The notes beneath the pieces were generated by a model, which worked only from the letters and a program-made list of their open reading frames with translations, searched no databases and had not been told where the DNA came from. Below, piece after piece: positions 1-64,000 of a stretch of DNA of 64,000 bases. Source of the DNA: Halopseudomonas xinjiangensis (GTDB lineage Bacteria; Pseudomonadota; Gammaproteobacteria; Pseudomonadales; Pseudomonadaceae); assembly GCF_900104945.1 (NCBI RefSeq), contig NZ_LT629736.1, positions 3,251,001-3,315,000 of the forward strand, read 5' to 3'. The translations under genes and the position numbers were made by a program. Within the stretch, counting starts at the first letter, position 1, and each line of letters begins with the position of its first letter.

Positions 1-24
1 AGCCCAGCTTTCGCTGGGCTTTTT
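1..24. terminator. hairpin terminator at window edge
   Basis: An 8-bp perfect stem AGCCCAGC/GCTGGGCT closes a TTTC loop and is followed on the + strand by a T run. It sits just past the 3' end of the minus-strand tRNA, so it may also end that transcript; sequence below position 1 is not visible. Confidence 0.6.
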
Positions 25-32
25 AGTTTGAT

Positions 33-109
33 TGGCGCACCCGACAGGATTCGAACCTGTGACCCCTGCCTTCGGAGGGCAGTACTCTATCCAGCTGAGC
101 TACGGGTGC
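33..109 (-). tRNA. tRNA-Arg (anticodon CCG)
   Basis: On the minus strand a 77-nt cloverleaf can be folded: acceptor GCACCCG pairs with CGGGTGC, the T loop is GTTCGAATC, the anticodon stem is CTGCC/GGCAG, and the loop holds CCG (plus-strand positions 73-75), which reads the Arg codon CGG. The CCA end is encoded (33-35). CGG is a frequent Arg codon in high-GC pseudomonads, so a dedicated tRNA is expected. Confidence 0.95.
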
Positions 110-316
110 ATTGCAGGGCCGCAATAATACGCATTGTCGGTGGGAACGTCCATGCCTGCTGGTGGGAAACGCGCTCGTGCTGCGGCGATTGGCCGCCCTG
201 CGCGGCTTTGCGCGGCGGGGCTATTTTGTCGCCTGTGGGTTTACCGGTATACTCGCGCACATTGTCCGGGCATCGTACCCAGGCTGCTACCTATAGCGAT
301 GATGAGGATGTATAAG

Positions 317-751
317 GTGACGACTGTGAAAAAACTTCTGGCTGCCTCTGCGGCCTTGCTTGCTCTGGCTGCCGGCAGTGCTTTCGCGGCCACCGACGAC
401 GAGATCGCCGAGCGCATCAAGCCCTACGGCGATGTCTGCTATGTGGGTCAGCCGTGTGCCGAAGAAGCCGGCCCGAGCACTGCGGGTGCGTCCGGTGGCG
501 GCGCGCGGTCGGGGGAGGAAGTCTACGGCAAGTTCTGCACAGCCTGTCACGGCGCTGGCGTTCTCGGTGCCCCGAAGATGGGCGATAGCGCTGCCTGGGA
601 GAGTCGCCTGGCCAACCACAATGGCAGCTTCGACGAGCTGGTCCAGTCGGCCATCACCGGTATTGGTGCGATGCCGCCGAAAGGTACCTGTGCCGATTGT
701 TCGGACGAGGAAATCGCCGCTGCCGTTCAGCACATGTCCGGCCTGGAATAA
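317..751 (+). CDS. cycB: cytochrome c5 family protein, periplasmic
   Basis: A small secreted monohaem cytochrome c. The N-terminus has a lysine pair, a hydrophobic stretch and an Ala-X-Ala cleavage region (GSAFA). The haem site CTACH lies near residue 75, a distal Met follows in GAMPP, and an extra Cys pair (CADC) near the C-terminus is typical of the c5 subgroup. Such proteins pass electrons to terminal oxidases. Start choice: the GTG at 317 has GAGG (304-307) at good spacing; ATGs at 299, 302 and 308 and a GTG at 326 are in frame, and the longer frame from 134 has no signal peptide at its front. A strong terminator follows. In P. aeruginosa the orthologue is, from memory, also close to rep. 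Confidence 0.88.
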   Translation: MTTVKKLLAASAALLALAAGSAFAATDDEIAERIKPYGDVCYVGQPCAEEAGPSTAGASGGGARSGEEVYGKFCTACHGAGVLGAPKMGDSAAWESRLANHNGSFDELVQSAITGIGAMPPKGTCADCSDEEIAAAVQHMSGLE

Positions 752-770
752 GCGTTTCGCAGTATCGGAA

Positions 771-793
771 AGCCACCTTCGGGTGGCTTTTTT
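771..793 (+). terminator. intrinsic terminator after cytochrome c5
   Basis: Stem AGCCACC, TTCG tetraloop, GGTGGCT and a run of six T residues, 20 bases after the cytochrome stop codon. Confidence 0.9.
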
Positions 794-804
794 GTGCTTG
801 ATTC

Positions 805-2811
805 TCAGCTTTTCAGCATGCTGCGGATGTCGGCCAATGCGTTGCGTCCGCGGGCCTGCTTCTGCTCCACGGGCGCGTCGTCGGTGCCCTCCCACTCCAG
901 ATCTTCCTTTGGCAGCTCATCCAGAAAGCGGCTCGGCAGACAGTCGATCACTTCGCCAAACTGACGGCGGCGCGCGGCGAACGTGAACGTGAGATTGCGC
1001 TTGGCCCGGGTGATGCCTACGTAGGCCAGGCGGCGCTCCTCCTCGACACTGTCCGCCTCGATACTCGAGCGATGCGGCAGGATTTCCTCTTCCATCCCGA
1101 GAATATAGACGTGCGGATATTCCAGGCCTTTGGAAGCATGCAGCGTCATCAGCTGCACCCGGTCGGTGTCCTCTTCTTCCTCGTGCCGCTCGAGCATGTC
1201 GCGCAGTACCAATTTGGAGATAGCGTCCTCGATGTCCGTTTCTCCGGTTTCGTCACGCTCGATGGTGGTCTTCAACGCATCGAGCAGGAACCAGACATTG
1301 CCCATGCGCTTGGCGGCGATCTCGTCGCTGGAGCAGTTCTGGCGAATCCAGTTTTCATAGTCCAGATCCAGCACCATGTCGCGCAGCACGCCGATTGGTT
1401 CTTCCTTGGCGCAACGGGTGCGTATGCCGTCCAACCAGCGCTGAAAGCGCTGCAGCCGCTCCAGGTAGCGTGGCTCGAGGTGCTCGGCCAGGCCCATTTC
1501 CGCACAGGCCTGGAACAGGCTGACCTGCCGGTCGTTGGCATAGTTGCCGAGCTTTTCCAGCGTCGCCGGGCCGATTTCCCGGCGCGGTACGTTGATCACC
1601 CGCAGTAGCGCGTTGTCATCATCCTGATTCACCAGCAGGCGGAAATAGGCCATCAGATCCTTCACTTCCTGACGGCTGAAAAAACTCGTGCCGCCGCTGA
1701 GATGGTAGGGAATCTGGTGGTGCTGCAGCTTCAGCTCGATGAGGCGCGACTGGTGGTTGCCTCGGTAGAGAATGGCGATGTCGCGCCAGGCCAGCTTGTG
1801 CTTGAGGTGCAAGGTCTGGATATCCGTAGCCACCCGCTCCGCCTCGGCCTCCTCGTTGCGGCAACGGACCACGCGGATCGGGTCGCCGTAGCCGAGTTCG
1901 CTCCACAGCTGTTTCTCGAACACGTGCGGGTTATTGGCAATCAGCGTATTGGCGGCGCGCAGGATGCGGCTGGTCGAGCGGTAGTTCTGCTCGAGCATGA
2001 CCACCTTCAGCGACGGGAAATCTTCCTTGAGCTGTGCCAGGTTCTCCGGCCGCGCCCCACGCCAGGCGTAGATCGACTGGTCATCGTCGCCGACCACGGT
2101 AAACCGCGCCTGATTACCAACCAGCATCTTCACCAGTAGATACTGGCTGGCATTGGTGTCCTGATATTCATCGACCAGCATATAGCGGATGCGAAACTGC
2201 CATTTCTCCAGCACGTCCGGATGTTCACGAAACAGCACGACCGGGATCAGGATCAGATCGTCGAAATCGACCGCGTTGTAGGCCTTGAGGGTGCGGTTGT
2301 AATGCGTGTACACACTGGCGGCGGTCTGCTCGGCAGGCGATTTCGCCTGGGCCAGGGCCTGCTCGGGGGTGACCAGGTCATTCTTCCAGGCCGATATCTG
2401 TGACTGGATGCCCTCGATACCGTCGTCTGCGCCATAGTCCCGATGCATCAGGTCGGTAATCAGCGCGTTGGCGTCCTGCTGGTCGAAGATCGAAAACCCT
2501 GGCTTGTAGCCGAGCCGCTTGTGTTCCTTGCGGATGATATTCAAACCCAGATTGTGAAAGGTCGACACGGTAAGGCCGCGCGCGTCACCGCCCTTGATCA
2601 ACTGACCGACACGTTCTTTCATCTCGCGCGCGGCCTTGTTGGTAAAGGTCACCGCAACGATGTACTGCGCCTTGATCCCGCACTCGCGTACCAGATAGGC
2701 GATCTTGCGCGTGATCACACTGGTCTTGCCACTGCCGGCACCGGCAAGTACCAGTAGCGGACCGCTGATGTAGCGGACGGCTTCCTGTTGTCTGGGATTG
2801 AGAGTGGACAC
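805..2811 (-). CDS. rep: ATP-dependent DNA helicase Rep
   Basis: A UvrD/Rep superfamily 1A 3'-5' helicase of 668 residues, the normal size for Rep (about 670). The Q motif (NPRQQEAV) and Walker A (GAGSGKT, residues 24-30) are at the N-terminus; DEYQDTN (Walker B region), GDDDQSIYAWRGA, QNYRST and the C-terminal LMTLHASKGLEYPHV and ITRAKR motifs all follow in order. Rep unwinds DNA ahead of or behind replication forks and removes bound proteins with DnaB; the short C-terminal tail after the helicase core is the usual site of that interaction. It is transcribed toward the cytochrome c5 gene and ends just after that gene's terminator. Confidence 0.95.
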   Translation of the reverse strand: MSTLNPRQQEAVRYISGPLLVLAGAGSGKTSVITRKIAYLVRECGIKAQYIVAVTFTNKAAREMKERVGQLIKGGDARGLTVSTFHNLGLNIIRKEHKRLGYKPGFSIFDQQDANALITDLMHRDYGADDGIEGIQSQISAWKNDLVTPEQALAQAKSPAEQTAASVYTHYNRTLKAYNAVDFDDLILIPVVLFREHPDVLEKWQFRIRYMLVDEYQDTNASQYLLVKMLVGNQARFTVVGDDDQSIYAWRGARPENLAQLKEDFPSLKVVMLEQNYRSTSRILRAANTLIANNPHVFEKQLWSELGYGDPIRVVRCRNEEAEAERVATDIQTLHLKHKLAWRDIAILYRGNHQSRLIELKLQHHQIPYHLSGGTSFFSRQEVKDLMAYFRLLVNQDDDNALLRVINVPRREIGPATLEKLGNYANDRQVSLFQACAEMGLAEHLEPRYLERLQRFQRWLDGIRTRCAKEEPIGVLRDMVLDLDYENWIRQNCSSDEIAAKRMGNVWFLLDALKTTIERDETGETDIEDAISKLVLRDMLERHEEEEDTDRVQLMTLHASKGLEYPHVYILGMEEEILPHRSSIEADSVEEERRLAYVGITRAKRNLTFTFAARRRQFGEVIDCLPSRFLDELPKEDLEWEGTDDAPVEQKQARGRNALADIRSMLKS

Positions 2812-2911
2812 CGCGTCGTCTCCTGCGTTGGCCGCGCATTCTAGCAGTCCAAACGATGCTCGACAGCGCGGCGGTCGGACGATAGTCTAGGGATGTATCT
2901 TTATTTTTCGA

Positions 2912-2934
2912 ACAAGCTACTTTATAAAGCTTGT
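2912..2934. promoter_or_regulatory. inverted repeat in AT-rich leader of the GGDEF/EAL gene
   Basis: ACAAGCT and AGCTTGT form perfect 7-bp arms around a 9-base AT-rich spacer, in the only clearly AT-rich stretch between the divergent rep and GGDEF/EAL genes (about 2890-2950). It could be an operator overlapping a promoter or an mRNA hairpin; no factor can be assigned. Confidence 0.4.
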
Positions 2935-2953
2935 CTATATATCTAATTTCACG

Positions 2954-4672
2954 ATGTTTTTTGATAGATCCGTGGGGGATCGATTGTCTGCCGACCGTCC
3001 GATGCAGCGTATTGTGTTGCTCGATAGCGACCCGGGTGCTCATTTGCTCCTGTGCCGCAGGCTGTCGGCTATCAAGTCAGCGCCCTTCGAACTGCTGCTC
3101 TGCGACGATTGGGAGCAGGTCCAGCCGATGATCGCCCAGGGCGCGGTAAGCGCCGTGATGGCGCGCAAATCGTTCCTTGACCCCCTTCGTGACTGCAGCG
3201 TCCCGCTGATCTGCCTCTCCTCCGAACCTGATTTCAATCCCCTGCCTTCCAGCATCGCCGACAGTATCTGGGATCAGGCCAGCGCCAGCGAACTGATGCG
3301 ATGCCTGAACTATGCGATCGAACGGCATGCGCTACGCACTGCCCTCGACCATGCCGCCAGCTACGATCCGCTGACCGGCACCTGTAACCGGCAGATGCTG
3401 CATGACCGGCTCAAACAGGGGATGCGCCGCGCACTACGCACCAATCAGCCTCTGGCAGTGCTGTTTATCGACCTCGATAATTTCCGCCATGTGAACGACA
3501 CGCTAGGCCATGGCGCTGGCGATAGCATCATCTGCGAAGTGGTCGCGCGCCTGCGGGGGGTACTGCGCAATACTGATACCATCGGCCGTATGGGGAGCGA
3601 CGAGTTCGGTGTGATCGTCGAGGACTTCAGTAGTCCGGGTAATTTGTTGCAGGTGGCGCAGAAGATCACCAATGAGCTGGCCGAGCCATTTTCGGTCGAT
3701 CGTGAAAGCCTGCTGCTCGGCTGCAGCATCGGCATCGCCACGTATCCCGACGGCGGCCAGACCGTCGACAGCCTGATATTGCATGCCAACATGGCCATGC
3801 AGCAGGCCAAGGCCCATCGTGGCTGCAACTTTCACTTCTATGACGACCGCATCAATCTGCAGGCCAGCAGCCTGATCGAATTCGAAGGCGCACTGCGTCA
3901 AGCGCTAAGGCGCAACCAGTTCGAGCTGCACTACCAGCCGCGCGTGGATCTGCGCAGCGGCAACATCGTGGGTCTCGAAGGCCTCATTCGCTGGCGACAT
4001 CCCGAACGCGGTCTGCTTGGACCGAATGAATTCATTCCCTTGGCCGAAGAGAGTGGTCTGATCGTACCGATGGGCTACTGGGTCATCGCCCGCGCCTGTC
4101 ATGATCTGACCCAGCTGCGGCGACGGCGCCTCGACAACATTCATGTCGCGGTGAACATGTCCTTCCGGCAGTTCCAGGACAGCCAACTGCTGCCAACGGT
4201 CAAGCGCTTGCTGGAAAAGACCGGCATCGACCCGCATCTGCTCGAGTTCGAACTTACCGAAACCGCGGTCATGCAGCACCCCGAGCAAGTGCAGATGACC
4301 ATGACCGGGATGACCGGCCTGGGTGTGCGATTCTCGCTCGACGATTTCGGTACCGGTTTTTCTTCCTTCGTTCATCTGCACCGCCTGCCGATCAACCTCC
4401 TCAAGCTGGACCGCAGCTTCGTGAAAGGCATTGCACACCGTGACGGCGATCGCCAACTGGTAAGTGCGATGATCGAGATGGGTCATAGCCTGGGGTTGGA
4501 GGTGGTCGCCGAAGGCGTTGAACATCGTCAGCAGCTTGAGCTGCTGCGCCAGCTCGGTTGTGACCAGGTGCAGGGGTTTTTCATCAGCCCGGCATTGGCC
4601 TTCGAAGAGCTCTGTTATTTCCTCGACGCATACAGCATGGGCCGCGACGACGCACGGGCCAACGACCCCTGA
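2954..4672 (+). CDS. c-di-GMP phosphodiesterase with degenerate GGDEF (ProE-like)
   Basis: Three parts are visible: a receiver-like N-terminal region (RIVLLDSD onward, about 17-130), a GGDEF domain with signature RMGSDEF (212-218), and an EAL domain. The second Gly of GGDEF is Ser, so diguanylate cyclase activity is doubtful. The EAL signature reads EGL (342-344) but keeps the metal-binding Glu; NMSFRQF, TETAVM, the Asp pair of DDFGTG (463-464), KLDRSF, AEGVE and QGFF are all present, so the phosphodiesterase looks active. The location beside rep and the architecture match, from memory, P. aeruginosa ProE (PA5295). Start is uncertain: 2954 has no clear ribosome site; 3002 (MQRIVLL) begins right at the receiver-like domain, and a TTG at 2984 follows GGGG. 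Confidence 0.88.
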   Translation: MFFDRSVGDRLSADRPMQRIVLLDSDPGAHLLLCRRLSAIKSAPFELLLCDDWEQVQPMIAQGAVSAVMARKSFLDPLRDCSVPLICLSSEPDFNPLPSSIADSIWDQASASELMRCLNYAIERHALRTALDHAASYDPLTGTCNRQMLHDRLKQGMRRALRTNQPLAVLFIDLDNFRHVNDTLGHGAGDSIICEVVARLRGVLRNTDTIGRMGSDEFGVIVEDFSSPGNLLQVAQKITNELAEPFSVDRESLLLGCSIGIATYPDGGQTVDSLILHANMAMQQAKAHRGCNFHFYDDRINLQASSLIEFEGALRQALRRNQFELHYQPRVDLRSGNIVGLEGLIRWRHPERGLLGPNEFIPLAEESGLIVPMGYWVIARACHDLTQLRRRRLDNIHVAVNMSFRQFQDSQLLPTVKRLLEKTGIDPHLLEFELTETAVMQHPEQVQMTMTGMTGLGVRFSLDDFGTGFSSFVHLHRLPINLLKLDRSFVKGIAHRDGDRQLVSAMIEMGHSLGLEVVAEGVEHRQQLELLRQLGCDQVQGFFISPALAFEELCYFLDAYSMGRDDARANDP

Positions 4673-4675
4673 GCT

Positions 4676-6181
4676 TCAGTGCCCTGGCTGGCGATCCAGT
4701 TGCCGATACTGCAGCGCCTCGGCCAGATGGCCACGCTCAATCGCGTCGGTCCCCTCAAGGTCTGCCAGCGTTCTAGCTACCTTCAATGCCCTATGGCTGG
4801 CGCGGCGTGACAGTCCCAGCCGCTCAATGGCCTTCTCCATCCAGCGCGCGTCATCGGTGCTCACTGCGCAGAAGTCGCGCAGCGAAGCGAGGTCCAGATG
4901 GGCATTCAGACACCCCTGGCGCTGCAGCTGGATAGTCCTCGCCCTGGCTACATCCGCTGCGGCTTCGGCGGTGGTGGGGCGGTTATTCCCGCTGTGTTCG
5001 AGACTGAACGGCTCGTTATGCATGGCCAGATGCAGATCGATACGGTCCAGCAAGGGTCCGGAAAGCTTATTGCGATAACGCTCGACCTGTTCGGCCGAAC
5101 AGCGGCAGCGTCCGGATGGGTCACCTTGGTAGCCGCAGGGGCAAGGGTTCATGGCAGCGATCAGCTGGAAGCGCGCCGGGAACGTGAGCTGTTCGCGCGC
5201 CCGGGCGATATGCACCGCCCCCGACTCCATGGGCTCGCGCAGCATCTCCAGCACCTTGCGGTCGAACTCGGGCAGTTCATCCAGAAACAGCACGCCGTGA
5301 TGGGCCTGGCTTATCTCGCCGGGACGCGGTTGGCTGCCGCCGCCGACAAGCGCTGCCGCCGATGCACCATGATGGGGCGCGCGAAAAGGTCGGGTCGGCC
5401 ACTGGACCATCGGGCCGCGGCCGCAAACCGACTGCACTGCCGCGACTTCGAGCGCTTCGTCTTCGCGCAGCGGTGGCAGCAAGCCGGGTAGTCGACTCGC
5501 CAGCAACGTCTTGCCGGTGCCCGGCGGGCCGAATAGCAAGAGGTTGTGCGCGCCGCTGGCAGCCACGATCAAAGCACGCTTCGCCTGCGCCTGACCCTGA
5601 ACGTCACCCAGATCGGAATAGTGGCTGACAGGCACGCTGGTATGAGCCGGGACGGATGGCAACTCGCGCTCGCCACGCAGATGTTCGCATAGCTCCAGCA
5701 GATGGTCTGCGGCGACGATACGTACGCCACGTACCATGGCGGCTTCCGCGGCGTTGGCGCGCGGCAGCAGCAGCGTTCGTCCAGCCTCGCGGCAGGCCAT
5801 TGCGGCAGGAAGCACGCCCTGCACTGCGCGCAGCTCGCCCGATAGCGCAAGTTCGCCGAGGCATTCGCAGTGTTCGAGGCTGTCAGGTGGGATTTGTCCG
5901 CTGGCGGCGAGCAGCCCCAGGGCGATCGCCAGATCGAAGCGCCCGCCTTCCTTCGGCAGATCGGCAGGCGCCAGGTTGATCGTAATGCGTTTGAGGCTGG
6001 GAAAATCCAGGCGAGCATTCTGCAGGGCGCTGCGCACCCGGTCCTTGCTCTCTCTGACAGCGGTCTCCGGGAGACCAACCAGGGTCAGGCTGGGCATCCC
6101 ATTGGCGAGATGCACTTCTACTGTCACGGTTGGCGCCTGGACGCCGAGCTTGGCGCGACTGTGCACGATGGCAAGGGTCAT
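4676..6181 (-). CDS. comM: ComM/YifB-type Mg-chelatase-like AAA+ helicase
   Basis: A 501-residue YifB-family protein (family size about 500). The N-terminal Lon-like domain (MTLAIVHSRAKLGVQAP, GLPETAVRESKDRVRSAL) is followed by an AAA+ core with Walker A GPPGTGKT near residue 220, Walker B GVLFLDELPEF, and a zinc-like cysteine cluster (NPCPCGYQGD...CRCS). ComM is a hexameric branch-migration helicase that aids integration of DNA during natural transformation. It starts 30 bases after ubiK on the same strand, a likely two-gene operon, and ends three bases from the convergent GGDEF/EAL gene. Confidence 0.93.
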   Translation of the reverse strand: MTLAIVHSRAKLGVQAPTVTVEVHLANGMPSLTLVGLPETAVRESKDRVRSALQNARLDFPSLKRITINLAPADLPKEGGRFDLAIALGLLAASGQIPPDSLEHCECLGELALSGELRAVQGVLPAAMACREAGRTLLLPRANAAEAAMVRGVRIVAADHLLELCEHLRGERELPSVPAHTSVPVSHYSDLGDVQGQAQAKRALIVAASGAHNLLLFGPPGTGKTLLASRLPGLLPPLREDEALEVAAVQSVCGRGPMVQWPTRPFRAPHHGASAAALVGGGSQPRPGEISQAHHGVLFLDELPEFDRKVLEMLREPMESGAVHIARAREQLTFPARFQLIAAMNPCPCGYQGDPSGRCRCSAEQVERYRNKLSGPLLDRIDLHLAMHNEPFSLEHSGNNRPTTAEAAADVARARTIQLQRQGCLNAHLDLASLRDFCAVSTDDARWMEKAIERLGLSRRASHRALKVARTLADLEGTDAIERGHLAEALQYRQLDRQPGH

Positions 6182-6211
6182 GATCGCTCCTTGATCAGGC
6201 CCGCCGAGGGA

Positions 6212-6487
6212 TCAGGCGGGCGGTTGCGGGACGTCGTCGTCCGGCTTATCGGTCCGCTCCAGGTCGGCGACACGTTTCTCCAGGGCTTCGAGCCGTTCGC
6301 GAGTACGTAGCAGCACGACCTGCTGGGTGTCGAACTCCTCACGGCTGACTACATCGAGCTTGGAAAGCGCGCTCTGCAGCACGGCTTTGACGCGCTTTTC
6401 CAACTCCGGGCCGGGCGAACTGTGCTCGCCCGAAAAAAGGCGGCTGGCCTGGCTGGTAACGGCATCAATGAAATCTTTGGGCAACAT
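6212..6487 (-). CDS. ubiK: UbiK, ubiquinone biosynthesis accessory factor
   Basis: A 91-residue protein starting MLPKDFIDAVTSQASRLF, with a central amphipathic stretch (VKAVLQSALSKLDVVSREEFDTQQ) and a C-terminal leucine-rich coiled coil (RTRERLEALEKRVADLE), the pattern of the UbiK/YqiC (BMFP) family. In Escherichia coli and Salmonella UbiK binds UbiJ and supports aerobic ubiquinone synthesis. The frame is open back to 6913, but family homology begins at the ATG at 6487, and the upstream part has no similarity I recognise and overlaps the glnK regulatory region. Confidence 0.9.
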   Translation of the reverse strand: MLPKDFIDAVTSQASRLFSGEHSSPGPELEKRVKAVLQSALSKLDVVSREEFDTQQVVLLRTRERLEALEKRVADLERTDKPDDDVPQPPA

Positions 6488-6621
6488 GGCGTAAGTCCCG
6501 TAATGACAGGAAGCGGGCGGACGTACCGGTATTGGGCGTGATTCTAGCACAGCCACTCCAAAGCCTTTTTCGGACCCCGTCTCATCCGTGAGCGCAAATA
6601 GCGCACCTTGAGCATGCACGG

Positions 6622-6638
6622 TGCACCGGTATGGTGCG
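6622..6638. promoter_or_regulatory. candidate NtrC-binding site for glnK-amtB
   Basis: TGCACCGGTATGGTGCG fits the 17-bp NtrC dyad TGCAC-N7-GTGCA, with one change in the last base. It is about 80 bases upstream of the sigma-54-like promoter, a normal enhancer position. An overlapping TGCACGGTGCA palindrome starts just upstream and may be a second partial site. Confidence 0.7.
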
Positions 6639-6713
6639 CCATTCTCCGCGGAAAGACGCCATGGTTCGCTTTGAAAGCCTATAACTATCTGATCGTAAAC
6701 GAAAAACACAAAC

Positions 6714-6729
6714 TGGCAGGGATTCTGCA
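6714..6729 (+). promoter_or_regulatory. candidate sigma-54 promoter of glnK-amtB
   Basis: TGGCAGGGATTCTGCA carries the -24 GG and -12 GC at the right spacing, with mismatches only at two less constrained positions. Predicted transcription start is near 6740, which leaves an unusually long leader of about 250 bases before glnK. Confidence 0.65.
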
Positions 6730-6828
6730 AAGCACTGCTCAGCTGCCTGCGGTTCGATGACCCAATTTGGGTATAGGGCGCAGAGCCAGCATGACTTTGC
6801 AGTACGCATCTGAGGAGCGCATAAGAAG

Positions 6829-6936
6829 ATGAAGCAGTTGCCCTGTGGCTCGTCGGCCGTTGAAGGACTCGCTGCTGTCCACGGAGCGGACCACTGCGAC
6901 AGCGTCTGTGCATTGTCCGTTTCTAAAAGTCGCTAA
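6829..6936 (+). CDS. possible 35-residue leader ORF upstream of glnK
   Basis: An ATG at 6829 with purine-rich GAGGAG and AAGAAG upstream opens a 35-codon frame (MKQLPCGSSAVEG..., three Cys) ending 55 bases before glnK. It lies inside the long leader predicted from the sigma-54-like promoter. Third-position GC is only moderate, so it may be chance. I recognise no family. Confidence 0.25.
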   Translation: MKQLPCGSSAVEGLAAVHGADHCDSVCALSVSKSR

Positions 6937-6976
6937 CTCGGCATAGACTTGTCCTGTCCCCCAGGGCAGTCGATAA

Positions 6977-7330
<354 letters not shown>

Positions 7331-7380
7331 GGCGTTCAGTTCATTACATGAAGTAACTAAGCCTAATTGGGGGGCTTATT

Positions 7381-8631
<1,251 letters not shown>

Positions 8632-8654
8632 ACTTCACGCTGGGATACTCATCC

Positions 8655-8691
8655 AACAGACAGGGCGCCATATGGCGCCCTGTCTGTTTTC
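8655..8691 (+). terminator. intrinsic terminator after amtB
   Basis: A perfect 15-bp stem (AACAGACAGGGCGCC with its complement), ATAT loop, and a TTTT tail. The stem has A residues on its left side, so it may work in both directions. Confidence 0.9.
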
Positions 8692-8712
8692 GCAGTATGG
8701 AGGAGCAATGCC

Positions 8713-9135
8713 ATGTGGCTACAACGCATGATTCGCCTGCGTCCACGCGCCAGAGGGTTTCATATCGTCACCGACGAGATCGTCGACGTCTTCCCGGAGC
8801 TGTCCGAGGTCCGCGCCGGGCTGCTGCACCTATGGTTGCAGCACACGTCCGCATCGCTAAGCATCAACGAAAATGCCGACCCGCTGGTGATGGGTGATCT
8901 TGAAGCTTTCCTGCGCCGGCTGGTCCCGGACGACACGCCTTATTTCAAACACACCTACGAAGGGCCGGATGACATGACGGCGCACGTCAAGAGCAGCCTG
9001 CTCGGCGTTCAGCTCAGCATTCCTGTCACCGAAGGCAGACTGGCGATGGGCACCTGGCAGGGCGTCTACCTGGGCGAGCATCGCGAGCAGGGCGGCGCCC
9101 GACGCATTATCGCGACGCTGCAGGGCGGCGACTGA
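8713..9135 (+). CDS. YjbQ/UPF0047 family protein
   Basis: A 140-residue member of the UPF0047 family. Conserved stretches are all visible: LQHTSASLSINENADP, GDLEAF, EGPDDMTAHVKSSLLG and GTWQGVYLGEHR, with the His residues thought to bind a metal. Weak thiamine phosphate synthase activity has been reported for some relatives, but the true role is unsettled. Start: ATG 8713 has GGAG (8702-8705) at good spacing. It follows amtB after the terminator, as in other pseudomonads, and is the last core gene before the accessory operon. Confidence 0.9.
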   Translation: MWLQRMIRLRPRARGFHIVTDEIVDVFPELSEVRAGLLHLWLQHTSASLSINENADPLVMGDLEAFLRRLVPDDTPYFKHTYEGPDDMTAHVKSSLLGVQLSIPVTEGRLAMGTWQGVYLGEHREQGGARRIIATLQGGD

Positions 9136-9206
9136 CCGATCGAGTCCGCTCGCAAAGGTTACTGCATCTGTATCAGGCGAACCTTGCGTGGCCAGCCAGG
9201 GTCCTA

Positions 9207-9243
9207 TCTAGCACAGACCCAACCGTCTAGCACAGACTCAACC
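9207..9243. repeat. tandem 18-bp direct repeat before ferritin-like gene
   Basis: TCTAGCACAGACCCAACC (9207-9224) and TCTAGCACAGACTCAACC (9226-9243) differ in one base and are offset by 19 bp, directly upstream of the AGGAAGG ribosome site of the next gene. This could be a recent duplication or a two-copy regulatory site. Confidence 0.7.
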
Positions 9244-9257
9244 AGGAAGGAAATGCC

Positions 9258-9716
9258 ATGAAAGCGCAGACGTTCCAGTACCTGACCGAATGGACCACCC
9301 TGTTTCACAACAATCTCGCCGACTCCATGGAGAAGGGCCTGCCGCAGCAGTCCGATGAGCGCGCCAAGTGGGTTTTGGAATACCTGATCGACCACGAGCG
9401 TACGCTTGCCAAGGAAGTCGAAGGGTTCAAGAAGCAGGCTGATGCCAATGCGCTGAAGACCTGGTTGTACGAGCAGATCACCGAGACGCTTCCGCCTGAT
9501 TCACGCACACGTGACATCGATTTCGGCAGCATGGACTTCGATGCGATCAGTGCTGAGATCTTCGATGTGCATAATCAGGTCATCGAAGTCTGGGAAAGCA
9601 TGGTCAGCAAAGGCGCCGTGCCCGAGGCCAGGGAGCTCGCGCAGAAAATCTACGACCTGGAAAAGAACGAAACGATGCGCCTAGCTGACCAGATCACCAG
9701 CGTGCAGCAGATGTAA
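9258..9716 (+). CDS. hypothetical protein, possible ferritin-like four-helix bundle
   Basis: A 152-residue acidic, helix-rich cytoplasmic protein with no signal peptide. I do not recognise the family with certainty. The pattern of long amphipathic helices with Glu and His spaced as in diiron carriers (IDHERTLAKEVEGF near 50-63, EIFDVHNQVIEVWESM near 97-112, YDLEKNETMRLADQI near 132-146) suggests a ferritin/rubrerythrin-like fold; whether it binds metal is unknown. AGGAAGG gives a clear ribosome site. It stands alone between yjbQ and the guanidine operon. Confidence 0.75.
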   Translation: MKAQTFQYLTEWTTLFHNNLADSMEKGLPQQSDERAKWVLEYLIDHERTLAKEVEGFKKQADANALKTWLYEQITETLPPDSRTRDIDFGSMDFDAISAEIFDVHNQVIEVWESMVSKGAVPEARELAQKIYDLEKNETMRLADQITSVQQM

Positions 9717-9954
9717 GTTCCTCACCTCGGCAGGCCGGCGTGTTGCACCGCGCCAGCCCATGCCGCCCTCTTTTCGAGCGTTTCCCCCGTGTTTTGCCCT
9801 TTCCCCATTACCCTGAAACGTGTCTGGCTCGGACTCTGGGCCGCGGTGTAGAGGCGTTTGCGCCGGCTTCGGCAAAGTTGGCATCAACCATGCAAAACCT
9901 CTGGTGAAGCGGGATGAGTCATCTGCACGTCATGGCGCATCACACATATTGGAG
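9717..9954. other. intergenic region with operon promoter
   Basis: About 240 bases between the ferritin-like gene and the riboswitch. It holds a GC-rich interrupted hairpin near 9731-9756 without a T run, a half-site resembling NtrC (TGCAC at 9744), and the sigma-54-like promoter at 9879-9894. No reading frame here looks coding. Confidence 0.55.
9879..9894 (+). promoter_or_regulatory. candidate sigma-54 promoter of the guanidine operon
   Basis: TGGCATCAACCATGCA matches the -24/-12 pattern TGGCAC-N5-TTGCA at nearly every conserved base with exact spacing. The predicted start, about 9905, would place the riboswitch aptamer some 50 nt into the transcript. This implies activation under nitrogen limitation by an enhancer-binding protein, probably NtrC. 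Confidence 0.65.
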
Positions 9955-10066
9955 TGGTACTTAGGCGAACTAGGGTTCCGGTCTGCAGGACGCAGATGTC
10001 TGGTCCGAGAGTTTTCCGGCTTCCACGGATCAGGAAGCTACACGGCGGGATAAAAGCCCGGGAGAT
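9955..10066 (+). ncRNA. guanidine-I riboswitch (ykkC class, subtype 1)
   Basis: Three conserved ykkC blocks occur in order and at normal spacing: ACTAGGGTTCCG (9969-9980), TGGTCCGAGAG (10001-10011) and ACACGGCGGGATAAAAGCC continuing to CCGGGAGA (10040-10065). This last block is the hallmark of the subtype that binds free guanidinium and turns genes on. The GGG/CCC pairing of the last block and the stem around GTCTGCAGGACGCAGA are visible. The aptamer's 3' end overlaps the left arm of a terminator, giving a transcriptional switch. It precedes an ABC importer and creatininase-containing operon. Ligand class is from motif matching by eye. Confidence 0.9.
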
Positions 10067-10095
10067 CGTCATGACGACGCGATCCCGTGCTTTTT
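10060..10095 (+). terminator. riboswitch-controlled terminator
   Basis: GGGAGATCG pairs with CGATCCC (one bulged A) and is followed by GTGC and five T residues. The left arm is the end of the conserved aptamer core, so guanidinium binding should hold it back and let transcription continue. The terminator is 24 bases before the ATG of the first gene. Confidence 0.75.
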
Positions 10096-10118
10096 CTCAC
10101 CGTGTAGGAGTTGCACAC

Positions 10119-11126
10119 ATGACCGTCGCAATGCTGCGTTGCTTTCGCAAGACTCTGCTTGGCATCGGCCTGGCAAGCGTATCCGCCATCGCACCTGTCG
10201 CTACCCAGGCGGCCGAGACGCTGAAGATCGGAACCGTCGTCTGGGCCGGCTACGGTCCGTTCTACGTAGCTGATGAGCTTGATCTGTACAAGGATCACGG
10301 CCTGGATGTCGACCTGCAGTTTTTCAATGACCCTGCACTGATTCCTTCGGCCATTGCCAGCCGGGCGGTCGACGGCGGGATGCTCACCTACGACCAGGTG
10401 GTGGGCTCGGTTGCGAAGGGTCTCAAGCACCGAGTGGTGATGCCAATTGATTTCTCCAACGGCGGCGACGCCATCGTGGCGGAAAAGTCGATCACCTCGA
10501 TCGCTGACTTCAAGGGCAAGCCGGTTGGCTACAACCCGCTGTCTCCTTCGGATTTCCTGCTGGCCTACGCGCTGCAGACCAACGGCATGACTGAGAAAGA
10601 CATTCGCCCGGTCAACATGACGCCCGAAGGCATTCCAGGTGCCATGGCCTCCGGCAGCCTGCCGATCGGGGTGACCTACGAGCCGAACGTGTCGCAGATT
10701 TTGGGGATGGGCAACGGCGAGAAATACCACGTCGTGTATTCCTCCAAGGACGCGCCTGGCCTGATCACCGACGTGCTGGTGTTCGACCAGAGCATGATCG
10801 AGAAGCGCCCGGAGGCGATCAAGGCGATGATCCAGGGGTACCAGGCAGGGCTGGAATACATGCAGGCCAATCCGGATGAATCGGCCAGGATCATCGCTAA
10901 GGTGCTTGGTGTAATGCCTGAGGAAGCGGTCGAGCAGATGGAAGGTGCCTACAACCTACCCCTGGACGAGATGGCGAAAAGTTTCGAGCAGTCGGATGAC
11001 ACCACGTCGTTCTTCGGCAGCGGAGCAGTCATCGCTGACATCCTGGTGAAGAACCAGCAAATTCAGGCGGCGCCTGACTTCGCCGACACCTTCGATGCCA
11101 GCTTCGTTGAAGCCCTGACCGAATAA
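10119..11126 (+). CDS. ABC transporter substrate-binding protein, NMT1/THI5-like (NitT/TauT type)
   Basis: A 335-residue periplasmic binding protein. The signal peptide runs MTVAMLRCFRKTLLGIGLASV to about TQA-AET. The mature part (LKIGTVVWAGYGPFYVADELDLYKDHGLDVDLQFF, PVGYNPLSPSDFLLAYAL, ITDVLVFDQSMIEKRPEAIKAMIQGY) is typical of the nitrate/sulfonate/taurine/pyrimidine-precursor binders. Start: ATG 10119 with TAGGAG 8 bases upstream; an in-frame ATG at 10071 lies in the terminator loop. It is the first gene under the guanidine riboswitch and partners the permease and ATPase at the operon end. The ligand is inferred to be a guanidino compound. Confidence 0.9.
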   Translation: MTVAMLRCFRKTLLGIGLASVSAIAPVATQAAETLKIGTVVWAGYGPFYVADELDLYKDHGLDVDLQFFNDPALIPSAIASRAVDGGMLTYDQVVGSVAKGLKHRVVMPIDFSNGGDAIVAEKSITSIADFKGKPVGYNPLSPSDFLLAYALQTNGMTEKDIRPVNMTPEGIPGAMASGSLPIGVTYEPNVSQILGMGNGEKYHVVYSSKDAPGLITDVLVFDQSMIEKRPEAIKAMIQGYQAGLEYMQANPDESARIIAKVLGVMPEEAVEQMEGAYNLPLDEMAKSFEQSDDTTSFFGSGAVIADILVKNQQIQAAPDFADTFDASFVEALTE

Positions 11127-11187
11127 CCCAGAGGCAAGCCGGATGCTGCCGTCGGCGGCATCCGATGCATTGTCAACCGGAGGAGCC

Positions 11188-12240
11188 ATGACCACATCCA
11201 CATCCACTGCCGGGCGCGCTGCCAAGCGCAAGCCGCTGTTCCGTTATAGCGACGGTCCGCTGCCCAACATCCTTGCCATGACCTATAGTCTTGCCGGCTA
11301 CGTTGTCGGCCTCGGTCTGTTGCTCGCTGATTCCTGGCTGCTTAAGGCAGGCGGGACGCTACTGCTGGCGCATGCGATGATCATCGGTGCCTACCTGATG
11401 CATGAATTCGCGCACGGCACGATCTTCAGTGCACCGCAGCACAACGCTCGCGCTGGCGCGGTATACAGCTGGATGACCGGTGGCTGTTATGCCGAATTCC
11501 AGGATCTGCGCCGCAAGCACATGCGCCACCACGTGGACCGGGCCGATGTACTCACGTTTGACAGCAAGCAGTTCATCAACGGTCTGCCCGGCTGGGTGCG
11601 CAAGCTGATTCTGGCGCTGGAGTGGGCCTACATACCTGCCGTCGAATTACTGCTGCATGGCTACGTCATCCTGCTGCCGTTCCTCAGCGACAGCGAGAAA
11701 CAACGTGCCCGCCGTCCCGCGGTCGCCGCCACCCTGGTGGTGCGTACGGCCGCCTTTGCCCTGCTCGGCTGGTTGTCTTTTGCGGCGCTGGTGCTCTATG
11801 CGGTGGCCTGGCTGGTCATGATCACCGTGCTGCGCTTTACCGATGCCTATCAGCACACCTACGACGCCTTCGCCGTGCTGGAAGAAGGCGACATACCGGC
11901 AGACAAGCTGCGAGACCGTGCCTACGAACAGCAAAACACCTTCAGCAATCTGGTCTCGCTGCGCTGGCCAGCACTCAATCTGCTGCTGCTCAACTTCTCC
12001 TACCACAACGCCCATCACGAAAAGCCGGTTGCGCCGTGGTATCGCCTGCCAGCCCTGCATGCATCGCTGTACAGCGAGGGATATCGGCAGGTGGTGCCCA
12101 TGAAGGAGCTGGTCAGCAGCTTCCATCGTCACAGGCTACGCCGGGTCACCGACGACGACTATGGGCACTTCGGTGAGGGTCCGAAGCGCGCCGACAACTT
12201 CTATGGCGCCGTCGGCGTCTCGTTCCTGACGGCGGTATGA
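11188..12240 (+). CDS. fatty acid desaturase-like membrane di-iron oxygenase
   Basis: A 350-residue integral membrane protein of the FA_desaturase/AlkB-like superfamily. The three histidine boxes are intact: HEFAH (72-76), HMRHH (111-115) and HNAHH (273-277), with an extra His in YQHTYD (223). Hydrophobic segments near 28-68, 145-165 and 180-215 fit the usual membrane topology. Members insert double bonds or hydroxylate alkyl chains using O2 and a di-iron centre. Being second in a guanidine-riboswitch operon and lacking lipid genes around it, it more likely oxidises the imported compound than a fatty acid; this is inference. GGAGGAG gives a strong ribosome site. Confidence 0.85.
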   Translation: MTTSTSTAGRAAKRKPLFRYSDGPLPNILAMTYSLAGYVVGLGLLLADSWLLKAGGTLLLAHAMIIGAYLMHEFAHGTIFSAPQHNARAGAVYSWMTGGCYAEFQDLRRKHMRHHVDRADVLTFDSKQFINGLPGWVRKLILALEWAYIPAVELLLHGYVILLPFLSDSEKQRARRPAVAATLVVRTAAFALLGWLSFAALVLYAVAWLVMITVLRFTDAYQHTYDAFAVLEEGDIPADKLRDRAYEQQNTFSNLVSLRWPALNLLLLNFSYHNAHHEKPVAPWYRLPALHASLYSEGYRQVVPMKELVSSFHRHRLRRVTDDDYGHFGEGPKRADNFYGAVGVSFLTAV

Positions 12241-12241
12241 C

Positions 12242-13027
12242 ATGCATAGCATTGATTACAGCGGACGCACGGTACTGATCAGCGGAGCCGGCAGTGGCAT
12301 TGGTCGCGGGCTGGCCCGAGCATTCGCCGAGCAGGGCGCCCGGCTGGAGCTGCTCGATCGCGACGCCCAAGGTCTCGCCATGGTCTTGGACGAGCTCGAA
12401 GCGCTCACCGAGGTGCGCGGCCGTTGCGTCGACCTGGGCGATGATGCGGCGGTTCTGGCGTTCGCCGCCGAGTTGACCGAGCGCTGTCGTCACCTCGACG
12501 TCCTGGTGAACAACGCCGGCATCGAGAAGCCAACGCCGCTGCTCGACTCCGCAGCCGATGCCAACCAGCGCTGGCAGGCCCAGCTGGACAACAACGTGGT
12601 CAGCATGCTGCGGCTGACGCGGGCGGTCCTGCCCCTGCTTGGCGAAGGCAGCAGCGTGATCAATCAGTCGTCCATCTGGGGCCTGAGTGCGGTCGCGGGA
12701 TTTTCTGCCTATGTAGCGAGCAAACACGCGGTTATCGGACTGACGCGTTCGCTGGCCTGGGAACTTGGGGCGCAACGCATTCGTGTCAACGCGGTCTGCC
12801 CAGGCTGGATTGCCACGGATGCAGCCATGGCCTCGCTGCGCAGCATGGCCGCTGCCAGTGGTCGCAGCGAAGCCGCTGAGCTGCAGCACATTCTGTCTGC
12901 ACAGGCCATTGCTGAACTGCTGACGCCAGCGGACCTGGCCGGCACCTTTCTGTTTCTCGGAAGCTCGCTCGCAGCGGCAGTGACCGGTCAGGCGCTGGTG
13001 GTCAGTCGCGGGGAGATGATGCATTGA
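12242..13027 (+). CDS. SDR family oxidoreductase (first of two)
   Basis: A 261-residue classical short-chain dehydrogenase: Rossmann TVLISGAGSGIGRG (10-23), NNAG (VLVNNAGIEKP), the catalytic Ser in VINQSSIWG, and YVASK. NAD(P)-dependent alcohol/carbonyl oxidation is expected, perhaps of a hydroxyl made by the upstream oxygenase. The ATG starts two bases after the oxygenase stop, and its own stop overlaps the next SDR start by four bases. The cofactor is likely NAD, since the second strand ends in an acidic residue (LLDRDAQ). Confidence 0.9.
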   Translation: MHSIDYSGRTVLISGAGSGIGRGLARAFAEQGARLELLDRDAQGLAMVLDELEALTEVRGRCVDLGDDAAVLAFAAELTERCRHLDVLVNNAGIEKPTPLLDSAADANQRWQAQLDNNVVSMLRLTRAVLPLLGEGSSVINQSSIWGLSAVAGFSAYVASKHAVIGLTRSLAWELGAQRIRVNAVCPGWIATDAAMASLRSMAAASGRSEAAELQHILSAQAIAELLTPADLAGTFLFLGSSLAAAVTGQALVVSRGEMMH

Positions 13028-13785
13028 GCACGCAGTCCAGCCTGGCAGGGCAGCGCATTCTGGTGACCGGCGCCGCGACCGGTATCGGCCGCGCGTGCGT
13101 CGAGGCACTGGCCGGACGTGGCGCCCGGGTGTGGGCAGGCCATCAGGCGGGCCAGGAACCGCTGATGGATGAGCTGATCCGCTCGATGGCAGCGCAAGGC
13201 GGCACTGTTCTGGCCGTGGAGGCAGACGTCGCCGATGCGGCGTCGGTCGATGCGATGTTCGCCTCCATCGCCAAGGACGGCCCCTTGTATGGCCTGGTCA
13301 ACAACGCTGGTGTCATTCTCGAAAAACCCTTTCTGCAAACCGATGAGCGTGACTGGCGTCAGGTCATGTCGGTCGATCTGGACGGCGTCTATCGCTGCTG
13401 CCGCATTGCCCTGCAGGGAATGGCCGCCCAGGGGGGCGGGAGCATCGTCAATGTTACATCGGACCTGGGATTTTTAGGCCGCGAGGAATACGTCGCCTAT
13501 TGTGCGGCCAAGGCCGGTGTGATCGGTCTGACCCGCGCGCTGGCCCGCGAATTCGCGCCGCACATACCTATCAACGGCGTCGCACCCGGGCCGATCGAAA
13601 CGGCGATGGTGTCTCCGGCCAACATGAGCGCCGAATGGATAGCCCGTGAAGTCGCCATCCCGGCGGGGCGCCTCGGTCAGCCGGCGGAAGTGGCTGCGGC
13701 GGTATGTTTTCTGCTTTCAAGCGAAGCGAGCTTTTTCACCGGACAGATACTGGGGCCCAACGGCGGCTCCTGGATGGGTGGCTGA
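13024..13785 (+). CDS. SDR family oxidoreductase (second of two)
   Basis: A 253-residue short-chain dehydrogenase resembling FabG/glucose dehydrogenase-type enzymes: ILVTGAATGIGRACVEAL, VNNAGVILEKP, the catalytic Ser in NVTSDLG and YCAAK, then PGPIETAM. It differs enough from its neighbour to suggest a separate step rather than a recent copy. Start is a TTG at 13024 inside the TTGA overlap with the first SDR, so translation is probably coupled. A pair of dehydrogenases after an oxygenase would suit alcohol to aldehyde to acid or lactam oxidation. Confidence 0.88.
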   Translation: MSTQSSLAGQRILVTGAATGIGRACVEALAGRGARVWAGHQAGQEPLMDELIRSMAAQGGTVLAVEADVADAASVDAMFASIAKDGPLYGLVNNAGVILEKPFLQTDERDWRQVMSVDLDGVYRCCRIALQGMAAQGGGSIVNVTSDLGFLGREEYVAYCAAKAGVIGLTRALAREFAPHIPINGVAPGPIETAMVSPANMSAEWIAREVAIPAGRLGQPAEVAAAVCFLLSSEASFFTGQILGPNGGSWMGG

Positions 13786-14663
13786 TGCTGCGGCCGGAGC
13801 TCGTTCTGATATTCGCCACCCTCCTCTGGGGCACCAGCTGGATCCCTCTGCGCGCTTTCGCAGAAGCCGGCATAAGCGGCATGCCCATGGTATTTGCCAG
13901 TTACGGATTGATTGCGCTGGTGGCCGTGCCGCTTCTCTGGCGGCAGCGCAGAGCGTGGCGGGGACAGGCGTGGGGGCTGCTGGCAATCGTGATCTTCGGC
14001 GGCTGGGCTAACACCGCGCTGATCTCGTCGCTGTCGCTGGGTCACGATATCGTCCGGCTCATGCTGCTGTTCTACCTGGCGCCAGTGTGGGCTGTGCTGG
14101 GCGGCTGGCTGATGCTGCGCGAGCAACTCACGGCGCTGCGTCTCGGTGCTCTTGCATTGGCGATGGTCGGCATCGCGCTCACCCTGGGGATCGGCCTGGA
14201 CACACTCAAGCCGCTTGAGGGTGTCGATTGGCTGGCCCTGAGCGCCGGCTTCGCCTTTGCCATGAATAACCTGGCGACCCGCGCCGCCAACCGCATTCCG
14301 TTGTTCAGCAAGACCTTCGCAGCCTTTATCGGCAGTGTGGCCTTCGCCGGTGTGGCCTGTTTGCTACTTGATCAGGGCCTGCCAACGCTCCGCCCCGTTA
14401 CCTGGGCACTGGTAGCCCTGTTCGCCGCTGGTTGGTTGCTCGCAACGCTGGCCGCGCAGTACGGCGTCACGCACCTGGAAGCCAGCCGGGCGGCCGTAAT
14501 CATCGTTTTCGAGCTGATCGCTGCCGTGCTGTCAGCGGCCTGGCTCGGCGACGTGCCGCTTGGGCCGCGTGAGTGTGTCGGCGCCGCTTTGGTGTGTGTC
14601 GCTGCGGTGCTCGCCGCCTGGCCAGACCAGCCCCAACCTGCCCTGCCGAGGAGTGCAACCTGA
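13785..14663 (+). CDS. EamA/DMT family transporter
   Basis: A 292-residue membrane protein with about ten transmembrane helices in two EamA repeats (ATLLWGTSWIPLRAFAEAG at the start, a second unit from about WLALSAGFAFAMNN). The superfamily also holds the SMR guanidinium exporters, though those are four-helix dimers. The ATG overlaps the SDR stop by one base (TGATG); the frame is open further upstream but that part lies in the SDR gene. Likely role: export of a pathway product or excess guanidinium, or a second uptake route. Direction cannot be read from sequence. Confidence 0.88.
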   Translation: MLRPELVLIFATLLWGTSWIPLRAFAEAGISGMPMVFASYGLIALVAVPLLWRQRRAWRGQAWGLLAIVIFGGWANTALISSLSLGHDIVRLMLLFYLAPVWAVLGGWLMLREQLTALRLGALALAMVGIALTLGIGLDTLKPLEGVDWLALSAGFAFAMNNLATRAANRIPLFSKTFAAFIGSVAFAGVACLLLDQGLPTLRPVTWALVALFAAGWLLATLAAQYGVTHLEASRAAVIIVFELIAAVLSAAWLGDVPLGPRECVGAALVCVAAVLAAWPDQPQPALPRSAT

Positions 14664-15439
14664 TGACAAGCGTATTCATGGACCAGATCAGCTGGATCGA
14701 GTATCAGCAGCGGGTCAATGATGGTGCAGTAGTGTTTCTGCCCTGCGGCGCTACCGAGCAGCACGGGCCGCACCTGCCGCTGGGCACCGATGCGCTGCTT
14801 TCTACAGCAATAGCCGCAGACGCCGCGCGCCAGGTCGACGGCATCGTCGCGCCGGCTCTGGCCTATGGGTACAAGTCACAACCCAAGTGCGGCGGCGGCC
14901 AGCATTTCTGCGGCACCACCAGCCTGGACGGCGCGACGTTGATTGCGCTGGTGCAGGACGGAGTGCGTGAATTCGCCCGGCATGGCGTGAAACGGTTGGT
15001 GCTGGTGCTGGGGCACTATGAGAACCAGTGGTTCGTGGCTGAAGGCATTCAGTTGGCGCTGCGCGAGCTGGGAACGGCCTGCGAGCTGGTAGTCATGCGC
15101 CTGGAGCATTGGGACTACTGCAGCGAAAAGACCTTGGCGGATGTTTTCCCTGACGGATTTCCGGGCTTTGCCCTGGAGCATGCAGCCGTGATCGAGACAT
15201 CCCTCATGCTGCACTACCACCCCTCGCTGGTCCGTCTGGATCTCATTCCTGACGACGGCCCGGCGGAGTTTCCGCTGTATGACATCTATCCCACACGTAC
15301 CGAATGGGTACCGCCTTCTGGTGTTCTTTCGTCGGCGCGGGGCTCGGATGCGGCCAAGGGGGCGCGCATGGCGGAGGATATCGTCGGAGGTATCGTCTCC
15401 GCAGTGCGCCATGAATTCTGCCTGGAGGTCACGTCATGA
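14663..15439 (+). CDS. creatininase family amidohydrolase
   Basis: A 258-residue protein very close to the Pseudomonas putida creatininase pattern along its length (259 residues there). Metal ligands fit: Glu32, His34 (TEQHG), Asp43, His118 and Glu120 (GHYEN), and His173 (LEHAAVIETS). GYKSQPKCGGGQHF and GTTSLDGATL also match. Of two Trp residues said to line the creatinine pocket, the first is kept (Trp150), the second is Phe169. It should hydrolyse a cyclic amide such as creatinine or a relative. No creatinase or urease follows, so creatine breakdown is incomplete here. ATG overlaps the EamA stop (TGATG). Confidence 0.9.
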   Translation: MTSVFMDQISWIEYQQRVNDGAVVFLPCGATEQHGPHLPLGTDALLSTAIAADAARQVDGIVAPALAYGYKSQPKCGGGQHFCGTTSLDGATLIALVQDGVREFARHGVKRLVLVLGHYENQWFVAEGIQLALRELGTACELVVMRLEHWDYCSEKTLADVFPDGFPGFALEHAAVIETSLMLHYHPSLVRLDLIPDDGPAEFPLYDIYPTRTEWVPPSGVLSSARGSDAAKGARMAEDIVGGIVSAVRHEFCLEVTS

Positions 15440-16218
15440 GCCAGGTTCTCAAGCTGTGGCCGTTGCTGACCGCCACCCACCGCTACGACAAGTCGTTCTC
15501 AACCCGCAACCGTGGCGAAGGTACGCTCATCGAGGCGCCGATCCTCGCGTACCTGATCGAAACCCGGCAAGGGCGTGTGCTCTTCGACGTTGGCTGTGAC
15601 TATCACAAGCTCAACGATCCGGAGGCGCGTCAGCGCTGGTTCGATCCGGTGGAGTTTCCGATGGGTCCGCCGGAGATGAGCGAGGAGCAGCGGCTCACCT
15701 CGCACCTTCAGGGTATGGGCCTGACCCCGGCGGATATCGACCTGGTATTCCTCAGCCATCTGCACTTCGATCATGCCGGCGGCCTGTGCGAAGTCTGCGG
15801 AGCTGACGTGCATGTTCACGAGGCCGAGCTGCAGGCAGCCCGCGAGCCCGCCGACAATGCCTATTTCGCAGACGATTTCGCCGGTGACGTGCGCTGGAAG
15901 CCGCAGCGCGACGAATACGATCTGCTACCGGGCCTGCGCGCGATCAACACGCCCGGACATACCGCTGGGCACATGTCGTTGCTGATCGAGCTGCCCGAGG
16001 GCGCACCGGTGATCCTCGCCGGCGATGCCGCCGACCTCACGGAAAACCTTGAGGACGAAGTCGCGCCGGGTCTGTGCTGGCGGGACCGTGAAGACATGGC
16101 GGTAGACAGTATCCGCAAGCTCAAGCGCGTCGCAGCCGAGACCGGCGCTGAGCTCTGGCCGAATCACGATATCGCCTTCTGGCGCACCCTGAAACGCTTC
16201 CCGGAGTACCACGCATGA
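15436..16218 (+). CDS. metallo-beta-lactamase-fold hydrolase, lactonase-like
   Basis: A 260-residue MBL-fold enzyme of the N-acyl homoserine lactonase (AttM/AiiA) type. The zinc motif HLHFDH (His108, His110, Asp112, His113), TPGHTAGH, AGDAAD and a late His (WPNHD) are visible. It probably opens a lactone, lactam or other ring or ester in the same pathway; quorum quenching is less likely given the setting. ATGA overlap with the creatininase stop, and again with the next gene, argues for coupled expression. Confidence 0.88.
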   Translation: MSQVLKLWPLLTATHRYDKSFSTRNRGEGTLIEAPILAYLIETRQGRVLFDVGCDYHKLNDPEARQRWFDPVEFPMGPPEMSEEQRLTSHLQGMGLTPADIDLVFLSHLHFDHAGGLCEVCGADVHVHEAELQAAREPADNAYFADDFAGDVRWKPQRDEYDLLPGLRAINTPGHTAGHMSLLIELPEGAPVILAGDAADLTENLEDEVAPGLCWRDREDMAVDSIRKLKRVAAETGAELWPNHDIAFWRTLKRFPEYHA

Positions 16219-16982
16219 ACGTACCCGATCGCTATCTGGGCGTTTGGCAGCGCACCCTGCTGCGCACCGCCGACGGTTTCGAAGACCGCACTACGCGCGT
16301 GTTCTGGCTGCAGACCGAGTCGCTGCACGCGGACATTCGCATTCCCGAACGGCAACCGCGCACCTTGCAGCAGCGCTGCGCACAGGCTGGTTTCGCCGGC
16401 GTGACAGAAGTCGAAGGCGACCTGTGCCGCTGGCATCGGCGGCTCGACTTCCATCCGGAGAGCCCGGAAGACGTTGGCCGAATGACCTTCGTCAGTGCCG
16501 ACGAATTGCACGAACAGGCACTGGACGGTAGTTTCCTGGAGATCTGGACGCGCTTGCCGGACTCTATCGGCCGATCCGAGGCGCTGTGGCTGAGTGATTC
16601 CGAGCAGGGCGGACGCAAGGCTTGCCTGCTCAGGGCCGGCGACTATTTTCTGTTTGCAGCCAGCCGTCCGCAACCATTGGCCGGAGATCTACCGCTATGC
16701 GAGCGGGTGGCGACGTCCTCCGCCGAGCAGGCCGAGCATATGCTGGCCATGGAACTGTCTTTCGGTCGCATCGACTCCAGCGGGCACAGCTGGCGTGTCG
16801 AGCTGTCGACTTTGCCGGGCCGCTCGGGCAAAGCCTTGCTGCTCAACCCTAACCCGACGACGCCGTTGTCCGACTGGCCCGTCCAGCGACTGGCCGGGCT
16901 GGGCGCCTATTCGCCGGCAGCCGGTTGGCAACGAGCGGCGGTCCCTGCCCTCCGTCATCTCACCGAGGAGGCCCCGGCATGA
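16215..16982 (+). CDS. conserved hypothetical protein in the guanidine operon
   Basis: A 255-residue soluble protein I do not recognise. It opens MNVPDRYLGVWQRTLLRT and has many Trp and aromatic residues with alternating polarity (RVFWLQTESLHADIRIPE, VEGDLCRWHRRLDFHP, FLEIWTRLPDS), which suggests a beta-barrel or lipocalin-like fold. No signal peptide, no metal motif and no Walker motif. Its four-base overlaps with the hydrolase before and the permease after show that it belongs to the operon. Possible roles: binding protein, isomerase or enzyme; no function assigned. Confidence 0.8.
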   Translation: MNVPDRYLGVWQRTLLRTADGFEDRTTRVFWLQTESLHADIRIPERQPRTLQQRCAQAGFAGVTEVEGDLCRWHRRLDFHPESPEDVGRMTFVSADELHEQALDGSFLEIWTRLPDSIGRSEALWLSDSEQGGRKACLLRAGDYFLFAASRPQPLAGDLPLCERVATSSAEQAEHMLAMELSFGRIDSSGHSWRVELSTLPGRSGKALLLNPNPTTPLSDWPVQRLAGLGAYSPAAGWQRAAVPALRHLTEEAPA

Positions 16983-17821
16983 ACGCTCAGGCACCCCTGC
17001 CGGTATCCGGCATCCCGACGAAACCGGCCCGGCGGCGCAGTCGCTGGTGGACCATACGCGGCGACATGGGCGGGCGCAGCGTCGCCATTCTTGCCGCGGT
17101 CGGCCTATCCGCGCCCTTCGTAGCCTGGTGGCTGTATACCGCGCTGGGGCTGGCCGATCCCCTGTTCATGCCGAGCCCCGAGGCGGTGGTGCAACGTATC
17201 TGGCGCTGGGCGACCGAGGAAGGCCTGATGGGGGACATTGGCATCAGCGTGTATCGAGTGATGGCCGGGTTTCTGCTGTCTGCGCTGGTTGCGCTGCCGC
17301 TGGGCCTGTATCTGGGCACCTATCGCACGGTGCAGGCGACACTGGAGCCTTTGATCGATTTCATCCGCTACATGCCCGCGGTGGCGTTCATTCCGCTGGT
17401 CATGCTCTGGGTCGGCATCGACGAAGGTTCGAAGATACTGATTATTTTCATCGGTACCTTTTTCCAGATGGCCCTGATGGCTGCCGAGGACGTGCGCCGG
17501 GTGCCGATGGCGCAGATCGAGGCCGCGCAGACCATGGGCGCCACGCGTAGCGAGATCATTCGCCTGGTGGTTCTGCCATCGGCGCGCCCAGCGCTGCTGG
17601 ATACCCTGCGTATCACCTGTGGCTGGGCCTGGACCTACCTGGTCGTGGCCGAACTGGTGGCGTCCAACTCCGGCCTGGGTTACGCCATCCTGCGGGCCCA
17701 GCGCTACATGCACACCGACAAGATCTTTGCCGGCATTCTGTTGATCGGTCTGATAGGCCTGCTCACCGACCAGGCTTTTCGCTGGGTCGGCCGCCGCGCA
17801 TTCCACTGGCAGAAGAGGTAA
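16979..17821 (+). CDS. ABC transporter permease (NitT/TauT type)
   Basis: A 280-residue BPD-transporter permease with about six transmembrane helices after a basic N-terminus. The EAA loop is clear (IEAAQTMGATRSEIIRLVVLPSARPALLDTLRI), and YMPAVAFIPLVMLWVGIDEGSK is the family signature of nitrate/taurine-type permeases. The ATGA overlap with the preceding gene fixes the start; the longer frame from 16925 lies inside that gene. It should form a homodimer with the downstream ATPase and the first-gene binding protein. Confidence 0.92.
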   Translation: MNAQAPLPVSGIPTKPARRRSRWWTIRGDMGGRSVAILAAVGLSAPFVAWWLYTALGLADPLFMPSPEAVVQRIWRWATEEGLMGDIGISVYRVMAGFLLSALVALPLGLYLGTYRTVQATLEPLIDFIRYMPAVAFIPLVMLWVGIDEGSKILIIFIGTFFQMALMAAEDVRRVPMAQIEAAQTMGATRSEIIRLVVLPSARPALLDTLRITCGWAWTYLVVAELVASNSGLGYAILRAQRYMHTDKIFAGILLIGLIGLLTDQAFRWVGRRAFHWQKR

Positions 17822-17825
17822 TACC

Positions 17826-18668
17826 ATGGACAAGCCGTGTATCAGCATTCACCAGGTGGGCAAGCAGTTCGCGACCCGCAGCCAGACCATCGAGGCCCTG
17901 CACAACGTCGACCTGGATATCCGTCCGAACGAGTTCGTCACCTTCGTGGGCGCCTCGGGCTGCGGCAAGTCCACACTGCTGCGCATTCTTGCCGGGCTGG
18001 AAACGCACAGCAGCGGTGAGCTGTTATTGCATGATCAGCCAATCGATGGCCCGGGTGTCGACAGGGCGATGGTGTTCCAGCATTACAGCCTCTATCCCTG
18101 GCTGACGGTAATGCAGAACATCAAGTTCTGTCGCCAGCTCAAGGTCATTTCAGACGGCGTTCACAGCCAGGCCGATGTGGAAACGGCCAGCGGCCGCGCC
18201 GATGCGCTGCTCAACCTGATGGGCCTGGCGCCGTTCGCCGATGCCTACCCCAGCCAGCTGTCAGGTGGCATGCAGCAGCGGGTGGCGATTGCCCGGGCGC
18301 TGATGCCCCGGCCGGACATTCTGTTGATGGACGAGCCCTTCGGGGCGCTGGATGCGCAGACAAGAGAAGTGATGCACGACCTGATTCGCCACGTGCATCG
18401 GCTGGAGAAGACCACCATCGTATTCGTCACCCACGATGTGGAAGAAGCAATATACCTTGGCAGCCGCATCGTACTCATGGCGCCGCGCCCAGGGCGCATC
18501 GATACCCTCTACAATGTTCCGTTGCCCGAGGCTCGCCATCAGGATATGAAGCTGGAGTCGGCCTTCATCGAGCTCAAACGACAGATTCTTGCGCGAATCC
18601 GCGAAACGTCAGGGGTGCAGACCGACCTCGACCAGCTCGCGAAGCTCACGCAGGGGGCGTCCGTCTGA
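17826..18668 (+). CDS. ABC transporter ATP-binding protein (NitT/TauT type)
   Basis: A 280-residue nucleotide-binding subunit: Walker A GASGCGKST (42-50), Q-loop VFQHYSLYPWLTV, signature LSGGMQQR near 150, Walker B ILLMDEPFGALD and switch THDVEEA. It starts four bases after the permease stop. Length and C-terminal tail match SsuB/TauB/NrtD types. It is the last gene of the operon; no clear terminator is seen before sutA. Confidence 0.94.
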   Translation: MDKPCISIHQVGKQFATRSQTIEALHNVDLDIRPNEFVTFVGASGCGKSTLLRILAGLETHSSGELLLHDQPIDGPGVDRAMVFQHYSLYPWLTVMQNIKFCRQLKVISDGVHSQADVETASGRADALLNLMGLAPFADAYPSQLSGGMQQRVAIARALMPRPDILLMDEPFGALDAQTREVMHDLIRHVHRLEKTTIVFVTHDVEEAIYLGSRIVLMAPRPGRIDTLYNVPLPEARHQDMKLESAFIELKRQILARIRETSGVQTDLDQLAKLTQGASV

Positions 18669-18755
18669 ACGATGAAAAATAATCTCCGCGCCCTCTAGTC
18701 AAAAACTTTTGTTGCGCTATAAATAGCCTGTTTTTCCCGCTGCGAGAGCCAGGTA

Positions 18756-19052
18756 ATGAGCGACGACGATATTGAAGACGAAGAGCTGGAGAGTGTGGAC
18801 GACAATGACGTCGACGACCTGCCAGAGGTAGAGGACGACGAACCCACGCCCAAGCCGAAGAAAAAGGCCGCTGTCGCCGAAGATCCGCTTGAGGGATTGT
18901 CGCTTGAAGCCAAGGCTCGCGAGCGCGAAATGCTCGCCCGGCAAATCGAAGAGTTTATGGCGCGCGGCGGCAAGGTCCAGGAAATCGGCGACAACGTTGT
19001 CGGTGACCCGCCGAAAAAGCCTGACAGCAAATACGGAAGCCGGCCGATCTGA
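18756..19052 (+). CDS. sutA: SutA, RNA polymerase-associated slow-growth factor
   Basis: A 98-residue, highly acidic, mostly disordered protein. The N-terminal half is rich in Asp/Glu, a Lys-rich patch (KPKKKAAV) follows, then a conserved helix (EAKAREREMLARQIEEFMARGGKVQEI) and the invariant C-terminal tail DPPKKPDSKYGSRPI. This is the SutA pattern of P. aeruginosa, where SutA binds RNA polymerase and supports rRNA and housekeeping transcription in slow growth. AT-rich sequence upstream (18675-18725) may hold its own promoter. Confidence 0.92.
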   Translation: MSDDDIEDEELESVDDNDVDDLPEVEDDEPTPKPKKKAAVAEDPLEGLSLEAKAREREMLARQIEEFMARGGKVQEIGDNVVGDPPKKPDSKYGSRPI

Positions 19053-19082
19053 TCGGTCTCGGTCGTTACCCGGGCCGAGCAC

Positions 19083-19811
19083 TCAGCTCCGGCTCGGGTC
19101 TGCACTCTCGAGTCGGCTGAGATAGGACTCCAGCCAGCTTTCCACTTCGCTCAGGCACTTCACTTCCCCGTGTGGTCGCGGCTGGTCCGGCCAGGGCAGT
19201 TGCATGCGATTGAACCACAGCGTATGCAGGCCGACGCCTTGAGCGCCTTGAATGTCGTCGACTGGATGATCGCCGATATGCAGGGTTTCATGCGGCTCGG
19301 CGCCGGCGCGTTCGAGCGCGGCGAGAAAGGGCGCCGGGTCCGGCTTGCCGACGCCGACTTCGTCGGCTGATACGATCACCTTGAAGAAATCCTGCAGGCC
19401 CAGCCGTTTTACATCGGCGTTGCCGTTGGAGATGGTCGCCAGCTGGTAGCGTTTGGCGAGTCTGCCAAGCAAGGCTTCGGCATGCGGAAAAAAAGTCAGC
19501 GCATGGCGCGCTTCGAGAAATACTTCGAACCCCTGCAGCGCCAGCTCGCGAGCATGTTCTTCGGCGTAACCCGCTTTGCGCAGGCCGAGCTCCAGAATAG
19601 CTATGCGCAGCGCGGTCACCCGATGACGCAACAGCGGTTCGGCGGTCAGCACTTCATGGCGCAGCGCCCGACGAGCCTCTGCGTCAAGGTTACGCACGAA
19701 CAGCGGCGCGTGTTCCGCAAGCCATTCCAGCAGCCTGGCTTCGGCAGCGACGACCACCGGCTCGGTTTCCCAGAGTGTGTTGTCGAGGTCGAAGGTCAAC
19801 AGCCTGATCAT
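19083..19811 (-). CDS. HAD-family hydrolase (YigB-like phosphatase)
   Basis: A 242-residue HAD enzyme with DLDNTLW (motif I, nucleophile Asp), SNGNAD (motif II), and the late GKPDPAPF and [12 protein letters not shown] motifs. The cap is the alpha-helical C1 type. YigB of E. coli dephosphorylates FMN in riboflavin synthesis; equivalence is inferred from sequence and from the xerC-yigB order shared with E. coli. The start overlaps the xerC stop by four bases (ATGA). Last gene of the lptM-lysA-dapF-DUF484-xerC operon. Confidence 0.88.
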
Positions 19812-20743
19812 GAGTCTTTCCCGTTTTTCCGTTTGGAGCGAGGGTGCGCCTGATCATAGACCTGCGCCAGATGCTGAAAATCCAGATGCGTATAGATCTG
19901 TGTGGTACCGATATCGGCGTGACCCAGCAGTTCCTGCACGGCGCGCAGGTCACCCGAGGATTCCAGCATGTGACTGGCGAAAGAATGACGCAGCATGTGC
20001 GGATGGACGTGCTGGCCTATGCTCTGCACGCCGCTGCGCCTCACTCGCAGCTGGATTGCCCGGGGTGTGAGTCGCCGACCCTGGCGTCCGACGAAGACCG
20101 GCTGATCCGCAGCCGCCACAGCCGGACGCAGTGCCAGCCATTGCTGCAACGCCTCCCTGGCCTTGCGGCCAACAGGCAGCACGCGGGTCTTGCTGCCCTT
20201 GCCCAGCACTCTGACTTCGCCTTCGCGCAGGTCCAGGTCGTGCATGCTCAGGCCTGCCAGCTCCGATAGCCGCAGCCCGGATGAGTAGAACAGCTCAAGC
20301 ATGGCGGCGTCCCGTGTTCGCAGCCAGTCATCGTCCTCGCCATTGGGGACGCCAGCCTGATCGAGGAGGGAGCCGGCCAGATCGGCATCGAGCGTCTTCG
20401 GCAGCTTACGTGGCGACTTGGGTGCGCGCAGGTCGGCTGCGGGGTTATGCCGGCAGACGCGCTCACGAATCAGGTAGCGGTAGAACGCGCGGACCGAACT
20501 GAGCAGCCGCTGCAGACTGCGACCTGACTGACCGCTCTGGTGCTGCCGCCCGACAAAGCTGCGCAGTGTCTGAGTATCGACCGCATCCCAGCGATGGACG
20601 CCGTTTTGTTCGAGGTAGGTCAGCAGCGTGGCCAGATCGCGCCGGTAAGCATCAAGCGTGTGCGGCGAAACCTGTCGCTCGCTGCGCAAGTGTTCACCGA
20701 ATGCATCGAGCGAAGCCTGCAGCGAGACAGCTGCCGTGTGCAT
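19808..20743 (-). CDS. xerC: tyrosine recombinase XerC
   Basis: A 311-residue site-specific recombinase that resolves chromosome dimers at dif with XerD. The N-terminal SAM-like core-binding domain ([27 protein letters not shown]) precedes the catalytic domain, where all residues are seen: Arg in [12 protein letters not shown], Lys in GKGSKTRV, the [10 protein letters not shown] box, His in [10 protein letters not shown] and the Tyr nucleophile in IYTHL. It starts within one base of the DUF484 stop and overlaps the HAD gene downstream. Confidence 0.96.
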
Positions 20744-21447
20744 CAGGCTCTGGCTTCGTCAGCCATCGGCCGCTGGCGCAACAATACGCGCGCCAGAGCG
20801 TCTGCCACATAGCCGAGAAACAGGGTGCCGGTAGCGCCCTTGTAGTGGTTGGCATCACGGCTGCCCAGTGCGAGCACGCCGTGGGAGCCCTGGTGCTGGA
20901 TCGGCGCCAGAGCGGTCGACGCAACTTCGTTGCCATGCCGGCCGAACAGGAAGGTCAGTTCGTCAGGGCGCAGGATGCCGCTCAGAGGCTTGCCGCTATC
21001 GAGCAGATGGCCTATGGCTGCCCGGGCTTCGCTATGCGGCACACAGCGAGCATTGGAAAAACGTCCGGCTTCGCTGAACAGGATCAGGCTGACGAAGGGC
21101 ACCTGGAAGTCGTCGCGCAAACTGTCTTCTATGCTGGCGATCAGTTCTTCCATGCTCTGCGCCTCGAGCATGCTCAGAACGAGCCTGCGGCTCTTCTCGA
21201 ACAGGCGGTCGTTTTCCCTCGCCACATCCATCAGATGGTCCAGTCGATGGCGCACGTCGATGTTGCGCTCGCGCAGTAGCTTGACCTGCCGCTCGACCAG
21301 CGAGACCGCTTGCCCAGGAAGATGCGGAATGAATAACTCGGGCAAAAGCTCGTCATGTTCGGCAAAGAAGGTCGGGTGCTGGCGCAGATAATTCGCGACC
21401 TGCCTGGCGTCGAGCTCCTGGTCGGGTCGCTGCGGTGTGTCTGTCAT
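20743..21447 (-). CDS. DUF484 family GAF-like protein
   Basis: A 234-residue DUF484 protein: conserved N-terminus ([31 protein letters not shown]), a coiled segment ([30 protein letters not shown]), then a GAF-like C-terminal domain. The role is unknown; the gene is almost always between dapF and xerC in gamma-proteobacteria, as here. The ATG at 21447 overlaps the dapF stop by four bases; the frame open to 21621 lies in dapF. Confidence 0.9.
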
Positions 21448-22274
21448 ACGCGTATCTGCCCCTCGTATACCCGAACTGCCGGGCCGGTCATCATTACCGG
21501 TTGGCCCGGGCCAGCCCACTCGATTTGCAGTGGTCCGCCGGGCAGCTCGATTGTTACCGGCGAGACCACATGTCCGGCTCGGATGCCAGCGACGGCAGCG
21601 GCACAGGCGCCGGTGCCGCACGCCTGTGTTTCGCCAACGCCGCGTTCGAACACCCGCAGGCGTGCGTGATGCTTGTCGACGATCTGCATGAATCCGGCGT
21701 TGACCCGCTTGGGGAACCGCGCATGGTTTTCGAACAGAGGCCCGAGCTGCGCCAACGGCAACTGCTGCAGATCGCTGACCAGCGCCACGCAGTGGGGGTT
21801 GCCCATCGATACAGCGGCAACGTCGTACAGCTGTCCGTCGACTTCCAGCGGATAGGTGAGAGCTTCCTGATCGGCCTGAAACGGGATATCTGCCGGAGTG
21901 AAGCGCGGCGCGCCCATGTTGACTGTCACCTGACCATCGTCACGCACCGACAGGGTAATCAACCCCCCGGACGTCTCGACGTGGATCTCCGATTTGGCGG
22001 TCAGGCGTTTGTCCTGCACGAAGCGGGCGAAGCAGCGCGCGCCGTTGCCGCACTGTTCGACCTCGCTTCCATCGGCATTGAAGATGCGGTAACGAAAGTC
22101 GACATCCGGCTGACCCGGCGGCTCGACGACCAGCAACTGGTCGAAGCCGATACCGGTATGCCGGTCGCTCCATTGACGAATCAGACGTGGCGACAATTGT
22201 GCTTGCTGTGTCACCAGGTCGATGACCATGAAGTCATTGCCGAGGCCGTGCATTTTGGTGAATCGCAACAGCAT
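21444..22274 (-). CDS. dapF: diaminopimelate epimerase
   Basis: A 276-residue DapF that interconverts LL- and meso-diaminopimelate for lysine and peptidoglycan synthesis. It starts [19 protein letters not shown]. Both catalytic Cys are present: QCGNGARC and ACGTGACA. Start ATG at 22274 sits one base after the lysA stop; upstream in-frame sequence belongs to lysA. Length equals the family norm. Confidence 0.96.
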
Positions 22275-22275
22275 G

Positions 22276-23529
22276 TCAGGCCTCGGGTAGCAGGGACTCG
22301 CCGGCAAACAGCTCGCTGACGGTCTCGCGGCGGCGCACCAGGTGCGTGGTGCCGCCGTCAACCATGACCTCGGCGGCGCGCCCACGGGTGTTGTAATTCG
22401 AACTCATGACGAAACCGTAGGCGCCGGCGGAACGCACCGCGAGCAGATCGCCTTCGGCCAGCGCCAGCCGACGATCCTTGCCGAGGAAATCGCCTGTTTC
22501 GCACACCGGGCCGACTATATCCCAGTCGAGCGCGGCGTCGTCGCTGCGCGGGCGAACCGCGTCGATACCCATCCAGGCGCTGTACAGGGCCGGGCGGATC
22601 AGATCGTTCATGGCTGCGTCGATAATCGCGAAGTTCTTGTGCTCGGTCGGCTTGAGCAGGTTCACGCGAGTGAGCAACACGCCAGCGTTGGCAACGATGG
22701 AACGGCCCGGCTCGAACAGCAGTGTCAGGTTGCGACCGGCGACCATGTCGCTGACCTTGCGCAGGTAGTCGCCAGGCGCGGGCGGTTGCTCGTCGCGATA
22801 GGTCACCCCGAGTCCACCGCCCAGGTCCAGATGCTCGACGCGGATGCCGTCCGCAGCCAGCTGATCGATCAGCGCCAGCAGACGCTGCAGTGCATCGATG
22901 AAAGGCGCGTCATCGGTGAGCTGCGAGCCGATATGACAGTCGACACCGACCACGCGGATGTTCGGCAGATCAGCGGCACGGCGGTACACGGCCGGAGCGC
23001 TGACGATATCGATGCCGAACTTGTTTTCCTTGAGGCCCGTCGAGATGTACGGATGGGTGCCGGCGTCCACGTCAGGATTCACCCTCAGCGATACCGGGGC
23101 CTGTACGCCCAGCTCGGCGGCAACCTGCTGCAGACGCTCCAGCTCGGGAGCGGACTCGACGTTGAAGCAGTGGATGCCGACCTCGAGCGCGCGATGCATT
23201 TCGTCGGCCGTCTTGCCCAGGCCTGAGAACACCACGCGGGACGGATCACCACCAGCAGCCAGGACGCGCTCCAGCTCGCCGCCGGAGACGATGTCGAAGC
23301 CGGCTCCCAGCCGAGCCAGCAGGTTGAGCACGGCCAGATTGGAGTTGGCCTTGACCGCGAAGCACACCATGTGCGGGACATCACGTAGCGCGTTGTCCCA
23401 GGCCTTCCAGGCGCTTTCGATGGCCTGGCGCGAGTAGACGTAGCAGGGCGTGCCGTACTGCCTGGCGATGGCCGACAGCGCTACTTCTTCGGCATGCAGT
23501 TCGCCTTGGCGATAATCAAAAGCTGTCAT
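22276..23529 (-). CDS. lysA: diaminopimelate decarboxylase
   Basis: A 417-residue PLP enzyme for the last step of lysine synthesis. The PLP Lys is in [14 protein letters not shown] and the Gly-rich LDLGGGLGV bind phosphate, and [11 protein letters not shown] supplies the active-site Cys. ATG 23529 ([14 protein letters not shown]) is chosen; a TTG two codons earlier is less likely. It follows lptM by six bases and runs into dapF, so lysine branch genes are co-transcribed. Confidence 0.95.
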
Positions 23530-23535
23530 GCGCAA

Positions 23536-23682
23536 TCATTCATCCGTCGGTTGCTGGTTGAGTTCTTCCTGCGCAGGCGGGACAGTCTCGGCCGGCGTCT
23601 GCTGTGGCAGGAACAGCGGGCCCTTCTGACCGCAACCGGCGAGCAGGATGAGGCCGGCAAGGATGAGGAAGCTCGGTTTCAT
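23536..23682 (-). CDS. lptM: LptM (YifL) small lipoprotein
   Basis: A 48-residue lipoprotein: MKPSFLILAGLILLAGC, with lipobox LAGC at 14-17, then GQKGPLFLP, the conserved motif of the family, and a Pro/Gln/Glu-rich tail. In E. coli LptM helps the LptD/E translocon mature by promoting native disulfides. It is first in the lptM-lysA-dapF-DUF484-xerC-yigB operon and divergent from cyaY, the usual layout in pseudomonads. Confidence 0.92.
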   Translation of the reverse strand: MKPSFLILAGLILLAGCGQKGPLFLPQQTPAETVPPAQEELNQQPTDE

Positions 23683-23787
23683 GATGAAATCCTGTTGAAA
23701 AACCAAAGATATCCGGCAGTATACCCAGCCGTCCGGTTCGGCGCACCCGCGCTACGCCGGCCAGATGAGCGGACGAGAGAACAAGGC

Positions 23788-24126
23788 ATGCATGAGCTGA
23801 GTGAAGCAGCATTCAACGAGCAGGTCGATCGAATCCAGGATCTGATCGAACATGCAGTCGACGATTGCGGTCTGGACCTTGAAATGGACCATGTCGAAGG
23901 GTCGCTGATTCTGCGTCTTCCCGAATCCGGGCGCATCGTCATCGGCCGTCAGCCGGCGTCGCGCGAGCTGTGGGTCGCTACCCCGTCGCGGACCCTGCAT
24001 TTCGGTTACCTGCCGGACCAGGGGTGGTTGCATGACGGCGAAGGAGAATCGCTTGGCGAGGTATTGTCGCGCGTACTCAGCGACCTCACTGGCGACGAGG
24101 TCGAACTGGATGTCGACGAACATTGA
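23788..24126 (+). CDS. cyaY: iron donor protein CyaY (frataxin)
   Basis: A 112-residue bacterial frataxin. The first helix is acidic (HELSEAAFNEQVDRIQDLIEHAVDD), followed by the beta sheet (DLEMDHVEGSLILRLPESGRIVIGRQPASRELWVATPSRTLHFGY). It binds iron and tunes Fe-S assembly by IscS. ATG 23788 with AAGG upstream; the frame is open to 23494 but that part overlaps lptM and lysA. Its stop overlaps a TTG start for the DUF1289 gene. Confidence 0.94.
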   Translation: MHELSEAAFNEQVDRIQDLIEHAVDDCGLDLEMDHVEGSLILRLPESGRIVIGRQPASRELWVATPSRTLHFGYLPDQGWLHDGEGESLGEVLSRVLSDLTGDEVELDVDEH

Positions 24127-24302
24127 GCCAGCCAGCCGGTAGACAGCCCTCCCCCTGTGTCCGTCAATGCTGTCTGGATGCCGATCAGTGCCTGGGCTGC
24201 GGTCGGCTGATGCCGGAAATCCTCGAATGGGCCGCTGCCTCCGACGCTCGTCAGCAGCAGATCATCGTAGCCGCGCGGGCGCGCAAGCAGCGTCGCGGCT
24301 GA
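24123..24302 (+). CDS. DUF1289 family Cys-rich small protein
   Basis: A 59-residue protein starting at TTG 24123 in a TTGA overlap with the cyaY stop. It reads SPCVRQCCLDADQCLGCGRLMPEILEWAAASDARQ..., which is the DUF1289 pattern: SPC-x3-C, then C-x2-C-x-R, then E-I-x-x-W. The four conserved Cys could bind zinc or an Fe-S cluster; coupling to frataxin is suggestive. The gene is convergent with cyaA and ends one base from it. No upstream ATG fits because that frame has a stop. Confidence 0.82.
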   Translation: MSQPAGRQPSPCVRQCCLDADQCLGCGRLMPEILEWAAASDARQQQIIVAARARKQRRG

Positions 24303-27140
24303 TCAGCGCCGCTGCGCCTCGAGCGCCGCGTTGAGCGTGTCTTCCAGCTGTTGTCGGTAGCGTAGATATTGCACGGTATGCAGGTTTCCGGTCTGGTCGA
24401 GCACGGACAGGTCCAGATCGGTGATATAGCACGGGTAGACTTCCAGGCTGCGGCGACGACCTAGAATGTGTCGTGCGGCGGCTGCGTACAGCTGATCGCC
24501 GTATTCAAGCTGGGAAAACTCGCTCTGGTCACAGAAGATGGTCACGCTCAGTTGCTGACGGTCCGCCGGCTGGGCGATGGCCTGGACCGGGAAGTAGTCG
24601 GTCTCGATTCCCTGGGCAGCCACCGCTATCGGTTCAACGTGAAGCGGTCGGCCATCGCTCGGCGGCTGGATCCGGTACACCAGCACCTCGCCTTCACCCA
24701 GGCTGCTTTCCAGTGTCATGCTCGCCTGGCGGCGCAGACGGATGCTGTGCAGAAACCGCAGCATGGGTAGCAGCAACGTGCGTTCGTCGCGGTACGGCTG
24801 GCGGCTACGCCAGAATGCGCCGCGCTCGTCGAGCACGCTGACCTCGGCCAGGTTGCCCGGCAGCAAACGGTAGAAAACCTGAATGCGGCTGGGGATATCG
24901 TGCTGTAGCACGGTGCCGATATCCTGCCCGGGCAGCGCGTAGCCATCGAGGGCGAGCCGGCTGTAGCTGGGCCGCGCCGTGCCGAGATAGCGCATCAGGC
25001 GCTCCTGGTCCGGCAGCTCGGTAAGCTCTATTCCGTCCGCGCGCTGCTCCAGTACGTTGAAGTGATTCTGCACCTGAATCAGGAAGCGCCCTGGCGGATC
25101 GTTCAACACATTCGTGGCAGCGTCGCGAAACAGCCCCTCGACACGCTCGGCGATCGCCGCTGAACGATTTCGGCAGAAGCTGCGCGCGTGCAGCTCTGGT
25201 ACGCGCCCGTTTTCCCGGCCCTTGTTCAGATAATCGGCAAGCGCCAGCAGGCAGGCATCCTCCCCTTCGAAGCGCGTCACCATCAGTTCGTTCCAGCTGT
25301 TGAGGGCGATCTGGTCGATGCTGCGGATCAGGTTGTCGCGTAGCCCGGAATAGCCCAGCGCATCGGTATGGCTGCTGATCAGATGAACGTTTTTCTGGCT
25401 CGCGCCGGGCATCGGGTCTAGCCCGACATTGACCAGCAGCAGAATCTGACAGGGCTGCGCGGCCCGGAGCAGAGCGGCTTCGGTGAGGGCCGGCAACGGC
25501 AGCGGAAAGAGCTGCTGCATGCTGGTCATCAGTTGGTTCACTTCGAACTCGGTCAGGTCGCTGCTGCCCGGATGCACGGCAAAACGGGTCGCGGCGTCGG
25601 CAAGCCCGTTGCGGTGAGCCCAGGCGAGGAGTTCGATGAGGTGTTGGGTCCGCTTGATGGGCGGCTGGTCGGACAGTTCGCCGATGCCCAGCGTGCCGTG
25701 GTACAGCGACCAGTTTGGCTGAGCCTGATCGCCGCGCAGGGCGAGGGTCAGCAGATCTTCGCTGATATCCGGTGCGATGCCCGGGTTGACCACCTCGACC
25801 TTGCCCGCTTTGCGCTCGAAGGCAGCATAGAGCCTCCGGCCGAGCAGTGACAGGTCGCGGCTGGTGATGTTGTTGATCACGCCGTGGCTGCGACCAAAGT
25901 GCGACAGCAGGCGATAGCTATGAGTCAGTTCGCGAACCAGTTGGCGGCGCTCCTGGGCAACCTCTCGCACGCGCCATTCATTGCGGGCATCCATCTGCTG
26001 GAGCTGACGTGGCCCCCACTGCCACTCGCGCACCAGCTTTTCCATCAGCGTGCGCTTCCAGCTGAGCGTGCCGCTGCGCCGGCTCAGACGCACGTCGGCC
26101 TTGATGTACAGACAACGTCGTATCAGCTCCAGCCGTTCCGTTTCGCCGCGCGACAGCAGGTAGCTCTCCAGACGCCGATAGAGCATGACGTAGGGGTCGA
26201 GCTCATCCACATCCAGCCGGTTGGCGTACACGGCGCGCTTGAAGTCGAGACTCAGACACTGGGCCTGGGGATGCTCGCTGGCGTACACCTCGGTCAGCAC
26301 CAGTTTCAGCACTGACTTGTAGGGTGATTCGATGCCCTTGTACAGCTGCCAGAGACCGGCGCCCACGTATTCGCCGGCCGGAATCTGTGCAAGGTGGCCC
26401 AGGTCGAGACTTTCATGCTGTCGGATGAAACGCTTGTCGATCAGCTGGCGGGTGTAGTCCGGATAACCGGCTTCTTCGTAATCCGGGACCAGCCACCACA
26501 GGGGAAAGCGGCCGCCGAGAAGGACGGCGGTACGGTAAAACTCGTCGAGCAACAGATAATGCTGGCTGCTGCCGCAGTCCTCCGTGCTCAGTTCATTGTC
26601 GCGATCGCCACGGGCGAAGCTTGCCGGGTTGACCAGATGAAAGTGCGCTTCGCAGCCCTGGGTTGCCGCCCAGTCGGTGATCAGCTGGCATTTGCTGGCC
26701 AATTCCGCCACGGCAGGTGTAGCCAGATCGGGCGCATGACAGACCCAGATGTCGAGGTCACTTTGATCGGATTGGGCAATGGTCCCGCCACTGCCCATCA
26801 GATACAGCGCCTGGATCTGATGGCTGAAGCCGGCCGGATGACGTCGATAGGTAAAGCTGCGCGACAGCGCCTGAGCGCTCAGCAACTGCTGCGAATCGGG
26901 AGTGAAGCCCGGCAGGCCGAACGGCGTCTGCCGCGACACGTAGCCAGGCAACAGGGGATGGTTGACGTCGAAGAGCAGCGGAATCAGCTGCAATACCGTG
27001 TGTTGGCGCGGCCCTAGAGCCTGCTCGACGCGGCGTAGACGCTTCTGGTTGACTTCCATGAAGCGCCGGTAGAGCGTGGCGAGCGTCTTCCGGTCGATCC
27101 CTTCGCTGATCAGCGGCCGAATTTCGCCACGGTCCTGCAC
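24303..27140 (-). CDS. cyaA: class I adenylate cyclase
   Basis: A 945-residue class I adenylate cyclase, near the enterobacterial length. The catalytic N-terminal half has YLMGSGGTIAQSDQSDLDIWVCH, the nucleotidyltransferase G-S-x9-D-x-D core; the C-terminal half is the regulatory domain. Makes cAMP for Crp/Vfr signalling. Start ATG 27140 is 10 bases after the TIGR02647 gene stop, so both may be one transcript. Confidence 0.94.
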   Translation of the reverse strand: MQDRGEIRPLISEGIDRKTLATLYRRFMEVNQKRLRRVEQALGPRQHTVLQLIPLLFDVNHPLLPGYVSRQTPFGLPGFTPDSQQLLSAQALSRSFTYRRHPAGFSHQIQALYLMGSGGTIAQSDQSDLDIWVCHAPDLATPAVAELASKCQLITDWAATQGCEAHFHLVNPASFARGDRDNELSTEDCGSSQHYLLLDEFYRTAVLLGGRFPLWWLVPDYEEAGYPDYTRQLIDKRFIRQHESLDLGHLAQIPAGEYVGAGLWQLYKGIESPYKSVLKLVLTEVYASEHPQAQCLSLDFKRAVYANRLDVDELDPYVMLYRRLESYLLSRGETERLELIRRCLYIKADVRLSRRSGTLSWKRTLMEKLVREWQWGPRQLQQMDARNEWRVREVAQERRQLVRELTHSYRLLSHFGRSHGVINNITSRDLSLLGRRLYAAFERKAGKVEVVNPGIAPDISEDLLTLALRGDQAQPNWSLYHGTLGIGELSDQPPIKRTQHLIELLAWAHRNGLADAATRFAVHPGSSDLTEFEVNQLMTSMQQLFPLPLPALTEAALLRAAQPCQILLLVNVGLDPMPGASQKNVHLISSHTDALGYSGLRDNLIRSIDQIALNSWNELMVTRFEGEDACLLALADYLNKGRENGRVPELHARSFCRNRSAAIAERVEGLFRDAATNVLNDPPGRFLIQVQNHFNVLEQRADGIELTELPDQERLMRYLGTARPSYSRLALDGYALPGQDIGTVLQHDIPSRIQVFYRLLPGNLAEVSVLDERGAFWRSRQPYRDERTLLLPMLRFLHSIRLRRQASMTLESSLGEGEVLVYRIQPPSDGRPLHVEPIAVAAQGIETDYFPVQAIAQPADRQQLSVTIFCDQSEFSQLEYGDQLYAAAARHILGRRRSLEVYPCYITDLDLSVLDQTGNLHTVQYLRYRQQLEDTLNAALEAQRR

Positions 27141-27150
27141 CTGGGTTATC

Positions 27151-27387
27151 TCAACGCGTGCGCAGAATGGTAATCAGCGTTTGGGCGTGCTCGGCAGCAT
27201 CCAGGCCAAGGCTGGTCAGGTAGCCGCCGTCAGGCAGGCTGGTCAGGCCGCGTTCGTGCAACCGCGCCGCTGCTGCCACGGTCTCCGGGGAGGCATCGTG
27301 GTCGTGAATTTTCAGGCCTTCGCGGGTATTGCTCAGGTTGAACTGGTTGAGCAGATTGATTTCGGCGACTTCTTCGGGCGTGAGCAT
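27151..27387 (-). CDS. TIGR02647 family small protein
   Basis: A 78-residue protein: MLTPEEVAEINLLNQFNLSNTREGLKIHDHDASPETVAAAARLHERGLTSL in outline, ending with DGGYLTSLG...EHAQTLITILRTR. This matches the small DNA-binding-like family TIGR02647 seen in pseudomonads beside cyaA. Function unknown. The ATG at 27387 marks the conserved N-terminus; the frame is open to 27483. Confidence 0.82.
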   Translation of the reverse strand: MLTPEEVAEINLLNQFNLSNTREGLKIHDHDASPETVAAAARLHERGLTSLPDGGYLTSLGLDAAEHAQTLITILRTR

Positions 27388-27570
27388 GGTGGGCGGCACC
27401 TCTTGGGGAGAACTGCTTTTTCCGCAGTCTAGCGTTAAATCGCGGTCAGGTGGTGGCCAATCGCAGGGTTCGACAGGGCTCATTCAGTCGGCTGATGGCT
27501 ATGGACCTTTGGGTCTCGGGGCGATACAACGGAACGTCGCACTCACCCAATCAGATAATGGAGACACCGC

Positions 27571-28230
27571 ATGCTTACCCTGCACGGATTCAACGTCAGC
27601 AACTATTTCAATATGGTCAAACTGGCGCTGCTGGAAAAGGGCGTGGACTTCAAGATCAACGTGGTGCATCCCAGCCAGGACGAGGCGTTTCTCAAGATCA
27701 GCCCGCGCGGGAAGGTGCCCTGTCTGGAAACCGAGCATGGCTGTTTCAGCGAAACCAACGTGATTCTGGAATACCTGGAAGAAACCCAGCGGGGCAAGCC
27801 GCTGTTGCCGAAGGATCCCTTCGAGCGGGCCAACGTCAGAGCGCTGGCCAAGGAAATCGAGCTATATATCGAACTGCCGGCTCGATCCTGCTACCCGGAA
27901 GTCTTTTTCGGTGGCAAGGTCGATCAAGCCATCAAGGACAAGGCCAAGGCCGATCTGCTCAATGGTGTGGCCGCGTTGAAACGGCACGGTGAGTTCTCGC
28001 CCTACGTGGCGGGTAACGACATGACTATCGCCGATCTAATGTTCCTGTACAGTATCGATCTGGCTTCGATCGTGGCGAAGAAGGCGTTCGGCATAGACTT
28101 GCTGGCCGACTTTCCCGAAGCGAAAGAACTGCTCGAGCTGCTCGGCAGGAACCCGCATGTGCAGCAAATCGAAGCGGACAAGAAGGCCGAGATGGCCGCC
28201 TTTGTCGCGGCTGCCCAGGCCAAGCGCTGA
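27571..28230 (+). CDS. glutathione S-transferase
   Basis: A 219-residue GST. The N-terminal thioredoxin-like domain (MLTLHGFNVSNYFNMVKLALLEKG) has the cis-Pro region KVPCLE and the glutathione gamma-glutamyl-binding S-E-T-N of FSETNVILEYLEE. The C-terminal helical domain has the N-capping region NDMTIADLM. Substrate unknown. GGAG ribosome site 10 bases before the ATG. A T-less hairpin follows before the convergent fabY. Confidence 0.9.
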   Translation: MLTLHGFNVSNYFNMVKLALLEKGVDFKINVVHPSQDEAFLKISPRGKVPCLETEHGCFSETNVILEYLEETQRGKPLLPKDPFERANVRALAKEIELYIELPARSCYPEVFFGGKVDQAIKDKAKADLLNGVAALKRHGEFSPYVAGNDMTIADLMFLYSIDLASIVAKKAFGIDLLADFPEAKELLELLGRNPHVQQIEADKKAEMAAFVAAAQAKR

Positions 28231-28244
28231 GAAGGGGTTAATCT

Positions 28245-28271
28245 GGCTGCGCCTTCACCGCAGGCGCAGCC
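28245..28271. terminator. hairpin between convergent GST and fabY genes
   Basis: GGCTGCGCC and GGCGCAGCC form a perfect 9-bp stem around a 9-base loop in the 42 bases between the stop codons. No T run follows on either strand, so termination is probable by position only. Confidence 0.5.
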
Positions 28272-28272
28272 C

Positions 28273-30180
28273 TCAGTCGATCATGTCGCCGAAGCGGTCG
28301 TCCTTGCGGAACACCAGCGGCTGATCGAAACCCGGCACCTTGATTTCTGTCGTGGTAATCCGCAGCTCGCGGTCATCGATCATGTCGTTGCCGAAGTTGT
28401 AGATGATGTCCAGCTGACCCTTCAACGCGCGTAAATCATAGGCCGTAGCCGCAGCTCGGGTCGTCTCGCGGCGCGCGGCATACTCGTTGTACGTGGCTTC
28501 GCCATGACGCTTGCGCAGCATGCGCTCGACCACGCTGGGCGCCAGCACCACGGCGCTGGCATTGTTGCCACCGAACCCTTTGGAGTTGATGAAGCAGACC
28601 TCCAGCGGATCATCGCTGCGCATCAGGTCGCGGTTGCTGATGCGCAGGTGTTTTTGATGCACGTCACCGGCCACCTCATCGATGGTCTTGATGCCCGGCA
28701 CGATCTGATACTTGAAGGTGCCCAACGCCGAAGCCAGCTGGTCGGCGCTGGCGCTGGCCAGTGAATGGCCGACGAATGCCTTGGCCGCGGCGATTGGCCA
28801 GTCAGCAATGCCGAAGGCGTCGGCGATGCGGTCGAGCAGTTCGGACTCGGTGACCCGGTTGGCCGGGGTGCTGGAGCCGTGTGCATGCACGAAACTGCGG
28901 CTGCGCACACTCGCCTCACCGACGACCTGCATGGCGCTGTGCACGGCCTTGGCCATGGTCAGGTAGTTGCCCGGTCCCGGCGCGGAAATGGACTTCTTGA
29001 AGCCGTCGGCATTGATGAACACATCAGTCACTGCGCCGTGAATATCGGCGCCGAGCTCCAGCGCCAGCTCGTCATCCATCAGCAGGAAAAACTGTGCCGA
29101 CTCGGCCAGAGTGAAGCCGCAGTTCTGGCTGAACGGACGGCTGGCGCGTCGGAAATCCACGTCATCCCGGCCCTCGATGGCTCGCAGTCCGTCCTCGGTG
29201 GCCAGGGCACCCATGGCGCCATACCCTTCGATACATTCCTGGGTGACCGGCGCTTCGCCGTTACCCACCAGCACCACGCGTGCGCGGCCGCTGGTAATCA
29301 TCTCGGTGCCTTTTTGCAGGTTGTACAAAAAGCTCGCGCAGGCGCCGGTGATCGCGCCAGTGGTGCCGACGCTGCCGAGGATGTACGCGTTGATGAAATC
29401 GGCGGGCATGCTGTTCAGGCCCAGCGCGAGCTGCTTGGCACTCACCCGGTTACCCTTGAGGCGCGACTGCATCAACCCGCCGAAGCTGTTCTCGTCCAAC
29501 TGGCTCATGGCGCTGCTGGCGAAAACGGCGATTTCGTCCGGCTGGACATGATTGACGATGGTCTTCCACTCCAGCCCGGTGGAGCGCAGCGCATCGGTCG
29601 CCGCGATGATGGTCATCTGCAGGCCGCGCGGGTGGAAGCGAGAAGCGTAGAGTTCGGCCGGGTCGAAGCCGCTGGGCAGCTGACCGGCGGATTTCACCGG
29701 TAGCGGACGATAGCTATCCAGTTTCATGTCGCAGCCGTCGTACATGGTGACCATGACTTCGGTCTCGTTCAGCGGCTCGACCGCCCAGTCCGAGGGCAAG
29801 GGCTCGGGGAGCTGTTTGGCCAGGGTCATGAATGAGAACGGCTTGCCTGCCTCGCCGGTGACCGTCAGATTCTTCTGCCAGTGCGCGGCGTCCACGTCGA
29901 GGTAGCGCTTTTCGATGCGCCGGACCAGGGTGCCTTCCAGAATGGTTTCGCCGAACCGCGCCTCGATGTCCGCAGGCGTGAGCACGCCGCGTTCTTCGTC
30001 GAGGTATTGCCCATCCTCCACGCTTACCAGTTTCATCATCACCGCCAGGCCGGCCAGGGTTTCCTGGCGTTCGGTAGCGGGAAGCGACTCCACCACAGTG
30101 CGGCGGAAGCCATGGTGAAACGAACTGCGGCCGGCGGCGTTGTAGCCACCGAAGCCGACGATTACGGGCAAACGCGACAT
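28273..30180 (-). CDS. fabY: beta-ketoacyl-ACP synthase FabY
   Basis: A 635-residue ketosynthase starting MSRLPVIVGFGGYNAAGRSSFHHGF. The thiolase-fold active site is complete: Cys in GACASFLYN, His in HAHGSSTPANRV and His in FVGHSLASAS. Length and N-terminus match FabY of P. aeruginosa (PA5174), the enzyme that condenses acetyl-CoA with malonyl-ACP to start fatty acid synthesis where FabH is absent. The open frame extends to 30285, but homology begins at this ATG. Confidence 0.92.
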   Translation of the reverse strand: MSRLPVIVGFGGYNAAGRSSFHHGFRRTVVESLPATERQETLAGLAVMMKLVSVEDGQYLDEERGVLTPADIEARFGETILEGTLVRRIEKRYLDVDAAHWQKNLTVTGEAGKPFSFMTLAKQLPEPLPSDWAVEPLNETEVMVTMYDGCDMKLDSYRPLPVKSAGQLPSGFDPAELYASRFHPRGLQMTIIAATDALRSTGLEWKTIVNHVQPDEIAVFASSAMSQLDENSFGGLMQSRLKGNRVSAKQLALGLNSMPADFINAYILGSVGTTGAITGACASFLYNLQKGTEMITSGRARVVLVGNGEAPVTQECIEGYGAMGALATEDGLRAIEGRDDVDFRRASRPFSQNCGFTLAESAQFFLLMDDELALELGADIHGAVTDVFINADGFKKSISAPGPGNYLTMAKAVHSAMQVVGEASVRSRSFVHAHGSSTPANRVTESELLDRIADAFGIADWPIAAAKAFVGHSLASASADQLASALGTFKYQIVPGIKTIDEVAGDVHQKHLRISNRDLMRSDDPLEVCFINSKGFGGNNASAVVLAPSVVERMLRKRHGEATYNEYAARRETTRAAATAYDLRALKGQLDIIYNFGNDMIDDRELRITTTEIKVPGFDQPLVFRKDDRFGDMID

Positions 30181-30378
30181 CTTCGCAAGACTCCTGGCAG
30201 TACCCTGGCTCCGCTGGAGCGCGTGGCTGATCCCGTCGCTACGGAATCCTGATCGGGGGTCGCGGGGGACCATCAGCCTGGGCATGAATTGTGGGTTCGA
30301 ATGCTTATGCTGACGAAGACTGTAACCGTTCGGTCACGTTTAGACCATGCTGTTTCTGACGCGTGACGGGCGGATACC

Positions 30379-30741
30379 TTACTTCGCCGGTTCGTAGATA
30401 ACGTAGACCTTGCGTGTACGCGTGACCACTTCCCAGGTACCGCTAAAGCCCGCTGGAATCACTAAGCGGTCACCGGTGCGCACGGTGCGGGCATTGCCCT
30501 GTTCGTCGCGCAGGATCGATTCGCCTTCGAGGATCTCGCAATACTCGTGCTCGCTATAGCTGATCGACCATTGGCCTGGCTCGGCTTCCCATACGCCGGT
30601 CGAAAATTGTTCGTCGGGGCTGGAATAGTGATTGCGCACGTTCTGGGCGGGGTCGCCCTTCAGAATTTTTTCCGGGGCCGGACGGTAGTGTTCGGCTGGG
30701 GTTGGGGAGGTGGCGAAGTCGATGATTCGGTCGAGTGGCAT
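30379..30741 (-). CDS. cupin domain protein
   Basis: A 120-residue single-domain cupin. Motif 1 is SISYSEHEYCEILEGES and motif 2 is RTGDRLVIPAGFSGTWEV. The His/Glu pattern is like the ureidoglycine/EutQ-type Cupin_3 group. The ATG at 30741 is six bases from AGGA, whereas the ATG at 30747 touches it. It lies downstream of mmsA and bauA on the same strand, separated by a cruciform repeat; a small cupin BauB occurs in P. aeruginosa beta-alanine catabolism, but identity is not shown. Confidence 0.8.
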   Translation of the reverse strand: MPLDRIIDFATSPTPAEHYRPAPEKILKGDPAQNVRNHYSSPDEQFSTGVWEAEPGQWSISYSEHEYCEILEGESILRDEQGNARTVRTGDRLVIPAGFSGTWEVVTRTRKVYVIYEPAK

Positions 30742-30796
30742 GCGCATTCCTGGGTAAGTTGTTTGCGCGTTTCGGCGCCATTGGTGCCATCGGTGC

Positions 30797-30893
30797 GGCG
30801 AGGGTCACTCCTGCTGGACACGCACGAGTACGTCCATGTAGCTCGCTGTGCCCATCCCTGGGCACAGACGGTCCAGCAGGAGGGCCCCTCGCC
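30797..30893. repeat. cruciform repeat, copy A
   Basis: Long interrupted inverted repeat: outer arm GGCGAGGG (30797) pairs with CCCTCGCC (ending 30893), then a perfect 12-bp stem CTCCTGCTGGAC (30808-30819)/GTCCAGCAGGAG (30871-30882). Inside are two hairpins: one around GAGTACGTCCATGTAGCTC and one CTGTGCCCA/TGGGCACAG. Copy B (32502-32610) shares the first inner hairpin but has different stem bases that still pair. Confidence 0.85.
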
Positions 30894-30948
30894 ACACCTG
30901 CTCAGCTTGTCAGTCGCCTGCTGGTTCGCATGGGTCAGCTTGAGGTCG

Positions 30949-32445
30949 TCACTTCATCGTCGGCATCACGAACTCGGCACCCGAACGAATCCCGGTGGGC
31001 CAGCGGGAGGTAATCGCCTTGCGCTTGGTATAGAAGCGCACACCATCGGGACCATGCATGTGCAGCGGTCCGAACAGTGAACGCTTCCAGCCGCCGAAGC
31101 TGTGAAACGCCATGGGCACCGGGATAGGCACGTTCACGCCGACCATGCCGACCTGGATGACATTGCAGAACTGGCGGGCCGCATCGCCGTCGCGAGTAAA
31201 GATCGCCGTGCCGTTGCCGTATTCGTGCTCGTTGATCAGCTTCACGCCGGTAGCGAAATCCGGCACACGGACAATGCACAGCACCGGGCCGAATATCTCT
31301 TCGCGGTAGATGGTCATCTCCGGCTGAACCTTGTCGAACAGACAGCCACCCATGAAGTAGCCGCTTTCCAGCCCTGGCACCCTGGTTTCACGACCGTCGA
31401 CGACCAGTTCGGCGCCTTCGTTGACGCCCTGATCAACAAACCCCTTCACCTTTTGCAGGTGTTGCACAGACACCAGCGGACCCATCTCCATGCCCGGGCT
31501 CATGCCGTCGCCGATCTTGAGCGCCTTGACCTTCGGGCTGAGCGCGGCCACCAGCTTGTCCGCTACCTCGTCGCCAACAGCTACCGCGACAGAGATCGCC
31601 ATGCAGCGCTCGCCGGCACTGCCATAGGCTGCGCCCATCAGCGCATTGACGGTCTGATCAAGGTCCGCATCGGGCATCACCAGCATATGGTTCTTGGCGC
31701 CGCCGAGCGCCTGCACGCGCTTGCCGTGTTCGCAGCCCTTGGAATAGATGTACTCGGCGATCGGCGTGGAGCCGACGAAGCTCACCGCCTGGATGTCCGG
31801 GTGCGTCAGCAATACATCGACCGCTTCCTTGTCGCCATTGACCACGTTGAAAACACCATCCGGCAGGCCTGCTTCGGTAAGCAGTTCGGCCAGGCGCAGC
31901 GGTACACTCGGGTCTTTCTCGGAGGGCTTCATGATGAAGGTGTTGCCGCAGGCAATAGCGATCGGGAACATCCACATGGGGACCATCGCCGGGAAGTTGA
32001 ACGGGGCGATGCCCGCTACCACGCCCAGCGGTTGATTGACCGACCAGGCGTCGACCCCTCCGCCGACCTGCTCGGTGTGCTCGCCCTTGAGCAGGTGCGG
32101 AATGCCGCAGGCAAACTCGACCACTTCCAGGCCGCGTGTCAGCTCGCCCTTGGCGTCATCGAACACCTTGCCGTGCTCACGGGTGATCAGCTCGGCCAGC
32201 TCGTCGGCATGCGCCTCGAGCAATGCCTTGTATTTGAACAGAACGCGCGCACGGTTCAGCGGTGTGGTCGCCGCCCACGCCGGGAACGCCTGCTTGCCGG
32301 CTTCGATGGCCTGCTCGACTTCGGCAACGCTCGCCAGCGAGACTTCGCCGCGTGCTTCGCCGGTGGACGGCTGGTAGGTGGTCTGGGTGCGGGCGCTGGG
32401 CGCGGTGCGCTGGCCGTTGATGTAGTGGGTCAGTTGCAGGGTCAT
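30949..32445 (-). CDS. mmsA: CoA-acylating methylmalonate/malonate-semialdehyde dehydrogenase
   Basis: A 498-residue ALDH-superfamily enzyme of the MmsA type. The CoA-dependent hallmark [17 protein letters not shown] and the catalytic Cys in [14 protein letters not shown] are clear. It turns (methyl)malonate semialdehyde into acetyl- or propionyl-CoA. Downstream of a beta-alanine:pyruvate aminotransferase on the same strand, it probably takes malonate semialdehyde to acetyl-CoA (BauC role). Cruciform repeats lie on both sides. The ATG with AGGA upstream (AGGAAGGATGACGC) is well placed. Confidence 0.94.
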
Positions 32446-32501
32446 GCGTCATCCTTCCTGGTAATCCGTGCAGTCGCACCGATCGTAGAGTTTTGTGGGG
32501 T

Positions 32502-32610
32502 AGCGTCGAGGCGGTCCGGCTGGTTCGGACACGCAGCGAGTACGTCCATGTAGCTCGGCGGTGGCATCCTTGCCACCGACGGTCCGCCCCAGCCGAACCG
32601 CCTCGACGCT
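32502..32610. repeat. cruciform repeat, copy B
   Basis: Outer stem AGCGTCGAGGCGGT (32502-32515) pairs perfectly with ACCGCCTCGACGCT (ending 32610), extended inward by CGGCTGG/CCAGCCG and CGGAC/GTCCG. The inner part has the hairpin GAGTACGTCCATGTAGCTC, as in copy A, and CGGTGGCA/TGCCACCG. It lies between bauA and mmsA on their common transcript. Confidence 0.85.
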
Positions 32611-32659
32611 GTCAGGATCCGGCGCGGCGATCAGCGCTCACCAGACCCTGCGGCTCACG

Positions 32660-34003
32660 TCATTGGGTGCGCTTTATCACTTTGCCCAGTGCCTCGACCA
32701 GCTGGTCGATATGGGTCTTTTCGGTAATCAGGGGTGGCGACATGGCAATGATGTCGCCGGTGCAGCGAACCATCACGTCACCTTCCCAGTAACAGCTTTC
32801 GAATACGTCATATCCGCGCGTGCCCGGCGCGCCGTCGCGGCTGGCCAGATGTACCGCGCCGACCAGTCCGGCGTTGCGAATGTCGATCACGTTGGGCAGA
32901 CCCTGCAGGCTGTGCAACGCTTCCTGCCAGTAGACTTCCAGCTCGCGCGCCCGGGTCAGCAGGCCGTCACGCTGGTAGATATCCAGGGTCGCCAGCGCAG
33001 CGGCCGCAGCCACCGGGTGGCCGGAATAGGTGTAGCCGTGGAAGAATTCGATGACATGATCGGGCCCGTGCATCAGCGCATCGTGGATGTCCCTGTTGAC
33101 GAACACCGCCCCCATCGGGATCGCGCCATTGGTCAGGCCCTTGGCCGTGGTCATGATGTCGGGTGTGACATCCCAGCGCTGCGCAGCGAAAGGTTCGCCC
33201 ATGCGGCCGTAACCGGTGATCACTTCGTCGAAGATCAACAGGATGCCGTGTTTGGAGGCGATCTCGCGTAGCCGCTTGAGATAGCCCTGCGGCGGAAGAA
33301 TCACACCGGCGGAGCCGGACATCGGCTCGACGATCACCGCAGCGATGTTTTCCGCCCCGTGCAAGGTGACGATCTTTTCCAGATGGTCAGCGAGTTCCGC
33401 GCCGTGCTTTGGCAGTCCGCGAGTGAAGGCGTTGCGCTCCAGGTCCAGCGTATGCGGCAGATGGTCGACGCCAGGCAGCTGGGCTCCGAAAGCCTTGCGG
33501 TTGTTGACCATGCCGCCCACCGAAATACCGCCGAAGCCCACGCCGTGGTAGCCGAGTTCGCGACCGATGAAGCGGGTGCGGGTGCCTTGCCCGCGGGCGC
33601 GATGGTAGGCCAGCGCGATCTTCAAAGCGGTATCGACGGACTCCGATCCGGAGTTGGTGAAGAACACCCGGTCCAGGCCTTCCGGCGTGATATCGGTCAG
33701 ACGCTCGGCAAGCTCGAATGCCAGAGGATGGCCCATCTGGAAGGTGGGAGCGAAGTCCATCTTGTTGATCTGCCGGGCCACCGCTTCGGAAATTTCCTTC
33801 CGACCGTGACCCGCGTTGCAGCACCAGAGGCCGGAAGTGCCATCCAGCACCTGGCGCCCCTCGGCGTCGGTGTAATACATGCCTTCGGCGCTTTCCAGCA
33901 GGCGCGGGCGCGCCTTGTATTGCCGGTTGGCGGTGAAAGGCATCCAGAATTCGTCGAGACTCTGGTTCGACGGAGCGCTGGCGGGGTGCGGCAAGCTGTT
34001 CAT
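32660..34003 (-). CDS. bauA: beta-alanine (omega-amino acid)-pyruvate aminotransferase
   Basis: A 447-residue class III PLP aminotransferase. It has DEFWMPFTANRQYKARPRLL, SGSESVDTALKIALAYHR, DEVITGYGRMG and the PLP Lys in TTAKGLTNGAIPMG. These stretches match the omega-amino acid:pyruvate transaminase group (P. putida, PA0132/BauA). Product from beta-alanine is malonate semialdehyde, the substrate of the next gene. Divergent from the KauB-like dehydrogenase across an AT-rich region with several repeats. Confidence 0.92.
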   Translation of the reverse strand: MNSLPHPASAPSNQSLDEFWMPFTANRQYKARPRLLESAEGMYYTDAEGRQVLDGTSGLWCCNAGHGRKEISEAVARQINKMDFAPTFQMGHPLAFELAERLTDITPEGLDRVFFTNSGSESVDTALKIALAYHRARGQGTRTRFIGRELGYHGVGFGGISVGGMVNNRKAFGAQLPGVDHLPHTLDLERNAFTRGLPKHGAELADHLEKIVTLHGAENIAAVIVEPMSGSAGVILPPQGYLKRLREIASKHGILLIFDEVITGYGRMGEPFAAQRWDVTPDIMTTAKGLTNGAIPMGAVFVNRDIHDALMHGPDHVIEFFHGYTYSGHPVAAAAALATLDIYQRDGLLTRARELEVYWQEALHSLQGLPNVIDIRNAGLVGAVHLASRDGAPGTRGYDVFESCYWEGDVMVRCTGDIIAMSPPLITEKTHIDQLVEALGKVIKRTQ

Positions 34004-34052
34004 GAAACCTTCCCGGGTCAGACCGTGCAGTGGCGGAAGAATGGTCCGAGTT

Positions 34053-34109
34053 TATGTCAAAAATAACAAACGAAAAAGACCGTTAGCCCGCAATATGTCA
34101 AAAATATTG
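34053..34109. promoter_or_regulatory. AT-rich repeats in bauA-kauB divergent region
   Basis: TATGTCAAAAAT occurs at 34053-34064 and 34094-34105, 41 bp apart or about four helical turns. The second copy lies inside the palindrome CAATAT-GTCAAAA-ATATTG (34091-34109). This pattern suits a looping or cooperative regulator of one or both divergent genes; the factor is unknown. Confidence 0.55.
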
Positions 34110-34135
34110 AATTTTCTGAACCCTCTGGTTTACTG

Positions 34136-34153
34136 TGTTTCGATCTTCAAACA
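34136..34153. promoter_or_regulatory. candidate operator upstream of kauB, shared with gabD
   Basis: TGTTTCGATCTTCAAACA sits inside the larger perfect repeat CTGTGTTT/AAACACAG, 44 bases before the chosen ATG. The same TGTTT-N5-TTCAAACA pattern occurs 43 bases before gabD (44680-44697). Confidence 0.65.
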
Positions 34154-34197
34154 CAGACCGGCGACGTCTATCGGACGTTCCGCAGCGAGGCATGGAC

Positions 34198-35697
34198 ATG
34201 GCAAGCACATCGACTCTGGCAGATTGGCAACAACGCGCCGCAAGCCTGGACATCCAGGGGCAGGCCTTCATTAATGGAGGCTACCAGTCAGCGGCGGACG
34301 GCGAAACCTTCGACTGCATCAGTCCTATCGATGGACGGGTGCTCGGCCAAGTGGCCAGCTGCGGTCCGGCCGATGCCGAGCAGGCGGTGGCTGCGGCCCG
34401 ACAGGCTTTCGATTCCGGCGTCTGGTCGCGGCTGGCACCGGCCCAACGCAAGCAGGTGATGATTCGCCTGGCCGATCTGATCGAGCAGAATGCCGAGGAG
34501 TTGGCGCTGCTGGAAACGCTGGACATGGGCAAGCCGATCAGTGATGCCCTGGCCGTCGACATGCCGGCCGCCGCACGAGCACTGCGCTGGAGCGGCGAGG
34601 CGATCGACAAGATCTATGATGAAGTCGCAGCCACAGCGCATGACGAGCTCGGCCTGGTCACGCGCGAGCCAGTGGGTGTGGTCGCGGCCATCGTGCCGTG
34701 GAATTTCCCGCTGTTGATGGCGTGCTGGAAGCTTGGCCCAGCGCTGGCTACCGGCAATTCAGTGATTCTCAAGCCCTCCGAGAAGTCACCCCTGACAGCG
34801 ATTCGTCTGGCCCAGTTGGCCATCGAGGCCGGTATTCCGTCAGGCGTGCTCAACGTACTGCCAGGCTACGGGCACACCGTGGGCAGGGCGCTGGCGTTGC
34901 ACATGGACGTCGATACCCTGGTCTTCACCGGCTCAACCCGCATCGCCAAGCAGCTGATGATCTATGCCGGCGAGTCGAACATGAAGCGCGTATGGCTCGA
35001 GGCTGGCGGCAAGAGTCCGAACATCGTCTTCGCCGACGCACCGGATCTGGATGCGGCGGCGCAAGCAGCGGCCAGCGCCATCGCCTTCAACCAGGGCGAG
35101 GTGTGTACGGCCGGATCGCGGCTGCTGGTCGAGTCGTCGATCAAAGATATGTTCGTCGAGAAGGTAGTCGCCGCACTGAAAGCCAGCTGGCAACCGGGGG
35201 ATCCGCTTGACCCCGTCACCACCGTCGGCGCGCTGGTCGACACCACGCAGATCGAGACCGTCATGCGCTATATCGAAGCCGGCCAGGCGGACGGCGCGAC
35301 GCTCAAGCTTGGCGGGCGCCGGGTAATGCAGGAAACCGGCGGCCTGTTCGTCGAGCCGACGCTGTTCGATGGTGTGACCAACCACATGCGCATCGCCCGC
35401 GAAGAGATTTTCGGTCCGGTGTTGTCGGTGATCAGCTTCGATACGTTCGAGGAAGCCATCGCCATCGCCAACGATACCGTTTACGGGCTCGCCGCAGCGG
35501 TCTGGACCAGCGACCTGTCGCGCGCGCATCGTGCGGCCAAGGCGCTGCGTGCCGGCAGTGTATGGGTCAATCAATACGACGGCGGCGACATGACCGCGCC
35601 GTTCGGGGGTTTCAAGCAGTCCGGTAACGGCCGTGACAAGTCGCTGCACGCCTTCGACAAGTACACCGAGATCAAGGCGACCTGGATCAAGCTCTAG
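34198..35697 (+). CDS. kauB: aldehyde dehydrogenase, KauB/PuuC type
   Basis: A 499-residue NAD(P)-dependent ALDH. VPWNFPLLMACWKLGPALATGNSVILKPSEKSP, LEAGGKSPNIVF (general base Glu) and NQGEVCTAG (catalytic Cys) are present; the C-terminal DGGDMTAPFGGFKQSGNGRDKS is the PuuC/KauB signature. It oxidises gamma-glutamyl-GABA aldehyde, 4-guanidinobutyraldehyde or 3-aminopropanal. Start: ATG 34198 is seven bases after GAGG; ATG 34192 is too close. Followed two bases later by an MFS gene. Confidence 0.9.
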   Translation: MASTSTLADWQQRAASLDIQGQAFINGGYQSAADGETFDCISPIDGRVLGQVASCGPADAEQAVAAARQAFDSGVWSRLAPAQRKQVMIRLADLIEQNAEELALLETLDMGKPISDALAVDMPAAARALRWSGEAIDKIYDEVAATAHDELGLVTREPVGVVAAIVPWNFPLLMACWKLGPALATGNSVILKPSEKSPLTAIRLAQLAIEAGIPSGVLNVLPGYGHTVGRALALHMDVDTLVFTGSTRIAKQLMIYAGESNMKRVWLEAGGKSPNIVFADAPDLDAAAQAAASAIAFNQGEVCTAGSRLLVESSIKDMFVEKVVAALKASWQPGDPLDPVTTVGALVDTTQIETVMRYIEAGQADGATLKLGGRRVMQETGGLFVEPTLFDGVTNHMRIAREEIFGPVLSVISFDTFEEAIAIANDTVYGLAAAVWTSDLSRAHRAAKALRAGSVWVNQYDGGDMTAPFGGFKQSGNGRDKSLHAFDKYTEIKATWIKL

Positions 35698-35699
35698 CC

Positions 35700-36851
35700 A
35701 TGCGCTGGGGCACTTATCTTATCGTCACCTCGGCGGTGGTCATCGTCGGGTTGGCGATGGGGATCACCTTGCCTTTGGTGTCGCTGCGCCTGGACGGCTG
35801 GGGTTATGACGCCTTCGCCATAGGTGTCATGGCAGCCATGCCGGCGATTGGGGTACTGCTCGGTGCCAAGATTACCGGCACGCTGGCTGGCTGGCTGGGT
35901 TCGGAGCCTTGCATGCGCGCGGTGATGGTGGTCAGCGCTGCCTCGGTGATCCTGCTTGCCCTATGGCCTAGCTATTCGGTGTGGTTGGGGCTGCGACTGC
36001 TCCTTGGCGTGTCGCTGACGATCACCTTCGTTCTCGGTGAAAGCTGGATCAATCAGCTGGTCGAGGACCGGTTGCGGGGGCGGCTGGTGGCGGTGTACGG
36101 CAGCGCTTTTGCGGTCAGCCAGCTTTGCGGACCCCTGCTGCTGAGCCTGATCGGCACCGAGGCAGACACTGGTTTCTGGCTGTCCGTCGGGTTGCTCGGG
36201 CTCGGCTTTATTCTGCTGTTGCTGGTCAATGGCGCGCCACGTGTCGACGCGCATAGCGCCAACAGCCAGGGCATCTTCAGCTTTGTGCGCACCCTGCCCG
36301 CGGTGGCCTGGGCCATCATGCTGTTTGCTGCCTTCGAGGCGATGACGCTGACGTTGTTGCCGGTGTATTTCCTGCGCGAAGGATTTGCTCAGGCACTGGC
36401 GCTGATCATGGTCAGCACCGTGGTGGTCGGGGACGCCGTATTGCAGGTGCCGATCGGCTGGCTGGCGGACAAGTTCTCGCGTACCGCACTGTACCGTGTA
36501 TGCGGGCTGGTGCTGGTAGGCAGCAGCCTGGCGCTACCTGTGCTGTTGCATACGCCGCTGATCTGGCCGGTACTGGTGTTGTTCGGGGCGAGTGCAGGCG
36601 GGTTGTATACGCTGTCGCTGATTCTGGTCGGCCAGCGCTATCGCGACGACGCGCTGGTGCGCGCCAACGCGCATATCGCTCTGCTGTGGGGCGCCGGCTG
36701 CCTGCTCGGTCCGCTATCTACCGGCGCCGCCAGCAAATGGCTGAGTAGCCACGCGCTGCCGGGCCTGATGGCGATCGGCGCGCTGGGCTTCGTTTTACTG
36801 GCATGGCGGCGTGGTGCGTTCGCTGAGCTGGCGACGCCAGCTCAGCGATAG
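35700..36851 (+). CDS. MFS transporter (YcaD-like)
   Basis: A 383-residue twelve-helix MFS protein with the YcaD-type start (SAVVIVGLAMGITLPLVSLRL), a cytoplasmic loop EDRLRGRLVAVYG and a second-half GWLADKFSRTALYR motif A. Substrate unknown. The ATG begins two bases after the kauB stop, so it may import or export an amine or its product in the same route. Confidence 0.88.
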   Translation: MRWGTYLIVTSAVVIVGLAMGITLPLVSLRLDGWGYDAFAIGVMAAMPAIGVLLGAKITGTLAGWLGSEPCMRAVMVVSAASVILLALWPSYSVWLGLRLLLGVSLTITFVLGESWINQLVEDRLRGRLVAVYGSAFAVSQLCGPLLLSLIGTEADTGFWLSVGLLGLGFILLLLVNGAPRVDAHSANSQGIFSFVRTLPAVAWAIMLFAAFEAMTLTLLPVYFLREGFAQALALIMVSTVVVGDAVLQVPIGWLADKFSRTALYRVCGLVLVGSSLALPVLLHTPLIWPVLVLFGASAGGLYTLSLILVGQRYRDDALVRANAHIALLWGAGCLLGPLSTGAASKWLSSHALPGLMAIGALGFVLLAWRRGAFAELATPAQR

Positions 36852-36858
36852 GCCCGTC

Positions 36859-38931
36859 TCAACGCCACTGGTACTGCAGGCTCAGGCCAGCCAGCCAGTT
36901 GCGCTCCAGGGCCGGCTCATAGAAACGCCCGCCGGGGCCGTTCACGATCAGCGATCCGATGTACTCCTTGTCGCCCAGGTTATCCACGCGGACGAAGGGT
37001 TCCACTGCCCAGCCGGCCACTTCGTGACGGTAGGCTGCGCGCCAATTGAACACGGCATAGCCTGCGGCCTGATCTTCGTTGGTGTCGTTGGCGTAACGCT
37101 CGCTCAGGCCCTGCGCCTCGATGGCGGTGATGAACCCGGTACCGGGCGGCTGCCAGGCCAGTTCTGCGAACAGGCTGTGGTTGGGTACACCGGGTAGATC
37201 GTTGCCCGACAGGTCGCCGTCTCCGGTGTTGTAACGATGGAAGCGCGCCTGCACGTAGGTGTAGGCGGCATAGGCGCTCACGCCGTGATCGAAGCGCTGT
37301 TCAAGCGCCAGCTCGAAGCCCTTGCGAGTGGACTCGGCGGCGTTCGCGTAGGTGGAGCGCTCCGTTACCAGCTGGTCCGGCCCGGTGACAATTTCATCAT
37401 CGACGCTGGTATGGAAGATCGCGGCGCTCACCGAAGTCCTTTCCCGGCGAAGCTTCAGCCCGATCTCGCTGTTCAGCGAGCGCGCCGGCGAGAGCGCGAA
37501 ATTGAGGCCGCTACCCTCGGGCCGGTAGGCCAGTTCCTGCGCGGTGGGCGTCTCGAAGCCCTGACCGACCGCCGCATATACGCTAAGCGCGGGCGTCCAC
37601 TGATAGCTCAGCCCCAGCGCTGGGTTGGTCTGTTCGTAGAGCACGCTGCCGCTGTCATCGTTGCCATCGCTGAGATAGTCGTCTTCCGATTCGAATTCGA
37701 CCTGGCTGTGACGCAGGCCGGCGGTCATGGTCCATTTCGGTGCCAGCGTCCAGGTGGTGATGAAGTAGGCATCCTGCCCGTCGACGCGATTGAACTCGTC
37801 GCGCTGCAGCGCGCCCTTAACGCCCAGTTCGTTGACGAAGCCCAGACGATCCTCGCCCTGATAGTCGTAAGTCAGGCCGGCGGCGAGCTCGACCGGCAGG
37901 CCGAACGCCTCGCTCTGGCGCTGCCAGCCGATTTCACCGCCACCGAAGGTGCGATCCAGCTGGATCACGCCACCGCCAGCAAACTCGCCGCTGCCCGGAA
38001 ACGCCAGATACTGCTGCACATAGCGCTCGCCGCCGTAGACCATGACGGTGATTTCGTCGTCATTGGCCAGGCGCCGCTGATAATTCAGACCGGCCTGATT
38101 GTGGCGAACCGTCTTGCGTGTGTTGAAGCGATACGCATTGCTGACTGCCTGCTGGCGATCCTCACGCAGAGCCTCTTCGGTCAGGCCGAGCGGATCCTGC
38201 GTTTCCGGCTGGTCGAGGCTGTTGATCAGGAGGGTCAGGCTGGAGGCATCGTCGATGTCCCAGCCCAGCCGCAGGTTGGCCAGATCACGGCGGGTGTCGC
38301 TGTGATCGCGGTAACCGTCGGTTTCCAGGCGCGAGACGTTGGCCTGAATGTTCAATGGCCCGTGTTGGCCGCCGTAACGCAGGCGCGAGCGCCACAGTCC
38401 ATCGCTGCCGATCGCGCTGCGGTTTTCGAGCGTCGGATAGAACGGCGCTTCGCCAGTGAAGCCCTGGACGATGCCGCCGGACGCATTGCCATACAACGCC
38501 GCCAGCGGCCCGCGCAGTACTTCGATCCGCTGCAGTGAGTCCAGATCGAACAGCGCCGGCTGGCCCTGACCGTCAGGCATGGTCAGCGGGATGCCGTCCT
38601 GTACCAGACGTACGCCGCGCACGCCGAACTGTGCACGCGCGCCGAAGCCGCGCGAGGATATCTGCAGATCCTGGGCATAGTTCTGGCGGTTCAGCGCGAC
38701 GATGCCCGGCACCCGTTGCAGGGCCTCGGATATGTTGGCTCCGGCAGTCTGCGGTTGCAGGCGATCACCGCTGACGGTGTCGCGGGCCAATGGCAGGCGG
38801 ATATCGTTCTCGGAGCGTTCGCTGCCGAGCACGACCTGGGTCGGTAGGCTCAATATCCGGGCATCGGTTTGAGCGGACGCTGCGGCACTCAGCGTGAGCA
38901 GTGGAAATACGATGATCAGGCGACATTTCAT
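36859..38931 (-). CDS. TonB-dependent outer membrane receptor
   Basis: A 690-residue receptor. Signal peptide MKCRLIIVFPLLTLSAAASA, then a plug domain (ISEALQRVPGIVALNRQNYAQDLQISSRGFGARAQFGVRGVRLVQDGIPLTMPDGQ in outline; IEVLRGPLAALYG) and a beta barrel ending NWLAGLSLQYQWR with a terminal aromatic-Arg. FecA/PA2911-like group, probably for a ferric chelate or other complex; the ligand is not clear. No sigma/anti-sigma gene is next to it. The ATG at 38931 gives a clean signal peptide; the frame is open to 39012. Confidence 0.9.
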   Translation of the reverse strand: MKCRLIIVFPLLTLSAAASAQTDARILSLPTQVVLGSERSENDIRLPLARDTVSGDRLQPQTAGANISEALQRVPGIVALNRQNYAQDLQISSRGFGARAQFGVRGVRLVQDGIPLTMPDGQGQPALFDLDSLQRIEVLRGPLAALYGNASGGIVQGFTGEAPFYPTLENRSAIGSDGLWRSRLRYGGQHGPLNIQANVSRLETDGYRDHSDTRRDLANLRLGWDIDDASSLTLLINSLDQPETQDPLGLTEEALREDRQQAVSNAYRFNTRKTVRHNQAGLNYQRRLANDDEITVMVYGGERYVQQYLAFPGSGEFAGGGVIQLDRTFGGGEIGWQRQSEAFGLPVELAAGLTYDYQGEDRLGFVNELGVKGALQRDEFNRVDGQDAYFITTWTLAPKWTMTAGLRHSQVEFESEDDYLSDGNDDSGSVLYEQTNPALGLSYQWTPALSVYAAVGQGFETPTAQELAYRPEGSGLNFALSPARSLNSEIGLKLRRERTSVSAAIFHTSVDDEIVTGPDQLVTERSTYANAAESTRKGFELALEQRFDHGVSAYAAYTYVQARFHRYNTGDGDLSGNDLPGVPNHSLFAELAWQPPGTGFITAIEAQGLSERYANDTNEDQAAGYAVFNWRAAYRHEVAGWAVEPFVRVDNLGDKEYIGSLIVNGPGGRFYEPALERNWLAGLSLQYQWR

Positions 38932-38962
38932 CAGGCAGATGTTCCTTCCCGGCAAGGCCGGC

Positions 38963-40177
38963 TCAGTCCTTCTTTTCAATATGGCGTTCCGGCTCGTGTG
39001 CTTCGGAGGCAAAGACCTCTTCCAGCGGCGGCAGAACGGTTTCGTTTCCGGTTACGGTATCCGGGGACAGCTGGCCGTGGAAGTTCTCCAGCGGCGGATC
39101 AGTGCGCTCGTCGTGCTCGAACATCGGCGGGCTGTAGACATACGCGACCAGCAGCCTGGTCAGCGCCTCGAGGCTGTCGCGGTGCGTGCGTTCATACCCG
39201 TGTGTAGCATCGGTGCCGAAGCCGATCAGCGCGATGCGGGTGTCGGTACCCGAGCGGATCGCCGATTCGGCATCGCTGTGGTAGTAACGAAACAGGTCGC
39301 GTCGCACCGGGATCTCGTCACGGTGGCACAGGCTCAGCAGATGGCGGGTGAGATGGTAGTCGTAAGGCCCGCCGGAGTCCTGCATGCACAGCGTCACGCA
39401 GCGCTCATGCGTGCTCTGGCCCGGTGCGGAGGGAGCGATATCCACCCCGACGAATTCGCTCACATCCCAGGGCAGGGCCCCGGCCGAACCGGTTCCGGTT
39501 TCCTCGGTGATGGTGAAGATCGGATGGCAGTCGACAGCCAGCAACTCCCCACGGTCGACCACTTGCTTGATCGCCGTCAGCAGGATGGCCGCGCCGGCCT
39601 TGTTGTCCAGGTGGCGCGAGCTGATGTAGCCATTCTCGGTGAACTCGGGCAGCGGGTCGAAGGCAACGAAGTCGCCGACATTGATGCCCAGTTCGAGCGT
39701 CTCGGCGCGGCTGGTGGTGTGCGCGTCGATGCGCAGCTCAACGGTGTCCCAGTTTACCGGGAGCGTATCCACGCCTTCGTTGTACGCGTGACCAGAGGCC
39801 ATCAACGGCAGCACGCTGCCTCGCAGGCACCCGTTGTCGCCAAAGATGCTTACGCGGCTGCCCTCGGCAAAGCGGCTGGACCAGTGGCCGATCGGAGCGA
39901 GCTCAAGCCGACCGTTTTCCTTGATCCCGCGAACCATGGCGCCAATCGTGTCCAGGTGTGCGGCAATGGCACGGTCCGGCGAAGGCCGCTTGCCCTTGAG
40001 GGTGGCGCGGATGGTACCGCGTCGGGTGAGTTCGTAAGGGACGCCCATGGCGTCCAGGTGCTCGGCGACATAGCGCACTACGCCGTCGGTGAAGCCGGTC
40101 GGGCAAGGAATTGCCAGCATTTCCAGCAACGTGCGCTCAAGATAGGCCATGTCCGGCCCCGTGTGCGCGTGAGTCAT
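38963..40177 (-). CDS. M42-family hydrolase of the NAGGN osmolyte cluster
   Basis: A 404-residue M42 aminopeptidase-like protein of the type always paired with asnO and ngs (the 'trio' family). Metal ligands are visible in AAHLDTIG, LDNKAGAAIL, TEETGTGSAG, VGVDIAPS and DATHGYERTH. GGAGGT gives a perfect ribosome site for ATG 40177. Its role in N-acetylglutaminylglutamine amide metabolism is not established; turnover of the dipeptide is possible. It starts 24 bases after ngs. Confidence 0.92.
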   Translation of the reverse strand: MTHAHTGPDMAYLERTLLEMLAIPCPTGFTDGVVRYVAEHLDAMGVPYELTRRGTIRATLKGKRPSPDRAIAAHLDTIGAMVRGIKENGRLELAPIGHWSSRFAEGSRVSIFGDNGCLRGSVLPLMASGHAYNEGVDTLPVNWDTVELRIDAHTTSRAETLELGINVGDFVAFDPLPEFTENGYISSRHLDNKAGAAILLTAIKQVVDRGELLAVDCHPIFTITEETGTGSAGALPWDVSEFVGVDIAPSAPGQSTHERCVTLCMQDSGGPYDYHLTRHLLSLCHRDEIPVRRDLFRYYHSDAESAIRSGTDTRIALIGFGTDATHGYERTHRDSLEALTRLLVAYVYSPPMFEHDERTDPPLENFHGQLSPDTVTGNETVLPPLEEVFASEAHEPERHIEKKD

Positions 40178-40200
40178 TGAGTACCTCCGTTGGTCTCCGC

Positions 40201-41952
40201 TCATGGGTTGGTACGGCTGAGCGGGAACAGCAGATCGATGAAGCGCTCTGCTGTGGGCTGGGGTTCATGATTGGCCAGCCCAGGCCGTTCGTTTGCTTCG
40301 ATTATCACGTATTCAGGCGGGTCGACGGCAGGCACTAGAAAGTCCAGGCCGACCACCGGAATCTGCAGCAGCTCCGCTGCCTTGATCGCATCGTCGCGTA
40401 GCCGCGGATGCAGCTGATCGGTCACGTCGATCAGTACGCCGCCGGTGTGCAGGTTGGCGGTGCGGCGGACGAACATCTGCTCGCCAGCCGGCAGCACGTC
40501 GTCCATCGAATAGCCCTGTGCTTCCACCGTACGGCGGGTCTCGTCGTCCATCGGGATGCGGCTTTCCCCGCCGGTTGCGGCTTGACGTTTGCGGCTCTGG
40601 CGTTCGATCAACTGGGTGATGGTGCGGTTGCCGTCGCCGCGAATTTCCGCCGGCCGGCGGATCGCCGCGGCAACCACCTGATAGTTGATCACCAGGATGC
40701 GCAGGTCGTCACCCGGGTGATAGCTCTCCAGAAGCACCTCACTGTCATAGTGTCTGGCTGCCTCGATGGCTTCTTCGAGCTCGGCGGTATCGCGAATATC
40801 GACCGAAATGCCTTTGCCCTGCTCGCCATTGTTCGGCTTGACCACCACCGAGCCGTGCTCCTGAAGGAACGCAGCATTGCTGTCGGCTTCGGCTGCCACG
40901 CGAAAGCTCGGCGTGCTCAGACCGGCGCGCTCAAGCGTGCGGTGTGTCAGGTGCTTGCTCTGGCAATAGGTCATGCTGACGGCGCTGGTCAGATCGCATA
41001 ACGACTCGCGGCAGCGGATCCGGCGAGCGCCCTGGGTCAGCACGAAGATTCCGGCTTCGGCGTCCTGGATAGTCACCTCGATGCCGCGCCTTCTCGCCTC
41101 GCGAGTGATGAGGCGGGCGTAGGGATTCAGTTCCTTGTCGGTGTCGGGACCGATGAACAACGACTGATTGATGGTGTTCTTGCGCTTGATGGTGAACGTG
41201 CGCAGCTTGCGAAAGCCGAGCTTGCGATACAGCGCCTTGGCCTGCTTGTTGTCGTGCATTACCGACAGATCCAGATAGGTGCAGCCGCGGCTCATGAAAT
41301 ATTCCACCAGATGTCGCACCAGCGCTTCGCCAACCCCCTGGCGCGGGGTGTTGGCGTCGGCCGCCAGGCACCACAGGCTGGAACCGCGCTCGGGGTCATC
41401 GAAGGCGCGCTGATGGTTGAGCCCCATCACAGTGCCGATGATGTCGCCGGTATCTTCGTCTTCCGCCAGCCAATAGCTCGGTCCACCCTTCTCGCGAGGC
41501 GTGATCCGCTCAGGGTCGACCTTGACCATGCCTGCTGCGCCATACAGCGTATTGATTGCCGTCCAGTCCTCGTCGTCCTGCGGTCGGCGAATCATGAAAC
41601 CGCGCACACCGTTGTGCGGCGGACGGTAGTCACTGAACCACAGCCTCAGGGTGTCCGAAGGATCGAGAAACAGTTGCTGAGGAGCGTACGACAGCACCAC
41701 CTGGGGGTCGGCGACATACAGCGCGATGTCCCGTTCGCCGGGCTTCTCGTCGAGAAGCGTGTTGGCCAGCACTTCGTTATCGGCGAAGGTGTGCCCGACC
41801 AGCAGCCGACCCCAGCCGCACTGCAGCGTCACGTTCGGGCGCAGACCGGCATTGTCCACGCCCTGTTGGGCGTGGCCGGCGCGGAGGCCTTCATACGTGG
41901 GCGCCTGGCCGCGCATCAGCCTGTGCTGATCGGAGGGTTGGTGCTTGGTCAT
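40201..41952 (-). CDS. ngs: N-acetylglutaminylglutamine synthetase (GNAT plus ATP-grasp)
   Basis: A 583-residue fusion. Residues about 120-265 form a GNAT acetyltransferase (GVGEALVRHLVEYFMSRGCTYLDLSVMHDNKQAKALYRKLGF), and about 330-580 an ATP-grasp ligase (VVVKPNNGEQGKGISVDI, VPAVDPPEYVIIEANERPGLANHEPQPTAERF). It acetylates glutamine and joins the second glutamine to form the osmolyte precursor. Together with AsnO and the hydrolase it forms the three-gene salt-stress cluster known in P. aeruginosa and Sinorhizobium. Confidence 0.93.
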   Translation of the reverse strand: MTKHQPSDQHRLMRGQAPTYEGLRAGHAQQGVDNAGLRPNVTLQCGWGRLLVGHTFADNEVLANTLLDEKPGERDIALYVADPQVVLSYAPQQLFLDPSDTLRLWFSDYRPPHNGVRGFMIRRPQDDEDWTAINTLYGAAGMVKVDPERITPREKGGPSYWLAEDEDTGDIIGTVMGLNHQRAFDDPERGSSLWCLAADANTPRQGVGEALVRHLVEYFMSRGCTYLDLSVMHDNKQAKALYRKLGFRKLRTFTIKRKNTINQSLFIGPDTDKELNPYARLITREARRRGIEVTIQDAEAGIFVLTQGARRIRCRESLCDLTSAVSMTYCQSKHLTHRTLERAGLSTPSFRVAAEADSNAAFLQEHGSVVVKPNNGEQGKGISVDIRDTAELEEAIEAARHYDSEVLLESYHPGDDLRILVINYQVVAAAIRRPAEIRGDGNRTITQLIERQSRKRQAATGGESRIPMDDETRRTVEAQGYSMDDVLPAGEQMFVRRTANLHTGGVLIDVTDQLHPRLRDDAIKAAELLQIPVVGLDFLVPAVDPPEYVIIEANERPGLANHEPQPTAERFIDLLFPLSRTNP

Positions 41953-42054
41953 GTCGGGTCGTCCTCACCTGTTGGAATGCTGATCGAACGGCCTGGGACG
42001 GGGTCTATCGGGGCGTCGCATGTGTTCAGGCTGTCAGCCATCCTGACCATGCGT

Positions 42055-42078
42055 GGCGGGCAAAGTGCCCGCCCTTTT
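42055..42078. other. GC-rich hairpin between asnO and ngs
   Basis: GGCGGGCA, AAG, TGCCCGCC form a perfect 8-bp stem; the T run (42075-42078) follows on the + strand, while asnO and ngs read the other way. On their transcript it follows the asnO stop directly and could dampen or stabilise expression of ngs. Confidence 0.5.
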
Positions 42079-42079
42079 G

Positions 42080-43852
42080 TCACAGCCCGTGTGCGTCCAG
42101 CCAGAGTCCGAGGACGGCCAATTGCCACAATTTCGATCCCCGCAGCGGTGTGATGTGACTCTTCGGGTCGCTCAACAGCTTCTCGACATAATCTGGGTTG
42201 AAAAGCCCGCGCGCCCGAGCACGTTCGCTGGTGAGTGCCTCCCGTACCCATTCCAGCGTGCTGCCTTCCAGATACTTGAGCCCCGGAACCGGGAAGTAGC
42301 CCTTGGGACGATCGATGACCGCCGCCGGGATAACCTTTCGCGAGGCCTCCTTGAGTACATACTTGCCCTCGTCCGGCAGTTTGAAGCGACCCGGCACGCG
42401 GGCGGCGAGTTCGACCACCTCGTGGTCGAGGAACGGAACACGAGCCTCCAGACCCCAGGCCATGGTCATGTTGTCCACGCGTTTGACCGGGTCGTCGACC
42501 AGCATCACCGTGGTGTCCAGACGCAGCGCCTTGTCCAAGCCGCTGCTGGCGCCCGGCTGGGCGAAGTGATCGCGGATGAACTGGCCGGCATAATCTTCCT
42601 GAGCCCATTGCGGCATTACGGTCTGGCGATACTCATCGAAGCTGCGATCCATGAAGGCTTCCTGGTAGGCGCGCACCGGGTCGCTTGCCTCGTCCACCTT
42701 CGGATACCAGTGATAGCCAGCGAAGATTTCATCGGCCCCCTGGCCGCTTTGCACCACCTTGCAGTGCTTGGATACTTCGCGGGAAAGCAGGAAGAAGGCG
42801 ATGTTGTCATGGCTGACCATCGGCTCGTTCATCGCCTTGAAGGCGTAGGGCAGCTCGGAAAGGATCTCCTGCTCGGGAATCATCAGCTGGTGATGGTCCG
42901 TAGCGAAATGCTCGGCAATCAGATCCGAGTACTTGAACTCGTTGCCGGCCTCGCCGTTGACGTCGGCAAAGCCGATCGAGAACGTCTGCAGCTTCTCTGC
43001 GCCGGCTTCGCGCAGCAGACCGACCAGCAGGCTCGAGTCAACGCCGCCGGAGAGCAGCACGCCGACATCCACTGCAGCCAGATTGCGGCGCTTGACCGAG
43101 GTGCGCAGGGCATCGAGCACACGATCCTGCCACTCATCGAAGGACAGATCCTTCTCGTCATCGCGGGCGCCGTAGGGCAGATCCCACCAGCAACCGGTCT
43201 GTTCGCTGCCGTCTGCTTCGATACGCATCCAGTGTGCCGGTGGCAGCTTCTGTACGCCTTTGAGGATGGTGCGGGGCGCCGGCACCACCGCATGGAACGA
43301 CATATAGTGATTCAGCGCCACCGGATCGAGCGAGGTGTCGACATCGCCACCTTGAAGGATCGCCGTGAGGCTTGAAGCGAAGCGCAGACGCTGCCGGGTA
43401 CGGCTCAGGTACAGCGGTTTGATGCCCAGTCGGTCCCGGGCCAGGAACAGACGGTTGGCGTCGCGCTCCCAGATCGCCAGCGCAAACATCCCGTTCAGGC
43501 GTGGCAGAAGTTTCTCGCCCCAGGCGTGATAGCCCTTGAGCAATACTTCGGTATCGCCGCCGGAAAAGAAGCGGTAACCCAGGCCTTCGAGTTCGGCGCG
43601 TAGCTGCGGATAGTTATAGATCGCACCGTTGAAAATCATCGACAGGCCGAGCTCGGCGTCGACCATGGGCTGGCCTGACGCTTCGGCCAGATCCATGATT
43701 TTCAGTCGGCGATGGCCGAAGCCGATCGGCCCGTGTGACCACAGCCCGGCGCTATCCGGGCCGCGCTGCGTCATGTGGTGCGTGGTTCGGTCCAGCGCAC
43801 CCATATCGACGGGGCGACCGTCGAAGCGAAACTCACCTGCTAGTCCACACAT
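42080..43852 (-). CDS. asnO: N-acetylglutaminylglutamine amidotransferase (AsnO)
   Basis: A 590-residue asparagine synthase-like protein. Cys2 of MCGLAGEFRFDG is the glutaminase nucleophile; the synthase domain has the PP-loop LLSGGVDSSLLVGLL. It amidates the dipeptide to N-acetylglutaminylglutamine amide, an osmoprotectant. First gene of the minus-strand NAGGN cluster; divergent from a MarR regulator across a region with palindromes. Confidence 0.94.
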   Translation of the reverse strand: MCGLAGEFRFDGRPVDMGALDRTTHHMTQRGPDSAGLWSHGPIGFGHRRLKIMDLAEASGQPMVDAELGLSMIFNGAIYNYPQLRAELEGLGYRFFSGGDTEVLLKGYHAWGEKLLPRLNGMFALAIWERDANRLFLARDRLGIKPLYLSRTRQRLRFASSLTAILQGGDVDTSLDPVALNHYMSFHAVVPAPRTILKGVQKLPPAHWMRIEADGSEQTGCWWDLPYGARDDEKDLSFDEWQDRVLDALRTSVKRRNLAAVDVGVLLSGGVDSSLLVGLLREAGAEKLQTFSIGFADVNGEAGNEFKYSDLIAEHFATDHHQLMIPEQEILSELPYAFKAMNEPMVSHDNIAFFLLSREVSKHCKVVQSGQGADEIFAGYHWYPKVDEASDPVRAYQEAFMDRSFDEYRQTVMPQWAQEDYAGQFIRDHFAQPGASSGLDKALRLDTTVMLVDDPVKRVDNMTMAWGLEARVPFLDHEVVELAARVPGRFKLPDEGKYVLKEASRKVIPAAVIDRPKGYFPVPGLKYLEGSTLEWVREALTSERARARGLFNPDYVEKLLSDPKSHITPLRGSKLWQLAVLGLWLDAHGL

Positions 43853-43927
43853 GTTTTGCTCATCCTTTCAAATCCGGTTGATCAGAAAATGACCTGATCA
43901 GTTGGCGAACAATTTAAACGGCAAATA

Positions 43928-44071
43928 CTTTGATGTCAAAGTAACGATGGTGTAGCATTTTGCCAATTCGACTCGGCAGGCTACTGTTTTCGCGCAAGCG
44001 AAGCGGCGACGTTTGCGCTTTGATCGAATATCTATTTATTACTGGAATATTTAGAGTGTATGGCAAAATGC
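43928..44071. promoter_or_regulatory. palindromes in asnO-marR divergent region
   Basis: Two signals in an AT-rich 253-bp spacer: CTTTGATGTCAAAG (43928-43941), arms of six bases; and GCATTTTGCCA (43955-43965) with its exact reverse complement TGGCAAAATGC at 44061-44071, 106 bp apart. The second copy lies about 35 bases before the marR start. They are good candidates for MarR autoregulation and osmotic control of asnO. Confidence 0.5.
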
Positions 44072-44105
44072 ATTCCTTTCTAGGGTGCAATGCCGGGAGC
44101 AGACT

Positions 44106-44573
44106 ATGCACATGATGCACGACCTTTACCTCGGCCTCCGCCGGCTACAGCGCGCCAGTGAGATCCATGCCAAGCGGCTCGGCCGGCACAGCGGCCTGAC
44201 GCCAATCCAGCTGTTGATCCTGCATAGCATCAGAGCCATGGGCGAAGGCACCTTGGGCGACCTGGCCAAGCAAGTCAGCGTTTCCCAGGCCACGTTAAGT
44301 ACAATCATTGACCGCCTGGAGAACCGAGAGTTGCTGCAACGTATTCGCAGCAAGAGCGACAAGCGCAAGGTTCACCTTGCTCTGTCTGATAAAGGCGTCG
44401 CGGCGATTCAGGCCGAGCCGGCTTTGTTGCCAGCGGAATTCCTTGACCGTTTCAGCAAGCTTGCCGACTGGGAGCAGCTGATGCTGCTGGCGAGTCTGCA
44501 GCGTGTCGCCGGCCTGCTGGAAGCCGATCAGCACGGCACGCCGGAACTCTTCGACAGCGAAACGGCGGCCTGA
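44106..44573 (+). CDS. MarR family transcriptional regulator
   Basis: A 155-residue winged-helix regulator: GLTPIQLLILHSIRAMGEGTLGDLAKQVSVSQATLSTIIDRLENRELLQRIRSKSDKRKVHLALSDKG spans helices 2-4 and the wing with the conserved D-K-R. GGGAG lies seven bases before ATG 44106; the frame is open to 44085. Placed between asnO (divergent) and gabD (same strand). From memory a MarR gene accompanies the NAGGN cluster in several pseudomonads; it may control that cluster, gabDT or both. Confidence 0.9.
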   Translation: MHMMHDLYLGLRRLQRASEIHAKRLGRHSGLTPIQLLILHSIRAMGEGTLGDLAKQVSVSQATLSTIIDRLENRELLQRIRSKSDKRKVHLALSDKGVAAIQAEPALLPAEFLDRFSKLADWEQLMLLASLQRVAGLLEADQHGTPELFDSETAA

Positions 44574-44612
44574 GCCGGGGCTCCTTGCCTCCGCGCCTGC
44601 CTTCCTTGCTGA

Positions 44613-44640
44613 CCGGCCGTAACGCGGCCGGCTGTCGTCT
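44613..44640 (+). terminator. weak hairpin after marR
   Basis: CCGGCCG (44613-44619) pairs with CGGCCGG (44625-44631) around a 5-base loop, followed by a T-rich but interrupted stretch. A plausible end for the marR transcript. Confidence 0.45.
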
Positions 44641-44679
44641 TTCCTTTCACTTGCCTGATCCGCTCGCTCGGCATAGCAT

Positions 44680-44697
44680 TGTTTGATATTTCAAACA
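44680..44697. promoter_or_regulatory. candidate operator upstream of gabD, shared with kauB
   Basis: TGTTTGATATTTCAAACA, a perfect palindrome with 7-bp arms TGTTTGA/TCAAACA and a 4-base centre, 43 bases upstream of the gabD ATG. See kauB at 34136-34153. Confidence 0.7.
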
Positions 44698-44740
44698 CGC
44701 TTGTAGCAAATGCGTTACGTCTGCCCAGCCGGAGATCATC

Positions 44741-46201
44741 ATGCAATTGAACGCCCCCGCCTTGTTTCGCCAGCAGGCCTACATTGATGGTCGCTGGTGC
44801 GAAGCCGACAGCGGCACCCGGACCGATATACGCAACCCAGCCAACGATGAGCGACTCGGCAGCGTGCCGAATATGGGTCGCGCTGAAACCGAGCGTGCCA
44901 TTCAGGCTGCGCAGGCGGCCCAGCCCGCCTGGCGCAAGCGCACCGCGAAGGAACGTGCTGCAGTGCTGCGCAAATGGTTCGAACTGATGATGCTCCACCA
45001 GGAAGATCTGGCGCGCATCATGACCGCCGAGCAAGGCAAGCCACTGGCCGAAGCGCGTGGCGAAGTCGCCTACGCAGCCTCCTTTCTGGAGTGGTTCGCC
45101 GAAGAAGCCAAGCGCGTCTATGGAGACGTGATTCCCGGCCACCAGCCGGACAAGCGCATCATCGTGCAGAAAGAGCCGATCGGCGTCGCTGCGGCGATCA
45201 CGCCCTGGAATTTCCCTGCCGCCATGATCACTCGCAAAGTGGGCCCGGCGCTCGCCGCCGGTTGCGCCATGGTGCTCAAGCCGGCGCCCCAGACGCCGTT
45301 TTCGGCCCTGGCTCTGGCGGCGCTCGCCGAGGAAGCGGGTTTGCCGGCAGGTCTGTTCAGCGTCATCCCAGCAGATGTCAGCCAGTCCAGAGAAGTCGGA
45401 GCCGAGCTGTGTGCCAACCCGATCGTCCGCAAGTTGTCCTTCACCGGTTCCACCGCGGTGGGTGTAAAGCTGATGGAGCAATGCGCGCCGACCCTCAAGA
45501 AGCTGTCTCTCGAACTCGGCGGTAACGCGCCCTTCATTGTCTTCGACGACGCGGATCTCGACGCCGCAGTCGAAGGTGCGATGATCTCGAAATACCGTAA
45601 TGCCGGCCAGACCTGCGTCTGTGCCAACCGTATCTATGTGCAGGACGGCGTCTACGATGCGTTTGCCGAAAAACTTGTCGCGGCGGTCAGGGAGCTGAAA
45701 GTCGGCGATGGCTCGCTTGCCGGCATCACCACCGGGCCGCTGATCAATGCCGACGCGGTGAAGAAGGTCCAGGCGCACCTCAAGGACGCGCAGGACAAGG
45801 GCGCCAAGGTATTGGTCGGCGGCAAGCCGCATGAACTGGGAAGGTTCTTCTTCGAGCCGACGGTGATCACCGATGTCGACAGCAGCATGCTGGTTGCACG
45901 CGAGGAAACCTTCGGGCCGCTGGCGCCGTTGTTCCGCTTTAGCGATGAGGCTGATGTGATCCGCCAGGCCAACGATACCGAGTTCGGCCTGGCTGCGTAT
46001 TTCTATGCTCGCGACCTGGGCCGCGCATTCCGGGTAGCCGAGGCGCTGGAATACGGCATGGTCGGCGTCAACACTGGGCTGATCTCCAATGAGGTCGCGC
46101 CGTTTGGCGGTATGAAAGCTTCCGGGCTGGGCCGGGAAGGCTCGAAGTACGGCATCGAAGAATACGTCGAGATCAAATACGTGTGTCTGGGCGGGATCTG
46201 A
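44741..46201 (+). CDS. gabD: NAD(P)-dependent succinate-semialdehyde dehydrogenase
   Basis: A 486-residue ALDH of the GabD group: ITPWNFPAAMITRKVGPALAAGCAMVLKPAPQTPFSALALA, LELGGNAPFIVFDDADLD (Glu base) and NAGQTCVCANRIYVQ with the catalytic Cys and its redox neighbour. It completes GABA degradation, succinate semialdehyde to succinate. The gabT gene follows 60 bases later. Confidence 0.94.
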   Translation: MQLNAPALFRQQAYIDGRWCEADSGTRTDIRNPANDERLGSVPNMGRAETERAIQAAQAAQPAWRKRTAKERAAVLRKWFELMMLHQEDLARIMTAEQGKPLAEARGEVAYAASFLEWFAEEAKRVYGDVIPGHQPDKRIIVQKEPIGVAAAITPWNFPAAMITRKVGPALAAGCAMVLKPAPQTPFSALALAALAEEAGLPAGLFSVIPADVSQSREVGAELCANPIVRKLSFTGSTAVGVKLMEQCAPTLKKLSLELGGNAPFIVFDDADLDAAVEGAMISKYRNAGQTCVCANRIYVQDGVYDAFAEKLVAAVRELKVGDGSLAGITTGPLINADAVKKVQAHLKDAQDKGAKVLVGGKPHELGRFFFEPTVITDVDSSMLVAREETFGPLAPLFRFSDEADVIRQANDTEFGLAAYFYARDLGRAFRVAEALEYGMVGVNTGLISNEVAPFGGMKASGLGREGSKYGIEEYVEIKYVCLGGI

Positions 46202-46261
46202 TTGCGGACTGCGGCGCGGCCGGCCCGCCAATCGCACAAGCTGACCATATACGAGGCGAAC

Positions 46262-47536
46262 ATGAACAAAACCAACGAATCCCTGATGCAACGTCGGCAT
46301 GCTGCGGTGGCCCGCGGTGTGGGCCAGATCCATCCGATCTTTGCACAGCGTGCCGAGAATGCCACCGTCTGGGACGTTGAAGGTCGCCAATACATCGACT
46401 TCGCAGGCGGCATTGCGGTGCTCAACACCGGGCACCGTCATCCGAAGGTGATGGATGCCGTGCGGCGCCAGCTCGACCAGTTCACCCATACCTGCTTTCA
46501 GGTGCTGGCCTACGAGCCCTACGTCGAGTTATGCGAGCGCCTGAATGCGATGGTGCCGGGAGATTTCGAGAAAAAGACCCTGCTGGTTACCACCGGCTCG
46601 GAAGCCGTCGAGAACGCCGTGAAGATCGCCCGTGCAGCAACGGGTCGAGCCGGCGTGATCTGCTTCACCGGCGGCTATCACGGACGCACGATGATGACTT
46701 TGTCGATGACCGGTAAGGTCAATCCGTATGCGGCGGGCATGGGCCTGATGCCAGGCGGTGTCTATCGCGCGCAATATCCCTGTCCGATACATGGCGTCAG
46801 CGAGGATGATTCGATCGCCAGTATCGAGCGGGTGTTCAAGAACGATGCCGAGCCGCGCGACATCGCAGCGATCGTCATCGAGCCGGTGCAGGGCGAAGGT
46901 GGGTTCTACGCTGCCTCGCCTGCATTCATGCAGCGGCTGCGTGAGCTCTGCGATCTGCACGGCATTCTGCTGGTGGCCGATGAGGTGCAAACCGGCGCCG
47001 GCCGTACCGGCACTTTTTTTGCGATGGAGCAGATGGGCGTTGCGCCAGACCTGACGACATTCGCCAAGTCTATCGCTGGCGGCTTCCCGGTTGCCGGCGT
47101 CTGCGGGCGTGCCGAGGTGATGGATGCCATCGCACCGGGCGGCCTCGGCGGCACCTACGCGGGCAATCCGCTGGCCTGTGCCGCTGCTTTGGCGGTCATC
47201 GATGTATTCGAGGAAGAAAACCTGCTGGCGCGTAGCCGCAAGATCGGTGAGCTGATTTCCGGCCGGCTAAGCGAAATTGCCAGCGAGGACAAGCGCATCG
47301 CCGATGTGCGCGGACTCGGCGCGATGGTCGCTTGCGAGCTGTTCACCAACGACGGTCACCCGCATGCCGAGCTGACCGCACGGATCGTCGCAGCGGCGCG
47401 GGAGAAGGGGCTGATCCTGCTGTCCTGCGGTCAGTATGGCAACGTCATCCGCATCCTCGTCCCGCTCACGGCGACCGACGTGGAAGTGCAGCAGGGCATG
47501 GATATCCTGTCGGCGTGCTTCCGCGAGCAGGACTGA
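46262..47536 (+). CDS. gabT: 4-aminobutyrate aminotransferase
   Basis: A 424-residue class III PLP enzyme: HPKVMDAVRRQLDQFTHTCFQ, TTGSEAVENAVKIARAATGR, GYHGRTMM, DEVQTGAGRTGTFFAMEQ and PLP Lys in TFAKSIAGGFPVAG. Transfers the amino group of GABA to 2-oxoglutarate. The ATG at 46262 begins MNKTNESLMQRRHAAVARGVGQ, the family N-terminus; the frame from 46202 is not supported. Confidence 0.95.
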   Translation: MNKTNESLMQRRHAAVARGVGQIHPIFAQRAENATVWDVEGRQYIDFAGGIAVLNTGHRHPKVMDAVRRQLDQFTHTCFQVLAYEPYVELCERLNAMVPGDFEKKTLLVTTGSEAVENAVKIARAATGRAGVICFTGGYHGRTMMTLSMTGKVNPYAAGMGLMPGGVYRAQYPCPIHGVSEDDSIASIERVFKNDAEPRDIAAIVIEPVQGEGGFYAASPAFMQRLRELCDLHGILLVADEVQTGAGRTGTFFAMEQMGVAPDLTTFAKSIAGGFPVAGVCGRAEVMDAIAPGGLGGTYAGNPLACAAALAVIDVFEEENLLARSRKIGELISGRLSEIASEDKRIADVRGLGAMVACELFTNDGHPHAELTARIVAAAREKGLILLSCGQYGNVIRILVPLTATDVEVQQGMDILSACFREQD

Positions 47537-47539
47537 GCC

Positions 47540-48979
47540 TCAGAACGTCGACATGCCGGTGGCTTCCATCCAGCGGTAGAGCCAGTAGCGCAGCCGGCTG
47601 TGGTCGGCAAATGCGTCGTAGGGCAGGCTGAAGGGCTTGCCTTCGGCGTTTGTCCAAAGCCGCTGGAAATGCTCCCGGGCTTCGACCAGCGCCGACTCGT
47701 CATGCTGCGCTACCAGTCGCACGCTGGTTTCCAGGTTCAGGTCATCCAGGTTGCGCCGGGTCAGGTTGGCTGATCCGCTGATCAGCTCGCCGATGCCATC
47801 GCTGTGCTCCAGACGCACCCACTTTCGGTGGCACTGCTCGCCCTGGGTGTCGCACCAGCGAACCGGAATGCCTGCTTCATGCAGGTCCCACGCTGCCTGG
47901 CGGTTGGGTATGCCGTTCTTCTCCCGACCGAACGCATCGCGGTTGGGATCGAGCAGCACGCGCAATTCCACGCCTCGTTTATGGGCATTGATCAGCGCTT
48001 TGATAATCGGCCGATGCGAGAGGTAGAACATCTCCATATCGAGCCGGTCACCTGCCTCGCTGGAATCGACCATGCGCAGCAGCCCGTCGCGGATGGCACC
48101 CTCGGTCAGTATCTGCACCGCAGGTAGTACCGCAATCGACATGTCCGGCGGCTGCGGCCAGTCCACTTCAGCGTTCGCCATGTTCAGCACCGCCTGCTCG
48201 GAGGCAAGCAGATCGAGCGCCGCCGCGCCACTGAAGCGCAGTGCCGCATTCCAGTGATGGCTGCTGGCGTCGTGCGGATTGGCAGAGGTCACCAGCCCGA
48301 CCCAGTCATTGCCCTGATCGACGATCAGTGTCTTGCGATGATTAGCGCGGAAGTTGAGCAGCCGCAGCCAGCCGCGCAGGGTTACCTTCCCCTCGGCGAC
48401 CGGATTCGGCAGCCAGCCGCCGTCCTCGCTGTTGCCAAGCCAGCTGCAGCAGATATGCCATAGCCCGGACCAGGCCGGGTTGGACGCCCGCAGCTTCGAC
48501 ACGGGGGTCATGACCACCCGTATGCCCGCCTCCTCCAGCGCTTCGATCGCTGGCGCTTGCATGCTGCCGTAAAACGTATTGAACGGATCGGTGATAACCA
48601 CGATCTCAATATCAGCATGCTGGCGACGGGCCGCCAGTAGCGCCTCGGTCAGCTGGCGGCTCAGCGGTCGATGCTCGGCTTTGGCGGCGAAGTCGTTGAA
48701 CAGGAACATGTCGACGACGATCAGGCGTCTGGCCTGTCCGATCAGGGCAAAGGCCTCGTCGAATACCTGCTGCTCAGTGATGCGCCTCTGGCCGTCGTGG
48801 TAGGTCTGGTCCATCAGCAGCTGCATGTCGCTGGCAGGCCGCAGCGGCCCGGTGAATGACAGGCCAGCCGGTAGCGGTTTGAAGGCCTGGTAACAGGCCA
48901 TGCCGAGCCAGGCGAGCAGAAGCAGGCCGAGCAGGGCGCGGAGCCAGCGGCGAGGTGAGGTGCGACGAAGTTCATCCAT
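47540..48979 (-). CDS. phospholipase D-family protein (cardiolipin synthase-like)
   Basis: A 479-residue protein with one N-terminal membrane anchor (WLRALLGLLLLAWLGMACYQAF). Two HKD sites: NHRKTLIVD and CHRKWVRLE followed by GSANLTRRN. Related to ClsC/YmdC and other PLD-like phosphatidyltransferases. It may make or remodel cardiolipin. Start at ATG 48979 (MDELRR); an ATG at 48988 lies directly on the GGA. It is convergent with gabT (three bases) and divergent from ydbH. Confidence 0.85.
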   Translation of the reverse strand: MDELRRTSPRRWLRALLGLLLLAWLGMACYQAFKPLPAGLSFTGPLRPASDMQLLMDQTYHDGQRRITEQQVFDEAFALIGQARRLIVVDMFLFNDFAAKAEHRPLSRQLTEALLAARRQHADIEIVVITDPFNTFYGSMQAPAIEALEEAGIRVVMTPVSKLRASNPAWSGLWHICCSWLGNSEDGGWLPNPVAEGKVTLRGWLRLLNFRANHRKTLIVDQGNDWVGLVTSANPHDASSHHWNAALRFSGAAALDLLASEQAVLNMANAEVDWPQPPDMSIAVLPAVQILTEGAIRDGLLRMVDSSEAGDRLDMEMFYLSHRPIIKALINAHKRGVELRVLLDPNRDAFGREKNGIPNRQAAWDLHEAGIPVRWCDTQGEQCHRKWVRLEHSDGIGELISGSANLTRRNLDDLNLETSVRLVAQHDESALVEAREHFQRLWTNAEGKPFSLPYDAFADHSRLRYWLYRWMEATGMSTF

Positions 48980-49059
48980 GCGAATCATTCCGGGTTGCGT
49001 CAGCCTGACACGAAGTAGCTGCATGCTACCTTGAGCGATAGCCGATGAGGAGAGTGGCG

Positions 49060-51642
49060 ATGCAAAGGGCATTGCGATGGATATTGGTCATTGTGCTGTT
49101 TCTGGGCCTGGCCGGCCTGTTTACCTTTCACTGGGCGCAGCGCGCGCTGCTGGATGCTGGTCTCGAGGACGTTGACTGGCAGGGTTTGCGTTACAGCTCC
49201 GGCGAGTTTCACCTCAACCGGGTGACCGGCGTGTATGTTGGCGGCAACGGCCGATTGCGGTTCGAGCTGAAAGAGGTTCGCCTGGAGCCAACCTGGCAGA
49301 ACGGCCCCAGTGTGTTGCTGCTTGATATCCGTGATCTCGACCTGGACTGGAACGCCGGACCCGATCGCACCGCGGGCGAGCAGGCCCCGGTCAGCCAACC
49401 CATCGACGAATTCCTCAACGATCCAACCGATCAGTTCGATGCCTCGCGCGCCCTGCCGGAGATCACCCGGATCCACGCGCTGCGGCTCGAACTGCCGTGC
49501 CAGGCGCAGCGCTGCGAACTCTTCGGCGACCTGCAGGTGCGCAACCAGCCCGAACAGCAGCGGGTGACGGCAGACGCCCGTCTGCAGTCGGGGGGCGACA
49601 CGCTGGATCTGGATGCGGCGCTCTATCGCGACGGCGCGGCGTTGGTCCTCGAGAGCGATCTGCGACTCAACGACACTCCCGGGATAGAACTCGCGGCGAG
49701 ATGGCAGCGCAGCGAAAGCGGGCCGGAGCTTGCCGGCCATCTCGATGTTCCCTCCCTACCTGAGAGCGATGTGCTGGCAAGTCTGCTGCAACCCTGGTCA
49801 GACGTCGCGGTCTTGCCGGCTCAAGTGCCAAGCGGTCTGAATCTGCAAACCAGCTGGGCGTTGCGCCCGCAGATCGAGCCGCGCCAATGGCAGGACTGGT
49901 TGAATGGCGCTGTGCAATTCGAGGCCCATGCCGAACTGCAACAGCCTTGGTCACTCGCATCGGTTGGCTTGCTGAGCGGGGCGCTGGCGATGCGACTGAC
50001 GGGAGATCGTGGGCGCTGGCTCCTGCACCAAGGTGATGCCCGGCTGCGTTTCGAAAACCCTGTACTGCCTGCATTGGAGGCCTTGCCGGCGGAACTGAGA
50101 CCTGACGCGCTGACGATACAAATCCGCCCTCATCTGGAGCTCGAAATAGGCTGGCAACAGGAGCTGGCGCTGGCGGTGGAAGTACAGGTCGAAGGCGATT
50201 TGCATGGCTCGCTCACCGGGCAGGCGCGAGTCTCCCCTGGTAATGCCTGGCATGCGCGACTCGACGACGGTCGCATCACGATGCAGACGGCACGATTGGA
50301 GCAGGACGGGCTGCGCCTGCGCAACGTGCAGGCCGAGCTGCCGCTCCAGGCACAGCTGGATGCCGAGGCCGTGCAGGTGCAGTTCGGCCAGGCTGCGAAC
50401 GTCCGCGCGGCACTGGCTTCGCATGCCGAGCTGGGGCTGGAGTTGTCCGATGTGCGCATCGGCTTGCCGGGAATGGTGATCAACGCGCCGCTGTCCGAGC
50501 CAGCGCTGATGGAAGTCGTCAGCCAGACGCAGGTTGCCGCCAGCCAGGTGCAACATGCCATGCTCAGGCCGCAGGGCTGGAGCCTGCAGGGAACGCTGCG
50601 TCAGGGGCGCGACGGCCTCAGCTGGAGCGGATCGGTGGCAACGGTGGGCGGGCTCGGGCTCGACGTGGCGCTGGTGTGGCCACTCGACAGACCCTGGCGC
50701 GCCGAAGTGCAGTTGCAGGAGGTGTTCTTCCGCGCCGCTAACCCGCTCGCGGCTACGCTGGCCGACTGGCCGGAACTGCTGACCTTGGCGACCGGCCGCC
50801 TGCGCGGTCGATTCGACGTCACCGGCGACACCACGCTTGAACGAGTCGAAGGCCGCATTGACGGCAGCGGCATCGGCGGGATCTATGATCGGGCGACCTT
50901 TGAAGGACTCAACCTGCCAGTCGATGTGGCGGTTGCCCATGACGCTCTCAGCGTACAGACCGATGGGTTGAGCCTGACGTCCCTCAACCCCGGCATCGAG
51001 TTGGGACCGCTCTCCGCGCGCCTCGGCTACAACGCCCCGCTTGCGGCTCCCGCTGACGGTCGCCTGGCCGTCCGCCATGCTGAAATGCAACTACTGGGCG
51101 GCGAGCTCAGTGTGCAACCGACCGTGGTCGACTTGAGCGAGCCGCGGCAGGATTTGGTGATCGACGTGTCCGGCTTACAACTTTCCAGTCTGTTCGAGGC
51201 TTACCCGGCCGAAGGGCTAAGCGGACGCGGCACCCTGGATGGCCAGCTGCCGATCAGCCTGGTTGACGGACAGCTGACGGTCGACTCCGGCTCGGTTCGC
51301 GCGCGGGAACCGGGTGGCGTCCTGCAATACCGGTCCGACCGTCTGAGCGAACTCGCCCAGAGTAATCTGGGCATGCGTGAGCTGGCCGTAGCCCTGGATG
51401 ACTTTCGATACAGCGTGCTCTCGAGCGAACTTGACTATGGCGAGGACGGTGTGCTCATACTCGGCCTGCGTCTGGAGGGCAGCAACCCTGACCTGCAGAA
51501 CGGTAGACCGGTACACCTCAACATCAATCTAGAGGAAAACATCCCGGCGTTGCTTGCCAGCCTGCAGCTCAGCGGTCAGGTTAGCGACATCATCCAGAAA
51601 CGGGTTCAGGAGCGGCTGTTGCAGCAGCGGCTTGTCCAGTAA
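49060..51642 (+). CDS. ydbH: YdbH family AsmA-like envelope lipid transporter
   Basis: An 860-residue protein with one N-terminal transmembrane helix (WILVIVLFLGLAGLFTFHW) and a long repetitive beta-rich body; the C-terminal LRLEGSNPDLQNGRPVHLNINLEENIPALLASLQLSG is the conserved end of YdbH. In E. coli YdbH is one of three AsmA-like bridges (with TamB and YhdP) that carry phospholipids to the outer membrane. ATG 49060 has GAGGAG upstream. The ynbE and ydbL genes follow directly, the same set as in E. coli. Confidence 0.9.
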   Translation: MQRALRWILVIVLFLGLAGLFTFHWAQRALLDAGLEDVDWQGLRYSSGEFHLNRVTGVYVGGNGRLRFELKEVRLEPTWQNGPSVLLLDIRDLDLDWNAGPDRTAGEQAPVSQPIDEFLNDPTDQFDASRALPEITRIHALRLELPCQAQRCELFGDLQVRNQPEQQRVTADARLQSGGDTLDLDAALYRDGAALVLESDLRLNDTPGIELAARWQRSESGPELAGHLDVPSLPESDVLASLLQPWSDVAVLPAQVPSGLNLQTSWALRPQIEPRQWQDWLNGAVQFEAHAELQQPWSLASVGLLSGALAMRLTGDRGRWLLHQGDARLRFENPVLPALEALPAELRPDALTIQIRPHLELEIGWQQELALAVEVQVEGDLHGSLTGQARVSPGNAWHARLDDGRITMQTARLEQDGLRLRNVQAELPLQAQLDAEAVQVQFGQAANVRAALASHAELGLELSDVRIGLPGMVINAPLSEPALMEVVSQTQVAASQVQHAMLRPQGWSLQGTLRQGRDGLSWSGSVATVGGLGLDVALVWPLDRPWRAEVQLQEVFFRAANPLAATLADWPELLTLATGRLRGRFDVTGDTTLERVEGRIDGSGIGGIYDRATFEGLNLPVDVAVAHDALSVQTDGLSLTSLNPGIELGPLSARLGYNAPLAAPADGRLAVRHAEMQLLGGELSVQPTVVDLSEPRQDLVIDVSGLQLSSLFEAYPAEGLSGRGTLDGQLPISLVDGQLTVDSGSVRAREPGGVLQYRSDRLSELAQSNLGMRELAVALDDFRYSVLSSELDYGEDGVLILGLRLEGSNPDLQNGRPVHLNINLEENIPALLASLQLSGQVSDIIQKRVQERLLQQRLVQ

Positions 51643-51654
51643 AAGGAGTGGCGC

Positions 51655-51843
51655 ATGCGATGGCGCGTCTTGTCGGCCGTGATCCTGGTGTGGGGATTGG
51701 CGGCCTGTACCCCGACGGTGAGGGTGGCGGCCCCCAGCGAGCCGATCAACATCAATCTCAACGTCAAGATTCAACACGAAATCTATATCAAGGTCGACCG
51801 GCAGCTGGACGAGATCTTTAGCGAATCCAGCGGCCTGTTCTGA
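51655..51843 (+). CDS. ynbE: YnbE family lipoprotein
   Basis: A 62-residue outer membrane lipoprotein: MRWRVLSAVILVWGLAAC with lipobox Cys18, then TPTVRVAAPSEPININLNVKIQHEI and IYIKVDRQLDEIF, the YnbE signature. It is thought to pair with the C-terminus of YdbH by beta-strand addition. Starts 12 bases after ydbH. Confidence 0.92.
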   Translation: MRWRVLSAVILVWGLAACTPTVRVAAPSEPININLNVKIQHEIYIKVDRQLDEIFSESSGLF

Positions 51844-51853
51844 GGAAAACTGC

Positions 51854-52204
51854 ATGCGTATGACGTTTCGTATCGGCGGGCTGTTGCTCGCCCTGCTGCT
51901 CAGCGTTTCGGCCTGGGCGATGACACTCAACGAGGCGATGACTGCGCTACCGGCCGCCAAGGCCGCGGGCCAGCTCGGAGAAAAACCGGATGGCTATCTC
52001 GGCGTAGTGGCGCCAGGCGGCAATGCCACCGCGGCGCAGATCGCCGAACAGATCAACCGTGCACGGCGGGCCGAATACCAGCGCCTGGCGAAGGACAACG
52101 GTATCCAGCAAGCCGATGTGGAGTCGATTGCCGGCAAGAAGGCTATCGAGCGCACCGCCAACGGCCAGTACATCATGCTCAATGGCGTGTGGATGAAAAA
52201 GTAA
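51854..52204 (+). CDS. ydbL: YdbL family periplasmic protein
   Basis: A 116-residue DUF1318 protein with signal peptide (MRMTFRIGGLLLALLLSVSAWA) and conserved GQLGEKPDGYLGVVA, INRARRAEYQRLAKDNG and GQYIMLNGVWMKK. In E. coli YdbL works as a chaperone that keeps YnbE from multimerising. GAGG ribosome site; 10 bases after ynbE, so a three-gene operon. Confidence 0.92.
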   Translation: MRMTFRIGGLLLALLLSVSAWAMTLNEAMTALPAAKAAGQLGEKPDGYLGVVAPGGNATAAQIAEQINRARRAEYQRLAKDNGIQQADVESIAGKKAIERTANGQYIMLNGVWMKK

Positions 52205-52230
52205 TCGGCGTGGCCGCCTGTAACAGGCGG

Positions 52231-52464
52231 TCAGGACTGTCCTGAATCGCTGTCGTCCTTTCCGCCCGGGCGTGGCAGGTCATCTTCAACGATGCCGTGG
52301 GTCGCCTTGTAGGCCTCCCATTCTTCCCAATCATGCGGCGTGCCCGCCTTCGGTCTGCCCGGGTGCAGGGCACGCTCCAGCGACTTGCCTTTCAGGCTGC
52401 TGTCCTTGAGTTCTTCCTCGTCACCGTCCAGACCATATTTCTTGAGAAATTCATCGGCGCGCAT
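52231..52464 (-). CDS. hypothetical small protein
   Basis: A 77-residue hydrophilic protein: MRADEFLKKYGLDGDEEELKD, then a Lys/Arg/Pro-rich middle (HPGRPKAG) and WEEWEAYKATHGIVEDDLP. No signal peptide or known motif. Predicted mostly disordered with a short helix around WEEWEAYKA. It lies downstream of the foldase gene on the same strand, 86 bases away. Confidence 0.65.
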   Translation of the reverse strand: MRADEFLKKYGLDGDEEELKDSSLKGKSLERALHPGRPKAGTPHDWEEWEAYKATHGIVEDDLPRPGGKDDSDSGQS

Positions 52465-52550
52465 GGTGCCTCCAGAGGTCGCTGAACAACCAGTATGGGC
52501 TCGCCTGCTGCAGGATGCACTGGCCGGCGGTCGTTCAATCGGAGGCGGAG

Positions 52551-53528
52551 CTATTCCACCAACGCTGCGACCCGAAGCCTTTCACGTTCATCGAAGCGGT
52601 CGCTGAGCAAGTCTTCTACCGCTGCTCGCTTGTCGACATCTGCCAGACCGGGTTCGTCGAGGATCGCCTGCCTCTCTTCGACGAAGCGGTCGAGGCGCTG
52701 CTGCCATTGTGCCCGCTCTGCGTCGAGTCGCTCGAGCCGTTCGGTTGCCTCCGGGCCAGCCAGCTCCAGGCGCAACTGGCGGACGGCCTGGGAAGGCGCG
52801 TTTTGAGCCCGCAGGGCCTGGGTGCGCTGGCCCAGCTCCCGATGCACTTGTGTGGTCAGCGCGTGCTGAAGATCCTCGGGCTGGCTGTCGCGCAGCTCGG
52901 CGATGGCGGCGGCGCGCTCGGCTGGGTCGAGCGATGCGTCATGCACAATCGCCAGGCGATCCAGGTGGTACTGGTTATACGCTTCCTCGCGGCCGAACAG
53001 CGCCTCGTGCACGTGGCGGTCGAACAGGCGCGCGCGCAGGCCGCGTACCGCTTCCTCGCGTGTGCGCAGAGCGGCCAGGTCAGCAACGACGGGCAGCTCT
53101 TGCTCCAGCTCGGCTACCCGACGTCTGTAACCCAGGTACGCATCGAGCAGGTTTCGGGCCTGCGATAGCGCTGGCTCGTCCAGCTGCGCCTGCAGTTGCC
53201 GATCGATCAGCGCGATGGCCTGGTCCGGCTCGATCTCGCCAACCGTCGCAAGGTAGTACTCGAACAGGTCGCGCAAGTGTTCGGTCACCAGAAGGTTTCC
53301 CTGCTGATCGACCTTGATCGAGCCGTCCACCGCGGTTCCGCGCAACGATGGCGGAGGTAGCGGTTCTGCCGCGCCGTCCTTCCGCGCTGAAATGCGCAAG
53401 CTTGATGCGGGCCCGACTGGCTCGATGATCTCGGCCTGTCGCTCGGGCGGGGCGGCTGTCGGACGGGTGTGATGCCAGCCGAGCAGCAGGATGCAGCCCA
53501 GCAACGGGGCGTAGACGATGGCTTTCAT
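52551..53528 (-). CDS. lifO: lipase-specific foldase (lipase chaperone)
   Basis: A 325-residue Lif protein: one N-terminal membrane anchor (AIVYAPLLGCILLLGW), a Pro-rich linker, then an extended helical scaffold. The Lif signature R-x-x-F-[DE]-Y-x5-GE is seen in HLRDLFEYYLATVGE near residue 85. It folds the partner lipase in the periplasm by a 1:1 steric-chaperone complex before type II secretion. It begins 47 bases after lipA stops, the usual lipase-foldase operon. Confidence 0.9.
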   Translation of the reverse strand: MKAIVYAPLLGCILLLGWHHTRPTAAPPERQAEIIEPVGPASSLRISARKDGAAEPLPPPSLRGTAVDGSIKVDQQGNLLVTEHLRDLFEYYLATVGEIEPDQAIALIDRQLQAQLDEPALSQARNLLDAYLGYRRRVAELEQELPVVADLAALRTREEAVRGLRARLFDRHVHEALFGREEAYNQYHLDRLAIVHDASLDPAERAAAIAELRDSQPEDLQHALTTQVHRELGQRTQALRAQNAPSQAVRQLRLELAGPEATERLERLDAERAQWQQRLDRFVEERQAILDEPGLADVDKRAAVEDLLSDRFDERERLRVAALVE

Positions 53529-53575
53529 GATTTAACTCCTTGCTGGAGCGAGGCCGGCGCAGGGCCGGCCCACGC

Positions 53576-54715
<1,140 letters not shown>

Positions 54716-54729
54716 TCAGTGCTTGGCGT

Positions 54730-55785
54730 TCAGCGTCGACCCAGGTAGCGATCGAGCAGCGATTGCCACTCCGCCGATTCGGTCACGCGCAATACCTCCT
54801 GGGCGAGCGGCCCGCGCAGCTGGCTGCCAGAAGGCAGAGCGAAGGCGTACAGCTGTTCAGAAAACGTATTGCTGAGGATGTCCAGGCGCTGATCCCCCAG
54901 TTCGCGATTGCGATGCTGCATCAGCGGCCGGTCGTAGACCACCGCATCGGCTTCGTCCGCGGCTACGGCACGCATCGCTGAAGTCAGATCGGGGAAACGA
55001 GCCTGGTCGATACGTTGCTCGGTCAGATACTCGGCGCTGGCCGTGTCGGCGACGGTGGCCACGGTGAAACCCGGCAGATCGCGAGGTCCGTTTATCTGGC
55101 GTTGAAGATTGCTCACCGTAAGCGCCGAGGTGATGGCTGCGGTAAAGCTTGCGACCATGATCAAGCCGGCAAACATCCATACCAGGGCAATCAACCGGCC
55201 AGCGAGCGTCACCGGCGCCTTGTCGCCGTAGCCGACGGTGGTCATGGTTACCGCAGCCCACCAGAAACTCGCACCGATGCCCTGCGCCGGGGTCCCGCCG
55301 AATTGTTCGGTATTGCGCCGGCGTTCGACCAGCCAGAGCAGCGAGCCGACTAGCAGCAGGAGCAATGCCAGGCCTGCCACCAGGCTGAGGAACTGCCAGC
55401 TGAGGAGGGCGCCCAGGCTACGCAGAATGCCGGGTGAATCCTCACGCGGCACACCGATGGCCAGGCCGGTCTGGTAGAAGGGATGGGTGAAGTCGAATTC
55501 GGCTTCACGTTCGGCGGTCATGGTAAGCGCACCGACGGCGACATCGACCGAGCCCGTACGCGCGCCATCGAGCAGATCGGAAAAGGACATCGGCACCAGT
55601 TCATATTCCAGCTCTAGATTGCCTGCAATCTGCCGCCACAGATCGATGCTTATCCCTTCCCACTCGCCTGCGTCGTTCTGCATCACGAACGGAGGAACTT
55701 CGGTGATGCCGACGCGTATCGGTTCAGCGTGCAGGGAGGTGCTCAGACAAAACAGCAGGGGCAGCAGGCAGCTGATCAGGCGCAT
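54730..55785 (-). CDS. ligand-gated potassium channel, prokaryotic glutamate-receptor (GluR0-like)
   Basis: A 351-residue protein combining a periplasmic amino-acid-binding domain and a potassium pore. Signal peptide 1-20; first lobe (PIRVGITEVPPFV...ALTMTAEREAEFDFTHPFY); transmembrane helix near 134-155; re-entrant pore loop with the K+ filter TVGYGD (183-188); second helix near 195-220; then the second lobe (GFTVATVADTASAEYL onward). This order is that of GluR0, the bacterial relative of animal ionotropic glutamate receptors. Ligand unknown. The Arg of SBP_bac_3 family amino acid sites is not certain. Confidence 0.88.
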   Translation of the reverse strand: MRLISCLLPLLFCLSTSLHAEPIRVGITEVPPFVMQNDAGEWEGISIDLWRQIAGNLELEYELVPMSFSDLLDGARTGSVDVAVGALTMTAEREAEFDFTHPFYQTGLAIGVPREDSPGILRSLGALLSWQFLSLVAGLALLLLLVGSLLWLVERRRNTEQFGGTPAQGIGASFWWAAVTMTTVGYGDKAPVTLAGRLIALVWMFAGLIMVASFTAAITSALTVSNLQRQINGPRDLPGFTVATVADTASAEYLTEQRIDQARFPDLTSAMRAVAADEADAVVYDRPLMQHRNRELGDQRLDILSNTFSEQLYAFALPSGSQLRGPLAQEVLRVTESAEWQSLLDRYLGRR

Positions 55786-55918
55786 GAGTTACTCTCTTCT
55801 TCGGATTCCGGGCTTGATGGTAGCAAAACAATTCCGGGCATCGGCGCCCGGCGCAATCGTGTTTAAATGCAAATGCACTTTTGTGGCCCGCGCCCGTTCA
55901 TCACACAAGGATCCGTTT

Positions 55919-56410
55919 ATGCTCGCCGGCAGTCTGTTCACCAGTTTCGGATTTTGGCTCCTGCTGGGCCTTGCCCTGCTTATCTCTGAGTTTTTCGTGC
56001 CTGGGCTGATTGCCCTGTTCTTCGGCGTCGGCGCGCTGATCGTCGGGCTGCTGACCTGGCTGGGATTCATCGATGGTCTGGTCGTGCAGCTGCTGATCTT
56101 CTCGGGGATCAGCCTGGTGGCGCTGCTAGGCCTTCGTCGACATTGCATGGACTGGTTTTCCAGCGGCTCGAAGCAGGACGATGCCGCTGATCTGGACGAC
56201 TCCGGCCTGCTTGGCGCCCGGGTGCGGGTTGCCAGCGACTTCGCCAACGGCGTTGGTGCAGTGCAACTCAACGGGGCCAAGTGGGACGCCGAATCCGACG
56301 AGCCACTCAAGATCGGCGACGCCGCCTGGGTCGTCGATCATCGCGGTATCGTCCTGACCGTCAGCGGCCAGAAACCGGCCAATAAAGGCCAAAAAGATAA
56401 AGGAGCATGA
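55919..56410 (+). CDS. NfeD family membrane protein
   Basis: A 163-residue short NfeD (YbbK-type): two to three hydrophobic helices (FWLLLGLALLISEFFVPGLIALFFGVGALIVGLL, VVQLLIFSGISLVALLGL) and a C-terminal OB-fold (LLGARVRVASDFANGVGAVQLNGAKWDAESD...IGDAAWVV). It works with the SPFH protein encoded next, with a one- to four-base junction. AAGGA precedes ATG 55919; the frame is open to 55487 but that overlaps the channel gene. Confidence 0.92.
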   Translation: MLAGSLFTSFGFWLLLGLALLISEFFVPGLIALFFGVGALIVGLLTWLGFIDGLVVQLLIFSGISLVALLGLRRHCMDWFSSGSKQDDAADLDDSGLLGARVRVASDFANGVGAVQLNGAKWDAESDEPLKIGDAAWVVDHRGIVLTVSGQKPANKGQKDKGA

Positions 56411-56412
56411 GC

Positions 56413-57336
56413 ATGGAAATCGCAACCATCGTTTCGCTGGCTGTCCTGGTATTGGTGATCGTCACCATCGCCAAGACCGCACAGATCGTCCCGCAGCGTT
56501 CGGCCTATGTGGTCGAGCGGCTGGGCAAATACACCAAGACCCTGGATGCAGGCTTCCATCTGCTGATTCCGTTCGTTGATCGCATCGCCTATCGGCATAC
56601 GCTCAAGGAAGAGGCGATCGACGTCGACCGCCAGGCGTGCGTGACCAAGGACAACATCCAGGTCGTGGTCAACGGTGTGATCTATCTGCAGGTGGTCGAT
56701 CCCAAGGCCGCCAGCTACGGCATCAACGACTACCGCTACGCGGCCATGCAGCTGGCACAGACCACGCTGCGCTCGGTAGTCGGCAAGATCGACCTGGACA
56801 AGACCTTCGAAGAGCGCGAGACCATCAACATTCAGGTCGTGCAGGCGCTGGACGAGGCGGCCCGGCCATGGGGCGTGAAGGTCATGCGTTACGAGATCGC
56901 CGACATCGAACTGCCGGCAACCATCCTCGATGCGCTGGAAAAGCAGATGCGTGCCGAGCGGGAGCGCCGCGCGGTGGTCGCGCAGTCCGAAGGTGAGCGC
57001 CAGGCGAAGATCAACGTTTCCGAAGGCCAGAAGCAGGAAACCATCAACCTGTCCGAAGCCGAAAAGCAGCGTCAGATCAACGAGGCCGAAGGGCGTGCCC
57101 GTCAGATCGAGCTGATCGCGCTGGCCACCGCGGAGGGTCTGCGTCAGGTCGCCGAGGCGATTAACACCCCCGGCGGCAAGGACGCGGTTGGCCTGCGTGT
57201 GGCCGAGCAGTATGTCGAGGAGTTCGGCAAGCTGGCCAAGACCAACAACACCATGATCCTGCCAGCGGAGCTGACCAATATCGGCTCGGCCGTCGCTGCC
57301 ATCACCAAGACCATGGAACAGGTCAACCGGCCCTGA
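56413..57336 (+). CDS. SPFH/stomatin-like protein (QmcA type)
   Basis: A 307-residue slipin: N-terminal anchor (IATIVSLAVLVLVIVTIAKTA), the SPFH domain (IVPQRSAYVVERLGKYTKTLDAGFHLLIPFVDRIAYRHTLKEEAIDV) and a coiled coil rich in Glu/Ala (AEKQRQINEAEGRARQIE). These form membrane cages that affect FtsH and other membrane proteins. Start: ATG 56413 is eight bases from GGAG; ATG 56407 overlaps the nfeD stop and is the alternative. Confidence 0.92.
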   Translation: MEIATIVSLAVLVLVIVTIAKTAQIVPQRSAYVVERLGKYTKTLDAGFHLLIPFVDRIAYRHTLKEEAIDVDRQACVTKDNIQVVVNGVIYLQVVDPKAASYGINDYRYAAMQLAQTTLRSVVGKIDLDKTFEERETINIQVVQALDEAARPWGVKVMRYEIADIELPATILDALEKQMRAERERRAVVAQSEGERQAKINVSEGQKQETINLSEAEKQRQINEAEGRARQIELIALATAEGLRQVAEAINTPGGKDAVGLRVAEQYVEEFGKLAKTNNTMILPAELTNIGSAVAAITKTMEQVNRP

Positions 57337-57350
57337 CCTTCAGGCCGCGC

Positions 57351-60300
57351 TCAGCTTGAGCTGGGTGCGGCCGGTTCTGCCCGCCTCACTCGCGCGGTTT
57401 CCAGCCAGGACAACAGCGCCGGGATCACGAACAGCACCAGTAGCGTGGAAAAGCCCAGGCCGAAGGCGATCGAGGTGGCCATCGGAATCAGGAACTGCGC
57501 CTGCAGTGACGTTTCGAACAACAGCGGCAGCAGCCCGCCAATGGTCGTCAGCGACGTCAGCAGCACCGCCCGCAAACGCTGCACCACGGCCCCGCTCAAC
57601 GCCTCGTTGATGGCCAGCCCACGTTCGCGCTGATCCTGGTAGAAGCTCACCAGAATGATCGAGTTGTTCACCACGATGCCGGACAGGCCGAACAGGCCGA
57701 ACAACGACAGGATGGTCAGGTTCAACCCCATGAACCAGTGCCCGAGCAGCGCGCCGACCAGCGCCAGCGGGATCACCGCCATCACGATCAGCGGTGTCGA
57801 CCATGAGCTGAATACCCAGACCAGCACCGCATACATCAGTGCCAGACCGACCAGTAGCCCGGTGCGCATGTCCGACAGCGTATCGCGTTGGTCGGCCGAG
57901 CGGCCTTCGAAGCTGTAGCGCACGTTATGCCGCTCAGCCAGCGCCGGAAGCTCGGCCATCAGGGCTTCGAGCACCACACCGGCGGTGGTTTGCGCCTGGT
58001 CGATGTCGGCAGTGACCTCGACCGCCAGCTGCCCCTCCGCATGGCGCAGCGCATCGAAGCCCTGGCGGGTGGAGAACTCCGCGACCTGATACAGGGGCAC
58101 ACTACGACCATCGTCCAGCCGGATCGACAGGTCGCCCAGACTCGCCAGGCTGGCGCGCTCTTCGCGGGGCAGTTGCACGCGCACTTCGATTTCATCCGAA
58201 CGCTGCTGGTAGATCTGTGCCAACCGGCCGTCATAGGCGGCGCGCAGCTGCCGGCCCAGACTCTGCGTGCTCAACCCCAGCGCCTGGCCGTAGGGCGTGA
58301 GCGAGTAGATGAGCTGCTCACGGCCCCAGGGCATGTCGTCATCGGTGCTGGTGACGCCGTCAACCGAGGCAAGCATCACCGCCACGGCGTCGGCTGCGTC
58401 CTTCAGCTGGTGCGGATCGCTGCCGGTCAGGCGCACGTTGACATCCTTGCCCGGCGGACCGGCTACCCGTTCGGTGATCGTCAGCCGGTCGATGCCCGCC
58501 GGCATGGCGATCCGCTCGCGCCATTCCCTGACGAAGGTGCGGTTGCGCACTTCGCGGTGGTCGGGCGACACCAGCTCGATCATGATCGAGCCCAGTTGAT
58601 CTCCCTGACGCCCGGCACCACCTGAACCGCTGACCTCGCCCTGGCGCACGAGGAACGTTTGCAGCAGGCCCCCGCCTAGCGCCTGGTCAGTTTCCAGCAG
58701 CGTGTCTTCCAGGTGATCGAGAAAGCGCACCACCTCGGCTCGTGGCGTTCCGGCGACGAAGCTGGCATTGGCGTACAGCACCTGCGGTTCCGGTGTCGGG
58801 AAAAAGCTGAATCCGATGCGACCGCTACTGACCAGGCCGACGGCGAGCAGCACGCTGACCAGTGCGCAGGCGAGCGTGGCGCCGCGATGACGCAGGGTGA
58901 GCTCTGAAAACCGGCGAAACCGACCATCACGGAAGCGATCGAAGCCGCGCTCAAAGCGCTGCCGGATCGCATCGACCCGTTCGGTTGCTCCCGAATACCA
59001 GCGGCGCTTCCCGGGCACCACTGGCTTGAAGGCGCCGCGCAGGTGATGCGGCAGCACCACGAAGCATTCCAGCAGCGAGGCGATCAGCACGCAGATCATC
59101 ACCGTGGGGATGTCGCCAAGAATATTGCCGAACACGCCGCCAACCATCAGCAGCGGCATGAAAGCGGCAATGGTCGTCAGCGAGGAGGCAACCACCGGCC
59201 AGAGCATGCGTTTCGCCGCGCCTTCCGAGGCATAGCCGGGTTGCTCGCCGTTGCGGTAGTGCGCGTCGGCATCCTCGCCGACGACGATGGCATCGTCGAC
59301 GATTACCCCCAGCGCCATGATCAGCGCGAACAGCGAGATCATGTTGATCGAGCCGCCGATCAGCCAGAACACGCCCAGCGCGGCGAGAAACGCCGTGGGG
59401 ATGCCTACTGCCACCCACAGCGCGACGCGTCCGGGCAGGAAAAGGTAAAGCAACAGCAGCACCAGCACCAGTCCACTCACGCCGTTGTTGACCAGCAGGC
59501 TGATACGGTCATTGATCAGTTGCCAGGCTTCGTCATAAACATGAATCGACAGGCCCGGCGGCAGGGTCGGCCGAACATCGCTGAGCCAGGTATTGAGTAT
59601 CTCGGCAGAGGTCAGCGAGTTGCCGTCTTCGGCGCGCTGCAGCAGCAGTTCGACGGCCGGGTGGCCGTCATGGCGAAGCTGGATCTGGTTACGCATCGGT
59701 TCCTGAACTATGCGCGCCACGTCGCCGAGACGAAGGTGCGCATTGGCGCCCTCCACCAGTGGAATGGTGGCGAACTCGTCAGGCGAGCGCCGCTGCTCGA
59801 TGGCGCGCAGCTCCCGCGCCGAGTCCTCTTCGCCGGCCAAGCCGGCCGGGAGATCGCGTGATTCGGCAGCGATGCGGTCGGCAACCTGATCGAGCGACAG
59901 ACCCAGGCGCTCGAGCTGCGTGGTGGATATCTCTATGCTGACCTGTTGCTGGGGCAGGCCGCGAAGCTCGATGCGGTCGATGCCGCGCGCGAGCAGATCC
60001 TGCTCGAAGCGATTGGCCAGAGAACGTAGCTCGGCATCGGTGTAGGGCCCGTAGACCAGTACGCTGGCCACCGGATCGAACCGTGCGATGCGCACTACCT
60101 CGGGCCGCTCGGCGTCCGATGGCAGGTTGCGAAACTCCTCGACCCGTTGCCGGGCGTCGTCCAGCGCGATCACTGGGTCGGTCCCTTCGGCGAACTCCAG
60201 CGTAATGTTCGACACGCCCTGGGCCGAGGTCGAGGTCATCGACTTGAGATTTTCCAGGCTGCGCAGACGCTGCTCCAGCGGCTGGGTGATCGCCTGTTCG

Positions 60301-60488
60301 ATGTCCTCGGCGGCAGCTCCGCTCCAGATCACCCGTACGCTGACGAAATCCAGCGCGAAGGTCGGGAAGAACTGGATGTTCATGCGCAACAGGCCGAGCG
60401 CCCCGCCCATCAGCATCACCAGCATCAGCAGATTGGCCGCGACCTTGTGATTGACGAAGAAGCCGATCGGCCCACCGGTCTGGTTCAT
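57351..60488 (-). CDS. RND efflux pump inner membrane transporter
   Basis: A 1045-residue RND permease with two sets of six transmembrane helices and two periplasmic loops. The fourth helix carries the Asp pair for proton relay (ALGVIVDDAIVVGED). The start FFVNHKVAANLLMLVMLMGGALGLLRM and weak similarity to AcrB place it with the CzcA/HAE1-like group of unknown substrate rather than with MexB. The ATG overlaps the stop of the fusion protein gene (ATGA). No outer membrane channel gene is nearby, so it may use TolC/OprM. Confidence 0.9.
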   Translation of the reverse strand: MNQTGGPIGFFVNHKVAANLLMLVMLMGGALGLLRMNIQFFPTFALDFVSVRVIWSGAAAEDIEQAITQPLEQRLRSLENLKSMTSTSAQGVSNITLEFAEGTDPVIALDDARQRVEEFRNLPSDAERPEVVRIARFDPVASVLVYGPYTDAELRSLANRFEQDLLARGIDRIELRGLPQQQVSIEISTTQLERLGLSLDQVADRIAAESRDLPAGLAGEEDSARELRAIEQRRSPDEFATIPLVEGANAHLRLGDVARIVQEPMRNQIQLRHDGHPAVELLLQRAEDGNSLTSAEILNTWLSDVRPTLPPGLSIHVYDEAWQLINDRISLLVNNGVSGLVLVLLLLYLFLPGRVALWVAVGIPTAFLAALGVFWLIGGSINMISLFALIMALGVIVDDAIVVGEDADAHYRNGEQPGYASEGAAKRMLWPVVASSLTTIAAFMPLLMVGGVFGNILGDIPTVMICVLIASLLECFVVLPHHLRGAFKPVVPGKRRWYSGATERVDAIRQRFERGFDRFRDGRFRRFSELTLRHRGATLACALVSVLLAVGLVSSGRIGFSFFPTPEPQVLYANASFVAGTPRAEVVRFLDHLEDTLLETDQALGGGLLQTFLVRQGEVSGSGGAGRQGDQLGSIMIELVSPDHREVRNRTFVREWRERIAMPAGIDRLTITERVAGPPGKDVNVRLTGSDPHQLKDAADAVAVMLASVDGVTSTDDDMPWGREQLIYSLTPYGQALGLSTQSLGRQLRAAYDGRLAQIYQQRSDEIEVRVQLPREERASLASLGDLSIRLDDGRSVPLYQVAEFSTRQGFDALRHAEGQLAVEVTADIDQAQTTAGVVLEALMAELPALAERHNVRYSFEGRSADQRDTLSDMRTGLLVGLALMYAVLVWVFSSWSTPLIVMAVIPLALVGALLGHWFMGLNLTILSLFGLFGLSGIVVNNSIILVSFYQDQRERGLAINEALSGAVVQRLRAVLLTSLTTIGGLLPLLFETSLQAQFLIPMATSIAFGLGFSTLLVLFVIPALLSWLETARVRRAEPAAPSSS

Positions 60489-61741
60489 TGCGCTGGTTCC
60501 CCGGCGGGCGTTCCGCTCTGCTCGACCGGATCCACACGCAGGCCATCGATCGCATTCGGCAAGTGCGTGACGATGATGCGCATGCCCGGTTGCAGTTGCT
60601 CGGAGCGCACCAGGACCCAGCGTGAACCGTCCTCGCGGAGCGTTTCGCCGACGCGCTCGACGCGCAAGCGTGCCATGCGGCCGTCGATCAATTGATAGAT
60701 GGTGTCGTTGCCATACAGCGCGCTATAAGGCAGCGCAACGCTGTTCTGTCGCACCGGCCGCGGCACGCTGACCGCCAGCAAAGTGCCCAGACGCAGATTC
60801 GGCGCCGCCTCATCGAGGCGGAAAATCGCTTCGACGCCTCGCGCTTCGGCCAGGCCGGCGATGCGCTGCAGGGTCATGCTCACCGGCGGAGCGACCTCGA
60901 GCGTATGTGCTACCAGCTGTTCGCCGGCGGCCAGCGCCTGGACGAAATCCTGGCTGTAGATCTGCGGCAGGGTCGCGCGGAGCTCCATCCCGTCGACCGG
61001 ATAAAACTGCATCAACGATGCGTTGGCGCTGACCTGATCACCTACTGCTACTTCAACCTGGCTGACCACGCCGTCGAAGGGCGCGCGAAAACGGCTGCGC
61101 TGAACGTCGCGCTCGGTGCTTTCCAGGCTGGACTGGGCGCGGTCGACGCGTGCCTGCAACGCCGCCTCGCGCGAAGGGAAGGATTCGATGGCACGTTCAC
61201 GCGTGGCTACGGTCAACGCGGCGCGCTCCAGTGCGTCACTGGCCGCTTCGAGGTCGGCGCGGGAGACGACCTGTCGCTCGATCAGCTGTTCGGTGCGCTC
61301 AAGAGTGCGCCGGGCGTTGGCAAGGATGCGTTTTTCCAACTCCAGCGCCTGGCGGTCATTGGCGTGCGCGCTGCGCTCGCTGGTCAGCTGCGCTTCGGCA
61401 TCGCGCAGCTCGGCACGGGCCTGCTGCAGGCGCGGCTCGATATCGGCGTCGTCCAGCGCCACCAGCAAGGTGCCTTCTTCAACTACCTGGCCGTCACGCA
61501 CCGGCAATTGATCGATACGTCCGGCCAACGGCGCGACGACGGTAAAGCGCCGGGGCGACTCCAGTTGTCCATACAGGGTCAGGCTGGGTTGCAGTGCGCT
61601 GGGCTCGACGACCAACGTTTCCACCCGCCAGCTGCGTTCCTGGGGAGCCACCGGCTCGGGAGCAGGCCGCGTCACACGTAACAGAACGAAGACGGCAATA
61701 CCGATGGCGATGATCAGCACCGGAACCAGACGTTTGCGCAT
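60485..61741 (-). CDS. RND efflux periplasmic adaptor (membrane fusion) protein
   Basis: A 418-residue adaptor: N-terminal anchor (KRLVPVLIIAIGIAVFVLLRV), lipoyl halves (VVAPLAGRIDQLPVRDGQVVEEGTLLVALD and RSRFRAPFDGVVSQVEVAVGDQV) around a long coiled-coil hairpin, then the barrel and membrane-proximal domains. It links the pump to an outer membrane channel. ATG 61741 with GGGAG ribosome site; the frame is open to 61801. Confidence 0.91.
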   Translation of the reverse strand: MRKRLVPVLIIAIGIAVFVLLRVTRPAPEPVAPQERSWRVETLVVEPSALQPSLTLYGQLESPRRFTVVAPLAGRIDQLPVRDGQVVEEGTLLVALDDADIEPRLQQARAELRDAEAQLTSERSAHANDRQALELEKRILANARRTLERTEQLIERQVVSRADLEAASDALERAALTVATRERAIESFPSREAALQARVDRAQSSLESTERDVQRSRFRAPFDGVVSQVEVAVGDQVSANASLMQFYPVDGMELRATLPQIYSQDFVQALAAGEQLVAHTLEVAPPVSMTLQRIAGLAEARGVEAIFRLDEAAPNLRLGTLLAVSVPRPVRQNSVALPYSALYGNDTIYQLIDGRMARLRVERVGETLREDGSRWVLVRSEQLQPGMRIIVTHLPNAIDGLRVDPVEQSGTPAGEPAQ

Positions 61742-61930
61742 GGGCACTCCCTGCAGGGTTTGATAGTCGTCCTGTATACGCGCCGGCCTGCGGGCGTTCA
61801 ATAGGGACGCAGGGATCAGGCGGGTTTGTGCCTATAGTGCTTCATATCTCCCGTCGATTTGTATATCGGCAGAGACACTTGCAGGCTACCTTCTTATTCA
61901 AGACAACAACAAAATTGACGGAGGCGTGCC

Positions 61931-63622
61931 GTGGACGCAGATCTGCGCTGGTTGAAATCCTATCCCGACGATGTGAAGTGGGACGTGAGGCTTGAGCCCA
62001 TCCCGGTCTACACCCTGCTCGACCGTGCGGCTGAGCGTTTCCCGGATCGTCCGGCTATCGACTTCTTCGGCAGCAAGCTCAGCTACCGTCGCCTGAGCGA
62101 GCTGGTCGAGCACGCTGCAGCGGGGTTTCAGTCGCTGGGCGTCAAGCCCGGCGTGCATGTTGGCCTTTACCTTCCCAATACGCCGCACTATTACATCGCA
62201 TTCTTCGGTGTCCTGCGAGCCGGTGGCACGGTCGTCAACTATTCGCCGTTGGACGCCGAACGCACGCTCGAACACAAGATCGAGGATAGCGAGACCGATG
62301 TGATGGTCACGCTCGATCTGGCCGCGTTCTACCCGAAGATGGTCAGCCTGCGTCAGCGCACGCGTCTGAAGCATCTGGTCGTCGGCTCGCTGGGTGATTT
62401 CTGCGAAACGCTCACCGATGCTCAGGCCCAATCTCTCGGGCCTGTGGCGGAGAGCGACACAGCCGATGGCTCTGTGCACTTCACCAAACTGCTGGATAAC
62501 GACGGCAAGTACCACGCATACCGAATCGCCGACCCGGCGCGCGAATTGGCCGTACTGCAGTACACCGGTGGCACCACCGGCGCACCGAAGGGCGCCATGC
62601 TCACCCATGGCAACATCACTACCTCCTGCGCGCAGCTCGAAGAAATTCTGCGCGGTACGCTCGAACCCGGCAATGAGCGCGTGCTGGCCGTTCTGCCGCC
62701 TTTCCATATTTACGCATTGATGGTGAATATGGTGTTCGGCCTGAGTATGGGTTCCGAGATCCATCTGCATCCTCGCTTCGACGTCGAAGCAGCACTGCGC
62801 GAGATCAGTGAAAGCCGGATCACCACTTTCCCCGGCGTGCCGACCATGTTCATCGGCCTGTTGAGCCACCCGGCGACGGCCAGCCATGACCTGACCTCGC
62901 TGAAGATGTGCAACTCCGGCGGCGCGCCTTTGCCGGTCGAAGTCCAGCAGCAGTATGGCCGAGTCGCCGGCTGCGCACTGAAGGAAGGCTGGGGCATGAC
63001 CGAAACCACCACCACCGGCACCTTCTCGCCGAAGGATGCCGAGCCGCGTCCGGGTTCGTGCGGTATTCCGGTGCCTGGCGCACGCATTCGCATCGCCCCG
63101 CTCGATGGCTCGGCTGGCAGCGTGCCGGTCGGCGAACGCGGCGAGGTGTGCATCGCCGGGCCGAACATTACCATCGGCTACTGGAAGCGCGACGATGCGA
63201 CCGCCGAGGCGATGACCGAGGATGGTTATCTGCGCACCGGCGATGTCGGATACATGGACGAGGACGGCTACGTATACATCGTCGACCGGACCAAGGACAT
63301 GATTCTCTGCAGCGGTTACAACGTCTATCCGCGGGTGATCGAGGAGGCCATCTACGAGATGCCCTGCGTCGAGGAAGTGTCGGTGATCGGCGTTGACGAT
63401 CCCTACCGCGGCCAGGCGCCGAAAGCCTTCATCAAGCTCAAGGCCGGCTCCGACCCGCTGGATTTCGAAACGCTGCAAGCCTTCCTTGAATCCCGACTGG
63501 GCAAGCATGAGCGCTTGCAGTCGATGGAAGTGCGTGATGCCCTGCCGCGCACGCCAGTCGGCAAGCTGTCGAAGAAGGAGCTATACGAAGAAGAAAGGCT
63601 GCGCGGGCAGGCCTGCGCCTGA
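61931..63622 (+). CDS. AMP-binding acyl-CoA synthetase
   Basis: A 563-residue adenylate-forming enzyme: P-loop YTGGTTGAPKGAML, GWGMTETTTTGT, the YLRTGDVGYMDEDGYVYIVDR hinge and the C-terminal catalytic Lys in RTPVGKLSKKEL. The N-terminus and FPGVPTMFIGLL resemble long-chain or dicarboxylate acyl-CoA ligases (PimA-like). Substrate unproven. Start is GTG 61931, eight bases after GGAGG; no better ATG exists. Confidence 0.9.
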   Translation: MDADLRWLKSYPDDVKWDVRLEPIPVYTLLDRAAERFPDRPAIDFFGSKLSYRRLSELVEHAAAGFQSLGVKPGVHVGLYLPNTPHYYIAFFGVLRAGGTVVNYSPLDAERTLEHKIEDSETDVMVTLDLAAFYPKMVSLRQRTRLKHLVVGSLGDFCETLTDAQAQSLGPVAESDTADGSVHFTKLLDNDGKYHAYRIADPARELAVLQYTGGTTGAPKGAMLTHGNITTSCAQLEEILRGTLEPGNERVLAVLPPFHIYALMVNMVFGLSMGSEIHLHPRFDVEAALREISESRITTFPGVPTMFIGLLSHPATASHDLTSLKMCNSGGAPLPVEVQQQYGRVAGCALKEGWGMTETTTTGTFSPKDAEPRPGSCGIPVPGARIRIAPLDGSAGSVPVGERGEVCIAGPNITIGYWKRDDATAEAMTEDGYLRTGDVGYMDEDGYVYIVDRTKDMILCSGYNVYPRVIEEAIYEMPCVEEVSVIGVDDPYRGQAPKAFIKLKAGSDPLDFETLQAFLESRLGKHERLQSMEVRDALPRTPVGKLSKKELYEEERLRGQACA

Positions 63623-63720
63623 CCCATCCCGGCTCTTTCGAGGAACAGGATCGTCGCTCCGCTGGTCGGAAAGGCATGTTTTGCCGATAATGGCGCCCTT
63701 CTGACCTAGGAGATTTTTTC

Positions 63721-64000
63721 ATGCTGATGGCCATCGCTGCTGTAATCGCCGGACTGGCGCTGCTGGTATGGAGTGCCGACAAGTTCGTCGAAGGCGCATC
63801 GGCCACTGCCACCCATGCGGGCATGCCTACGCTGCTGGTCGGCATGTTGATCATCGGTTTCGGCACCTCTGCTCCGGAAATGGTGGTTTCGGCACTGGCT
63901 GCCTCCCAAGGTAATCCTGGACTGGCGCTGGGCAATGCCTACGGCTCGAACATCACCAATATCGCGTTGATCATCGGCCTTGTCGCGGTCATCAGTCCGA
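63721..64000 (+). CDS. calcium/sodium antiporter, YrbG type (5' part)
   Basis: The first 93 codons of an Na+/Ca2+ exchanger family protein, cut by the window edge. MLMAIAAVIAGLALLVWSADKFVEGAS starts the first helix, and the alpha-1 repeat GFGTSAPEMVVSALAASQGNPGLALGNAYGSNITNIALIIG carries the conserved acidic and Ser/Asn residues for ion binding. AGGAG ribosome site upstream. Confidence 0.9.
   Translation, partial: MLMAIAAVIAGLALLVWSADKFVEGASATATHAGMPTLLVGMLIIGFGTSAPEMVVSALAASQGNPGLALGNAYGSNITNIALIIGLVAVISP

Follow-up and report, generated by a model that had tools for sequence, protein, structure and literature searches.

Which function does guanidine control in the operon at positions 9959-18668 of the analysed window, the whole 64,000 nt stretch taken from contig NZ_LT629736.1 of Halopseudomonas xinjiangensis? 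The operon comprises a riboswitch and ten tightly packed + strand genes downstream of it, and its probable role (at odds of roughly two in three) is that of a nitrogen-scavenging module converting a substituted guanidine, alkylated or cyclic, to free guanidine. No description of the operon was found among the papers listed in searches of a mostly open-access literature, and a prior mention elsewhere is possible.

Riboswitch and operon organization

The leader carries a Guanidine-I riboswitch aptamer (RF00442; 9959..10066, + strand) that was identified by Rfam cmscan across the full model (positions 1-107 of 107) with a score of 89.5 bits versus a gathering threshold of 63 (E 9.5e-15), and at this site no second Rfam family exceeded its threshold. 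The covariance-model score bears out the original prediction of a guanidine-I leader, and the aptamer is assigned to the Guanidine-I class with guanidinium as its predicted ligand. The terminator that had also been proposed in the leader was recovered as a hairpin (10053..10093, + strand) folding at -18.8 kcal/mol (z -3.4), a stability equalled by one in 200 shuffles, with its 3' arm entering a U-run; a simple consensus terminator scan gave no match at 10053-10093, and a promoter scan upstream of the operon found nothing. As the 5' arm of the hairpin is shared with the 3' end of the aptamer, the expression platform overlaps the aptamer and guanidine binding should prevent terminator formation, making the element a likely ON switch.

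The genes, all on the + strand, begin with the NMT1/THI5-like substrate-binding protein (SBP) of an ABC importer (10119..11126; PF09084), scoring 85.7 bits against the urea-type SBP model TIGR03427 and therefore under its cut-off of 333.9. The SBP is followed by the membrane di-iron hydroxylase/desaturase DES (11188..12240; PF00487, E 4e-34), the short-chain dehydrogenases SDR1 (12242..13027; PF13561, E 1.7e-51) and SDR2 (13024..13785, with a TTG start; PF13561, E 7.8e-57), an EamA/DMT-family transporter (13785..14663; PF00892), the creatininase homologue CRN (14663..15439; TIGR04448, 370.5 bits), and MBL, an AiiA-like metallo-beta-lactamase-fold hydrolase with an HLHFDH motif (15436..16218; PF00753). 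The cluster is completed by UNK (16215..16982), without a Pfam or NCBIfam match and annotated by MgdL homology as a predicted hemiaminal lyase, and by the permease (16979..17821; PF00528) and ATPase (17826..18668; PF00005) of the ABC importer. Four junctions show 4-base overlaps, and with ATG starts at 13785 and 14663 in place of the preceding CTG codon the SDR2/DMT and DMT/creatininase junctions each overlap by a single base. The earlier statement that overlaps of 1-4 bases occur almost throughout holds for these six junctions (two via the choice of ATG); at the other three the genes are separated, by 61 bases between SBP and desaturase and by 1 and 4 bases elsewhere.

Conservation among relatives

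Eighty loci were retrieved with DES as the query, and 62 of them contained a Guanidine-I element. Gene content was counted in those 59 loci whose sequence continued downstream of DES for 6.5 kb or more; 45 of them encoded CRN. The description of the operon as unusual needs qualification, as it is not a one-off but is conserved in tens of species and common to many proteobacteria. All 59 loci have an MBL or CRN gene, within the operon in 57 and elsewhere in the locus in two. SDR and CRN occur together in 40 loci, CRN without SDR in five, SDR without CRN in none, and neither in 14; collapsing the loci at 75% DES identity gave ten groups with both, three with CRN only (two of these with distant CRN homologues of 29-30%), and ten with neither. 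The dehydrogenase and creatininase genes are gained and lost together.

Two aspects of this distribution count against the guanidine-releasing module. Within the operon range, 12 of the 59 loci lack UNK, or ten once L043, with UNK further downstream, and L068, with a paralogue, are set aside. In addition, DES (45-46% identity) lies away from any Guanidine-I element in six of ten DES-bearing genomes checked for Guanidine-I alone.

Predicted enzymes for oxidation, cleavage, and guanidine release

DES is a member of the membrane di-iron FA_desaturase/AlkB superfamily according to its invariant histidines (His72/76, 111/114/115, 223, and 273/276/277) and a predicted fold that matches AlkB; a sequence search against solved structures gave no match at E 1. 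The nearest solved structures to MBL are AHL lactonases and its HLHFDH motif is conserved, but it missed the AHL lactonase equivalog cut-offs (AiiA 134.8 bits versus 375; AttM 129.7 versus 390). We know of no established activity for the DES family and, to our knowledge, MBL has no link to guanidine chemistry; both points weigh against the main reading, as does the Pfam/NCBIfam result that no operon gene encodes a ferredoxin or a reductase to serve DES.

The N-(hydroxymethyl)guanidine lyase MgdL was published in 2025 with catalytic Asp49/Arg51, a beta-barrel model, and the Vreelandella boliviensis gene layout Gd-I - ABC - cgdA - cgdB - Gd-II - gca - mgdH - mgdL - atzF (PMC12508155). The same layout was found at locus L107 in a genome of the same order, and in the protein at the MgdL position residues 49 and 51 are Asp and Arg, as in the published numbering; gene order and these residue numbers, rather than an accession, are the basis for taking it as MgdL. 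UNK is 28% identical to this protein (pairwise E 3e-25), and profile-profile comparison with the MgdL type gave a probability of 99.9% (E 8e-38). The counterparts of the catalytic pair, Asp40/Arg42, are invariant in 38 aligned UNK proteins (the window protein and 37 of the 53 locus proteins), as are Asp49/Arg51 in 14 aligned MgdL-type proteins (of 17 distinct), and the predicted fold of UNK is a lipocalin-like barrel in agreement with the beta-barrel model of MgdL. UNK is a relative of MgdL and, judged from its sequence, a predicted hemiaminal lyase. Its sequence had just two matches among solved structures, both at chance level, and searches with its model returned no MgdL-type entry among the matches listed, which is no evidence of absence. 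Among 390 genomes of the order searched, 19 MgdL-type genes were identified, 15 beside a 2OG oxygenase and four in a DES operon.

The mgdH-mgdL module of V. boliviensis (PMC12508155) shares Guanidine-I control, an ABC importer, and an oxygenase accompanied by an MgdL-type protein with the same Asp/Arg pair with the window operon. It differs in having a 2OG dioxygenase where the window operon has a di-iron membrane enzyme, in lacking the extra SDRs, creatininase homologue, MBL, and DMT genes, and in carrying the carboxylase set in the same operon, which in H. xinjiangensis lies outside.

A second indication of guanidine release is ISO, one further and guanylurea-hydrolase-like gene present in 45 of 80 related operons. 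The ISO of L007, the locus studied in most depth, is 64.5% identical to the cysteine hydrolase of pMET-2 (CP098607) versus 53.6% to 6azo, a biuret-hydrolase-type amidase, and the ISO proteins of other relatives are down to 53.7% identical to the pMET-2 enzyme among the matches listed (50 of 52). We identify the pMET-2 protein with the guanylurea hydrolase assayed in PMC9800807. It is adjoined by a permease and an ATPase homologous to those of the window (59 and 56% identical, respectively), and the SBP is only 34% identical; the pMET-2 stretch covered has no DES, UNK, CRN, or MBL gene and contains a deaminase gene instead. Conversely, the window operon is without the hydrolase, its creatininase and MBL genes abutting, and a homologue of ISO (55% identity) is encoded elsewhere in the host genome at C1:968461. 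Assignment of ISO as an N-carbamoylsarcosine amidase was rejected (52 bits for 26st versus 242 for 6azo), as was a true biuret hydrolase (272.6 bits versus a cut-off of 370).

The host genome has two Guanidine-I elements besides that of the window, one of which precedes a urea/guanidine carboxylase set. The sole site in the genome above the urea carboxylase cut-off is C1:253736-257323, so that the window has no urea carboxylase, as originally stated. Of the 390 genomes, 18 encode DES homologues of 42% identity or more; this cut-off is passed by 16 of these 18 compared to 116 of 390 overall (Fisher p 1.5e-7), with the model not telling urea from guanidine carboxylase. The association is looser when DES is relaxed to E 1e-60 (18 of 26 genomes, p 2e-5), which counts against the main reading, and carboxylase-pathway genes were present in the retrieved DNA of 26 of the 80 DES loci. 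The guanidine carboxylase operon (gca, cgdAB, atzF) has the same riboswitch class and also occurs in the host genome, but it degrades guanidine whereas the window operon probably makes it. A guanidinase (ureohydrolase) as the host guanidine sink was rejected, PF00491 having no match in the genome.

The MgdL homology of UNK, the guanylurea-hydrolase-like ISO, and the co-occurrence with carboxylase support a guanidine-releasing route. This bears out in part the original prediction, whose direction is supported in that an alkyl- or cyclic guanidino compound would be oxidized to free guanidine, while its substrate, its order of steps, and any direct release of ammonia by this operon are conjectural. 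From the directly established RNA element, homologies, conserved catalytic residues, and co-occurrence we infer the substrate, each reaction step, and the directions of import and export. The ABC system would import a substituted guanidine, DES would hydroxylate the carbon next to a guanidino nitrogen, and a hydrolase (CRN or MBL) would open or deacylate the product. The hydroxylated carbon could then be split off by UNK, or be oxidized by the SDRs and cut off by an acylguanidine hydrolase (CRN and, in relatives, also ISO). The freed guanidine would bind the riboswitch, turning the operon on, and probably enter the carboxylase set encoded elsewhere in the genome. The operon supplies specific candidates, among them what may be a new class of oxygenase that releases guanidine.

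Candidate substrates and alternative functions

CRN exceeds the cut-off of 235 for the creatininase equivalog TIGR04448 and is 49.8% identical (125/251) to Pseudomonas putida creatininase (1j2t; also 1v7z). It retains all five metal ligands of that enzyme, which we take to be Glu34, His36, Asp45, His120, and Glu122. Of the presumed substrate-covering residues Trp154 and Trp174, the former is kept and the latter is Phe; position 174 is Trp in none of 56 CRN sequences and is Phe in 45, Tyr in seven, and His in one of 53 aligned operon-type proteins. The creatinase partner was not found, as the host genome has no Creatinase_N domain (PF01321) at E 0.001 whereas 13 of 14 control genomes do, and canonical creatinine degradation in this host was rejected.

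A creatinine-type ring is a favoured candidate substrate. Tentatively, the operon may encode an undescribed oxidative route in which guanidine or methylguanidine is made from such a ring or from a different cyclic acylguanidine: the ring would undergo di-iron hydroxylation and dehydrogenation, a retuned creatininase would open it, and either an MgdL-type lyase or an amidase of the guanylurea-hydrolase type would cleave the product. In this special case of the main reading, DES would hydroxylate C5 of creatinine or glycocyamidine, after which either MBL/CRN would open the ring and UNK split the alpha-hydroxy product into (methyl)guanidine and glyoxylate, or the SDRs would yield a 5-oxo ring that CRN opens, with ISO cutting oxalyl-guanidine into (methyl)guanidine and oxalate; methylguanidine would then pass to an MgdH/MgdL-like pair. 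The equivalog match of CRN, the joint presence of SDR and CRN, the missing creatinase domain, and the Phe/Tyr/His at position 174, as if for a changed ring, are in favour, together with a record that creatinine is converted chemically to creatol and methylguanidine (PMC3775425). Conversely, the substrate is conjectural, Trp174 is not conserved, and in 14 of 59 loci DES is not accompanied by CRN. If true, the ring route would give methylguanidine and guanidine a biological origin in proteobacteria that are common in soil and the sea.

It is somewhat doubtful that DES instead just adds another hydroxylase for methyl- or dimethylguanidine, a further special case in which it would replace MgdH as a di-iron enzyme acting with UNK and the remaining genes would handle formylguanidine, formaldehyde, or unrelated compounds. 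DES plus UNK does parallel mgdH-mgdL, but demethylation has no need of the MBL or CRN hydrolase, one or the other of which is kept in all 59 loci, and an MgdH/MgdL-like pair is also encoded elsewhere in the host genome such that simple methylguanidine demethylation would be redundant, a point that also tells against the guanidine-releasing module in general.

Guanidine detoxification or export, with enzymes modifying guanidine directly, is improbable. It would suit guanidine as the inducer and the DMT transporter, 53% identical to the product of a gene behind another Guanidine-I element of the host genome, but the operon has an ABC importer with an SBP, MgdL- and GuuH-type enzymes release rather than consume guanidine, and DES accompanies carboxylase across genomes. 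Ordinary creatinine use, with CRN making creatine and the other genes accessory, is very improbable in spite of the equivalog match, considering the absent Creatinase_N domain, the changed Trp174, and a guanidine riboswitch, DES, UNK, and ISO left without a reason. The candidates for guanidine release are encoded by bacteria that can be cultured, belonging to Pseudomonas, Stutzerimonas, Halopseudomonas, and Paraburkholderia.

Guanidine-I riboswitch and operon organization

The guanidine-I leader and terminator of the original prediction were confirmed by a full-length match to Rfam Guanidine-I at 9959-10066 (89.5 bits against a threshold of 63) and a hairpin at 10053-10093. The 3' arm of the hairpin leads into a U-run and its 5' arm is common to the aptamer, an arrangement that would suit an ON switch acting through antitermination. 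Ten same-strand genes lie downstream, and family searches assigned them to the families named in that prediction: SBP, a desaturase-like membrane di-iron enzyme (DES), SDR1, SDR2, an EamA transporter (DMT), a creatininase homologue (CRN), a metallo-beta-lactamase-fold hydrolase (MBL), a protein without a Pfam match (UNK), an ABC permease, and an ATPase. Overlaps of 1-4 bases, described there for almost all junctions, held at six of nine (1 or 4 bases) while the other three had gaps of 61, 1, and 4 bases, counts that assume ATG starts at 13785 and 14663.

Conservation and gene modules

Relatives were gathered by the DES protein and the best 80 of 97 were kept as loci, mainly from Pseudomonadaceae, Burkholderiales, and other beta-/gammaproteobacteria including Acidithiobacillus and Thiobacillus. 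The 89% match of DES to H. pelagia puts the window genome near Halopseudomonas. Pattern search identified Guanidine-I in 61 of these best 80 loci, and cmscan confirmed it in all seven pattern-positive loci scanned. Of the 19 pattern-negative loci, L055 gave a cmscan match to Guanidine-I, and L049, L080, and L084 gave matches to Guanidine-II. In total, 65 of the 80 loci had a guanidine riboswitch (54 identified solely by the pattern), and contig ends truncate some of those that lack it. The usual gene order was SBP-DES-SDR1-SDR2-DMT-CRN-ISO-MBL-UNK-permease-ATPase, where ISO, an isochorismatase-fold hydrolase gene missing from the window operon, occurred in 45 of the best 80 operons. A second, diverged DES copy (38-47%) was observed in four of the 80 loci (L040, L043, L063, and L068), followed in L068 by an MgdL-type gene. 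SBP, DES (54-55%), ISO, and MBL genes of the window-operon kind were also carried by a contig (L066) of a MAG titled Klebsiella pneumoniae, probably assigned to the wrong organism.

In the 59 loci whose DNA extends 6.5 kb or more past DES, CRN was present in 45, MBL in 39, UNK in 47, and ISO in 38. SDR and CRN genes occurred together in 40, CRN only in five, SDR only in none, and neither in 14 (nominal p 9e-10, an indicative value because the loci are related). Collapse at 75% DES identity gave 10 groups carrying both genes, three that have CRN without SDR, and 10 lacking both; two CRN-only groups had a distant homologue (29-30%) without Glu122 and Trp154, and the third (Paraburkholderia) an SDR2-like gene (42-45%) immediately upstream on the opposite strand. 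In 57 of these 59 loci the operon itself includes MBL or CRN, and L077 and L081 have one at another place in the examined DNA; DES therefore seems always to require a hydrolase. UNK was missing from the operon range in 12 loci, with L043 having it further along, L068 the paralogue, and 10 none in the examined DNA. The distant creatininase homologues (29-30%, L068:18146, L071:1153, and L078:6576) adjoin a glutamine-synthetase-like gene, GLNT, followed in L071 and L078 by cgdA, cgdB, and a carboxylase gene.

CRN and the MgdL-like protein

The window CRN shares 49.8% identity with P. putida creatininase and keeps every metal ligand. The Trp174 position is Phe in 45, Tyr in seven, and His in one of 53 aligned operon-type CRNs and Phe in the three distant homologues; one operon-type CRN (L025) has a residue missing at Glu34. 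Retention of the metal ligands together with replacement of Trp174 suggests unchanged creatininase chemistry on an altered ring substrate.

A search of 390 same-order genomes with the window genome's own UNK paralogue identified MgdL-type genes at 19 places in 18 genomes, 15 alongside a 2OG oxygenase and four in a DES operon. L107 has the order Guanidine-I riboswitch, ABC genes, cgdA, cgdB, Guanidine-II riboswitch, gca, 2OG oxygenase, UNK homologue, and atzF, the same layout as V. boliviensis, where PMC12508155 places mgdH and mgdL between gca and atzF. The L107 UNK homologue carries the Asp49 and Arg51 described there as necessary for the N-(hydroxymethyl)guanidine lyase activity of MgdL. The window UNK matched the L107 protein at 28% identity (E 3e-25; profile-profile E 8e-38), and its Asp40/Arg42, Trp31, Gln33, Glu100, Glu109, and Trp111 each align with a position conserved across the MgdL set. 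Its predicted model is a lipocalin-like barrel; the published MgdL model is a beta-barrel (PMC12508155).

Guanidine breakdown and proposed function

The window genome (one contig, C1, 3.54 Mb) contains three Guanidine-I elements. Downstream of the element at C1:260474-260574 come genes for an ABC permease and ATPase, cgdA, cgdB, and a carboxylase of 1202 residues that scores 1885.7 bits (cut-off 1303.85) on the urea carboxylase model, by whose scores urea and guanidine carboxylases are indistinguishable; the riboswitch and cgdAB are the grounds for reading it as a guanidine carboxylase. A homologue of allophanate hydrolase is encoded at a separate site (L117; 44.5% over 593 residues). Another element (C1:1818461-1818563) is upstream of a DMT gene that shares 53% identity with the window DMT, with a divergent 2OG oxygenase, MgdL-type gene, and SBP on its opposite side; this second guanidine island corresponds to L005:2460-3643 and L086:8844-10888. 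The place of the EamA-type DMT behind Guanidine-I hints that it might carry guanidine. Neither a ureohydrolase nor a creatinase domain was found in the window genome.

DES homologues of at least 42% identity, a threshold picked after the data were seen, occurred in 18 of 390 genomes, of which 16 passed the urea carboxylase cut-off compared to 116 of 390 overall (p 1.5e-7). Of the remaining two, G059 had a carboxylase split in two at contig ends and G279 did not pass. Other thresholds gave 18 of 26 (E 1e-60; p 2e-5) and 15 of 15 (43% identity) over the carboxylase cut-off. DES was near Guanidine-I in four of 10 DES genomes checked (G094, G170, G360, and G025) and, at 45-46%, not near it in the other six.

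These lines agree on a module that would free guanidine from a substituted guanidine under product induction: hydroxylation would come first, lyase or hydrolase cleavage would then release guanidine, and this product would induce the operon. The main rival reading is that the operon simply provides another methylguanidine demethylase. One candidate substrate for the guanidine-freeing module is a creatinine-type ring, a further step based on CRN, its link with the SDRs, and the constant hydrolase.

ISO and guanylurea hydrolase

Guanylurea is carbamoyl-guanidine and creatinine a cyclic acylguanidine, so ISO and CRN would each cleave an acyl-guanidine bond. ISO from L007 shares 64.5% identity over 203 residues with the cysteine hydrolase of pMET-2 (CP098607), the closest among 896 plasmid records, tied with two other wastewater Pseudomonas plasmids. 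By our own identification this hydrolase is equated with BB_00025, the guanylurea hydrolase assayed in PMC9800807, because plasmid, family, and adjacent deaminase gene agree. Its neighbours are 59% (permease), 56% (ATPase), and 34% (SBP) identical to those of the window, and this common permease and ATPase type suggests that the pMET-2 region (L113, CP098607 16656-25264) may derive from the window operon family. An ISO homologue (55%) in the window genome (L115:7459-9197) adjoins another NMT1-type SBP, distant from all three Guanidine-I elements.
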